DNA from: Gemmatimonadota bacterium
GTDB lineage: Bacteria; Gemmatimonadota; Gemmatimonadetes; Longimicrobiales; Gaopeijiaceae
Length of the DNA: 45,281 nucleotides
Reading direction: 5' to 3'
Assembly: GCA_028874995.1 (NCBI GenBank)
Contig: JAPPGM010000084.1
Span: 1-45,281, forward strand
Positions 1 through 45,281 of the stretch are shown in pieces. The notes beneath the pieces are model-generated. The model saw only the letters and a list, made by a program, of their open reading frames with translations, had not been told where the DNA came from and did not search any database. Position 1 is the stretch's first letter, and every line of letters begins with the position of its first letter. Both the position numbers and the translations under genes were made by a program.

Positions 1-1
1 G

Positions 2-916
2 CAGCACATCGAGGACGCGGGGGTGCACTCGGGGGACTCGGCGTGCGTGCTGCCGCCGTACCTGCTCGGGCGCGAGGAGCTGGACGAGATGCGGCGGCTG
101 ACGCGGCGGTTTGCGCTGGAGCTGGGGGTCGTCGGGCTGCTGAATGTGCAGTACGCGGTGAAGGACGGGCAGGTGTACGTGATCGAGGTGAACCCGCGGG
201 CTTCGCGGACGGTGCCGTTCGTGGGCAAGGCGACTGGGGTTCCTCTGGCGCGGCTGGCGGCGCGGGTGATGGCGGGGGAGAAGCTGGCGGACCTGGGGGT
301 GCCTTCGGAGCCGGAGGTGAACGGGGTTGCGGTGAAGGAGGCGGTCTTTCCGTTCAACCGGTTCGACGTGGACACGCTGCTCGGGCCGGAGATGCGGTCG
401 ACGGGCGAGGCAATGGGGGTGGACGACTCCTTCGGCATGGCGTTTGCCAAGGCGCAGGTGTCGGCGGGGAACCGGTTGCCGGAGGGGGAGGACGGTCTTT
501 CGCTTATCGTGACCGTCAACGACTCGGACAAGCCCACGGTAACGCCGCTGGTGCGGCGGCTGGCGGATCTCGGCTTCCGGGTGCTGGCGACGGGCGGTAC
601 GCGGAACCACCTCACGCAGCTCGGGATCCCTTGTGAAAGGATTCACAAGGTCGGGCAGGGGCGACCGCACATCGTGGACCGGATCGTGAGCGGCCAGGTG
701 GGGTTGCTGATCAACACCCCGCTGGGGAAGAAGTCCCAGTACGACGACTACGCCATGCGCCGCGCGGCGATCGCGTACGGGGTCCCGTACCTGACCACGA
801 TGTCGGCCACCAGCGCGGCGGTGGACGCCCTGACGGCGATGCGGACGCGCAGACCGGAGATCCTGAGCATCCAGGAGCGGATTGCCCGGGTGGCGGAGCC
901 GGTCGGTGTGGAGTAG
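2..916 (+). CDS. carB: Carbamoyl-phosphate synthase large subunit, C-terminal part (cut by left edge)
   Basis: The reading frame is open from base 2, so the start lies outside the window; 304 residues are visible of a protein usually near 1,070. CarB uses ammonia from the small subunit, bicarbonate and two ATP to make carbamoyl phosphate for pyrimidine and arginine synthesis in the cytoplasm. The visible part begins inside the second ATP-grasp half (EDAGVHSGDSACVLPP, then VIEVNPRASRTVPFV). It continues through the oligomerisation region and ends in the MGS-like allosteric domain (LSLIVTVNDSDKP, VLATGGTRNHL, INTPLGKKSQYDDYAMRRAA). The gene ends with TAG 15 bases before the next gene. Nothing looks damaged; truncation is only by the window edge. 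Confidence 0.97.
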   Translation, partial: QHIEDAGVHSGDSACVLPPYLLGREELDEMRRLTRRFALELGVVGLLNVQYAVKDGQVYVIEVNPRASRTVPFVGKATGVPLARLAARVMAGEKLADLGVPSEPEVNGVAVKEAVFPFNRFDVDTLLGPEMRSTGEAMGVDDSFGMAFAKAQVSAGNRLPEGEDGLSLIVTVNDSDKPTVTPLVRRLADLGFRVLATGGTRNHLTQLGIPCERIHKVGQGRPHIVDRIVSGQVGLLINTPLGKKSQYDDYAMRRAAIAYGVPYLTTMSATSAAVDALTAMRTRRPEILSIQERIARVAEPVGVE

Positions 917-931
917 GGACGGGGTCGCGAG

Positions 932-1966
932 ATGAACGATGCCGGCCTACCCGGCATGGATGCCGTAGGTGATTCCGGGGGCAAGTCCGAGTCACTCCCG
1001 ACCGCCTTCCTCATGCATCCCTCCGCGGTATTGCACGACACGGGTTGGGGGCATCCGGAACACCAGGGCCGGCTGCGCGCGGTGGCGTCGGCGCTGAAGG
1101 AGGACCTGGTCGCGCTGCACGGGAGGGTGGAGCAGGTCGCGCCGGAGGCGGGCAGCGAAGAGGATGTGGCGTTGGTCCACGACGCCGCGCTGATCGAGAC
1201 GGTGCGCGAGGCCGTGGGCCAGGCTCGCGAGTGGGGCCAACCGGCGGCGATCGACGCCGACACGCGAGTCTCGGGGGCGTCCTGGGAAGCGGCGCTGGGG
1301 ACGGTGGGGGCCGGACTCGAGGCTGTGCATGGGGTAGTGGGGGGGCGATACCGCAATGCCTTCGTGGCCGCGCGTCCCCCCGGGCATCACGCAACGCCGG
1401 GCCGCGCAATGGGATTCTGTCTCTTCAACAACATCGCCGTCGTGGCCGCGAGCCTGCGGGCGCGCGGCGAGGCCGGACGGGTCCTGATCGTGGACTGGGA
1501 CGTGCACCACGGGAACGGCACCCAGGACATCTTCTATGAGGACCCGGACGTGTTCTTCCTGTCGCTCCACCAGTACCCGCACTATCCCGGCACGGGGGCT
1601 GCGAACGAGACGGGACGGGGTAGGGGGGAGGGGTTCACGCTGAATGTGCCCCTGAGTCCGCGGACGCCTCGCGCCCACTACCTGAACGCTTTCGCGAAGG
1701 CGCTCGATAACGCGGTTTCCCGCTGCGAGCCCGACTTCATCCTGGTGTCGTCCGGTTTCGATGTGCTCGCGGGAGATCCGCTGGGCGGCCAGTTGCTGGA
1801 GCCCGAGGACCTCCACGAGACGACGCGGATGGTGATGGATGCGGCGGAGCGCTTCTGCGGGGGTCGGGTTGTGGTATTCTTGGAGGGAGGCTACGACCCC
1901 GTCCGGCTCGGAGAGGGATGCGTGGCCGTGATCCGGGCGCTGGCAGGGGTCTCAACGGATGTCTGA
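932..1966 (+). CDS. Histone deacetylase family protein (class II / AcuC-like amidohydrolase)
   Basis: A 344-residue arginase-fold zinc deacetylase, normal length for the bacterial class II HDAC-like group. Visible signatures run in order: the catalytic histidine pair in RPPGHHATPGRAMGFCLFNN, the metal-binding VDWDVHHGNGTQDIFY, the SSGFDVLAGDPLGG aspartate loop, and the C-terminal FLEGGYD with the catalytic tyrosine. Bacterial members deacetylate acetyl-lysine, acetylpolyamines or similar amides; the substrate cannot be read from sequence. The ATG at 932 has only a weak ribosome site, and the family homology begins near the methionine at residue 28 (MHPSAVLHDTG), so translation could start about 80 bases later. 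It follows carB by 15 bases and is probably co-transcribed with it. Confidence 0.93.
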   Translation: MNDAGLPGMDAVGDSGGKSESLPTAFLMHPSAVLHDTGWGHPEHQGRLRAVASALKEDLVALHGRVEQVAPEAGSEEDVALVHDAALIETVREAVGQAREWGQPAAIDADTRVSGASWEAALGTVGAGLEAVHGVVGGRYRNAFVAARPPGHHATPGRAMGFCLFNNIAVVAASLRARGEAGRVLIVDWDVHHGNGTQDIFYEDPDVFFLSLHQYPHYPGTGAANETGRGRGEGFTLNVPLSPRTPRAHYLNAFAKALDNAVSRCEPDFILVSSGFDVLAGDPLGGQLLEPEDLHETTRMVMDAAERFCGGRVVVFLEGGYDPVRLGEGCVAVIRALAGVSTDV

Positions 1967-2029
1967 GCGAAGAAGGAAGTCGAAGGTAGAAGGTATGACC
2001 GCAGTGGCCGGGTCCGGTAAGGAGTCGCA

Positions 2030-2572
2030 ATGCGTGTCCGGCTGACGAGAGACGCCGGTACTGGACGGTGGTTTGCGCCGCTGTTCGCGGCGCTGGTGTC
2101 GGCCTGCGGTACGGATCTCCCGCCGGAAGCCGCCGAACTCGCTTCGCGCGACGCGGCGGCGATGGCCGAAGAAATCCACCCCGAGGCGAGTGAGGCGATC
2201 TCGAAGCTTTTCTCGCCCGTCCACCCCGGCGAGATGCTCGAAGTCTGCCGGTCCCCCGACGCGGTGGCGCTGAGGGACAGCATCAACGCCATGGCCCATG
2301 GCGGTATGCCCGCCGATAGCATAATCGAACGGGTGGTGGCGACCCACGGCGAGGAGTCTCGCGCCTATCCGAAGCGGTCCGGACGTGGGCTCCTCGCCTG
2401 GACAATACCTCCGGCGATGCTCGTCGCCGGACTTGGTGTCGTTGTTCTCGTGCTGCGTCGGCTCAAGGGACCGGCGCCGGTGGCTGGTCGGGCCGACCTG
2501 ACCGATGAAGAGAGGGACCGCCTGGACGCGGCCCTCGCCGAACTTGAAGAGATGGAGGAAGCGCAACAATGA
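2030..2572 (+). CDS. CcmH-like lipoprotein with a degenerate thiol motif
   Basis: A 180-residue envelope protein. Residues 14-26 form a short signal ending in VSAC, a lipobox with Cys26 as the likely lipidated residue. The middle (about 50-110) resembles the CcmH/CycL/NrfF thiol-reductase domain of cytochrome c maturation, in the variant form I know as SPxCPGxxLxxCxSPxA. Here it reads SPVHPGEMLEVCRSPDA, so the first motif cysteine is His65 and only Cys73 remains. A membrane segment follows (about 124-144), then a charged tail starting LTDEERDRLDAAL, as in CcmH proteins. Loss of the cysteine pair argues against normal thiol-disulfide exchange. No other ccm genes are in the window. The stop overlaps the next start (ATGA), suggesting translational coupling. 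Confidence 0.7.
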   Translation: MRVRLTRDAGTGRWFAPLFAALVSACGTDLPPEAAELASRDAAAMAEEIHPEASEAISKLFSPVHPGEMLEVCRSPDAVALRDSINAMAHGGMPADSIIERVVATHGEESRAYPKRSGRGLLAWTIPPAMLVAGLGVVVLVLRRLKGPAPVAGRADLTDEERDRLDAALAELEEMEEAQQ

Positions 2573-3777
2573 ACGCGGAAGCCGGTGCGACGCGGGCGTT
2601 GCTCTCCAGGAAGGACGGGGTCGCCAGGGTGCAGGCGGCGCTCCGGGACATGGGGCTGGACGGCTGGCTGCTCTACGACTTCAAGGACCGCAATCCGATC
2701 GGGCGCGCACTGCTCGGGCTGGAGTGGACGACCCGGCGCGGCTTCGCCCTGGTCCCCGCCTCGGGTCACCCGCGCCTCTTGATCCACGCCATCGAGCACT
2801 CGTCCTGGCGCCACCTGGACTGGCCCCGCGAAAGCTATTCGAGCCGCATTGAAATGGTGGACCGGCTGCGCGACCTCCTGGCCGGGTGCAAGCGGGTGGC
2901 CACCGAGACATCGGCGCGGGGCGATGTCCCCTACCTCGATCTCCTCCCCGCCGGCATCCGCGACATCATCGTCGACATGGGCGTCGAACTCCACAGTTCG
3001 GGCGACCTCGTCTCCACCTTCTACGCGGTGTGGACCCCGGCGCAACGCGAGGAGCACGGCCGCGCGTCCGAGCTCGTCAAGGTCCTGGCCGGGGACGCCT
3101 TCGCGCGGGCCGCCGACCACATCGCACGCGGCGAGCCGATCACCGAAGGCGAGCTCGCCACCTGGATCCGCGACGAGTTGGCGCGGCGCGGCGCGCCCAT
3201 TCACGCGGACTGCATCGTCGCGATCGGCCCGAAGGCCGCCGACCCTCACTACGATCCGGGTGAGACCGGCGAGCCGATCCAGCGCGGCGACCTCCTCCTG
3301 ATCGACCTGTGGGGCGGCTTCCACGAGAACTCCGTGCCCGCCGACCAGACGTGGATGGGCTTCATGGGCAACGAACTCCCACCACGGATTGCCGAGTTGT
3401 GGGAAACTGTGAAGGCCGCGCGCGACGGTGTGGTCGACTCGCTGCGGGCGCGCTGGGCCCGGGGCGAAGTGCTGCGCGGCTTCGAGGGCGACGATGTGGC
3501 CCGCCGGATCATCACCGACGCGGGGTACGGCGAGTACTTCATTCACCGTACCGGCCACTCGATCGATCTGGACATCCACGGCCGCGGTCCCAACCTGGAC
3601 AATCTGGAGACCCGCGACGACCGCGTGCTCGTTCCGGGGGTAGGCTTTTCGGTGGAACCCGGCATCTACATCGCGGACGATGTTGGGCTCCGTACCGAAA
3701 TCAACGTGTTCATGGGACCGGACGGTCCGGAGGTCACGGTGGCGGAGCCGCAGCAGGATGTGTTTCTGCTGCTGTGA
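2569..3777 (+). CDS. M24 family metallopeptidase (Xaa-Pro dipeptidase/aminopeptidase-like)
   Basis: A 402-residue cytoplasmic protein of the pita-bread fold, with no signal peptide. The N-terminal creatinase-like domain (about 10-150) contains MGLDGWLLYDFKDRNPIG. The C-terminal catalytic domain carries the five metal-ligand motifs in order: LLLIDLWGGFHENSVPADQT (two Asp), HRTGHSIDLDIHG (His), FSVEPGIYI (Glu) and GLRTEINVF (Glu). Such enzymes cleave the bond before proline in short peptides or act on related imino bonds. The start overlaps the CcmH-like gene by four bases. A second, different M24 gene lies at 25837, so the two probably have different substrates. The five metal-ligand positions all appear intact. 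Confidence 0.92.
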   Translation: MNAEAGATRALLSRKDGVARVQAALRDMGLDGWLLYDFKDRNPIGRALLGLEWTTRRGFALVPASGHPRLLIHAIEHSSWRHLDWPRESYSSRIEMVDRLRDLLAGCKRVATETSARGDVPYLDLLPAGIRDIIVDMGVELHSSGDLVSTFYAVWTPAQREEHGRASELVKVLAGDAFARAADHIARGEPITEGELATWIRDELARRGAPIHADCIVAIGPKAADPHYDPGETGEPIQRGDLLLIDLWGGFHENSVPADQTWMGFMGNELPPRIAELWETVKAARDGVVDSLRARWARGEVLRGFEGDDVARRIITDAGYGEYFIHRTGHSIDLDIHGRGPNLDNLETRDDRVLVPGVGFSVEPGIYIADDVGLRTEINVFMGPDGPEVTVAEPQQDVFLLL

Positions 3778-3849
3778 TCCCTGGCGAATCCTCCGGCCGG
3801 CAGGCCGTCCTTTCGTCCGGTGTTCAGCTCCCGGGGCAGGGGCCGTCTG

Positions 3850-6117
3850 ATGTCGTCGGGGCGCCGTTCGCTCGTGGAGGTCGCACTCCCGGTCCCGTTA
3901 CGGCGGACCTTCAACTATCGGCTGGCCGGACCGGTTCCCCGGCCGGGAACGCGCGTGCGGGTCCCCTTCCGGAACCGCACCGTGGTGGGCTGGGTGCTGG
4001 GTCCCGGGTCGGAGGTTCCGGGCCTGAGGGACGTGGTGTCGGTACTCGAGCGGGAACCCTCCGTCGGCACAGAGCTGTGGCAACTGGCGCAGTGGATCGC
4101 GGCGTACTACGTGGTGCCGCTCGGGGTCGTGTTGCGTGCCATGCTCCCAGCGCGCATGGCCAACCCGGCCGCCGCGGAGCCGGCGCCCGCCCGTCGCGCC
4201 GTGGTCCGTGTCGTCCGTCCAATCGGAACGCTGGACGAACTGGACCGGGTCTTTGGCAGGGCGAAGCGGCAGCGTGAGGCGTACGAGCAGCTCGTGGGCG
4301 CTGGTGGGCGCAAGGCACTGGCCGCGCTGCTGGAGGGCGGCTTCAGCCGAGGTGTGATCGGGGGGCTGGAGGAGAAGGGGCTCGTGAGGGTGGTGAAGGA
4401 AGTTCTGGTGCGGGACCCGTTCAGGGACGAGGCGATGGGGGCGGAGCCCGCGCACGTGCCCACTCCGGCCCAGCGCAAGGTTCTCGCCCGGCTCGATGCC
4501 GCGCTGGGCGACGGGGGCGGGACCTTCCTGTTGCACGGGGTGACCGGCTCTGGTAAGACCCTGGTCTATATCGAGTTGATCCGGCGAGTGCTCGGCCGAG
4601 GCGGAGGCGCGGTCGTGCTCGTGCCCGAGATCGCGCTGACCCCCCAGACCGTCGCCCGTTTCCGGCAGGCGTTCGGAGACAGCGTGGCCGTGCTGCATTC
4701 GGGCCTCTCGGACGGCGAGCGCTTGGACGCCTGGAGACAACTCCGGTCCGGCGCAAGACGAATCGCCGTGGGTGCCCGCTCGGCCGTCTTCGCACCCGTT
4801 TCCGCCCTCGGCGCCATCGTGGTGGACGAAGAGCACGATGGTAGCTACAAGCAATCCGAGTCGCCCCGCTACAATGCACGCGATGTGGCTGTAGTGCGCG
4901 CCCGTAGAGCCGGCGCGGTCTGCGTGTTGGGTTCCGCCACCCCCTCCCTCGAAAGCTGGATGAATGCGGGCTCGGAGAAGTATGGGCTCCTCGAACTGCC
5001 CGACAGGGTCGGCGGCGGCGTCCTGCCCGACGTGCGCGTCGTCGACCTGAAGCTGCCGCCGAAGGAGGGTGCGGTCGCGGATCCGGCACCGGCGGAGAGC
5101 GATGACACCGGGCCGCCCGCACCCCCCCTGCGTATTCTGTCTCCGCTGCTCGCGGATGCGGTACGGCAAAGACTCTCGCGGCGGGAACAGACGATCCTTC
5201 TGCTCAACCGCCGGGGATACGCCACCTTCGCACTGTGCGAGAACTGCGGCGCCGTTGGCGAGTGCGTCGACTGCTCGGTATCCCTGACGCTGCACAGGGC
5301 GCGGCGGCGCATGATCTGCCACCACTGCGGCCATGTGGAGTCTCCGCCGACGCGATGTCCGCGCTGCGGCTCCCGTGAGATGACGTACGGGGGACTCGGC
5401 ACGGAACAGGTGGAGCGCGTCCTGGTCGAGAGCTTCCCGGGGGGGCGGGTGGCCCGGATGGACATGGACACGACGCGCGGAAAGTGGTCGCACCGTGACA
5501 TCCTCGAGCGCGTGCGCAAGGGGAAAGTGGACATCCTCCTGGGAACGCAGATGATCGCCAAGGGCCTCGATTTCCCGCGGGTCACGCTGGTGGGGGTCAT
5601 CAACGCCGACACGGGACTGCATCTCCCCGACTTTCGGAGCTGCGAACGGACCTTTCAGCTCCTGTCGCAGGTGGCGGGGCGGGCGGGGCGGGGGAGTCTG
5701 CCGGGCGAGGTCGTGATCCAGACCTATGTGCCGGACCACTATGTGGTGCGGGCGGCCGTTGCCCACGACTACCGGGGATTCGTGGAGCGGGAACTGGGTG
5801 CGCGGACCGATCCCCCCTATCCGCCTCACCTGCGCATGGCCAGGATCCTGTTGAGCAGCCCGACCCAGGCGGACGCGCTGGCCGCGGCGGAATCGTTGGG
5901 CGGGTGGCTGCGCAGCGGCCGCCACGCGGGTGTCGAGGTGCTGGGGCCGGCGCCGGCCCCGATCGAAAAGCTCCGCGGGCGCTTCCGCTGGCACGTTCTG
6001 CTTCGCGGGGGCGTCGGGGGCATCGGGCGGGCGCTGCGCTCGGTGTCCGGGAGCTTCAGGGCCAGGGGTGCCGATGTCCGCGTCTCGCTCGACCGTGACC
6101 CGTTGCACCTGATGTAG
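3850..6117 (+). CDS. priA: Primosomal protein N' (replication restart helicase PriA)
   Basis: A 755-residue superfamily-2 3'-5' DNA helicase that recognises stalled forks and reloads the replicative helicase. In order: the N-terminal 3'-DNA-end-binding domain (VEVALPVPLRRTFNYRL), Walker A in LLHGVTGSGKTLVYIEL, the DEEH box in VVDEEHDGSYKQSESPRYN, and a zinc-binding module with four CxxC pairs (CENC, CVDC, CHHC, CPRC) inserted in the helicase core. The late helicase motifs LLGTQMIAKGLDFPRVTLVG and QVAGRAGRG follow. The ATG at 3850 is preferred because GGGGCAGGGG lies just upstream and the conserved N-terminus starts right after it. A GTG at 3820 in the same frame is possible. It is 72 bases after the peptidase gene. 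Confidence 0.97.
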   Translation: MSSGRRSLVEVALPVPLRRTFNYRLAGPVPRPGTRVRVPFRNRTVVGWVLGPGSEVPGLRDVVSVLEREPSVGTELWQLAQWIAAYYVVPLGVVLRAMLPARMANPAAAEPAPARRAVVRVVRPIGTLDELDRVFGRAKRQREAYEQLVGAGGRKALAALLEGGFSRGVIGGLEEKGLVRVVKEVLVRDPFRDEAMGAEPAHVPTPAQRKVLARLDAALGDGGGTFLLHGVTGSGKTLVYIELIRRVLGRGGGAVVLVPEIALTPQTVARFRQAFGDSVAVLHSGLSDGERLDAWRQLRSGARRIAVGARSAVFAPVSALGAIVVDEEHDGSYKQSESPRYNARDVAVVRARRAGAVCVLGSATPSLESWMNAGSEKYGLLELPDRVGGGVLPDVRVVDLKLPPKEGAVADPAPAESDDTGPPAPPLRILSPLLADAVRQRLSRREQTILLLNRRGYATFALCENCGAVGECVDCSVSLTLHRARRRMICHHCGHVESPPTRCPRCGSREMTYGGLGTEQVERVLVESFPGGRVARMDMDTTRGKWSHRDILERVRKGKVDILLGTQMIAKGLDFPRVTLVGVINADTGLHLPDFRSCERTFQLLSQVAGRAGRGSLPGEVVIQTYVPDHYVVRAAVAHDYRGFVERELGARTDPPYPPHLRMARILLSSPTQADALAAAESLGGWLRSGRHAGVEVLGPAPAPIEKLRGRFRWHVLLRGGVGGIGRALRSVSGSFRARGADVRVSLDRDPLHLM

Positions 6118-6131
6118 GCGCGCGCGGAATT

Positions 6132-6156
6132 CGATCGGCGGGGCATTCCGCCCGAT
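6132..6156 (+). terminator. Possible hairpin terminator after priA
   Basis: ATCGG-CGG and CCG-C-CCGAT form an eight-pair stem with one bulged C and a six-base loop, 17 bases after the priA stop. There is no T-run after it, so it is at best a weak or factor-dependent terminator. The rest of the 215-base gap up to the next gene shows no other clear structure. Confidence 0.3.
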
Positions 6157-6332
6157 GACCTTCGGCCGCGGTGCTCCTCGCGCGAACAACGCCATTCGTC
6201 CCCTTGTGCCCTGGCAGCCGGGCGCGTCGCCGGCTCCCGATGCCCGCGGGAATTTCACCGGGGGCTGCTTGGCGTTATTCTCGTTAGTGTCCGGGTGTGA
6301 CGGAGATCTGGTATTCACTCAGGGAGGCAGGC

Positions 6333-6911
6333 GTGAGCTGTCTGGCTTTGAACGCTTCTTACGAGCCGTTGATGATCGTCCCTTCCCGGAGGGCCATCCG
6401 GCTTGTGCTGGACCGCAAGGCCGAAGTGCTCGAAGAGGACATGCACCGGTCCTTCCGCACCGTCCGTCTCCATCACCCCTGTCCGGTGGTGATCCGGCTG
6501 GTGCGGTATGTGCACGTGCCGCGACGCTTTCGGAGACAGGTAACGAACACCTTTCTCTTCGCTCGTGACGGGTACGCGTGCCAGTACTGCCAGCGCCACA
6601 AGCGGCAGCTGAGGAACCGGGAGTTCCTCACGCGCGACCACATCGTTCCGATCTCGCGGGGAGGTGACAACAGCTGGCAGAATGTCGTCACCGCCTGTTC
6701 CACCTGTAATCACCGAAAGGGGAACCGACTTCCGCAGGAGGCAGGCCTGCGGTTGCTGGTCCGTCCCGTCGAGCCGAACCACGTCGAACTCGTTTGGGCC
6801 GTCAGGAGGGTCACACCCATCCAGGCCAAGTACATCCGGATGTTCTTCGGTGAAGATGTCGTGCCGTTGAAGGCGGGCGGTGGATTCGCTCCCGGGTGGG
6901 AGGGCACGTGA
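6333..6911 (+). CDS. HNH endonuclease family protein
   Basis: A 192-residue protein with a C-terminal HNH nuclease domain: CQYCQRHKRQLRNREFLTRD, then HIVPISRGGDNSWQNVVTAC, then CNHRKGNR. The CxxC pairs would hold a structural zinc, and the DH/N/H residues are the metal-dependent catalytic set. The N-terminus (LALNASYEPLMIVPSRRAIRL) is typical of the stand-alone HNH proteins found in many bacterial chromosomes, whose role is not well defined. GTG at 6333 is preferred over GTG at 6297, because AGGGAGG lies five bases before it and the family homology starts there. The stop overlaps the GTG of the following gene (GTGA), so the two are probably translated together. It is not next to phage or restriction genes. 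Confidence 0.9.
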   Translation: MSCLALNASYEPLMIVPSRRAIRLVLDRKAEVLEEDMHRSFRTVRLHHPCPVVIRLVRYVHVPRRFRRQVTNTFLFARDGYACQYCQRHKRQLRNREFLTRDHIVPISRGGDNSWQNVVTACSTCNHRKGNRLPQEAGLRLLVRPVEPNHVELVWAVRRVTPIQAKYIRMFFGEDVVPLKAGGGFAPGWEGT

Positions 6912-7480
6912 ACGACGGTTCCGCCGGTCGGCAGGAACCGGCATCCCCGCCGGCACGGTTGCAGAGGGCCGGAGCCGAAGTGGACGACGACCGTGCGCCC
7001 GTTGCGTCCTCGCCGGCGTCGGAACCCCCTGCATCCGTACGGGAAACCATGCAGCGGACCCGGCGTTACAGCCCGGGTCGTTCGCCGCCGCCCGCGCGGC
7101 GGCGAAGACCATCGCCCCGGCGGGGCCCCACACCACCGCCTGCGCGTGAACTGACCGACGTCCCGGTTGCCGAGATCGCATCGCGCGAGGTCGAAGTCGG
7201 GAACGAGGTGTGGAACGTCCTGGTCAACGGGTCCTCCAGGGTAGGATCCCCGAATGCACACGGGGTCCGGCTGCTCAGCGTGGGGTTGGAAGCGCCGGGT
7301 GACCGTCCGAACCCCGAAGGCACCCACTATCTGGTCGCGGAACGGCTCGAGGATGTGGACGAAGACGTGCTCAGAGGATTGGTGACCAGGGCGGTGGGAA
7401 CCCACGCGGCCGGATCGGAGTCGGCCCGTCGCGCGGGGAAGCGTCGCCGACGCGGGCGTTTCCGGCACCGGAACCGTTGA
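6908..7480 (+). CDS. Conserved-looking protein of unknown function, co-translated with the HNH gene
   Basis: I do not recognise a named family. The 190-residue product has a low-complexity first third rich in Pro and Arg (about 45-80, including SPPPARRRRPSPRRGP). A compact central domain follows (about 85-165: PVAEIASREVEVGNEVWNVL through VAERLEDVDEDVLRGLV), and the end is Arg-rich (ARRAGKRRRRGRFRHRNR). The central part looks like a small beta-rich fold followed by a helix, and the basic tails could bind nucleic acid; both are inferences. The GTG at 6908 overlaps the stop of the HNH gene; another GTG is at 6896. The overlap and codon usage like its neighbours make it a real gene rather than a shadow. 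Confidence 0.68.
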   Translation: MNDGSAGRQEPASPPARLQRAGAEVDDDRAPVASSPASEPPASVRETMQRTRRYSPGRSPPPARRRRPSPRRGPTPPPARELTDVPVAEIASREVEVGNEVWNVLVNGSSRVGSPNAHGVRLLSVGLEAPGDRPNPEGTHYLVAERLEDVDEDVLRGLVTRAVGTHAAGSESARRAGKRRRRGRFRHRNR

Positions 7481-7577
7481 GTCCCCACTCCATGGCGGCG
7501 CTAACGGCCGACCCCGGTCCTGTGTCCACCTGGAAGTGCTCAACGGGAAAGATGCTACAGGTGTCTTGTTTCAGGAA

Positions 7578-8135
7578 ATGAAGGATCGCTCGGACGCCGA
7601 GTTGGTGATCCAGGCGTGCGCCGGCGACAGGGAATCGTTCGGAGAGCTGGTCGTGCGGTATCAGCGGCCGGCCTACTCCGTGGCGCTGTCCGTCATCGGC
7701 AGGCACCAGGACGCCGAGGACGCTGCCCAGGAATCCTTCATGGTCGCTCTGGAGCGGCTCGAGGAGTGCCGGAACCCGGCCAGGTTCGCCGGCTGGCTTC
7801 TGGCGATCGTGCGGAACCGCTCTCGCAACCTCATACGCAGGGAGAGCCTGCGGAGAGGGGACGAGATTCCGGCGAGCGCCAGCTCTTCGGGGCCCAGTCC
7901 GGAGCGCGCCGCCGACATATCAGCCCTGCGGGGCCGGCTTACGGAGGCTTTGAACACATTGAGCGACGTGCAGCGGGAGGTCGTTCTGCTTCACGACCTG
8001 GAGGGATGGAAGCACGCCGAGATTGCCGAGAGGCTCGGCATGCCGTCCGGCACGGTCAGGTCGCATCTGCACTTCGCGCGCAAGGCGTTACGGATTCAGT
8101 TGTCCGAGTGGAAGGACTACGGAAAGGGCGTCTGA
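7578..8135 (+). CDS. ECF-type RNA polymerase sigma factor
   Basis: A 185-residue sigma-70 factor of the extracytoplasmic-function group. Region 2 is seen in ELVIQACAGDRESFGELVVR and AEDAAQESFMVALERL. A short linker follows, then region 4 with the helix-turn-helix at HAEIAERLGMPSGTVRSHLH. It would direct RNA polymerase to a small set of envelope-related promoters, probably including its own operon. The start is uncertain: ATG 7578 gives the usual N-terminus, and the frame is open back to a GTG at 7536. One base separates its stop from the next gene. Downstream genes encode a membrane protein, a Spy-like protein and a complete MacAB-TolC-type exporter, so this is probably the local regulator. 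Confidence 0.92.
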   Translation: MKDRSDAELVIQACAGDRESFGELVVRYQRPAYSVALSVIGRHQDAEDAAQESFMVALERLEECRNPARFAGWLLAIVRNRSRNLIRRESLRRGDEIPASASSSGPSPERAADISALRGRLTEALNTLSDVQREVVLLHDLEGWKHAEIAERLGMPSGTVRSHLHFARKALRIQLSEWKDYGKGV

Positions 8136-8136
8136 G

Positions 8137-8589
8137 ATGGACACGGAAGACAGAGATCGGACGGCGGGCCGGGGCCGATCCCCGGTTCGCGCCACCAATG
8201 GGGAATCCGCTCGTGAACCCCGTCAGCCGCTGAATGCCCTGGATCCGGGGTACGAGTCCCCGGGCTACTGGGAGCGGTTCCACGCCGCGGTCATGCAGCG
8301 CGCCGCCTTCGAGTTGGCAAGGCGGCGCCGGCTCGCCCGCGAGTCGGTGGCCGCGGTGCTCTCCGGATGGTCCCGAAGTCTGATTCCGGTGGGGATCGCG
8401 GCGGCGGTCGCGGCTGCCCTGCTGGTCGGCTCCGAGGTGCGCAACGCGGGGGATGCCACGCCTCCCCTCGTGCTGGAAGACGTGCTCGCGAGCGAAGTCG
8501 AAGACAGGGCCCTGCCGGCTGTTGTGAATGGCCAGGCCCCTGCAAGTCCGGTGGCCTTCATGGTCCTGGTGGAAGGGAATGTTCCGTAA
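8137..8589 (+). CDS. Small single-pass membrane protein, probable anti-sigma factor
   Basis: A 150-residue protein with a hydrophilic N-terminal half (about 1-85, with WERFHAAVMQRAAFELARRR), one membrane segment (about 88-107, SLIPVGIAAAVAAALLVGSE) and a short outer domain (about 108-150). No cysteine/histidine zinc anti-sigma motif is present. Position directly after the ECF sigma gene and the cytoplasm-membrane-periplasm layout suggest an anti-sigma factor; this is inference from context and topology, not from recognised homology. Its stop lies inside the start region of the next gene, so expression is coupled. Confidence 0.68.
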   Translation: MDTEDRDRTAGRGRSPVRATNGESAREPRQPLNALDPGYESPGYWERFHAAVMQRAAFELARRRRLARESVAAVLSGWSRSLIPVGIAAAVAAALLVGSEVRNAGDATPPLVLEDVLASEVEDRALPAVVNGQAPASPVAFMVLVEGNVP

Positions 8590-9091
8590 CATGGCGGGTT
8601 TAAGGAAAGCCAGCGTTCTTTCGATTGCGCTCCTCACCGTCACCCTGGCCGCCGGCTTCTTCGGGGGCGTGGCGTGGCAGAGGAACCAGCCCGTTTCCGC
8701 TCAGTCGGATGAGGGTGGGGCCGAGCCCAGGCGCGACCGCAGCGAACGTCGCATGGTGATCGACGAAGTGGGGCTGGAGCCTGACAAGCGAACCGAAGTC
8801 GAGGAGATCATTCAGCACTTCATGGCTCGCATGCGGGCGTTGCATGGCGAATTCGAGCCCATGCGGGTCCGCGTTCGGGAGTTGAACGACGAGTACGAGC
8901 AGGCGTACCGGCCGAAGCAGCGAGAGCTGTTCCGCCAGACCCGCGACTCGATCAAGGCCATCCTGGCGCCCGAGCAGCGCGCCCTCTACGACTCGTTGTT
9001 GGCCGAGCGATACGGCAACAGTGATCGCGACCGCGACGGGTCGGGAGGAGTGCGCGACAGGGGTCGCCCGAACGGCGGGGAAGAACGGTAA
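8579..9091 (+). CDS. Spy/CpxP-like periplasmic protein
   Basis: A 170-residue exported protein: an N-terminal signal or anchor (about 8-33, ASVLSIALLTVTLAAGFFGG), then a long mostly helical domain (about 60-145) rich in charged residues. It contains VGLEPDKRTEVEEIIQHFMA and the LTxxQ-like stretch ILAPEQRALYDSLLAERYG. This is the pattern of Spy/CpxP/ZraP-type proteins, which act as chaperones or stress sensors in the periplasm. The tail is low-complexity Asp/Arg/Gly. ATG 8579 overlaps the previous gene by 11 bases; ATG 8591 (MAGLRKASV) is equally possible. Being between the sigma/anti-sigma pair and the exporter genes, it may help sense the signal that the sigma factor answers to. Confidence 0.78.
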   Translation: MFRNMAGLRKASVLSIALLTVTLAAGFFGGVAWQRNQPVSAQSDEGGAEPRRDRSERRMVIDEVGLEPDKRTEVEEIIQHFMARMRALHGEFEPMRVRVRELNDEYEQAYRPKQRELFRQTRDSIKAILAPEQRALYDSLLAERYGNSDRDRDGSGGVRDRGRPNGGEER

Positions 9092-9092
9092 G

Positions 9093-10397
9093 ATGAGACA
9101 GAAGTCGATAGGGATGGCGTGCGCTTCGATGCTCCTGCTGTCGGCGGCGGGCACGGAGGCGGCCGCGCAGGACGGCACGCAGACGGTGTCGCTCGTGCGC
9201 TCCATCGAGCTGGCCCTGATTCACAGTCCGCAGCTGGCCCAGACGCAGGCGAGCCTGATCAACGCCGGCAGCGGCCGCCGCCGCGCCTGGGGATCCTTCC
9301 TGCCCACCATCAGCATGAGTTCGGGTGCCTCGGTGAACAGTTCCAGTCGCTTCGATCCGAATACTCAGCGCATCGTCCAGGGGAGCAGCGAGAACTACAA
9401 CGCGGGCCTCGGCGCGAACTACCAGTTCTTCCAGGGCGGCCGCAAGTACCACGAACTGAATCGGAGTGCGTCGGCCCGCGTCGAAGCGGAGGCGCGGCTT
9501 CAGAGCCAGCGCTATGCGGTCGTGCTGCAAACCACGACGCTCTACATCAACGCGTTGCGCCAGCGTGACCTGGTCGCAGTGTCGGAAGCGAGCGTGACTC
9601 GCGCCGAACAGAGTCTGACGATGTCGAGGACTCTTTTCAGTGCGCAATCCGCCAAGCGTTCGGACACGCTTCGCACACGCCTGGAACTGGCGAATGCTCG
9701 CCAGTCGCTGCTGCAGGCGGAGAATCAGCTCCGGGCCGCACGGTTTGCCCTGGGCCGGCAGGTCGGCATGAGCGGTCCCGTCGCTCCCGAGGATGTGGTT
9801 GATCTCACCCCGGCCCCGCTGGCGCTCTCGGAGCCGGAAATCATCGCGCTCGCCGAGTCGGTATCCCCGGCCGTCCGCGCCGCCGAGGCGGCCGCCCTGG
9901 TGGCCCGGTCTTCGCTGGGGTCTGCCAGGAGCTCGTACCTGCCGTCCCTGTCTGCTTCGTCAAACTACTCGTGGAGCAACCAGGACCGTTCGTTCACTGG
10001 CGGCAACACGAGTTGGAGTTTGCGGATAAACGGCAGCTATACGCTCTTTGACGGCTTCGCGCGCGAGCAAAGCCTCGGCCAGGCGACGGAGAGCCAGCGA
10101 GTGGCCCGTCTGACCGAGGACGACGCGCGCCGAAGCGTGCGGCAGGATGTGGACGCAGCGCTCCGGACCCTAGAGACCCAGGAACAGGCGATCGCTATCG
10201 CGCAGGAGTCCCGGGACGTCGCGGAGGAGGACCTGAGACTCAACCGGGCTCTCTACGAAGCCGGGAGCGGCACCGTCCTTGATTTCCTTACGAGCCAGGT
10301 GGCTCTGGACCAGGCCGAAGCCAACCTGGTGGCGGCCCGGTACGACTACGCGCTCGCCAAGGCTGAACTCGAATCAATCGTGGGGAGGGAACTCTAG
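9093..10397 (+). CDS. TolC-family outer membrane efflux protein
   Basis: A 434-residue outer membrane factor. A signal peptide covers about residues 1-25 (ending GTEAAAQ). The mature part has the two internally similar helical repeats of the OEP family: [20 protein letters not shown] near the start, a matching [20 protein letters not shown] near residue 280, and beta-strand segments such as [20 protein letters not shown]. Three such chains would form the channel that lets the exporter discharge outside the cell. The ATG is two bases after the previous stop. Its own stop is followed at once by a ten-codon open frame leading into the ATPase gene. Length is within the family range. Confidence 0.93.
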
Positions 10398-10430
10398 ATG
10401 AAAGACGCCGCAAAGAGAGGTGCGCCATGA
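10398..10430 (+). other. Ten-codon open frame linking the TolC and ATPase genes
   Basis: The ATG directly follows the TolC stop (TAGATG). The frame encodes [10 protein letters not shown], and its TGA overlaps the ATG of the ATPase gene (ATGA). The ATPase ribosome site AAAGAGAGG lies within it. It may simply be spacer DNA, or it may pass ribosomes from one gene to the next. Confidence 0.3.
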
Positions 10431-11155
10431 GGGCCCCAACGAACGGTCCGATCGGCAACGGCGCAATCATACGGACCGAGAATCTTCGCAAGTACTACGT
10501 CCTGGGCGCCGAGACGGTGCGGGCTGTGCGGGGTGTGGACATGACGGTGCGGCGCGGCGAATTCGTCGCGATCATGGGTCCGTCCGGGAGCGGCAAGTCG
10601 ACTTTCATGAACCTGATCGGCTGTCTGGACACGCCAACGGCGGGAAGCTACTGGCTGAACGGCCGCGAGGTTTCGGAGCTATCGGACAATCAGCTTGCCC
10701 GGGTCCGCAACCGCGACATCGGATTCGTCTTCCAGACCTTCAACCTGCTCCCGCGGGCGTCGGCGCTCCACAACGTGGAATTGCCGCTCATCTACGCGGG
10801 CATACGGGCAAAGGAACGCAAGAAGCGCGCCGAGGAGAAGCTGGTGAGGGTCGGTCTGGGGGACAGGATGCACCATAAGCCGCCGGAGCTTTCCGGGGGG
10901 CAGCGGCAGAGAGTCGCGATCGCCCGGGCGCTGGTGAACGATCCCGCCCTGCTGCTCGCCGACGAGCCGACGGGCAACCTGGACTCACAGACCTCGAGCG
11001 AGATTGTGGAAATCCTGAGCGCCCTGAACAACGCGGGGCAGACGATACTTCTGGTAACACACGAACCGGACATCGCGTCCGCGGCGTTCCGCCAGGTACA
11101 TCTCATGGACGGACTGGTGGAGCGCGACTTCATGAACGAAGGGATGGCAATCTGA
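10427..11155 (+). CDS. MacB/LolD-type ABC transporter ATP-binding protein
   Basis: A 242-residue ATPase with all catalytic motifs: Walker [11 protein letters not shown]-loop in [20 protein letters not shown], signature [15 protein letters not shown], Walker [17 protein letters not shown], and the H-switch in [12 protein letters not shown]. Sequence and length match the group that drives MacB-type mechanotransmission exporters and lipoprotein release. Unlike E. coli MacB, ATPase and permease are separate genes here, with the adaptor between them. The start has a good ribosome site (AAAGAGAGG, six bases away). The stop overlaps the next start (TGATG). Confidence 0.95.
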
Positions 11156-12957
11156 TGCGCAACCTTAAGCGAAACGTGACCCGCGGAAGAGGACTTGTTG
11201 CGGCCGTCCGAACCGGGGCGGCCGTGGTTCTCCTCGGCACCCTGGCATGCGAGCAGGCGGAAGAGACCGAAGGCATCAGCATTCAGTCGACGCCGGCGGA
11301 ACTCCGTGGAATGCGGATCACGGCGGAAGCGAGCGGACAGCTGGAGCCGGTCCTGAAGGTGGAGGTCAAGTCAAAGGCCTCCGGCGAGATCCTGGAGCTC
11401 TTCGTGGACTCCGGCGACGAAGTGGAGCTCGGCGACACCCTGGCCAAGGTCGATCCCCGTGACGTGGAGAACGCGTGGGACCAGGCGGAAGCCGACTACG
11501 AGGTGGCGAAGGTGCGGAGGGATCTCGCCAAGGAGCAGATGGATCGCAGCCGGCGCCTCCTCGACGCGGAAGTGATCTCCATGCAGGATTTCGAATCGCG
11601 GGAGCTCGAGTATGCCAACGCGCAGGCCGCGTTTGTTCGCGCCGAGACCAACCGCGAACTGGCCGCGCTCCGACGCACCGACGTGACGATTTCGGCGCCG
11701 ATGGCGGGCACGATCCTCGAGAAGCTGGTCGAGTACGGCCAGGTGATCCAGTCGGCCACCCAGAACGTGTCGGGCGGCACGACGCTCTTCATGATGGCCA
11801 ACCTCGACAACATGCGCGTCCGCACGCTCGTCGACGAGACCGACGTGGGCAAGCTGGCGGCCGGGTTGCCGGCCACCGTGAGCGTGGAGGCGTACCCGGA
11901 CCGCCCCTTCCAGGGGTATATCGAGAAGATCGAGCCGCAGGCGATCGCGCAGCAGAACGTCACCATGTTCCCGGTGATCGTCCTGCTCGACAACTCGTCG
12001 GGTCTTCTCAAGCCGGGCATGAACGCCGAGGTCGAGGTCCTGGTGGACCAGCGCACGGAGACGCTGGCCGTGCCCAACAACGCGATCGTGCAGCCGCAGG
12101 AGGTCACTGCCGCGGCCGAGGTGCTGGGGCTGGATCCGGAATCGGTGTCGATCGACTTCCAGGCTTTCGGGGCGCTGATGGGGCAGGCCGCAGCAAGGTT
12201 CGCCGAGCTGGGCGGTACCAACTCGGGTGCCGGCAGGATGGCATCCGGGGGGTTCCCGGGTGGCCGCGGTGGCGGCTTTGGAGGTGGGGTGGGCAATCAG
12301 GCGGCGGGCAATGATGCGCGGGGCGGTGCGGTCGCCGACGACGGGGAAGCCGCGTCCGGAGGTGCCATGGCTGGCGGAGCGGCCGGTGAGGCGACGGCAA
12401 CCAATGGCATGTCGATGGACGAGATTCGGCAAAAGGCGATGTCGGGCAAGATCTCGCCTGACTCGGCTCGTGCGCTGTTTTCCTCCATGCGGGGGCAGTC
12501 GGGCGCCGACGCGGGCGCTGAAGGTCGCACCGGGGGACGCGCAAATGCGGGCGCGAACGCCAACGCCGAGCGGGCCGGTGCCGCGGCGGGCGGAAACCGG
12601 CCGGGCGGTGGCGGCGGACGACCCGATGGAGTGGGAGGGCAGCGTGGCGGTGGCTTCGGTGGAGGTGCCGGGACTGGACGCGCCGGTGGTGGGTTCGGTG
12701 GCGGCTTCGGTGGCATGATGGCAGCCATGCGCGGGGGGAACGACCTGCCGTACAAGCCTGCGGTCGTCTTTGTGATCGACGATACCGGCAACATCGAACC
12801 GCGCCCGGTCGTGATCGGCCTGAGCGACTGGGACTACGTCGAGGTTCTGGCGGGTCTGCAGATGGGCGAAGAGCTCGCGCTCATCGGCGCCGCCCAGCTG
12901 CAGGCAAGGCAGCAGGCCCAGGTCGAACGGATGCGGCAACGCATGCGACCCTTCTGA
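11155..12957 (+). CDS. MacA-like periplasmic adaptor with a large glycine-rich insert
   Basis: A 600-residue membrane-fusion protein. An N-terminal export signal ends near Cys32 (VVLLGTLAC); the lipobox is not canonical, so lipidation is uncertain. A lipoyl half (VKSKASGEILELFVDSGDEV), a helical hairpin (about 100-180), the second lipoyl half (ISAPMAGTILEKLVEYGQVI) and a beta-barrel domain (about 215-320) follow. At about 357-535 there is a low-complexity Gly/Ala/Arg-rich stretch with repeated GGGFGGG, interrupted by one ordered segment (MSMDEIRQKAMSGKISPDSA). The membrane-proximal domain then resumes (KPAVVFVIDDTGNIEPRPVV). The insert makes it far longer than usual adaptors (about 370-450). 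It would connect the permease to TolC. Confidence 0.92.
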   Translation: MRNLKRNVTRGRGLVAAVRTGAAVVLLGTLACEQAEETEGISIQSTPAELRGMRITAEASGQLEPVLKVEVKSKASGEILELFVDSGDEVELGDTLAKVDPRDVENAWDQAEADYEVAKVRRDLAKEQMDRSRRLLDAEVISMQDFESRELEYANAQAAFVRAETNRELAALRRTDVTISAPMAGTILEKLVEYGQVIQSATQNVSGGTTLFMMANLDNMRVRTLVDETDVGKLAAGLPATVSVEAYPDRPFQGYIEKIEPQAIAQQNVTMFPVIVLLDNSSGLLKPGMNAEVEVLVDQRTETLAVPNNAIVQPQEVTAAAEVLGLDPESVSIDFQAFGALMGQAAARFAELGGTNSGAGRMASGGFPGGRGGGFGGGVGNQAAGNDARGGAVADDGEAASGGAMAGGAAGEATATNGMSMDEIRQKAMSGKISPDSARALFSSMRGQSGADAGAEGRTGGRANAGANANAERAGAAAGGNRPGGGGGRPDGVGGQRGGGFGGGAGTGRAGGGFGGGFGGMMAAMRGGNDLPYKPAVVFVIDDTGNIEPRPVVIGLSDWDYVEVLAGLQMGEELALIGAAQLQARQQAQVERMRQRMRPF

Positions 12958-13016
12958 TTCCCGTGAAAACCGCTTCCGTCCGCAGAGCGACGGACTAGGC
13001 AACGAGGGCGCCCACC

Positions 13017-14231
13017 ATGTTCGTTTTCAGAGAGACCATCAACGTCGCACTCGCGTCGATCCGAGCCAATGCGCTTCGTTCCCTCCTCACTACGCTGGGC
13101 ATCGTGATTGGCACGGGAGCCGTCATCACGATGGTTGCGCTGGGTGAGGGCGCGCAGCGGGCCGTGCAGGCCCAGATCGAGAGGATGGGGACCAACGTCC
13201 TCACGGTGCGGCCGGGCCAGCAATGGTGGCGGGGTGTCGCCGGCGGGAGCGTTCGGTTGAAGGAGAGCGACGCGGTGGCGCTACGCAACCAGATGGGGGC
13301 GATGTACGACATCGCTCCGGAGGCCGAGACCCGCCTGCAGATCTCCTATCTGCGGTGGAACACCTCCAATCAGGTGATCGGGACCTGGCCGACCTTTTTC
13401 GACATGCACGAACGGCACGTCGAACACGGCCGCGTCTTCAACGAGGGAGAGCTCCAGGGGCGCCAGCGGGTCGCCGTTCTGGGCTACAGCATTCCCGAAG
13501 CCCTGAACACCCCGGCCCCGCTTCTCGTAGGCCGCGAGATCCAGATTCGCGGTATCCGCTTCGAGGTGGTCGGTGTTCTGGAAGAGAAGGGCAGCATGGG
13601 GTGGGAGAACCCCGACGAGCAGGTCTACATTCCGCTATCGACGGCCCTGTACCGGGTGATGGGCGGACGCGAATTCCTTCGTGCCCTTTACGTTGCCGCT
13701 CCCTCGCCGGAAGAGCTGGAGCCGGCCTGGGGCGAAATCGACCGGATCATCCGGCGCGAACACCGCATTCGCGCCACCGAGGACGCCGACTTCCGGATCC
13801 AGCAGGCCTCGGATTTCCTCGATGCCCTGGGCGAGACCGCCGAGACATTCACCATGCTCCTCGTGGGCATCGCGGGCGTCAGCCTGCTGGTGGGCGGTAT
13901 CGGCATCATGAACATCATGCTGGTCAGCGTCACCGAACGGACACGCGAGATCGGGGTCCGCAAGGCGCTGGGGGCCACCCGCAAGGCCATCCTCTTCCAG
14001 TTCCTCGTCGAGGCGCTGGTCCTGTGCATGCTGGGCGGGATTCTGGGAGTGGGGTTCGGCTTCGGCAGCGCGGAACTGGTGACCAAACTCTACGAACGGG
14101 ACACGGCGGTTGCGGTGGAGGCGGTCGTCGTGGCGATGGGCTTCTCGGTTGCGATCGGTCTCTTCTTCGGGATCTGGCCGGCGCGGCGGGCGTCCACTCT
14201 GGATCCGATCGACGCGCTGCGGTACGAGTAG
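13017..14231 (+). CDS. MacB-type ABC transporter permease
   Basis: A 404-residue permease of the MacB/FtsX type: one N-terminal membrane helix (about 18-42, RSLLTTLGIVIGTGAVITMV), a large periplasmic domain (about 50-280), and three C-terminal helices (about 282-305, 335-360, 375-395). These include the family hallmark VGGIGIMNIMLVSVTERTRE followed by GVRKALGATRKAI, and the end is RRASTLDPIDALRYE. With the ATPase, adaptor and TolC genes it completes a tripartite exporter for drugs, peptides or lipids; the substrate is not evident. It starts 59 bases after the adaptor gene and converges on the minus-strand PDZ gene 39 bases away. No strong terminator is visible between them. Confidence 0.94.
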   Translation: MFVFRETINVALASIRANALRSLLTTLGIVIGTGAVITMVALGEGAQRAVQAQIERMGTNVLTVRPGQQWWRGVAGGSVRLKESDAVALRNQMGAMYDIAPEAETRLQISYLRWNTSNQVIGTWPTFFDMHERHVEHGRVFNEGELQGRQRVAVLGYSIPEALNTPAPLLVGREIQIRGIRFEVVGVLEEKGSMGWENPDEQVYIPLSTALYRVMGGREFLRALYVAAPSPEELEPAWGEIDRIIRREHRIRATEDADFRIQQASDFLDALGETAETFTMLLVGIAGVSLLVGGIGIMNIMLVSVTERTREIGVRKALGATRKAILFQFLVEALVLCMLGGILGVGFGFGSAELVTKLYERDTAVAVEAVVVAMGFSVAIGLFFGIWPARRASTLDPIDALRYE

Positions 14232-14270
14232 AGGGAGCCGCCGTGGGGCGGGACTCCGCGGCGAGATTCC

Positions 14271-15263
14271 CTACCGGTCCGGACGCGGATACACGATCTT
14301 CACGGGATTCTTCTGCCGAATAACCGTAAGTTCAATCGGAGTATGGAATTCCGACAACAGACGGCGAAGATCGTTGATGTTCTCGAAGGCCTTCTCTTCC
14401 ACCGATACAATGACGTCACCGGGACGGAATCCTGCGTATAGACCCGGGCTCATGGCCATCACATCGGTGACCAGGACACCCCTCTCCACTCCGAAGATGC
14501 TGCGCCCCAGGTCCGCGGTCAGATCCCGCAACAGCACGCCGCCCAGAAGCACCGTACCTTCCAGCTGAAGGGCGAAAACCGAGCGTCGGCCTCCGCCCGC
14601 GCTGTCGAAGTCCACCACCCCGGTCAACTCGGTTCCTCCGCCACCGACCGAAGGGAACGCTTCCCGCTCGGCCCGGGCCTGCCCCAGCAGCAACGCCATC
14701 TCGTCGGCTGATGTGATGCCCGGGATGCCCGGCAGGACGTGCCAAGGCCACGGTTCGGCCATGAGCGGATCGCTCAGCATGATGTCGAAGATGGAGTCGA
14801 ACCGTGCCCAGGCACTCTCCAGTCTGTCGAGCGGGTTGGGAATGACGAATGCGGGGGCCGGGTCCGCGACGACGGTCACGTCGTGCTGGTCTCCGTTCCG
14901 AACGACAATCAGGCGGACGGACTGCCCGGGCCGCAGGTTGGAGGTGGAGCGCAGCCAGGATTCGAAGGTGGAGAGTGGATTGCCGTCAACGGAGACGAAC
15001 CAGTCGCCCGGAACGATGCCCGCCAGATCGGCCGGGCTGTTCGGGTAGATGTCGTCGACCAGCAGCTGGAACGACGTCCGGAGTACCGGGGCCGAAGGAG
15101 CCGTCTCCGTAGTGAAGCGGATCCCGATCCATGCCTGCCTGGGCGTGCCGGTGGTATCCTGGGCAACGCCCGCGGCCGGCACCGCCGCACCGGTGACGGC
15201 CAGCGCTGCGAGAACCCCGACCAGGCCCGGAGAGGTCGAAACGGGACGAGGGCGGGCAGTCAC
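14271..15263 (-). CDS. Exported protein with two PDZ domains and no protease domain
   Basis: A 330-residue protein. The signal segment (about 8-35, LVGVLAALAVTGAAVPAAGV) ends before AQDTTG. PDZ domain 1 (about 45-135) shows IYPNSPADLAGIVPGDWFVS; PDZ domain 2 (about 235-325) shows VMAMSPGLYAGFRPGDVIVS. No trypsin-like catalytic GNSGG and no zinc HExxH motif is present, so it is not itself a DegS, HtrA or RseP protease. PDZ domains bind exposed C-terminal tails of misfolded envelope proteins, so it may be an adaptor or sensor. GTG 15263 is four bases after the anti-sigma-like gene's stop, making a sigma/anti-sigma/PDZ operon. Confidence 0.85.
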   Translation of the reverse strand: MTARPRPVSTSPGLVGVLAALAVTGAAVPAAGVAQDTTGTPRQAWIGIRFTTETAPSAPVLRTSFQLLVDDIYPNSPADLAGIVPGDWFVSVDGNPLSTFESWLRSTSNLRPGQSVRLIVVRNGDQHDVTVVADPAPAFVIPNPLDRLESAWARFDSIFDIMLSDPLMAEPWPWHVLPGIPGITSADEMALLLGQARAEREAFPSVGGGGTELTGVVDFDSAGGGRRSVFALQLEGTVLLGGVLLRDLTADLGRSIFGVERGVLVTDVMAMSPGLYAGFRPGDVIVSVEEKAFENINDLRRLLSEFHTPIELTVIRQKNPVKIVYPRPDR

Positions 15264-15267
15264 GGCA

Positions 15268-15909
15268 TCAACGCCAGTCCGCGATGACCTCGCGGATGGT
15301 GAAGTCGTGCTCGGCCAGTGAACGTACGTAGACGTCGTTCCAGAACGGGTCGCCCGGAGATTCCTCCACGGCCGCGCGGCTGGCGGCCATAAGTGTCTCG
15401 AGCGCCGCGATGTGAGCGGCGGGGTCCCGGGAACGACCCCGCAACCCCTCGGCACTTACGAATTGCTGGAGTCCGCCGTACGCGGCCCTGTAGCGGTCGG
15501 CAGCTTCGTCCACCGCCGCCATCGCCTCCTCGAGCGACGCGTAGGACGCCGGCTCGGAAGAGACTTCCGCGCCGCCGAAGCCTGCCGGGGCGGAGCCGGT
15601 CACCCAGCCCAGCGTGGTGCCGCCGACGAAGATCACCAGGGCGGCCGCCACCTGCAGCCACTTCCGCCAGAGGTGGGCGTTGCTGCGGCCGCCGAGGATG
15701 AGGCCCGCCGCCATGAGCTTCTTCTCGAGTTCGTGCCAGCCGCCGGGAGGGGGGAGCACTGCGGGGAGATTGCCCAGCGCCTCGGTCTGCGACCGCAGCG
15801 CATCCAGTTCCCGGCGCAGACCGGGATCTCCTTCCAGGACCGCCCGTTCCTCCGGCGTCGGCGGCTCGTCGACCAGACGAGCCAGCTGTTCCAGATTCAA
15901 ACGCTCCAT
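15268..15909 (-). CDS. Anti-sigma-factor-like membrane protein
   Basis: A 213-residue protein. The N-terminus resembles anti-sigma domains (MERLNLEQLARLVDEPPTPE, then ERAVLEGDPGLRRELDAL). One membrane helix lies at about 85-107 (WLQVAAALVIFVGGTTLGWV), and the C-terminal outer domain (about 108-213) is mostly helical. The ATG is preceded by AAGGA nine bases away and overlaps the end of the sigma gene by 13 bases. It probably holds the ECF sigma factor at the membrane until released. No zinc-binding HxxxCxxC motif is seen, so it is not a ZAS-type anti-sigma factor. Function rests on position, topology and N-terminal pattern. Confidence 0.78.
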   Translation of the reverse strand: MERLNLEQLARLVDEPPTPEERAVLEGDPGLRRELDALRSQTEALGNLPAVLPPPGGWHELEKKLMAAGLILGGRSNAHLWRKWLQVAAALVIFVGGTTLGWVTGSAPAGFGGAEVSSEPASYASLEEAMAAVDEAADRYRAAYGGLQQFVSAEGLRGRSRDPAAHIAALETLMAASRAAVEESPGDPFWNDVYVRSLAEHDFTIREVIADWR

Positions 15910-16436
15910 GCTTCGATTTCCTTGGGACGAGTTTCGTGTCCTTTGAGCATGCGCCGCATCTTCGCCCGCGCCTTGAACAACTGCGACTTGGACGTGCCCG
16001 AGGTCACCCCCAGGGCGGCGCCGATTTCTTCGTGGGTGTATCCTTCGACGTCGTGCAGGATCAGGACCTTTCGCATTCCGTCGGGGAGTTCGGCGAGTGC
16101 CTCCTCCAGTTTGCGTTGCATCAGGGTGTCGCCAATGCGGGGCGGCACCGGTATGACATCGGGCAGCGCCACCTCGCGTTTCCTTCTCGTCTTCTCCTTT
16201 CTGACCGCCTGGAGCGCCGAGTTGACGGCGATCCGGTGCAGCCAGGTCGAGAAACGGGCCTCGCCGCGGAAGGTGGGCAGGGCCCGGATGGCCCGAATCC
16301 ACGCTTCCTGGGCGTAGTCCTCCGCCAGATCATCGTCGCCGGCGATCCGCCGCACCACAGCGTAGACCCGTGGGGAATACCGGTCGTAGAGGGCGCGAAC
16401 GGCTCGGTTGTCTCCTTCGCACGCGCGACGAATCAA
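15897..16436 (-). CDS. ECF-type RNA polymerase sigma factor (second)
   Basis: A 179-residue sigma-70 factor. Region 2: NRAVRALYDRYSPRVYAVVR and AEDYAQEAWIRAIRALPTFR. Region 4: LPDGMRKVLILHDVEGYTHE followed by IGAALGVTSGTSKSQLFKAR. It is closer to the RpoE/SigW style than the first sigma gene in the window. The start is unclear: the best candidate in frame is TTG 16436, with only about nine more open codons upstream before a stop. It overlaps the anti-sigma-like gene by 13 bases. It faces away from threonine synthase across a 223-base divergent region that should hold its promoter. Confidence 0.92.
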   Translation of the reverse strand: MIRRACEGDNRAVRALYDRYSPRVYAVVRRIAGDDDLAEDYAQEAWIRAIRALPTFRGEARFSTWLHRIAVNSALQAVRKEKTRRKREVALPDVIPVPPRIGDTLMQRKLEEALAELPDGMRKVLILHDVEGYTHEEIGAALGVTSGTSKSQLFKARAKMRRMLKGHETRPKEIEAWSV

Positions 16437-16659
16437 CTGGGCTTCGATGTTTCCGGATCCAGGTTATTGTGCCCGGAGGCACGGTTGATGTATGCGGACC
16501 GCTCCGGTCGGAACGAGCCCTGCTTCCGCTGCCATCGTCCATGAGACGCGGTCAGGACAATTTAGGGTTGCCTGCCTCCCGCTTCCACCCGGGCGGCGCG
16601 AAGGCCAGCTTTCAGCTCCATCATGATTCCGTCCCCTGCGACCCCCCCCGACCGCTGCG

Positions 16660-17850
16660 ATGAACCGAAGAGCCCCCGACCTGCCGGGTGCCGCCTTCCT
16701 GGAATGCGGTGCCACCGGCGAGACCTTCGAATCCGAACAGCTGATCGGCCTCTCGCCGGCCGGCAAGCCGCTGCTCGCCCGTTACGATCTCGACCCGATC
16801 CGCGGCCACTTCACTCCCGAAGCCGTCGCGGGCCGCCCCCCGACGCTGTGGCGCTACGAAGAGGTTCTGCCCGTCCGCAACCGGGCGTGCCGGGTCAGTC
16901 TGGGCGAAGGGTTCACCCCCCTGCTGGAGTCGCCCCGCATGGCCCGCTCCCTGGCTGTGGGGAGGCTGTGGATCAAGGACGAGGGACAGAACCCCACCGG
17001 CTCCTTCAAGGACCGGGGTCTCTGCATGGCGGTCTCGCGGGCGGTGGAGCTCGGCGCGCGCGAGTTGGCAATCCCGTCCGCGGGCAACGCCGCCGGTTCG
17101 ACCGCGGCCTACGGCGCCGCAGCCGGGCTGCCGGTGCACGTCGTGGTGCCGACGGACACACCGGCTCCGATCCTGGCCGAGATCCGTGCGCTTGGAGCCG
17201 ATGTCGAACTCCTGGACGGCCTGATCACCGATTGCGGCAGGCTGGTTCGGCGCCGGTGTGACGAGGACGGATGGTGGGACCTGTCCACGCTGAAGGAGCC
17301 GTACCGCCTGGAAGGGAAGAAGACGATGGGCTACGAGCTGTTCGAGCAGCTGGGCGGACGCCTTCCGGACGCGGTCGTGTACCCGACGGGGGGTGGTACG
17401 GGCCTGATCGGAATGTGGAAGGCGTTCGACGAGATGGAAGCCCTGGGCTGGATCGGGGATGAGCGGCCGCGGATGTTCTCGGTCCAGGCCGCGGGTTGCG
17501 CCCCCATGGTGAGGGCGTGGGAGCGGGGCCTGGGCGAGGCGGGGATGTGGGAGGACGCCGTCACCTACGCGGCGGGGCTGAGAGTGCCGGGAGCCGTGGG
17601 GGACTTTCTCATTCTGCGCGCGATCCGCGAGTCGGGCGGTGGGGCGGTGGCGGTGCCCGACGGCGAAATGGAGGAGTGGGTGGGCAGGATGGGGGCCGCG
17701 ACCGGGATCTTCGCGGCGCCGGAAGGAGGGGCCACCGCCGCGGCGGTTCCGCGGCTGCGCGACATGGGGCTCATCGGCGCCGGGGACGAGGTGGTCCTCT
17801 TCAACACCGGCAGCGGGCTCAAGTATGTGGGGATGGAGCCGGTGGGGTGA
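16660..17850 (+). CDS. thrC: Threonine synthase
   Basis: A 396-residue fold-type-II PLP enzyme that converts O-phosphohomoserine to threonine. The PLP lysine is Lys117 in NPTGSFKDRGLCMAVS. The phosphate-binding and substrate motifs SLGEGFTPLLESPRMA, IPSAGNAAGSTAAYGAAAG, KEPYRLEGKKTMGYELFEQL and YPTGGGTGLIGMWKAF are all present. The end, VVLFNTGSGLKY, is typical. The length fits the shorter bacterial class. A canonical N-terminal zinc ribbon is absent; only CGATGETF remains of the usual start. It stands alone, with no hom or thrB nearby. It ends 44 bases before a convergent gene. Confidence 0.94.
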   Translation: MNRRAPDLPGAAFLECGATGETFESEQLIGLSPAGKPLLARYDLDPIRGHFTPEAVAGRPPTLWRYEEVLPVRNRACRVSLGEGFTPLLESPRMARSLAVGRLWIKDEGQNPTGSFKDRGLCMAVSRAVELGARELAIPSAGNAAGSTAAYGAAAGLPVHVVVPTDTPAPILAEIRALGADVELLDGLITDCGRLVRRRCDEDGWWDLSTLKEPYRLEGKKTMGYELFEQLGGRLPDAVVYPTGGGTGLIGMWKAFDEMEALGWIGDERPRMFSVQAAGCAPMVRAWERGLGEAGMWEDAVTYAAGLRVPGAVGDFLILRAIRESGGGAVAVPDGEMEEWVGRMGAATGIFAAPEGGATAAAVPRLRDMGLIGAGDEVVLFNTGSGLKYVGMEPVG

Positions 17851-17893
17851 CCTGATCGGCCGTGGCGCGAATCGGGCGTAGCCCTCCGTCCCG

Positions 17894-18418
17894 CTATCCT
17901 CCGGACCGGAACCGGTAGCTGAGTTCCGGCAGCGGGATGAGGGTTGTGCGGGGCGGCCGCCGGTCCTCGGGATCCGGACGCTTCAGTGCGAGGGCCCGAT
18001 TGAGATAGATGTTCATCGACACCGCGTGCCGCGACCCGATGTCCCAGCTGAGGCCGGTCGGAATACGGGCGATCAGGCCGTAGCCGGTACCCTCTTCGGC
18101 TCGGGCCACGATCCCCCACAGCCCCACCCCCACGAACGGTTCGACCCTGTACGAGCCCACGTACTGCCGCGCGGATACCGAGAGACTCAGGTCCCGGAAC
18201 TGCCAGGTCCCCGCCTGCACTTCCAGGCCCTGGTGCGCCCACCGGTGCTCGACCAGCACGGCCACCGTGCTCGCGCCGCCGAAGGAGACGCCGAAGCGGT
18301 ATTGGGCCGAGACGTCTCCAGCCGTGGCGGCGAGGGCTGCCGCCACGAGGAGGGCCCGTAGCGTGCGGATGGGGGGGCGGGGCGGGGTGGTGGCGGGGAG
18401 GGGGGGCGACAGCGTCAT
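17894..18418 (-). CDS. Small predicted outer membrane beta-barrel protein
   Basis: A 174-residue protein with a signal peptide (about 18-39, TLRALLVAAALAATAGDVSA before QYRFGV). The mature part of about 135 residues is made of alternating hydrophobic/polar strands with many Gly and aromatic residues (QYVGSYRVEPFVGVGLWGIV, SMNIYLNRALAL). It ends in LSYRFRSGG, like the closing strand of small eight-stranded outer membrane barrels. I do not recognise a specific family. It diverges from the glycosidase gene over about 100 bases. The N-terminal residues before the signal are Pro-rich, so the real start may be further in. Confidence 0.68.
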   Translation of the reverse strand: MTLSPPLPATTPPRPPIRTLRALLVAAALAATAGDVSAQYRFGVSFGGASTVAVLVEHRWAHQGLEVQAGTWQFRDLSLSVSARQYVGSYRVEPFVGVGLWGIVARAEEGTGYGLIARIPTGLSWDIGSRHAVSMNIYLNRALALKRPDPEDRRPPRTTLIPLPELSYRFRSGG

Positions 18419-18518
18419 GACGCGGGAGTATACTGGATCGACGGGGTGGTTTCCAGACCGGGAACGGAGAAGCCGACCCTGTCATTCGCACCGAGAAGAC
18501 CAGGGCCGGAATCGCCGC

Positions 18519-19484
18519 ATGGTACCCGTGGAGTACAATCCCGTTCGCTGGACCCGCCTCGCGTTTCCAGGCGCTGTCGCAGGCGCGGCGCTTGCCGTCT
18601 CCGCCTGCGTGGCGCCGGACCGCCCGGCGGGCGTCGCCCCGCCGCTGCCTGCGGACGCGGTGGAATGGCTGGCACCCGATTCCGCTCGGAGCCGCGCCGT
18701 AGCGGACGGTGTCTCCTATCACTTCGCCTGGTCCGCGCGCGGGCCGTGGGCCGTGCATCTGGTGGCGGCCGATCTCGACCTGTGCGAACTCGAACTCGTC
18801 GTGGTCCCGGCGCTGGCGGAGGACGGAACGACCCGTGCGCGCAAGACCGTCACCGCAATGATCCCGAAGGGCGCGGTCACGGCGCTGGCCGGCGTCAATG
18901 GGGACTTCTTCGCCCGCGGCGGTGCGCCGGTGGGTCCGGAGGTCACGTCGGCGACGCGGCGTTCTTCGGGTCGGCCAGGTATCGCGTGGGACGCGGAACG
19001 CGTTCCCCGGATCGGACCGGATCACTCGTTCTCCGAAGACGGTGCCGCAGCGCAAGGGGTTCAGGTCATGGGAGGATTCCCCGAGCTGCTGGACGGAGGA
19101 ACGCGCGTAGGGGACCTCGAGGTGGCGGACCGGCCGGCGTTCGCGGCAGCGCGTCATCCACGCACGGCGGTGGGCTTCGACCCTGCCGGCAATCTTCTCT
19201 GGCTGGTCGTGGTCGACGGTCGCCAGCTGCCCCGCTCAGCCGGAATGTCGCTTGAGGAATTGACGGAACTGTTCCTGGCCCTTGGCGCGGTGGAGGCGCT
19301 CAACCTCGACGGTGGCGGATCGTCGGTGATGACCCTGGGCGAACGGATGGTCAGCAGTCCCTCCGACGCCACAGGCGAACGCCCGGTGGGAAACAGCCTC
19401 TGGGTCGTGCGCGACGGCTCGGCCTGCGAGAACGGTCAGCGCGGCCCGGAAGCGGATTCCCAGGCCAGCGACAGTCCCACGTAG
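18519..19484 (+). CDS. Phosphodiester glycosidase (NAGPA-domain) lipoprotein
   Basis: A 321-residue exported protein. The signal ends in a lipobox (ALAVSAC, about Cys32). The rest is the NAGPA fold found in mammalian N-acetylglucosamine-1-phosphodiester glycosidase and in bacterial exopolysaccharide and phage-related proteins. Key motifs: ALAGVNGDFFARGGAPVGPE, RTAVGFDPAGNLLWLVVVDG, ELTELFLALGAVEALNLDGG, GGSSVMTL and the end RPVGNSLWVVRDG. It probably trims a sugar phosphodiester of the envelope or of a secreted polymer; the substrate is unknown. The last 49 bases overlap the end of the TonB receptor gene on the other strand. Confidence 0.88.
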   Translation: MVPVEYNPVRWTRLAFPGAVAGAALAVSACVAPDRPAGVAPPLPADAVEWLAPDSARSRAVADGVSYHFAWSARGPWAVHLVAADLDLCELELVVVPALAEDGTTRARKTVTAMIPKGAVTALAGVNGDFFARGGAPVGPEVTSATRRSSGRPGIAWDAERVPRIGPDHSFSEDGAAAQGVQVMGGFPELLDGGTRVGDLEVADRPAFAAARHPRTAVGFDPAGNLLWLVVVDGRQLPRSAGMSLEELTELFLALGAVEALNLDGGGSSVMTLGERMVSSPSDATGERPVGNSLWVVRDGSACENGQRGPEADSQASDSPT

Positions 19485-21535
19485 CCACCCCGGTCCGGCC
19501 CGGGTTCGAAGTAGCGCCCGCCGAAGGCGTTCACCACGACCGAAGACGCGTAGCGCACGTTGGTCGCGTTGGTGACCGCGGCGAACGGTGAAATCCGAAG
19601 ATTGCCCGCGCGAACGCCCGTCGCTCCGAAACGCAGTTCAACCAGGGCGAAGCCGTCGGCTGCAGCGTCGTTGGCGTCGTTGGCGGGAACCTCGCCCCTG
19701 GCTTCGACGCGCACCTCGCCGAACCAGGCACTCCCCCCCATGCGCAACGCGCCCTCGAGCCGGTGCGGCGCGAGGCCGGGAACGCGGTTCCCGTCGAAGG
19801 TGTCTTCCCCCACCGAGAACTCGCTGAACCGGGCGTCCACGTACCCGTATGCCAGCCGGGCAGTCATCAGCGACGACAGTTCCGTGCGGGTGGAGAACTC
19901 GAATCCCCTGACTCGGGACTTTCCCGCATTGCGGTAGAACCGCCGTCCTGGGGCGTCGGGGACCTCAAAGGGGACCAGCTGGTTGGTCAGCCCGGTGTTG
20001 AAGACGGTGATGTCGTAGGCGGAACGCCTCCCCAACGTCCCGCGGAGGCCGCCTTCGATAGTCCAGCCACGCTGGGGCTCCAGGTCGGGGTTGAAGCCCC
20101 CGGCTCGGTCGGGTTGATTGGCGAGTTCGGTGGTCGTGGGAGTCTCGAAGGAGCGGGCTACCGAGGCGAAGAAGCCGTGATCACCCAGATCGAGGTGGAG
20201 CCCGAACGAGGGACTGACGCCGCCCATGTCGCGGTCCCCGGAGTCGTCCGGGTTGCCGGCGCCCACCAGCCGGTCGTCGGCGCTGAAGTTGAAGCGGTCG
20301 ACACGAAGGGCGGTCATCCCTTCCAGGCGGGCGCCGAGGGGCACGCGAAGCTGGCCGAACACCGCCATGGCCCGCACGCTTTCCAGCTGGTCGACCTGCA
20401 GGTCCCCCGCTTCACCGCCCTGATTCGCGTAGTTCCTGCGGTCATCGCCCTGGAATTCCCCCTCCACCCCGAAGTCCACGCGGCCCGTGCGACCGCTCAC
20501 GTCCCATTCCTTCCCCAGCGCCGCGCGCACACCGCCGCCATTTCGCTTCAGGTCGATCACCCGGGTCGGGATTGGATTGTCCAGTTCCCGCCGCACCCCA
20601 TACGCCGAGAACGCGGCCTCGACTGCGCCGAGCGGCCCGCTCCAGCCCATCCCCGCCTGACCCTGTCTGACGTCCTTGCGGGTCTTGCGCGCGACGTTGA
20701 AGCCCCACGCCTGGTTGCTGCCTTCATCGTACAGCCCCGCGGGCAGAGAACCCGGGTTGAGCGCGTCGAGGTCCAGGCCGCTGAGCTGTACCGTCAGGGT
20801 ACCGCCGCCGGCCGCCGAGGCCAGCGCGGCGTTGATGGTGGTCCGTTCCGACCGGCTGTACGGATCCTCCCCCGAGTCGGAGATGTTGTTACGGAACCCG
20901 TCGAATACGCTCCGTGCCACGCTTGCGCGAACCCCGACGCCTCCGATCGTCCCCGAGCCAGTTCCCTGCAGCCTCAGCAGCCCGTCGGAGCCGGCCACCA
21001 CGGTGCCCTGCTGCCGGTACCCACCCTCGAAGGGCGGCGCGCTGCGAAAGAGGATCACGCCGCCTGCGCCATTCCCATACAGCGCGGCCGCGGGTCCCCT
21101 CAGCGCTTCCACCCGGCCCAGCGAACCCACGTCCAGGTGATCCAGGGTGGTCTGGCCGTCAGGAAGGGTCGCCGGAATCCCGTCCACGAGGACCTTGATG
21201 CCCCGCACGCCGAACTGGGAGCGGGCACCGAATCCGCGTATGGAGATCCGCTCGCCGACGGAGGCGTTGTACCGGTTCTGCACCCGCACCCCCGGCAGGG
21301 CGTGCAGTGCCTCCTCGATGAACAGACCCGCGGTACCTTCCACGAGATCGGGACCGGCGATCACCGAGGCCGAAAAGGGGAGGCGGTCGAGCCGTGCCGG
21401 AAACCGCAACACGGACACCACGACGGGCTCGAGCGCGACGGTGTCGCCCTCTTCGGTCTGGGCGGGAGTGGGGGACGCTGGAAGCGGCACGGCCGCGAAG
21501 GCCAGTCCCGTCAGCGCGAGGGTGCGCAGGGTCAC
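19436..21535 (-). CDS. TonB-dependent outer membrane receptor
   Basis: A 699-residue receptor. GTG 21535 is chosen because the signal peptide begins there (TLRTLALTGLAFAAVPLPAS, cut near PAQ). A TonB-box-like EPVVVSVLR follows. The plug domain covers about 45-165 (LHALPGVRVQNRYNASVGER, IRGFGARSQFGVRGIKVLVD, VEALRGPAAALYGNGAGGVI). The rest is a 22-strand-type barrel ending YVGLSLAWESASGPR. Such receptors import siderophores, cobalamin, sugars or peptides using TonB energy. The frame is open another 39 codons upstream, but these have no signal character. No cobalamin riboswitch was recognised upstream. The ligand cannot be assigned; the neighbours do not include iron-uptake genes. Confidence 0.93.
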   Translation of the reverse strand: MTLRTLALTGLAFAAVPLPASPTPAQTEEGDTVALEPVVVSVLRFPARLDRLPFSASVIAGPDLVEGTAGLFIEEALHALPGVRVQNRYNASVGERISIRGFGARSQFGVRGIKVLVDGIPATLPDGQTTLDHLDVGSLGRVEALRGPAAALYGNGAGGVILFRSAPPFEGGYRQQGTVVAGSDGLLRLQGTGSGTIGGVGVRASVARSVFDGFRNNISDSGEDPYSRSERTTINAALASAAGGGTLTVQLSGLDLDALNPGSLPAGLYDEGSNQAWGFNVARKTRKDVRQGQAGMGWSGPLGAVEAAFSAYGVRRELDNPIPTRVIDLKRNGGGVRAALGKEWDVSGRTGRVDFGVEGEFQGDDRRNYANQGGEAGDLQVDQLESVRAMAVFGQLRVPLGARLEGMTALRVDRFNFSADDRLVGAGNPDDSGDRDMGGVSPSFGLHLDLGDHGFFASVARSFETPTTTELANQPDRAGGFNPDLEPQRGWTIEGGLRGTLGRRSAYDITVFNTGLTNQLVPFEVPDAPGRRFYRNAGKSRVRGFEFSTRTELSSLMTARLAYGYVDARFSEFSVGEDTFDGNRVPGLAPHRLEGALRMGGSAWFGEVRVEARGEVPANDANDAAADGFALVELRFGATGVRAGNLRISPFAAVTNATNVRYASSVVVNAFGGRYFEPGPDRGGYVGLSLAWESASGPR

Positions 21536-21673
21536 GGAATCTTCGACGCGGTGGGGGGCTGTGTGGTGGTGTTTGCTGATGGTAAGCAGAACCTGATGCG
21601 GCCGACAATGCCGAACGCCAGAGGAAGCCCAGGTTCCACCCGGTCGGCGCACCCCCGCAGGACCGCCGACGGA

Positions 21674-23443
21674 TCACATCGGATTGATCCGCAGATCGAG
21701 CCTTCCCAGCGGCGACGCAGGACTCAGGATGACTTCCTGCTCCTCGGTCAGAAGGCTGGCCGCTTCGACATCCGAAGGATCCGTCTCATCCGGATCCAGG
21801 ACCGCCACATCGAGCGGGGAGTCGACCGGCATCCAGCACGCGCGGTAGTAGCCCGACTCGTTGGTCGACACGATGACGCCGCCGCGGTCCATTCTCAGGA
21901 CGGGTCCTCCCACATCGAACTGTCCGGACAGAATGCGGACCGACGCGTTCGGCACCGGATCGCCACCGGAATCGGTTACCCGGCCCACCAGGATACCGTT
22001 GGCCTGGACCTCCTGCCCCAGTGACACCGTTGATTCGGGGCGCTCCACATCCCTGCACAGTCCTCGGATGATCCTCGCCACCGTCGGCGCCGTGAAACTG
22101 ATCTGAGCCGGCGTATCCGTGTCGGCGAGTACCTCCACCTCGAAGGGCTCGGGCGTGTAGGCGTACGGCTCCAGGTACGGATGACTGAAGGTGACCGAGT
22201 AGACGCCGGGTTCCAGCCCCGCCAGCTGGAACTTCCCGTCGGGATCGGTAAACGACTCGATCCCGGTTCCCTCCACGAAGACCCGGGCGTTGGGGAGCCC
22301 GGCCCGCAGGGTGTCCAGAATCACCCCGGCGATCCCGCCTCCGAGGTCGTCGGCCTCGAGTACCGTTCCTTCGTTGCCGTGCACCCTGATCACGTCCCCT
22401 CCCTGCACGATGATCTCCTGGAGGACCGCAGTACCCCCCCCCGATATGAGGTTGGTTCCCATGCCCGCCTTGGGCATCCGGATCCTCCAGGAATTGACGA
22501 TCCAGGTGCCGTTGGGCAGCGCCTCGAACTCCAGTGTGCCCCCGATGCCGCTGGTCAGGATCGTACGGGGGAGATTGAGGTTTCTGTACGTGAAATCCAG
22601 CCGTTCGAGCCGGGATGTGGAGAGGTCGAGCCACAACGTGCCGCCGATGTCGGGCAAGCGTCGGCCCGGAACGGGTTCGAAGCTGAGTCCGATCAGTCCG
22701 GGGGCCTCCTCCGCGTCGGTTCTGAGGTTGAAGCAGTGGGTGTCCAGGAATGGGTCGGAGAGCAGGACCTCGGCGTCGGGCGCCCAGTACAGGGATTCTC
22801 TGGGGGTGATGCGGGCGAATCCTCCGTTGACGAGGGAATCCGCCGGGCGAGACACGTAGGGGGCCTGCATGTAGCCACGGTTATAGCTGCGCTCCTCGCC
22901 CAGGACTTTGCGACTCTCGGGTTCGAGACGCCGGTTGACGTTCATCATCTCGTACTGGTAATAGCCGCGTTCCTGCGTCCAGGCCGCCGCGCTCAGCGCC
23001 TTGCGCGCCTCCTCCCACACGCGCGTCACCGCCAGCCCCTCCGCGGGCCGCACGGTGCATTTGCGTTCACCGCCGGCCTCGATGCCTTCCAGGGTAATGG
23101 CCTGCACCGCCGCCACGATGTTCTGCGTGATCGTTTCGCCGGCCGCGAGGTCGAAGAAATCCGTGTGCGTGGTGGCGTAGCCGATCCGCTCGGCCCTCAA
23201 CCGATAGCTGCCCGGTGCGGGCGCCGTCAGTTGGAACAGACCGTTATTGCGCGACAGGGCGCGCTCGACTTCGGTTCCGTTGCGGTCCTCCAGGACGACC
23301 ATGGCGCTTCCCAGGCCGGTCACTCCGTCGGGATCCAGGAGCCGTCCCCGTACCGTCTGGGCGTCCGCGTGAATCGGAATGCCCGCAGCGAGGAGCAGCA
23401 GGGGGGAGAGATATCGGATTGCGTGGCTGGGCGGGCGTCTCAC
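21674..23443 (-). CDS. Secreted CarboxypepD_reg-domain surface protein
   Basis: A 589-residue exported protein with a signal peptide (about 10-29, RYLSPLLLLAAGIPIHADAQ). The first CarboxypepD_reg-like beta-sandwich (about 30-115) contains VRGRLLDPDGVTGLGSAMVV and GSYRLRAERIGYATTHTDFF. A middle region of unknown fold (about 120-360) contains WTQERGYYQYEM and a beta-rich GGTLEFEALPNGTWIVNSWR. Two further regulatory-type repeats lie at about 365-450 and 485-560 (GVILDTLRAGLPNARVFVEG; GRVTDSGGDPVPNASVRILS). GTG 23443 has GGAGG 6-10 bases before it. It lies 138 bases upstream of the TonB receptor on the same strand, so the two may work together at the outer membrane. The exact function is unknown. 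Confidence 0.82.
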   Translation of the reverse strand: MRRPPSHAIRYLSPLLLLAAGIPIHADAQTVRGRLLDPDGVTGLGSAMVVLEDRNGTEVERALSRNNGLFQLTAPAPGSYRLRAERIGYATTHTDFFDLAAGETITQNIVAAVQAITLEGIEAGGERKCTVRPAEGLAVTRVWEEARKALSAAAWTQERGYYQYEMMNVNRRLEPESRKVLGEERSYNRGYMQAPYVSRPADSLVNGGFARITPRESLYWAPDAEVLLSDPFLDTHCFNLRTDAEEAPGLIGLSFEPVPGRRLPDIGGTLWLDLSTSRLERLDFTYRNLNLPRTILTSGIGGTLEFEALPNGTWIVNSWRIRMPKAGMGTNLISGGGTAVLQEIIVQGGDVIRVHGNEGTVLEADDLGGGIAGVILDTLRAGLPNARVFVEGTGIESFTDPDGKFQLAGLEPGVYSVTFSHPYLEPYAYTPEPFEVEVLADTDTPAQISFTAPTVARIIRGLCRDVERPESTVSLGQEVQANGILVGRVTDSGGDPVPNASVRILSGQFDVGGPVLRMDRGGVIVSTNESGYYRACWMPVDSPLDVAVLDPDETDPSDVEAASLLTEEQEVILSPASPLGRLDLRINPM

Positions 23444-23650
23444 TGGAACCTCCGTTGATGATGTGGCCTCCCTTGTAACCGCGTCATAATAATACGCCGG
23501 GGGGCAATCGGCATGTCGGCTCCCCGGGCCTCGACTTGAGCGGAACCGCCGTGCCGCCTAGGTTGGCGTTTTCGACGTGGGGGCAGTGGCGGACCCATTC
23601 GCCCCACGAGCAACGCCGAGCGAAGTCTGGAGAACAGCGATGTACACTTT

Positions 23651-23683
23651 ACATTACATAATGTAATGTCCGCATTACATTGC
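23651..23683. promoter_or_regulatory. AT-rich inverted repeat, possible operator upstream of the S9 peptidase gene
   Basis: ACATTAC (23651-23657) and GTAATGT (23663-23669) form a perfect seven-base inverted repeat with a five-base spacer, and a third CATTACAT copy lies at 23673-23680. This patch is strikingly AT-rich for the region and contains CATAAT (23657-23662), a good -10 box. TACA/TGTA half sites are known from BlaI/MecI/CopY-type repressors; that link is only suggestive. It lies in the 222-base gap between divergent genes. Confidence 0.5.
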
Positions 23684-25840
23684 AGCGGGCCGAGCGGCGG
23701 GACTCTGCGCCGATGCGTGCTTGCAACGGCCGGTGCGGTGGCGATCCACCTGTCCGCGCCCGCCGGGACGGCCGCGCAGGGTGGTGGTTATGCTCCCGAC
23801 CTGTACTACCGGCTCGTGGGCGTGGGAGAGGTGGCCGTAGCACCCGACGGAAGCCACGTGGCCTTCACGGTTACGACGGTGGTCGAAGACGAGAACCGGC
23901 GGCACCGGGAGGTGTGGCTGCAACCCCTCGCGGGTGGCCGGCCCACCGGCGACGCATTCCCGGTGACCAGCTCCAACGAGGAGTCAAGCGGTCCCCGCTG
24001 GTCCCCCGACGGATCTTTGCTCGCCTTCTCTTCGTCGCGCGGAGACGACCCCAACCCGGTCTGGTTCCTCCGCGTGCGGGGCGCCGGGGGCGAGGCCTTT
24101 CACATCGAGGGCGTGGAGGGCCCGCCGGTGTGGTCGCCCGACGGGACGCTGATCGCCTACGTCAAGGCACCGGATCCGGGGGCGCCGGGCGGCGGGGGCG
24201 ATGATGTCGGAAGTCGCGAGGGCTGGATCGCGCCCGATGCGGTGACCCGCACCCTGGACGCATCCCGCTTCGATGGACGTGTGATCACCTCCACCCGCTA
24301 CAAGCGCGACGGGAGGCTCGCCCTGCAGCCCCACTATCTGTCGCGGGCCAAGCGCCAGCTCATGGTCGTGGACGCGGCCGGAGGCGAGCCGCAACAACTC
24401 ACGCAGCTGTCGTTCAACGCGGGCGCCCCGGTCTGGTCCCGGGACGGGAGTGTCATCCTCTTCACCGGCGACGAACGCGAGGACGACGAACTCGACAGCG
24501 AGAACTCCGGCGACATCTGGGCGGTCGACGCCCAGGGCGGTACCGTGCGGCGGCTGACCACCAATCCGGGCACCGAAAGCGCTCCCGCCGTATCGCCGGA
24601 TGGCCGTTACGTAGCCTTCCTTTCAACCCCGGCCAGGGGCGGCCAGACCGACCTGCTCGTGGCCGAAATCGGGTCCGATGGCCATTTCCGGGGTTCGTCG
24701 GTTAACCTCACCGGGGACTGGGACCTGCGTCCCGGGGCGCCAACCTGGACCGGCGACGGAACCGGCGTGTACTTCTCCGCCGGGATCGGTGGCGACAGCC
24801 ATCTCTTCCATGCAGCGCCGGGTGGTCTCCCAAGCCAGGTCACCAGCGGTGCCCGCAGGCTGTCGTCCTTCTCCTTCTCCGCCTCCGGCGACGTGATGGC
24901 CTTCACCGGCACGGACGCCGTCACCCCCGGCGAGCTGTACGTGGGGCCCGCCGATGGATCGAGCGAGCAGAAGGTCACCCGCTTCAACGACGGCTGGTTG
25001 TCCGGCGTGGACCTGATGCCGGCCGAGCGCCTGACCTGGACGGCGGAGGACGGAACCGAAATCGAGGGCTGGGTCGTGAAGCCGGTCGGCTTTCGCTCGG
25101 GGGGCTCGTACCCGATGGTGCTGAAGATCCACGGGGGACCGCACTCCGCCTACGGCAACACCTTCTTCCCCACCTTCCACGTCCTCTCCGCAGCCGGTTT
25201 CTTCGTGTTGTACACCAACCCCCGCGGCTCGTCCGGGTACGGTCATGACTTCCAGTACGCGACCCGGGGGCAATGGGGAATCGTGGACAGGGAGGACTAC
25301 CTCGCGGGTGTCGAGGCCGCGCTCGTGGCATATCCGGAGATCGACGCGAACCGGCTGGGCGTCTCGGGTGGCAGCTACGGCGGCTTCATGACGAATTGGC
25401 TCACCGCCACGACAGAGCTCTTCAGCGCGGCGGTGACCTCGCGCTCGATCACCAACTGGGAGAGCTGGTGGGGCACCTCCGATGCGCAGCGCCTGACCGA
25501 ATACGAGTTCTACGGTCCTCCGTGGGAGCAGCGCGACCTGTACCGCCGCCTGTCGCCGATCTCATACGTGGAGAACGTGACCGCGCCCACCCTGATCATC
25601 CACAGCGAGAACGACTACCGCACCCCGATCGGGGACGGCGAACAGTGGTTCATGTCGCTGAAGAAGCTGGACGTGCCGGTGGAGATGGTGCGCTATCCCC
25701 GGTCGTCACACGGACTGTCCCGCACCGGAGAGCCGTGGCTGCTCGTGGACCGCCTGGAGCGCATGCGCAGCTGGTTCGTGCACTTCCTGATCGACAATCC
25801 ACCCCGGAGCCGCGCCGCGACGGGTGCCGGGCGAGGGTGA
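23666..25840 (+). CDS. S9 family peptidase (acylaminoacyl-peptidase / DPP-IV-like)
   Basis: A 724-residue exported serine peptidase. Residues about 17-38 are a signal peptide (VLATAGAVAIHLSAPAGTAA). A TolB/WD40-like beta-propeller follows (about 45-440) with repeated SPDG blades (GPRWSPDGSLLAFSS, GPPVWSPDGTLIAYV, APAVSPDGRYVAFLS). An alpha/beta-hydrolase domain (about 470-715) holds the triad Ser570 (GVSGGSYGGF), Asp650 (SENDYRTP) and His682 (SSHGLSR). It would release dipeptides or acylated residues from peptides in the periplasm. ATG 23666 sits inside an inverted repeat, so GTG 23717, right at the signal peptide, may be the true start. The stop overlaps the next gene (GTGA). Confidence 0.94.
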   Translation: MSALHCSGPSGGTLRRCVLATAGAVAIHLSAPAGTAAQGGGYAPDLYYRLVGVGEVAVAPDGSHVAFTVTTVVEDENRRHREVWLQPLAGGRPTGDAFPVTSSNEESSGPRWSPDGSLLAFSSSRGDDPNPVWFLRVRGAGGEAFHIEGVEGPPVWSPDGTLIAYVKAPDPGAPGGGGDDVGSREGWIAPDAVTRTLDASRFDGRVITSTRYKRDGRLALQPHYLSRAKRQLMVVDAAGGEPQQLTQLSFNAGAPVWSRDGSVILFTGDEREDDELDSENSGDIWAVDAQGGTVRRLTTNPGTESAPAVSPDGRYVAFLSTPARGGQTDLLVAEIGSDGHFRGSSVNLTGDWDLRPGAPTWTGDGTGVYFSAGIGGDSHLFHAAPGGLPSQVTSGARRLSSFSFSASGDVMAFTGTDAVTPGELYVGPADGSSEQKVTRFNDGWLSGVDLMPAERLTWTAEDGTEIEGWVVKPVGFRSGGSYPMVLKIHGGPHSAYGNTFFPTFHVLSAAGFFVLYTNPRGSSGYGHDFQYATRGQWGIVDREDYLAGVEAALVAYPEIDANRLGVSGGSYGGFMTNWLTATTELFSAAVTSRSITNWESWWGTSDAQRLTEYEFYGPPWEQRDLYRRLSPISYVENVTAPTLIIHSENDYRTPIGDGEQWFMSLKKLDVPVEMVRYPRSSHGLSRTGEPWLLVDRLERMRSWFVHFLIDNPPRSRAATGAGRG

Positions 25841-27156
25841 GGGACGACCCGCTTCCGCCGCTCCCGTACGGTGACCGGCGCGACCGGGTGCTCGCCCGGC
25901 TGGAGGGCGCCTCGATGCTCCTTCCGGCGGCCCCGGTGCGCTTCAGGAACGGCGACTCCGAGTATCCGTACCGTCCCGATTCCGAGCTGCTGTACATGAC
26001 CGGCTGGGACACGCCGGACTGCATCGCGCTCCTGCGGGGCTTTGCGGACGAGGACCGCTTCGTGTTGTTCGCGCCGGAGCGAGACCCCGAAAAGGAACTC
26101 TGGACGGGTCCCCGCCGTGAACCGGAAGAGGTGCGTGCGCTATTCGGGACCGACCGTGTTCTTGCCCTGCGGGAGTTCGCCGAGAAAGCTCCCGGGCTGC
26201 TGGCGGGTGGCGAGGGCATCCACTACCGCCTCGGGGCCAACGAAATGTGCGACCGGGTGGTGCGGGAGGCCCTGCGGACGGGACGGCGCGAACGGGCTCG
26301 CAGCGGGGCCGGTCCCTGGATGGTGGCCGACCCGGGCACGATCCTCGACCCGTTGCGGGTGCGCAAGGACCCGGCGGAGATCGCGCGCATGCGGGAGGCC
26401 GCGCGCATCTCTGTGGCCGCCTTCGGCGAGGCGTTGCCGAGCGTGCGGGAGGGGGCGGGGGAGTGGGAAGTGCAGGCCGCGCTGGAAGCCGGCTTTCGCG
26501 GCCGGGGGGCGAACGGCGCGGCCTTCGCGACGATCGTGGCCGCGGGAGCGAACGCGTGCACGCTCCACTACTCGGCGAACTGTGCGCGTATCGGCGCGGA
26601 CGACCTGGTTCTGGTCGACGCGGGAGCCGAGTTCGACTTCTACGCCGCCGACATCACGCGAACCGTCCCCGCCGCGGGGCGGCTGGAGGGGGCGCGGGGC
26701 GAAGTGTACGAGGTGGTGCGGGACGCGCACGGTGCGGCGGTGGCCGCCTGCGTCCCGGGCGGCACGCTCGATGCGGTTCATCAGGCGGCCGTGCGGGGGA
26801 TCGTGGTGGGGTTGGTGGCCGCGGGCATCCTGAAGCAGACGGTCGACGAGGTGCTGGAACGGGAGACCTACCGCCGGTTTTTCCCCCACCGCACCTCGCA
26901 CTGGTTGGGGCTGGACACGCACGACGCGGGACCCTACCGCGATCGCGACGGGCCGTTGCGGCTTGAGCCCGGAATGGTCTTCACGGTGGAGCCGGGACTT
27001 TACTTTGCGCCTGGGAGCGGCGCGGATACAGCCGGGATCGAGGGGACCGGGATCAGGCTGGAGGACGACGTGCTGGTGACGCCGCAAGGCGCGGAGGTGC
27101 TGACCGCCGGCCTGCCCCTCGACCCGGCCGCGCTCGCGGAACTGGCAGGCGGATGA
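25837..27156 (+). CDS. M24 family Xaa-Pro aminopeptidase
   Basis: A 439-residue metallopeptidase of the aminopeptidase P type. The N-terminal domain (about 1-170) has GDSEYPYRPDSELLYMTGWD and FAPERDPEKELWTGPR. The catalytic domain carries the ligands in LVLVDAGAEFDFYAADITRT (two Asp), FFPHRTSHWLGLDTHDAG (His), MVFTVEPGLYF (Glu) and GTGIRLEDDVLV (Glu). It removes the first residue from peptides with proline in second position. No signal peptide is seen, so it is probably cytoplasmic, handling what the upstream secreted S9 peptidase yields. The GTG overlaps the S9 stop, and its own stop overlaps an ATG in the next gene. Confidence 0.94.
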   Translation: MRDDPLPPLPYGDRRDRVLARLEGASMLLPAAPVRFRNGDSEYPYRPDSELLYMTGWDTPDCIALLRGFADEDRFVLFAPERDPEKELWTGPRREPEEVRALFGTDRVLALREFAEKAPGLLAGGEGIHYRLGANEMCDRVVREALRTGRRERARSGAGPWMVADPGTILDPLRVRKDPAEIARMREAARISVAAFGEALPSVREGAGEWEVQAALEAGFRGRGANGAAFATIVAAGANACTLHYSANCARIGADDLVLVDAGAEFDFYAADITRTVPAAGRLEGARGEVYEVVRDAHGAAVAACVPGGTLDAVHQAAVRGIVVGLVAAGILKQTVDEVLERETYRRFFPHRTSHWLGLDTHDAGPYRDRDGPLRLEPGMVFTVEPGLYFAPGSGADTAGIEGTGIRLEDDVLVTPQGAEVLTAGLPLDPAALAELAGG

Positions 27157-27185
27157 GGCCTCGCTCGGCCGACCGGGAGGAGGAT

Positions 27186-28064
27186 ATGGAGACTCGCCGC
27201 ACGGGGGACGGGTACGCCGCCCCGGCCATCGACATCGTGGCGCGCCTGCGCCAACCCGGGCCGATGGTCGGCGTCGAGTTGAGGCCGCCCCGGCTGGGGC
27301 TGGACGCGTCGCGCGGCATGGATGTCTGGATCGACATGTACCACGCCGTCCGACACCTTGCCCGGAGCGGAACCTTCGTCCTCCTCACCGACGATGCGGC
27401 GGGAGACCCGGAGGAGGAGAGCCTGGCCCACCTGGCTGCGAATCTGGGCGGCGCGGCCGACCTGGAGACGGTGGTCCCGTTTCTGACGTGCAAGCACCCG
27501 CTGGAGTATTGCCGACTCTTCGCGCGGCGTGCGGCGGGGTTGGGAGTGGCGGGGATAGCGGTGGTGGGGGGCGACCACTCGATCGGGCCCGGTCGGTGCG
27601 TTCCGCACGGCAAGGACCTGCGGGGGATCCTGCGGCGCGCGCAACCGGGGTTTCCCCTAGGGGGATGGGCGAACCCGCACCGGGATCCGGTCGAGCAGGC
27701 CCGATTCGTCGCCGACGACGACTTCAGCGCCGACTTCGTCCTGACGCAGATCGTCTCGCACCACTCGCTCGGCCGGGTGGAGTCGTTCCGTGCCGAATTG
27801 GAACGCCTGGGTGTGGACATCCCGGTCGTGTACGGGGTGTTCCTCTATCGGAGCTCCAATTCGCGGACGCTCGGCTACCTCAATCGCTTCTTTCCGGTTC
27901 CGGCCCGCGCGATCACGGCGGAGTTCGCCGCCGGAACGAGCGCCAACGAGATCTGCGCGCGGTCGATCCGTCGTCTCCGGGAGGCCGGAGCGGAGAAGGT
28001 CTATGTGAGCAATCTGCGGGGCGGCGAGGTGGCGGTGCGTTTGGGAAGGTTGGCGGGGGGGTAG
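27186..28064 (+). CDS. Methylenetetrahydrofolate-reductase-like protein
   Basis: A 292-residue protein with the TIM-barrel pattern of the MTHFR family. Visible parts: MVGVELRPPRLGLD in the position of the usual substrate-binding FExxPPK strand, TFVLLTDDAAGDP, TVVPFLTCKHPLEYCRLFAR, GIAVVGGDHSIGPGRC, FVLTQIVSHHSLGRVESFRA and DIPVVYGVFLY. It is divergent, so the reduction of methylene-THF to methyl-THF is likely but not certain. ATG 27186 has GGGAGGAGG just upstream; an ATG at 27153 overlapping the peptidase stop is also in frame. It converges on two methionine-synthesis genes that need methyl-THF, one of which carries its own MTHFR domain. Confidence 0.78.
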   Translation: METRRTGDGYAAPAIDIVARLRQPGPMVGVELRPPRLGLDASRGMDVWIDMYHAVRHLARSGTFVLLTDDAAGDPEEESLAHLAANLGGAADLETVVPFLTCKHPLEYCRLFARRAAGLGVAGIAVVGGDHSIGPGRCVPHGKDLRGILRRAQPGFPLGGWANPHRDPVEQARFVADDDFSADFVLTQIVSHHSLGRVESFRAELERLGVDIPVVYGVFLYRSSNSRTLGYLNRFFPVPARAITAEFAAGTSANEICARSIRRLREAGAEKVYVSNLRGGEVAVRLGRLAGG

Positions 28065-28207
28065 CGATCCAGCCCTTTGCCGAGCTGCGGCCGACAAGTG
28101 CGTGGTGGGACGATGGGGTGTCCACCCAAGCTGGCGCCGGTGTGCTGATCCCATGCAGCCGGGCCGTCCGGATCGAGCGGGGGGGCGTCCCAATCAAGCA
28201 TGCCGGT

Positions 28208-28297
28208 GTCCCTTGATTTGCCGCGGCGGCGGGCGGGCGGTCCGCCTTGAACATCCGCCGGGAGTACTGGGCCCGCCGCCGCGGCAAAAGCAGGGAC
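28208..28297. repeat. Long inverted repeat between convergent operons
   Basis: Two 27-base arms (28208-28234 and 28271-28297) match at 24 positions. The inner 17 bases, TTGCCGCGGCGGCGGGC, are perfect, and a 36-base loop contains a smaller GGCGG/CCGCC pairing. Weaker similarity continues outside the arms (CATGC on both sides). It lies in the 359-base gap between convergent gene ends, which otherwise shows no supported gene. It could act as a two-way terminator or be a small mobile-element remnant. No T-run flanks it. Confidence 0.7.
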
Positions 28298-28423
28298 GCG
28301 AGCATGTCGGAACGGAACGGCCCGGCCAACCCGAAGCCCGTGGAGAAAACCCCGGGCATTTGGGCGGCGATGCATCCCCGCTTTCGCTGAATCGTCGCAA
28401 TATAACCCGGTGGCCGGACGGCT

Positions 28424-30283
28424 CTATCCACGGACTCTCTTGCCCCGCAGCCCCTCCACAACCCCCAGCACGCCTTCCATTCCTTCTCGTACCGCCGAAA
28501 CCAGGAAACCCGCGACCTCACCGCGCAGCTCCTCCGCGACCTCGAGCGCGATCTCAATCCCCTCGACCACTGCACGGCCCATCCCCCGACCCTCCGCACG
28601 GCGCATCCGCTCCACCACCGGATCCGGCATATGCACGCCCGGGACCTCGTTCTGCAGAAACTCCGCCTGCCGTGCGCTCGCCAGAGGCAGGATCCCTGCA
28701 ATCACGGGGATTTTCTGGTCTGTTTCGGTCAGGAATTCCCTCAGTCGGCCCACGTCGAAGACCGGCTGGGACACGGCAAAATCGGCGCCTGCGTCCACCT
28801 TCCAGCGGAACCGGCCCAGTTCCAGCGTGCGGTCGCGGGCCGACTGGTTGAGGGCGACGCCCACGACGAAGCGCGCAGGATCCCCCAGATCGTTGCCGGA
28901 GGGGTCGATCCCGGAGTTCAAGCCCGTAACGACATTCGTGAGGCCGATCGAGTCGACATCGACCACGGATCGGTAGTCGGGGTAGGGGGCCGCACCGGGA
29001 GGATCGCCGGTCAGGAGCAGAAGGTTGTGCAGGCCGGTGGCCGCCGCGCCCAGGAGGTCGCTCATCATCCGGGAGAGCTTGCGGTCGCGACAGGTGTAGT
29101 GGACCAGGGGCTCCACGCCCGGGCAGGAACGCGCGATCAAAGCGGCGGCGGCGAACACTCCAAGCCGCGCGGCACCCCGGTCCTCGTGCACGGCGATCAC
29201 ATCCGCACCGGCTGCGCCCAGGGCGCGGCAGTCCCTCACGAGCGCCGCGGTGTCCCATCCCCGGGGGGGAAGGACCTGGACCGAGGTGACGAAGTCGCCC
29301 TGCGCCAATCGGCGACCGAAGGCGGAGCGCGCCGCCAGCGGCGGCGTCGGCTTCCTGCCCGCATCGACGACCGCCTCGCCGGCCACCCGAACCGGTGTCG
29401 CGCGCGGCCTGCTGGCGGCGACCTGCTCGCGGATGCGACGGATGTGCTCCGGGGTCGTTCCGCAACAGCCGCCTACGATCCGCGCGCCCGCTTCGATGAG
29501 ACGGCGCGCATACTGCGCCATGTAGTCCGGCCGGGTAAGGTACATCTTGCGCTCCCGCACGGTCGTCGGGAATCCCGCGTTGGGCTGGGCGGAGAGGGGA
29601 AGGGAAGTGACCCGGGCCATGCCTTCCAGCGCCTCCAGCACGACCGCCGGACCGACCGAGCAGTTGAGTCCTACCACGTCCGCGCCCCAGTCGTCGGCCA
29701 CGCGCGCGGCCTGTTCGGCAGAGGCACCCGATGCGGTCTTGCCGTCATCGCCCTCCACCGTCACCTGGACGATCACGGGAAGATCGCACCGGCTCTTCAC
29801 GGCCCGAAACGCCTGCTCCAGCTCGGCCAGGTCGGAAAAGGTCTCCAGGATGAACCCGTCCACACCGCCGGAAAGCAGCCCGTCCACCTGGCGGCCGAAG
29901 TACTCCCGGGCCTCCGCCAGGGACGTGGGGCCCAGCGGCTCGACGCGGATCCCCAGCGGACCGATCGCGCCCGCCACCGCCGCCCGTCCCCCCGCCGCGC
30001 GCACCGCGATCTCGGCCGCGAGATGGTTCAGCTCTTCGGTGCGGTCCTCCAGGCGGTACGAAGATAGCTTCACCGGGTTCGCCCCGAAGGTGTTCGTCTC
30101 CAGGATCTCCGCCCCGGCGCGGACGTACTGCGCGTGAACCTCCCCCACCAGCTCGGGATGCGTAGCGTTGAGTTCGTCGTAGCAGACGTTCACGAAGACG
30201 CCTCGTCCATACAGCATCGTGCCCATGGCCCCGTCCGCTACACGGACCCGCCCATCCGCCAGCATCGCGCGCAGGTCAGCCAC
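28424..30283 (-). CDS. Bifunctional homocysteine S-methyltransferase / methylenetetrahydrofolate reductase
   Basis: A 619-residue fusion like B. subtilis YitJ. The N-terminal half (about 1-300) is a zinc homocysteine methyltransferase: [44 protein letters not shown] and [10 protein letters not shown], with the three zinc cysteines. The C-terminal half (about 330-600) is an MTHFR barrel: [60 protein letters not shown] and [16 protein letters not shown] 30283 is preferred: it gives the usual 16-20 residues before DGAMG and overlaps metH by eight bases. ATG 30355, after GGAGGAGG, is the alternative and would overlap by 80 bases. It follows metH in one operon. Confidence 0.92.
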
Positions 30284-33200
30284 GGCCGCTTTCCGTTCTT
30301 GCTTCGTCGCGGTTCGCCCCGGCACCTGCGGTCCGACCCTGGCCGCGGGCCCCATCTCCCCCGACCTCCTCCGCCAGATTCTGGCCCAGCCACCGCCCCG
30401 CTTCCTCCCCGGACATCCCCGCGCGGCGGGCGTAGTCCTCCACCTGGTCGCGGCCCACCCGTCCGACACCGAAGTAGAAGCTGTCCGGGTGCCCGATGTA
30501 GATTCCGGAAACGGAGGCGGCCGGGAACATGGCGCAACTCTCTGTCAGCCTCACCCCGATCCTCTCCGCGTCCAGCAGCCCGAAGATCGTTTGCTTGAGC
30601 GAATGATCCGGGCACGCGGGATACCCCGGCGCGGGCCGGATTCCGCCATACTCTTCGGCGATCAGCTGCCTGTTGGTCAGCGACTCCCTCGGCGCATAGC
30701 CCCAGAACTCGCGGCGCACACGTTCGTGCATGCGCTCGGCGAAGGCCTCGGCCAGCCGGTCCGCGAGCGCCTTCACCAGGATGCTCCGGTAGTCGTCGCC
30801 CGCGGCCTCGAACCCGGCGGCGAGTTCAGCTACGCCCTCGCCGGCGGTGACCACGAAGGCGCCGGCGTAGTCGGCCACGCCCGCGGCGGCCGGGGCCACG
30901 AAGTCCGCCAGGCACAGATTCGGACGCCCGGCTCCCTTGGCGAACTGCTGGCGCAGACATGGCAACACCGCAAGCGGCGTGGACCGCGACTCGCTGCGGT
31001 AGAGCACGACGTCGTCGCCCACGGCGTTGGCCGGGTAGAGCCCGACGACCGCGCGCGCGGCCAGGCGCCCCTCGCGGCGGAGTTGCTCCAGCAGGGCCAG
31101 CGCGTCCCGGTGCAGACTGGTGGCCTCGGGGCCCAGGTCCGGATCGGAGAGGATGTCGGGGTAGGTGCCGCGCAGCTCCCAGGCCCGAAAGAAAGGGGTC
31201 CAATCGATCCGTTCGACCAGTTCGCCCAAGTCGTAGGTGGGGAACGTGCGCGGTCGGGGGGCGGCGGACGGACCGTGGCCGCCCGCGACGAAGCGGTCGG
31301 TGTCGGTGGGGAAGACGCGGTTGCCGGTCCAGGCGGGGCGGACGGGAGCATATCCGGCCCAGTCGAGCGACAGCCGGTTCGCGCGGGCACCTTCCATCGG
31401 CAGCAGGGCGGTGCGGCGGCGCGGCGCTCCCCGTCGGCGGCGCACGCCCGCGTACTCCTCGCGGATACCGGCCGTGTACGCCACCCGGCTGCCCGGATCG
31501 AGCAGCTTCCCCGCCACCTCCGCGCAGCGCGAGGCGTCGAGCACGTGAACGGTGGCCCCCGAGTACCGCTCCTCGATCTTGACCGCCGTATGGACCCGCG
31601 AGGTGGTGGCCCCGCCGATCAGCAGCGGAATCTCCATGCCGGTGCGCTCCATCTCCGAGGCCACGTGCACCATCTGGTCGAGGCTGGGCGTGATGAGCCC
31701 GGAGAGGCCCACCATGTCGGCGTCAACCTCGCGCGCCTTTTCGAGGATGACCTCGGCGGGCACCATCACCCCCAGGTCGAAGACCTCATAGTTGTTGCAC
31801 TGCAACACGACCCCGACGATGTTCTTGCCGATGTCGTGTACGTCGCCCTTGACGGTGGCCATCACGATCCGCCCGGCGGACCTGTCCTTGCCGTCGGCCG
31901 GCTTCTCGCGCTCCAGGTACGGCACCAGGTACCCGACCGCACGCTTCATGACGCGCGCGCTCTTGACCACCTGCGGAAGGAACATCTTCCCCGAGCCGAA
32001 GAGGTCCCCGACGGTGTTCATACCCGCCATCAGGGGTCCTTCGATCACGTCCAGCGCCCACTCCGCTTCCCGCCGCGCCTCCTCGGTGTCCTCCTCGATG
32101 TGGTCGGTGATCCCGTGCACGAGCGCGTGACTCAGGCGGACCTCCACCGGCGCCTCGCGCCACGACAGGTCCTCGGAGTCCCCCGAGGAGCGTCCCCGGT
32201 AGCTTCCCGCCAGCGCCGTCAGGCGGTCCGTGGCGTCCGTGCGCCGATTGAAGAGCACGTCTTCCACCGCTTCAAGCAACTCATCCGGTATGTCATCATA
32301 AACCGCAATGGCACCAGCGTTTACAATTCCCATATCCATCCCCGCAAGTCCCGCGTGATAGAGGAACGCCGAGTGCATCGCCTCGCGGACCCCGTGGCTC
32401 CCGCGGAAGGAGAAGGAGACGTTGCTGACCCCGCCGCTCACAAGCGCGTGCGGCAGGGACGCCTTGATCCGCCGCGTGGCCTCGAAGAAGGCAACCGCGT
32501 AGTCGTTGTGCTCCGCGATCCCCGTCGCGACGGCGAAGATGTTGGGGTCGAAGATGAGGTCCTCCGCGGGGAAGCCCTCCTGCCGCACCAGAATGTCGTA
32601 CGCGCGCGCGCAGATCTCCACCTTGTGGTCGGCGGTGTCCGCCTGGCCGCTCTCGTCGAAGGCCATCACGACCACCGCCGCGCCGTAGCGGCGGGCCAGC
32701 CGCGCCTTCTCGCGGAAGGCCTCTTCGCCGTCCTTGAGGCTGATCGAGTTCACGACCCCCTTGCCCTGGACGCACCTCAGCCCGGCCTCGATCACCTCCC
32801 ACTTCGACGAGTCGATCATGAAGGGGACGCGCGCGATCTCGGGCTCGGCCGCCATCAGGTTCAGGAACCTGACCATCGCCGCCTCGGCGTCGAGCAGCCC
32901 CTCGTCCATGTTCACGTCGACGATCTGGGCACCGCCCCGCACCTGCTGGCGCGCCACCTCCAGCGCGGTTTCGTAGTCATCGTCGCGGATCAGACGGGCG
33001 AAGCGCGCGGACCCGGTCACGTTGGTGCGCTCGCCCACGTTCACGAAGAGCGAGTCGGGGCCGATGGTGACGGGCTCCAGTCCCGCGAGACGGGTCCGTA
33101 CGGGGTGGTCGGGACGCGGCCTTGGCGCGACACCCTCCACCGCCTCCACGATCGCGGCGATGTGATCGGGGGTGGTGCCGCAGCATCCGCCCGCGAAGTT

Positions 33201-34157
33201 GAGGAACCCGGCGCCGGCAAATTCGCCCATGGTGCGCGCCATCTCCTCCGGGGACAGGTCGTATTCACCGAACTCGTTAGGCAACCCCGCGTTGGGGTGG
33301 CAGCTCACCCAGCTCTCGCAGACCGCCGACAGCTCCTGCAGGTAGGGACGGAGCGCATCGGGCCCCAGCGCGCAGTTGAGGCCGAACGACAGCGGCTCGG
33401 CGTGCCGGAGCGAATTGTAGAAGGCCTCCGGCGTCTGACCGGTCAGGGTCCGCCCGCTCTGGTCGGTGATCGTCCCCGAGATCATGATGGGGATGTCGAG
33501 CCCGGTCTCCTCCCTCACCTCGAGGATGGCGAAGATGGCCGCCTTCGCGTTCAGGGTGTCGAAGACGGTCTCCACCATGAGCAGGTCCACGCCGCCCGCG
33601 ATCAGTGCGCGGGACTGTTCTGCATATGCGGCACGGAGTTCCTCGAAGGTGACCTGCCTCGCGCCCGGGTCGTTCACGTCCGCCGAGATCGACGCCGTGC
33701 GGTTCATCGGCCCGAGGATCCCCGCCACGAAACGGGGCCGCTCCGGGGTGCGGGCCGCGTACTCGTCGGCGGCCTCCCGCGCGATCCGGGCGGCTGCGAG
33801 GTTGATCTCCACCACGGCGTCCTCCACCCCGTAGTCCGACATCGGAAGCCGGGTGGAGCTGAAGGTGTTGGTCTCGACGATGTCGGCGCCCGCATCCAGG
33901 TAGGCGCGGTGGATCTCGCCGATCACATCGGGCCGGGTGAGCGAAAGGAGATCGTTGTTGCCGAGGAGCGGGGTGGGGTGGGCGGAGAAGTGGTCGCCGC
34001 GGAAGTCGGCCTCGTCCAGGGCGTACCGCTGGATCATGGTCCCCATCGCGCCATCCAGGACCAGAATGCGCTCGTTCGGCAGCCGCTTGATTCGCCGCCG
34101 CCGGCGCTCCGCGCGGTCAGCCACGGCCGTGCCGTTCGCGCCGTCCAGGCCGGTCAC
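30276..34157 (-). CDS. metH: Cobalamin-dependent methionine synthase
   Basis: A full-length 1,293-residue MetH that moves a methyl group from methyl-THF to homocysteine via cobalamin. Homocysteine domain with zinc ligands Cys262, Cys325 and Cys326 ([24 protein letters not shown]). Pterin domain (about 375-640: [38 protein letters not shown]). Cap and B12 domain with axial His774 in [20 protein letters not shown], then [13 protein letters not shown] and GGATTS. Reactivation domain (about 930-1270: [36 protein letters not shown]). All key residues match the E. coli enzyme with a constant offset of 15. GTG 34157 is the start used; a second in-frame GTG lies at 34124. The last residues (about 1265-1293) are low complexity. 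It heads a two-gene operon with the fusion gene. Confidence 0.97.
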
Positions 34158-34215
34158 CCCGGTGAGCCGCGCGCCGCGCCCTGCTGGTCGATCTCACTTG
34201 CTGCCAAGCCTCCTC

Positions 34216-34255
34216 CGCCGGAATCCCCGGCGTTGCGTCACCCGGCAAAGGCCGG
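34216..34255. repeat. Paired REP-like hairpins in the metH leader
   Basis: Two adjacent inverted repeats: CGCCGG (34216-34221) with CCGGCG (34227-34232), and CCGGC (34242-34246) with GCCGG (34251-34255). Overall it resembles the widespread extragenic palindromes of the form GTCAcCCGGCAAAGGCCGGttCCC. They would fold in the metH 5' leader RNA. Whether they are dispersed copies cannot be judged from one window. Confidence 0.45.
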
Positions 34256-34320
34256 TTCCCACGGGGCGAGGAGCAGCGCGACGCGGTTCGGGAAGGCCCT
34301 GAAATCGGCGGCCTCGAAGG

Positions 34321-34346
34321 ACCCGCACCACTGCGGGTGGCTTTTT
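34321..34346 (+). terminator. Rho-independent-terminator-like hairpin with no gene upstream
   Basis: ACCCGCA (34321-34327) and TGCGGGT (34332-34338) pair perfectly around a four-base loop, and GGC then TTTTT (34342-34346) follows. It reads as a terminator for rightward transcription, yet the DNA to its left is the antisense of metH. It could end an antisense or leader RNA, or be part of a repeat. Confidence 0.5.
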
Positions 34347-34744
34347 AGCTGTTCCCGGCCGCAATACGCCACAAATCGCCGTGTCATCGAGTCTGGATCG
34401 CCCTGTGGCGAAGACCCGTTGTCCCATTCATAGCAGGGAACCGCGCGTCGATCAAGGGGGTAGTACCCGTTGTACGACCGCCCAGCCTTCCGGCCGGAGA
34501 GATGGGCGTGGCCGTGGTTGGCCTTCAGGACTGGCGACGGGTTGTTCCGGAGCCTAGCTTTTTCGGTAACGTCCCGGGATGATTCGCGTAGGTTGCTCAT
34601 GGCGCACCGAGAGTTTGGAGAAGTGCGGCGCCGACGGCAGCCAAGTGCGCCCGTCAAGCGAGAGCTTCGTTGGAGTGATCGCAGGGGGCGAGCGGATTTC
34701 GGCGGTCAAGGACGCGGTTTCAGCCTGTATGGGAGGCAAGACAC

Positions 34745-35929
34745 ATGATCGGTATGAACAAGTTGGTACGGCCATCCGCAAGTTGGAAGGACGGGCGCCG
34801 GAGGGTGACCCCTCGACGAGTCGTCCCGGCCGCGGCCTTCGCGATGTCTCTGTTCCTGGCCGCACCGCAGGACGCCGTGTCCCAGGAAGGGAATGTCCCC
34901 CAGCGGGTCACGATTACGGGCATCGTGGTTGACGCGCACACCGGAGGCCCGATCGCCGAGGTCGAGGTGGTCGTGCGTGGCGCGGGTCTCAGACCCGATG
35001 GCGGTTTGCGCGTCGTGACAGACGCTGATGGGCAGTTCCAATTGTCCGACATCGCCGTGGGAGAATACCGGCTCCAACTCAGTCATGACGACTACAACCC
35101 GGCGGCCGGCGAGTTCACGGTCATGCGCGCCGGAAGCTTCCGCACCACCTTGCAACCGCTCAGCCAGGGGTCGGGCGAACTCATGACCGGCATCATCGGT
35201 ATCGTCACGGATCGCGAAAACGGTTCTCTGCTCTCCGGCGTGAACGTCTCGATGGGCGACGGGCGGCAGGGGGTCATGTCGGATCTGCGAGGGGAGTTCG
35301 TGCTCGAAAGGCTCACCGGCGGCCAGCACGTTGTCGAGTTCTCGATGATCGGGTACACGCCGCGGGCGGACACCATCCGTGTCGTGCCCGGGCGTGTGAC
35401 CAACGTGGAGGTGTCGCTGTCCGTCGATCCCGTGCAGCTCGACCCGATCGAGGTCACCGTCGAAAGGCGCGAGATCGTATTGCAGAGAAGGGGATTCTAC
35501 CACCGCCAGAAGACGGGCTTCGGAAAGTTCATAGACCGCGAGGAGATCGAAATGCGGGGGCCCAGTGAAATGACCGATCTCTTCAGCGGGATGGCGGGCG
35601 TCGACCTGTACTCCGACCCGTTGAACCAACTTGAGAAGTGGGTGGTTCTCCGGAGTGGCAGGCACATGACCATGCAACCACGGACGTTGCCCGAGGACGA
35701 CCCGGGACCCGAGACCCCTACGGACATCTATCAGCGCTGCTTTCCCCGCGTCTACCTCGATGGCATTGTCGCCCACCGTGGCGGAGATGAGCCCGCCCGG
35801 TTGGACACATTCGTGGACCCGGGTGTGGTAGCAGGAGTCGAAGTGTATGCGTCGGTGAGCGGTCTTCCGCCTGAATACCAGGGTCACGGACCTTTCTGCG
35901 GGACCATCCTGATCTGGACGAGACGCTGA
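34745..35929 (+). CDS. Secreted protein with two CarboxypepD_reg domains and a TonB-plug domain, no barrel (copy 1)
   Basis: A 394-residue exported protein with a signal peptide (about 24-47, RRVVPAAAFAMSLFLAAPQD then SQEG). Two beta-sandwich domains of the CarboxypepD_reg type lie at about 54-135 (ITGIVVDAHTGGPIAEVEVV) and 142-225 (IGIVTDRENGSLLSGVNVSM). A TonB-plug-like domain (about 260-394) shows EEIEMRGPSEMTDLFSGMAG, CFPRVYLDGIVA, DPGVVAGVEVYASVSGLP and the end FCGTILIWTRR. The usual 22-strand barrel is absent; the gene stops with the plug. The two cysteines (CFPRV, FCGTI) may pair. It resembles copy 2 at 39573 over its whole length. Function unknown; it may dock on an outer membrane receptor. 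Its stop lies 114 bases before the amidohydrolase. Confidence 0.86.
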   Translation: MIGMNKLVRPSASWKDGRRRVTPRRVVPAAAFAMSLFLAAPQDAVSQEGNVPQRVTITGIVVDAHTGGPIAEVEVVVRGAGLRPDGGLRVVTDADGQFQLSDIAVGEYRLQLSHDDYNPAAGEFTVMRAGSFRTTLQPLSQGSGELMTGIIGIVTDRENGSLLSGVNVSMGDGRQGVMSDLRGEFVLERLTGGQHVVEFSMIGYTPRADTIRVVPGRVTNVEVSLSVDPVQLDPIEVTVERREIVLQRRGFYHRQKTGFGKFIDREEIEMRGPSEMTDLFSGMAGVDLYSDPLNQLEKWVVLRSGRHMTMQPRTLPEDDPGPETPTDIYQRCFPRVYLDGIVAHRGGDEPARLDTFVDPGVVAGVEVYASVSGLPPEYQGHGPFCGTILIWTRR

Positions 35930-35967
35930 GCGGGTCGCCGCGCCGGTGACCAGCTGTCCGTGAAAAA

Positions 35968-36000
35968 GGCCGCTCGAATCCCCCGTGGCCGCGAGCGGCC
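35968..36000. terminator. Nine-base-pair hairpin after plug-protein copy 1
   Basis: GGCCGCTCG (35968-35976) pairs perfectly with CGAGCGGCC (35992-36000) around a 15-base loop. AAAAA directly precedes it, so only leftward transcripts would carry the T-run of a classical terminator, and no leftward gene is near. For rightward transcripts it is a stable hairpin between the plug gene and the amidohydrolase gene. Confidence 0.45.
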
Positions 36001-36030
36001 ACCCCGAAGGGATGAAACGCACTGCCCGGA

Positions 36031-36056
36031 CCGGCATTGTTTCATGGAAATGCCGG
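36031..36056 (+). promoter_or_regulatory. Hairpin with the amidohydrolase start codon in its loop
   Basis: CCGGCA (36031-36036) pairs with TGCCGG (36051-36056). Inside it TTTC (36040-36043) pairs with GAAA (36047-36050), leaving the ATG at 36044-36046 as the loop. No ribosome site precedes this ATG. The structure could limit or position translation initiation. Confidence 0.45.
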
Positions 36057-39000
36057 GGGGATTCTTTTCACGGGCCGCCGGGGCCGCGTTCGCGTCGCTG
36101 GTGGTGACGCTCGCGGCGCCGCCCGTCTTCGCCCAGACGGCCGAGCAGAACGACAGTTCCGCCCGGGCCGCGCAGCGCAGCAACTCCCTCCCGCTCATCC
36201 CGGCGCGGACGCTCGACTTCACGACGGACGAGGGTTCGTGGATATCGCTCGACCTGTCGCCCGATGGGGAGACCATCGTCTTCGAGTTGCTCGGCGACCT
36301 CTACACCCTCCCTGCCGGCGGCGGCACGGCGACCCGCATTACCCGCGGCCAGGGCTACGACATGCAGCCGCGCTATTCGCCCGACGGCGCCGAACTGGTC
36401 TTCGTCAGCGACCGTGACGGTTCGGAGAACATCTGGGTGGCCAACGCCGACGGGACGGATGCCCGGCAGCTGACCGACACGCAGCGCGAGAGCTACATGT
36501 CCCCGGTGTGGACGCCCGACGGGGAGTACATCATCGCCAACAAGGGGTCGCAACTGTGGCTCTACCACGAGGACGGCGGTTCGGGCGTCCAGTTGACCGG
36601 ACATCGGGTCGAAGGCGGACCGCTTCCCCCCTCCCACATCGGCGCGGCATTCGACGCCGATCCGCGCTATCTGTGGGTCAATGTCAGGGGCAATCTCGGG
36701 GGTGGGTTCGCGGCGCTGGGCGACCCCGGCGCGGGATTCGGGCCCGATCACTTCGGCCCGGATCATTCAGGGCGCAGCTCGGCGCGCCGGATCGGGGACT
36801 ACCAGATAGCCATGCTGGACCGCGAGACCGGGCGCACCTTCGTTCGCACGCATGAACACGAAGGCGCCTTCCGGCCGGTGCCGAGCCCCGACGGCCGCTG
36901 GCTGGTGTACGCCACCCGCTACGACGCGCGCCAGGCGCTCCGGCTGCGCGATCTGACGACCGGTGCGGAGACCTGGCTTGTCATGGACGTGCAGCGCGAC
37001 GACTCGCAGGGCGGGGGAATGCGTGACCGGGACGTCTATCCCGGCTCGGCGTGGACTCCGGATTCGCGCGCTCTGATCACGAGCTACGGCGGTCGGATCA
37101 TGCGCGTGGAAGTGCCCTCGGGGGAGGCGGCCGAGATCCCCTTCACCGCGCGCGTCCAGCAGGAACTCGGGCCGCTCGTCAAGTTCGACTACCCCATCAA
37201 CGACTCCACGCTGACCGTCTCCCAGATCCGCGGCGCACGCCCTTCTCCCGACGGCCGCCAACTGGCCTTTACGGCGCTGGACCGTCTCTGGGTCGGCACC
37301 CTGCCCGAGCCCGCGGGGACGCAGACGGAAGGCTACCCGCACATCCGCGACGCCCGCCGCCTCACCTCCTCCACCGACGTCGAGCACGGCCCGGTCTGGT
37401 CCCCGGACGGTCGCCACATCGCCTACGTCACCTGGAACGACTCCGCGGGGGGCGACATCTGGCGGGTGCGCGCCGACTTCAGTGGGGAGCCGGAGAAGCT
37501 GACCCCCGTCTCCGCGTTCTTCGACCGGGTGGCATACAACCGCGAAGGGACGCGCATCCTGGCCGTGCGGGGCTCGAAGATGCACCGCATGCGCACGCTG
37601 GAGGACTTCGGCTCCCACGGTCCCGCCGCCGAACTCGAGTACGTGTGGCTGCCTGCCGAGGGCGGAGAGCCGACGCGAATCGCGTGGGTCGGACGGGGTG
37701 CGACCCAGCAGGGACGCAACGCCCCGCACCCCGGCCCCGACCCCGATCGCGTGTACGTTTGGGCGGGTTCCGAGGGACTGCTGTCGATGCGCTACGACGG
37801 AACCGACGTCCGGACCGTCGTCAAGGTGGCGGCCCCTTCGCGTGGCGGCCCAGGGAGTGGCGGCGCGCCCGACGAGGTCATCCTCTCCCCCGACGGCAAG
37901 CGCGCCATGGTGCGGGCCAACCGCAACGTCTACATGATCACGGTGCCGCCCGCGGGCGGCCACGCGCCCACGGTGTCGGTCTCCGCCTCGTCCTCCGTGC
38001 CGACGCGTCGCCTGACCAGGATAGGCGGCGACTTCGTGGGATGGAACGGGGACGGCTCCGCCGGCTTCTACTCCATCGGGCGCTCCTTCTTCCTGCACGA
38101 TGTGGCGCTGAGCGATTCCCTCCTGGCCGACTCGGTGGCTGCCGCGCGCGCCCAACGCCGGGCGGAAGCGGAGAGTCCGGGCACCGCGGACGCCGCCGCC
38201 GGAGACTCCGCCGATGTCATCGTCGCCGAGGGCGAGGGAGAGGACGATGACCCCGACGGCCCGGTCTACGAGGCGGCCCGCTACGACGTGGAGATCACGG
38301 TGCCCAAGGACAGGCCGCGCGGTACGGTTGCGCTCACCGGTGCGCGATTGATCACCATGCGCGGCGACGAGGTGATCCCCCGCGGCGACATCGTGGTCCG
38401 GGACAACCGCATTGCCGCGGTGGGCGCCACCGGAAGCGTGGCGATCCCCGAAGGCGCCGAAGTGCGCGACATGTCCGGGAAGACGATCCTGCCGGGACTG
38501 GTCGACATCCACGCGCACACCTGGGTCGCCTGGGGGGTCCACCGCGGCCAGGTCTCCCAGTTCCTGGCGCAGCTGGCCTACGGCGTGACCACACAGCGGG
38601 ATCCCCAGACATCGTCGGAGGATGTCGTTACCTACAGCGACCTCATGGAGACGGGCGAACTGATCGGGCCGCGCATCTACTCGACCGGCCCGGGCGTCTT
38701 CAGCAGCGACGCCATCTCCAGCCTCGACGACGCGCGCGACGTGCTCCGACGCTATTCGGACCACTTCAACACGCTGACGATCAAGCAGTACATGGCGGGC
38801 GACCGCAAGGTGCGGCAGTGGGTCATCATGGCGGCCCGCGAACTGGGCCTCACGCCCACCACCGAGGGCGGTTCGAACTTCAGCATGAACCTGACGCTGG
38901 CGCAGGACGGCTACGCCGGCCTCGAGCACAATCTCCCGATCAGCCCGTTCTACCGCGATGTGGTCCAGCTGGGCGCCTTCAGCGGAATGGTCTACACGCC

Positions 39001-39571
39001 CACCCTCATCGTCTCCTACGGGGGCCCGTCCGGACGCCAGTACTACCTGACGCGCACCAACCTTGACGAGGTCGAACGATTGCGCACCTTCACCCCTCAC
39101 GACGAACTCGACAAGTGGAAGACCACCACCTGGTACCGTGACGACCAGTACCCGCACTTCCTGCACGCCGAACAGCTCGTCAAGTGGATGGAGGCGGGTG
39201 GACAGGCCGGACTGGGCTCGCACGGCGAGGTCCAGGGACTGGGGACGCACTGGGAGCTGTGGATGATGGCGTCCGGGGGCATGGACAACCACGACGCGTT
39301 GCGGATGGCAACCCTCATGAGCGCCGACGCGATCGGGCTCGCGGGCGACATCGGGTCGCTGGAGGCGGGGAAGCTGGCCGATCTGCAGGTCCTGGGGTCG
39401 AACCCGCTGGACAACCTGGACAACACGATCGACATCCAATTTGTCATGAAGAACGGACGCCTTTACGAGGCAGCCACGCTGACCGAGGTGTGGCCTCGCC
39501 AGCGTCCACTCCCCACACAGTGGTGGTGGAGGGTGGAGCCCCCCGAGGCACGGGAGCAACCGAGGAGATAG
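36044..39571 (+). CDS. Exported TolB-propeller/amidohydrolase fusion protein (copy 1)
   Basis: About 1,175 residues. The signal peptide is at about 5-31 (SRAAGAAFASLVVTLAAPPV, FAQ), which favours ATG 36044 or 36050 over GTG 35960. Residues about 50-700 contain many PD40/WD40-type blades (SLDLSPDGETIVFELL, QPRYSPDGAELVFVSD, GPVWSPDGRHIAYVTW). An acidic linker (EGEGEDDDPDGPVYE) leads to an amidohydrolase domain (about 770-1160) with the metal-binding pair His823/His825 (LPGLVDIHAHTW), QYMAGDRKVRQWV, GLEHNLPIS, then LGSHGEVQGLGTHWELWMMA and the composite-domain end GSLEAGKLADLQVLGSNPLD. The usual GTD aspartate motif reads GSHG (His1060). It probably hydrolyses an amide or dipeptide-like substrate outside the cytoplasm. 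One base separates it from plug copy 2. Confidence 0.9.
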   Translation: MEMPGGFFSRAAGAAFASLVVTLAAPPVFAQTAEQNDSSARAAQRSNSLPLIPARTLDFTTDEGSWISLDLSPDGETIVFELLGDLYTLPAGGGTATRITRGQGYDMQPRYSPDGAELVFVSDRDGSENIWVANADGTDARQLTDTQRESYMSPVWTPDGEYIIANKGSQLWLYHEDGGSGVQLTGHRVEGGPLPPSHIGAAFDADPRYLWVNVRGNLGGGFAALGDPGAGFGPDHFGPDHSGRSSARRIGDYQIAMLDRETGRTFVRTHEHEGAFRPVPSPDGRWLVYATRYDARQALRLRDLTTGAETWLVMDVQRDDSQGGGMRDRDVYPGSAWTPDSRALITSYGGRIMRVEVPSGEAAEIPFTARVQQELGPLVKFDYPINDSTLTVSQIRGARPSPDGRQLAFTALDRLWVGTLPEPAGTQTEGYPHIRDARRLTSSTDVEHGPVWSPDGRHIAYVTWNDSAGGDIWRVRADFSGEPEKLTPVSAFFDRVAYNREGTRILAVRGSKMHRMRTLEDFGSHGPAAELEYVWLPAEGGEPTRIAWVGRGATQQGRNAPHPGPDPDRVYVWAGSEGLLSMRYDGTDVRTVVKVAAPSRGGPGSGGAPDEVILSPDGKRAMVRANRNVYMITVPPAGGHAPTVSVSASSSVPTRRLTRIGGDFVGWNGDGSAGFYSIGRSFFLHDVALSDSLLADSVAAARAQRRAEAESPGTADAAAGDSADVIVAEGEGEDDDPDGPVYEAARYDVEITVPKDRPRGTVALTGARLITMRGDEVIPRGDIVVRDNRIAAVGATGSVAIPEGAEVRDMSGKTILPGLVDIHAHTWVAWGVHRGQVSQFLAQLAYGVTTQRDPQTSSEDVVTYSDLMETGELIGPRIYSTGPGVFSSDAISSLDDARDVLRRYSDHFNTLTIKQYMAGDRKVRQWVIMAARELGLTPTTEGGSNFSMNLTLAQDGYAGLEHNLPISPFYRDVVQLGAFSGMVYTPTLIVSYGGPSGRQYYLTRTNLDEVERLRTFTPHDELDKWKTTTWYRDDQYPHFLHAEQLVKWMEAGGQAGLGSHGEVQGLGTHWELWMMASGGMDNHDALRMATLMSADAIGLAGDIGSLEAGKLADLQVLGSNPLDNLDNTIDIQFVMKNGRLYEAATLTEVWPRQRPLPTQWWWRVEPPEAREQPRR

Positions 39572-39572
39572 T

Positions 39573-40619
39573 ATGATGCGAATCTTACGATGCATGAGTT
39601 GGACGGCGTGCTTCGCCATGGCACTCCAGGTGGCGGCCGGCACGGCGGCGGCACAGGTGCCCGTACGGGAATTCGTCGCCATCACCGGCAAGGTGCTCGA
39701 TGCGTTGACGGGCGAGCCGATCGAAGGGGTGACGGTCGTGCTGGAGGGGACGGGCCTCCGCTACGAGACCAACGTCAACGGCGAGTTCAGCGTGGACCGA
39801 ATCGCCGTCGGTGCGTATCGGCTACAGCTCACCCACCCGGAATACAACCCGGCGATCGGCGACTTCAATGTGCTGCGCGCCGGTGGGTTTCAGACGACGA
39901 TGGCTCCGGTCATTGCCTCGGGCAGCGAGGTCATCACCGGCATCATGGGTGTGCTGCGCGACCGGAATACCGGGAACCCCCTCGGCGGGGCGCGGGTGCA
40001 GTTGGACGAGGGCCTGGGTGGCACGCTTACCGACGGGCGGGGGCGGTTCATGATCGATGAGCTGGCGCCGGGCTGGCATGTGGTCGGCTTCTCGCAATTC
40101 GGCTACGCGTCCCGGACGGACTCGATCGAGGTGCTCCCCGGACGCGTGACCAACGTGGAGGCTTCCCTGTCGGTTGATCCCGTACAACTCGCGCCACTTG
40201 AGGTCGTCGTCGAGAGACGCGAAGTCGCGCTGCAGAAGACCGGGTTCTATGACCGCCAGTCGGAGGGATTCGGCGAGTTCATCGATCGGGAGGACATCGA
40301 GTTTCGTGGGCCGAGCGAGATGACGGACATGTTCCAGGGCCTCCCCGGGGTGTTGGTGCACGCCGACGGGATCGACAAGTGGGTCGTGCTTCGCAGCGGC
40401 CGCATCGGGGACCTGGACGGGAACTACTGTTACCCGCGCGTCTATCTCGACGACATCCTGGTTCACATGGGCGGGACCGAGCCGGCGGGGATCGACCACC
40501 TTCTGACTCCGGGCGTGGTTGCCGGCGTCGAAATCTATCCGTCCACCGCGGGCATGCCGGCGCAGTACAGTTCGACGGGGGCGAGCTGTGGGGTCATCCT
40601 GATCTGGACGCGTCGCTGA
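39573..40619 (+). CDS. Secreted protein with two CarboxypepD_reg domains and a TonB-plug domain, no barrel (copy 2)
   Basis: A 348-residue paralogue of the protein at 34745. Signal peptide about 5-28 (CFAMALQVAAGTAAAQ). Regulatory-type domain 1 about 36-110 (ITGKVLDALTGEPIEGVTVV), domain 2 about 125-205 (IMGVLRDRNTGNPLGGARVQ). Plug-like domain about 230-348 (EDIEFRGPSEMTDMFQGLPG, CYPRVYLDDILVHMGG, TPGVVAGVEIYPSTAGMP, SCGVILIWTRR). It lacks the region between RSG and CYPRV that copy 1 fills with about 20 extra residues. A strong ribosome site, GAGGAG, lies within the end of the amidohydrolase gene, and the ATG follows that stop by one base, so the two are in one operon. No beta-barrel follows. 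Function unknown. Confidence 0.87.
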   Translation: MMRILRCMSWTACFAMALQVAAGTAAAQVPVREFVAITGKVLDALTGEPIEGVTVVLEGTGLRYETNVNGEFSVDRIAVGAYRLQLTHPEYNPAIGDFNVLRAGGFQTTMAPVIASGSEVITGIMGVLRDRNTGNPLGGARVQLDEGLGGTLTDGRGRFMIDELAPGWHVVGFSQFGYASRTDSIEVLPGRVTNVEASLSVDPVQLAPLEVVVERREVALQKTGFYDRQSEGFGEFIDREDIEFRGPSEMTDMFQGLPGVLVHADGIDKWVVLRSGRIGDLDGNYCYPRVYLDDILVHMGGTEPAGIDHLLTPGVVAGVEIYPSTAGMPAQYSSTGASCGVILIWTRR

Positions 40620-40632
40620 GGCGGTAGTCGCG

Positions 40633-40702
40633 CTCACGGCGCGCCGAGAAGCGAGCGGCCCGCGCGGGGAACGTTTCCCTGCGCGGGCCGCTTCGCCGTG
40701 AG
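40633..40702. terminator. Seventy-base inverted repeat, probable two-way terminator
   Basis: CTCACGGC (40633-40640) pairs with GCCGTGAG (40695-40702), and inside it GCGGCCCGCGC pairs with GCGCGGGCCGC around GGGGAACGTTTCCCT, which can itself fold. It lies in the 129-base gap between the convergent ends of plug copy 2 and amidohydrolase copy 2. No T-run follows, but the hairpin is very stable. Confidence 0.65.
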
Positions 40703-40748
40703 CCCGAAAACTAGCCAGAAAATCTGGCCAGATTCAGGCCGGCATCTC

Positions 40749-43700
40749 CTACCGCCTCCTTATCCCGGCCGCCGCATCGTTCGCATCCGGTTCCGCCTGG
40801 CGCTTGCGCTCCATCGCACGCTCCTCGGGATACACCTCGTCGAGCGTCATCCCGTCGTAGAGCCGCCCGTCCTTCATCACGTAGCGGATGTCGACCGTAT
40901 TGCGCAGATCGTCGAGCGGATTCGAGTTGAGGACCACGATGTCGGCGAACTTGTCCTTCTCGATGCTGCCGAGCTCCGCACCGAAACCGATCGCCTCGGC
41001 ACCGAGGATCGTCGCCGCCCTCAGGATGTCGTGGGGCGTCGCCCCGCCGGCCCCCATGGCCCACATCTCCCAGTGGAATCCGACGCCCTGGATCTGCCCG
41101 TGGCTGCCCACGCCCATGCGGCCGTCGGCCTCGAGCATCTGCTTCACGAATTCGGCGTGGCGGGGGAAGACGTGCTCCTCTTCCAGGAACCACCCGGCCG
41201 GGCCGGGGCTGCCCCCGGCGCCGGAACCGCGCCGCCGGGTCCGCTCGTCCATGTAGTCCGCAGGCGCGAACACGTTGAGCTTCTCATCGTCGTGCGGGTT
41301 CTCGGTGACGTAGTAGTAGTTCTCGCCGAAGGGTCCCCCATACGACACCAGCAGGGTCGGCGAGTTCGTGGTCTGAGATTCCTCGAAGAGCTCCACCACG
41401 TCGGAGTAGATCGGCGTGATCGGCAGGTTGTGCTCGATGCCGGGATAGCCGTCGATCGCGTGGGTGATGTCGATCTTGAAGTCGAGTCCGCCCTCGGTGG
41501 TGGGCATCAGCCTCAGTTCGCGGGCCGCCTGGATGATCCACTGCCGCTGCTGGCGGTTTCCGCTCATGTACATCTTCAGCGTCTTCGTGTCGAAGTACTG
41601 GGCGTAGCGCCGCAGGATGGTCTTCGCATGGTCGGCGTCGCGTATGTTCTCGCTACTGAAGACGCCCGGACCGGTCGAGTAGATGCGCGGCCCCGTCATG
41701 CCGCCCGTGAGAACGCGGTCGGTGTAGCTCAGGATGTCGGTGACCGCCGTCTGCGGGTCGCGCGTGGTCGTGACGCCGTAGGAGAGCGTCGACAGGTACT
41801 GCCACACCTCCTCCGGATGGATCGCGGGGACGAGCCACTGGGCGTGGTAGTGCGTGTCGATGAAGCCGGGCACGAGTGTCTTGCCGGCCACATCGATCAC
41901 CACCGCGGTGTCCGGGATCTCGACCGAGTCGGCCATCCCGACCTCGACGATCCGGTTGTCGGTGACCACCACCACCCCGTTCTCGATCACCTGGGGCTCC
42001 CCGGTGGTGTCACCCGGCACCTCCGCCATCGTGATGATGCGCCCCCCCGTGAACGCCACCGTGCCGCGCGGAATATCCCGCGGAAGCCTGGCCTCGATTC
42101 TGCGCTCCTTCGCTTCGTAGGATTCGGTCGAGTCTTCCAGAATCTCCTTGTCGCCCTCGCGGATTCTGCCGGCCTTCTCCGCGTATTCCTCGGCGGCCCG
42201 GCGGATCGAGTCGGCCCGCGCCATGAGCGAATCGGCCACCACCTGCACGGAGTCGCCGGTCAGCCGGTCGATCTCCGCCTCGAGCGAGTCGGGTACCTCC
42301 TCGTCCGCATTCCTGATGCTGTCCGCCTCCGCGCGCTTCTCCTTGAGCGTGTCGGATATGGCGACGGCCCGCGCGCGTATCAGCCTGCGCGCGTGACGGA
42401 TCTCCTTCACCTCGTCCTCCTCCGCCTCCACGAAGTCCAGGTCGTAGGAGAAGAGCACGTTGCCGAGCGACCAGTGCACGGACGAGCCGTCCGGCGCCCA
42501 CGACGGGAACTCCCCGCCGACGTCGGTCAGCTTGCGCGATGTGCCCGGCGTGGTCACGACGGTGGCCGGCTGTGAACCCGCGCCGGGCAGATCCACCACG
42601 TAGATGTCCCGGCCGATCTGGGCCAGGGCGCGGTCGCCCTGGGGTGACAGGATCACCAGCCCCGCCGGCTGGGGGAATCCGGGTTCGGCGGGAGGATCGC
42701 GGTCCGGGTCGGGGTCGGTTGGGTCGGGGGTCTTCCGCCACGGGAACACCCGCCTGGGCAGGTATTCCCACTGGTCCGGGTGCGGGTCGACGATTCCGGG
42801 CGCACCCACCATGCCCCTCACAAGGAGATGGCTCTTCACGTCGGTGCCGTCCCAGCGGAACGACACCAGGCCCTCGATCGGGCTGTAGGCGTAGATCCGG
42901 TCGGGCTCGTCGGCCGCGAAGTGCATCACGTCCCGGATCCCGGTGGGCGAGATCACCTCAGGCTCGGCGGGCTCGATGCCATCCGAGGGCACCCACACGA
43001 ATGTGCCGCCAAGCGGCCCCGCGAATAGACCGGAACCTGCCAGCAGGTCCCCCGCGGCACTCCGCGTGGCAACCACCCGGTCGCCGCCAGGCGCCCAGGC
43101 CGTGTTTGAATAGGCCGCCGGGGTGGCGGAGAGCTGAACGGGTTCTCCCCCGGAGGCAGCCACCTTCATGATGTGCCCGCCCTCGGCGTCGTCCCAGGTC
43201 ACGTAGCCGATCCACTGTCCGTCCGGCGACCACTGCGGGTGGAATTCGCCCTCGTCCCGCCCGGTGAGCCGCACCGGTTCCCCATCGGGCATCTCCTGCA
43301 TCCAGAGGCGGTCGAAGGCGACAAAGACCATCCGGTCGCCCGTGGGGGAGGCGACCGGCGTGCGGACCTGGCTCGCGGTGACCATCGCGGCCGTGTCGAT
43401 CTGGTAGGCGAACTTCACCTCGGGACCGATCGCCAGCTCGACCGGGACCTCGAAGGGGATCTCGGCCGGGTCGCTCCCGTCCATCGGCATATTCCAGATC
43501 TTCCCGCCGTACGAAACCACGATCGCCGAGCCGTCGGGGGTGAAGGAATATCCCGGCATCACATCCAGCGGAGCACGCGACTCCTTTTCGTCGCGCTGTA
43601 CCGGATACGCCAGCCACTCCTCGTTGCCCGTCGCAAGATCGCGCTTGCGCAGTCCGGTTTCGGTGCCCCAGCGGGTGGCGTAGACGAGCCACTGCCCGTC

Positions 43701-44435
43701 GGGCGAGATCGCCGGCCGCATGCCCGAACCGTAGCGGCTGGTCATGACCGAGCTGGAGGCGCGCTCGCGGTCGTAGCGGTACACCTGGTAGATCGGGAAG
43801 GTGGCATTGTAGGTCCAGTCCGAGAACGACCGGGCGTACCAGAGGTAGCGTCCGTCGGGGCTGAAGGCGGCGCCGATGGTCTTTCCGCCGACCAGGCCGC
43901 TCAGCGCCGCCGGCGTACCCCGCTCGGCGTTGAGCATGACGAGCTGGGCCGAGCCACCCAAGCCCCCCGACCGGCTTGCGACGATGTAGTCGCCGCTTGG
44001 CTCCCACTCCGGTGACAGGTAGAGGTTGTTGTTGCCGCGCGTGACCTGGGTGGTGTCGGTGCGGTCCAGCCGCATCGTCCAGATGTTGTCCCCTCCGCTG
44101 CGGTCGGAGACGAACACCACCGACTCGCCGTCCGGGCTGAAGCGCGGCTGAACCTCGTAGGCCATCCCGGTGAGGAGCGGAGACGCCTCGCCCCCCGTGA
44201 TGGGCATGGTGTAGAGGTCGCCCAGCAGGTCGAAGACGATCATCTGCCCGTCGGGGCTGACGTCGAGCGAGATCCAGGTCCCTTCCGTGGCCGTGAACTC
44301 CGCCGTCCGCGCGCTGCGGAGCGGCAGCGGGTTCTGCCGTCCTCCCGGCCGCTGGGCCTCCACGGGCGCGTTGAGGACCGCGAGCGCGAGCAGGGCCAAC
44401 GCGGCCGATCCGAGGAACTTCACCCGGGGGCTCAT
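40749..44435 (-). CDS. Exported TolB-propeller/amidohydrolase fusion protein (copy 2)
   Basis: A 1,228-residue protein with a clear signal peptide (about 5-28, VKFLGSAALALLALAVLNAP then VEAQ). The propeller half (about 40-650) has blades such as SLDVSPDGQMIVFDLLGDLY, QPRFSPDGESVVFVSD and FHPQWSPDGQWIGYVTW. A charged helical insert (about 655-785) of alternating Asp/Ser/Ala/Arg/Glu residues is predicted to be coiled coil. The amidohydrolase half has His862/His864 (LVPGFIDTHYHAQW), MYMSGNRQQRQWI, GIEHNLPIT and GVGSHGQIQGVGFHWEMWAM with His1112 in the place of the usual aspartate motif. It ends GSIEKDKFADIVVLNSNPLD. GGAGGT six bases before the ATG is a good ribosome site. It overlaps the upstream copy 3 by four bases. 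Confidence 0.9.
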   Translation of the reverse strand: MSPRVKFLGSAALALLALAVLNAPVEAQRPGGRQNPLPLRSARTAEFTATEGTWISLDVSPDGQMIVFDLLGDLYTMPITGGEASPLLTGMAYEVQPRFSPDGESVVFVSDRSGGDNIWTMRLDRTDTTQVTRGNNNLYLSPEWEPSGDYIVASRSGGLGGSAQLVMLNAERGTPAALSGLVGGKTIGAAFSPDGRYLWYARSFSDWTYNATFPIYQVYRYDRERASSSVMTSRYGSGMRPAISPDGQWLVYATRWGTETGLRKRDLATGNEEWLAYPVQRDEKESRAPLDVMPGYSFTPDGSAIVVSYGGKIWNMPMDGSDPAEIPFEVPVELAIGPEVKFAYQIDTAAMVTASQVRTPVASPTGDRMVFVAFDRLWMQEMPDGEPVRLTGRDEGEFHPQWSPDGQWIGYVTWDDAEGGHIMKVAASGGEPVQLSATPAAYSNTAWAPGGDRVVATRSAAGDLLAGSGLFAGPLGGTFVWVPSDGIEPAEPEVISPTGIRDVMHFAADEPDRIYAYSPIEGLVSFRWDGTDVKSHLLVRGMVGAPGIVDPHPDQWEYLPRRVFPWRKTPDPTDPDPDRDPPAEPGFPQPAGLVILSPQGDRALAQIGRDIYVVDLPGAGSQPATVVTTPGTSRKLTDVGGEFPSWAPDGSSVHWSLGNVLFSYDLDFVEAEEDEVKEIRHARRLIRARAVAISDTLKEKRAEADSIRNADEEVPDSLEAEIDRLTGDSVQVVADSLMARADSIRRAAEEYAEKAGRIREGDKEILEDSTESYEAKERRIEARLPRDIPRGTVAFTGGRIITMAEVPGDTTGEPQVIENGVVVVTDNRIVEVGMADSVEIPDTAVVIDVAGKTLVPGFIDTHYHAQWLVPAIHPEEVWQYLSTLSYGVTTTRDPQTAVTDILSYTDRVLTGGMTGPRIYSTGPGVFSSENIRDADHAKTILRRYAQYFDTKTLKMYMSGNRQQRQWIIQAARELRLMPTTEGGLDFKIDITHAIDGYPGIEHNLPITPIYSDVVELFEESQTTNSPTLLVSYGGPFGENYYYVTENPHDDEKLNVFAPADYMDERTRRRGSGAGGSPGPAGWFLEEEHVFPRHAEFVKQMLEADGRMGVGSHGQIQGVGFHWEMWAMGAGGATPHDILRAATILGAEAIGFGAELGSIEKDKFADIVVLNSNPLDDLRNTVDIRYVMKDGRLYDGMTLDEVYPEERAMERKRQAEPDANDAAAGIRRR

Positions 44436-45281
44436 CGTTCACCTCCCTTCATCCCGGCGCGAACGTTCGGGGCGAGATGCCTCCAAGCTTCGTACGGCGC
44501 GGACCGCTGCCGCGGCCACAGCTCGTCGAGCGTGTCACCGTCGTAGAGCCGACCGTTCATCATCACCTGGTGCACCGTGTTCGTGTTGCGGATGTCGTCG
44601 AGCGGGTTCGCTTCGAGGATCACCAGATCGGCCAGCTTTCCCGGCTCGATCGAACCCAGGTCGCCGCCCAGCCCGATCGCCTCGGCACCCATCAGCGTCG
44701 CGGCGCGGAGCGCGTCGTGTTCGTCCATCCCGCCGGCCTGCATGGCCCACAACTCCCAGTGGAACCCCAGACCCTGCAGCTGGCCATGGCTCCCCACGCC
44801 CGTGCGGCCGCCGCCCTCGACGAGCTGTGTCAGCCAACCGGCGTGCTTCGGGAATGCATACTCGTCCTCCATGAACCACGCGCCCTGTCCCGGCCCGTCG
44901 GTCTGGAGGCGCCGCGTCTTGATGTCGAGCTCGCGCCGGGGCGTGAAGTGGGTCAGCTTCTCGTCGCCGAAGATGTCCCAGCGCGTATAGAAGTAGTTTT
45001 CGACCCAGGGCCCGCCGTAGGTGACCAGCAGCGTGGGCGAGTTCACCGTCCCCGACTCGGCGAAGAGCTCCACCACATCGTTGTAGGCGGGCACGATCGG
45101 GAGCGAGTGCTCGATGCCGGGGTAGCCGTCGATCGCGTGGGTCAGGTTCATGCGGTACTCAAGCCCCCCCTCGGTGGTGGGCATGAGCCCGAGTTCGCGG
45201 GAGGCCATGATCAGCCACTGGCGCTGCCGGCGGTTGCCGGACATGTACATCTTGAAGGTCTTGGTGTCGTAGTAGCGGCTG
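44432..45281 (-). CDS. Exported-type amidohydrolase fusion protein, C-terminal part (copy 3, cut by right edge)
   Basis: The reading frame is open to the window edge, so the start and any propeller half lie outside. About 282 residues are visible, closely resembling the end of copy 2: SRYYDTKTFKMYMSGNRRQR, GIEHSLPIVPAYNDVVELFA, LLVTYGGPWVENYFYTRWDI, GVGSHGQLQGLGFHWELWAM and GSIEPGKLADLVILEANPLD. It carries the same GSHG motif. Its stop overlaps the ATG of copy 2 (ATGA) and its tail contains copy 2's ribosome site, so the two are co-translated. Tandem order and high similarity point to local gene duplication. Confidence 0.92.
   Translation of the reverse strand, partial: SRYYDTKTFKMYMSGNRRQRQWLIMASRELGLMPTTEGGLEYRMNLTHAIDGYPGIEHSLPIVPAYNDVVELFAESGTVNSPTLLVTYGGPWVENYFYTRWDIFGDEKLTHFTPRRELDIKTRRLQTDGPGQGAWFMEDEYAFPKHAGWLTQLVEGGGRTGVGSHGQLQGLGFHWELWAMQAGGMDEHDALRAATLMGAEAIGLGGDLGSIEPGKLADLVILEANPLDDIRNTNTVHQVMMNGRLYDGDTLDELWPRQRSAPYEAWRHLAPNVRAGMKGGER

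Follow-up and report, generated by a model that had tools for sequence, protein, structure and literature searches.

Canonical CcmH proteins (PF03918; PDB structures 2hl7 and 2kw0) carry an RCxxC motif, whose second Cys is described as exposed and is the proposed attacking residue, with the first Cys buried (PMC3884852). The Cys residues of E. coli CcmH are reported not to be essential under all conditions (PMC3420020), and CcmH is described as likely to position CXXCH for CcmF (PMC10746174). In the System I* variant, as defined in PMC3601427, CcmE has Cys where the heme-binding site otherwise has His, and this Cys-type CcmE operates with CcmABCF. Of the bacteria with this system, about one third have CcmH and two thirds are without it, and the Desulfovibrio System I* matured cytochrome c in E. 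coli in the absence of CcmH and CcmG (PMC3601427).

The stretch of DNA analyzed here (the window, 45,281 nucleotides of a Gemmatimonadota bacterium) is the whole of contig C42 of its own genome, G000 (4.52 Mb in 191 contigs, 96.7% complete and 1.6% contaminated). The first-pass annotation had proposed that the open reading frame at 2030–2572 encodes a CcmH-type protein with one motif Cys replaced by His. This was borne out: PF03918 covers residues 45–169 with 50.3 bits (E 1.9e-13, Pfam cut-off 25 bits), and codon 65 is CAC. The motif, SPVHPGEMLEVCRSPDA, holds His65 and Cys73. As the annotation had it, the Cys left in the relevant sites are Cys73 and the lipid-anchor Cys26, both read at their codons, and the gene is translationally coupled to a downstream gene, an M24 peptidase by Pfam, whose ATG overlaps the ccmH stop (ATGA, 2569–2572). 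No second PF03918 match at E≤0.001 was detected in the own genome (191 contigs at 96.7% completeness, with assembly gaps remaining), so that, as far as the assembly reaches, no other intact CcmH accompanies this one. The redox Cys pair, be it RCxxC or the SPxC...C form of this Gemmatimonadota family, is absent. With His65 and Cys73 in place of such a pair, the window protein is a CcmH homologue and not a two-Cys thiol oxidoreductase. The features are collected in Table 1.

Table 1. Coordinates of the features discussed (window positions unless a locus is named).
Feature	Position	Strand	Basis or remark
ccmH, divergent CcmH, 180 aa	2030..2572	+	PF03918 50.3 bits
Cys26 codon TGC, lipid-anchor Cys, lipobox-like VSAC	2105..2107	+	sequence; lipobox judged by eye
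His65 codon CAC, in place of the Cys of 22/22 genus relatives	2222..2224	+	sequence, alignment
Cys73 codon TGC, remaining motif Cys	2246..2248	+	invariant in the 17-row genus alignment
Predicted transmembrane helix, residues 128-145	2411..2464	+	helix from low-confidence model; membrane span by eye
Recombinant tract, approximate ends	2250..2510	+	like G137/G044/G239/G032 clade; gene and flanks like G006/G080/G187
Histone-deacetylase-family (HDAC) gene, conserved upstream neighbor	932..1966	+	PF00850 307.8 bits
M24 peptidase gene, conserved neighbor overlapping ccmH	2569..3777	+	PF00557 118.6 bits
In-frame TGA, candidate selenocysteine CcmH, genus g23	L129 843-845	-	
In-frame TGA, candidate selenocysteine CcmH, genus g23	L133 633-635	+	

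The genus profile aligned the Cys of SPxC with the second Cys of RCPKC in E. coli CcmH (2kw0) and set the later Cys opposite the Ser of IADS, in both cases weakly (E 0.14). A four-sequence model, of poor quality (mean pLDDT 60), has helices at residues 51–61, 76–90, 95–110 and 128–145, and places the motif in the loop that follows helix 51–61. Its best PDB matches by Foldseek were the CcmH structures 2hl7 (probability 0.93, E 0.26) and 2kw0 (E 1.5), which are not significant by E-value; profile and Foldseek searches both ranked these two structures top, weakly. A PDB search with the single sequence returned unrelated weak matches only. An identity as NrfF (TIGR03147) was rejected, the likeness being confined to the C-terminal part at 13.8 bits, far under the cut-off of 159.2. 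The window protein shares with canonical CcmH the Pfam family and, in the poor model, apparently the order helix, motif loop, helix, helix, transmembrane helix. In contrast with canonical RCxxC, it has Ser for the buried first Cys, His for the attacking second Cys and one Cys eight residues on, and its gene lies outside the ccm operon. As judged from the profile alignment, the buried first Cys is already Ser in the subfamily as a whole, and the window protein would additionally be without the attacking Cys.

Position 65 was followed through the genus and the family. Each of the 23 genus genomes, that of the window among them, contains one CcmH of the window's type, and in the other 22 position 65 is Cys in every case; a comparison with related CcmHs had been proposed in the annotation. 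In a 17-row genus alignment Cys73 is invariant, and the nearly invariant C65 and Y110 are altered in the window; most conserved positions, Cys73 among them, are retained. A profile search of 121 genomes matched 82, namely the 23 of the genus and 59 others. Fifty-three of these 59 have the window's CcmH type, and the SPxCPGxxLxxC form given in the annotation proved to be general in the family: residue 65 is encoded as Cys in 51, and two have an in-frame TGA there. (L139 was counted as Cys by its true motif, a scripted 'G' there being a wrong-frame match; G310, one of the 51 Cys loci, is a partial gene; and two fragments, G254:C324 and G204:C156, stand outside the count.) The remaining six genomes matched solely via other CcmH types, and a scan of nine loci of such types found no SPxC motif; in genomes with no match, this CcmH may be absent or lie on missing contigs. 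Together, 75 of 75 non-window loci have Cys or TGA at position 65 (22 Cys in the genus, 51 Cys and two TGA in the rest of the family). Because Cys or TGA is kept throughout, residue 65 is under strong selection in the family, and loss of the Cys may cost function.

Two further observations concern the CcmH types themselves. In G044, G239 and G032 (L050, L051 and L053), of the donor-like clade described below, the motif is one residue longer, SPFCPPPYL.ENC. G239 also has a second PF03918 protein (G239:C12, L057) of a CxCxC-like type, and similar types occur alone in some other family genomes.

The annotation had also observed that no ccm gene lies near ccmH. This holds for the whole contig: all CcmC/CcmF (PF01578), CcmF_C and CcmE matches of the own genome are on another contig, C171, where ccmE-ccmF-ccmI-like-ccmA-ccmB-ccmC (L004 13864-8870) are found without ccmH and the ccmI-like product is a short zinc-ribbon protein replacing the TPR-type CcmI. 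(CcmC, CcmE, CcmF and CcmH were assigned by Pfam, whereas CcmA, CcmB and CcmI-like rest on resemblance and gene order.) The 20 relatives compared (20 of 22; G038 and G264 were left out) share the order carB-HDAC-ccmH-M24, with carB named by eye, as far as their contigs extend, and HDAC, ccmH and M24 (window 932–3777) also stand together in most of seven further family loci. No CcmH at E≤1e-5 was found in the ccmE-ccmF-ccmI-like region of 15 family genomes (19 loci, four genomes being represented twice). In the family f3, of the same order, ccmH adjoins the ccmI-like gene in 17 of 17 loci and has ccmF on its other side in 16 (the seventeenth, in G262, is cut by the contig end). These surveys of the ccm regions show, therefore, that ccmH is apart from the operon in the window's family and within it in f3. 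The annotation had raised a changed role next to the missing ccm neighbors. These do not show one, because ccmH sits by HDAC and M24 in the 20 genus relatives compared and in most of the seven further family loci, and it is likewise outside the ccm region in the 15 family genomes.

The CcmE of the own genome has the motif LTKCGSRF, with Cys at the heme-binding site as in System I* and Phe where Tyr is usual. Of the 57 loci in a CcmE motif scan, 46 were read, 11 as His type and 35 as Cys type. Genomes with an SPxxP-type CcmH and a readable CcmE have Cys-type CcmE in 21 of 21 cases. An RCxxC CcmH was read in eight of the 11 genomes with His-type CcmE, and the other three (G001, G016 and G028) have PF03918 matches of at least 95 bits. 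The link between CcmE and CcmH is not strict, since G003 and G023 combine a KCPVC CcmH with Cys-type CcmE. His-type and Cys-type CcmE occur in one genome in G016 (L245/L281) and in G305 (L259/L280), where two System I variants apparently exist side by side. The own genome yielded 16 cytochrome-c-like matches, 12 of them over the cut-off, and hence likely holds substrates for cytochrome c maturation.

By its gene content, the own apparatus is best assigned to the System I* type, with which it shares Cys-type CcmE and CcmABCF (PMC3601427). It differs from most such systems in keeping CcmH, though minus the redox pair; CcmH is likewise kept in the one third of System I* bacteria noted above (PMC3601427). 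We lean, by a little, towards the reading that the window encodes a functional CcmH whose task is to present apocytochrome to CcmF, with no two-Cys redox cycle, in a System I*-type apparatus.

The history of the gene was approached by comparing 40-nt blocks with 20 relatives. Where aligned, ccmH positions 2061–2220 are 75–87% like G006/G080/G187. Positions 2261–2500 are 65–92% like G137/G044/G239/G032 and 52–70% like G006/G080/G187, and from 2541 on the sequence is mostly nearer G006/G080/G187 again (85–87% in the first block). In the tree of the tract the window clusters with G032/G044/G137/G239 at an ultrafast bootstrap of 93 (99 with G289), in the tree of the flanks with G006/G080/G187 (83; 99 with G123 and G167), and in that of the N-terminal part also with G006/G080/G187 (bootstrap 84). 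The block in between, 2221–2260, contains His65 and is at most 75% like any of the 20 relatives; His65 is found in none of the four donor-clade genes. By block similarity and trees alike, the gene is a mosaic of two genus clades with His65 at the left junction, and His65 may have come with the donor or arisen at the junction. A compensated frameshift as the origin of His65 was rejected, since the relatives align codon by codon at the site without a frameshift.

Comparison of the window with the donor clade over 65 codons of the tract gave a dN/dS of 0.18–0.30; the values were 0.17–0.18 among members of the donor clade and 0–0.30 among other genus pairs. The window values, at or slightly above the controls, argue against advanced decay, within the reach of a pairwise measure that does not isolate the window branch and in which a very recent loss would not show. 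They bear on the view, which we rate as unlikely, that the gene is decaying: recombination or a later mutation would have removed the catalytic Cys, and loss would be under way as System I* spares CcmH. The alteration of two nearly invariant residues, Cys65 and Tyr110, the low similarity of the junction block and the roughly two thirds of bacteria with Cys-type CcmE that are described as lacking CcmH (PMC3601427) all fit such a course. However, the frame is open, the start and the stop overlap are kept, the tract dN/dS is low as given above, and Cys73 and most conserved positions are retained.

The same mosaic could in principle be an assembly or binning artefact, with the clade switch and His65 created by merged reads of co-occurring species of the genus. 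His65 is known from one MAG assembly, related species of the genus may be expected to live together, and the double clade switch falls within about 300 nt. Against this, the junction contains no indel, and a double crossover over such a short distance is, from general knowledge, unlike the usual single-join chimera. The tract is 65–92% like any sequenced donor and the flanks are about 75–97% like the recipient clade, so no sequenced pair was simply joined. We regard an artefact as quite unlikely.

Loss of the Cys is not confined to the window. A search of 21 f3 genomes gave matches in 18; one match is a canonical RCxxC protein, and the other 17 are SPxxP-type CcmHs that have, at the equivalent of Cys65, Cys in six, Thr in nine (SPVTP) and Gly in two (SPFGP), with the later Cys retained in all 17. 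All 11 genes without this Cys (among the L225-L242 loci) sit in ccm clusters, 10 of them flanked by ccmF and the ccmI-like gene and one cut by a contig end. These proteins belong to the same subfamily as the window protein and have lost the identical Cys and kept the later one. They differ in having Thr or Gly, with the gene inside the ccm cluster, whereas the window has His and its gene lies outside. Pairwise dN/dS of four SPVTP pairs is 0.18–0.53, with 0.16 for the single two-Cys pair compared; these values therefore suggest that the one-Cys genes of f3 are constrained, some only moderately. Selenocysteine in f3 CcmH was rejected, SelB being over the cut-off in none of the six f3 genomes tested. 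A lost supply of reductant as the cause was also rejected, since all 29 genomes tested have DsbD_TM (CcdA/DsbD type) matches irrespective of the state of CcmH, with no correlation. Since 11 of the 17 f3 proteins have Thr or Gly at position 65, what recurs is the disappearance of this Cys and not the acquisition of His.

It is thus very improbable that His65 serves the new heme- or metal-binding role suggested in the annotation: eight residues separate His65 from Cys73 within a single inter-helix loop of the poor model, and the two could be ligands in principle, but the recurrent losses place Thr or Gly at the site in genes that stay in ccm clusters, His occurs in one sequence only, the loop is poorly modelled (residues 66–68 have pLDDT <50) and no further conserved ligand was noticed.

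Two members of genus g23, which belongs to the window's family, have TGA at the counterpart of codon 65, namely G277 and G189 (SPY-TGA-PGQMLQVC). Both frames carry this TGA at the otherwise conserved Cys and run to the same end as those of the Cys relatives G206 and G287. A 12-nt core, TGCAGGTCTGCA, follows 13 nt after the TGA in both genes and is absent in the TGC relatives. The same core stands 14 nt after the in-frame TGA of codon 140 in E. coli fdhF; that codon encodes selenocysteine, and the core belongs to its SECIS. The core partly encodes the conserved Cys73, and the match is therefore not free of coding constraint. The two TGA genes, compared with each other, have a dN/dS of 0.50 ahead of the TGA and of 0.37 behind it; compared with the TGC genes, they have 0.20–0.23 behind it. 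The stem after the TGA folds, but with z-scores of -0.8 and -0.3 against shuffles, and one TGC control is equally stable by another stem. A hairpin as proof of a SECIS was discarded, since 9–12% of shuffles and 13% of background stretches conform to the loose rule used.

The decoding machinery was surveyed in parallel. A tRNA-Sec of ~69 bits is present in both G277 and G189, and ARAGORN called tRNA-SeC (tca) in G277, G189, G206 and G287. The own genome has a tRNA-Sec copy at a contig end (68.9 bits) that ARAGORN did not call. The tRNA-Sec model matches 14 of 14 control genomes, five of them over the cut-off, and only high scores count. SelB reaches 320.2 bits in G277 and 327.9 bits in G189 (cut-off 242), and is over the cut-off in nine of nine family genomes tested, the own genome included, and in two of 14 controls. 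The two TGA genes apparently fit a selenocysteine CcmH. These candidates share family, locus type and motif with the window; they would keep a chalcogen nucleophile at position 65, whereas the window is without one. We found no one-Cys or selenocysteine CcmH in open-access papers searched by title or abstract.

Returning to the reading of a working CcmH, the chain of events could be as follows. In the relatives, residue 65 (Cys, or apparently selenocysteine in two of them) and Cys73 would form a displaced counterpart of the canonical RCxxC redox pair. Intragenic recombination between two genus clades would have left a junction at the motif, where Cys65 became His. The product, a small, helical, membrane-anchored CcmH with a C-terminal transmembrane helix, would serve Cys-type CcmE, CcmABCF and the small CcmI-like protein encoded elsewhere, by holding apocytochrome and CcmF together and presenting CXXCH. 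Cys73 would at most form a mixed disulfide, resolved by another thiol; the two-residue redox cycle would be lost, and System I* may bear that loss. The residues, the single detected CcmH copy, its separation from the operon, the type of CcmE, the mosaic, the low pairwise dN/dS and the parallel losses are observed; from them we infer continued function, these partners, a mixed disulfide at most and a CcmE type that makes the loss tolerable. Counting against this reading are the retention of Cys65 or TGA in all 75 other family loci, the change of Tyr110 as well, the weaker constraint on the one-Cys genes of f3 when compared with the two-Cys pair, the limits of pairwise dN/dS, the loose link between the CcmE and CcmH types, the restriction of His65 to one MAG and the poor structure model.

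These data suggest that (i) His65 is best read as one case of the recurrent loss of the attacking residue in divergent CcmH, here at a recombination junction and in one MAG; and (ii), more tentatively and with some doubt on our part, position 65 may be an evolutionary switch, with Cys the rule, selenocysteine in one genus, and Thr, Gly or His elsewhere; with any of these three, the one-Cys CcmH would still serve maturation. The reviews PMC3601427 and PMC3884852 treat it as unsettled whether the role of CcmH is thiol chemistry or the holding of apocytochrome for CcmF. Cys, apparently selenocysteine, Thr, Gly and His in otherwise similar CcmHs form a natural mutational series for that question. 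Confirmation of a selenocysteine CcmH would add a selenoprotein family not found in the literature searched and would identify the residue as the redox nucleophile. If position 65 is such a switch, the window would supply a naturally occurring knock-out of this nucleophile in a functioning System I*, separating the presenting role of CcmH from its redox role.
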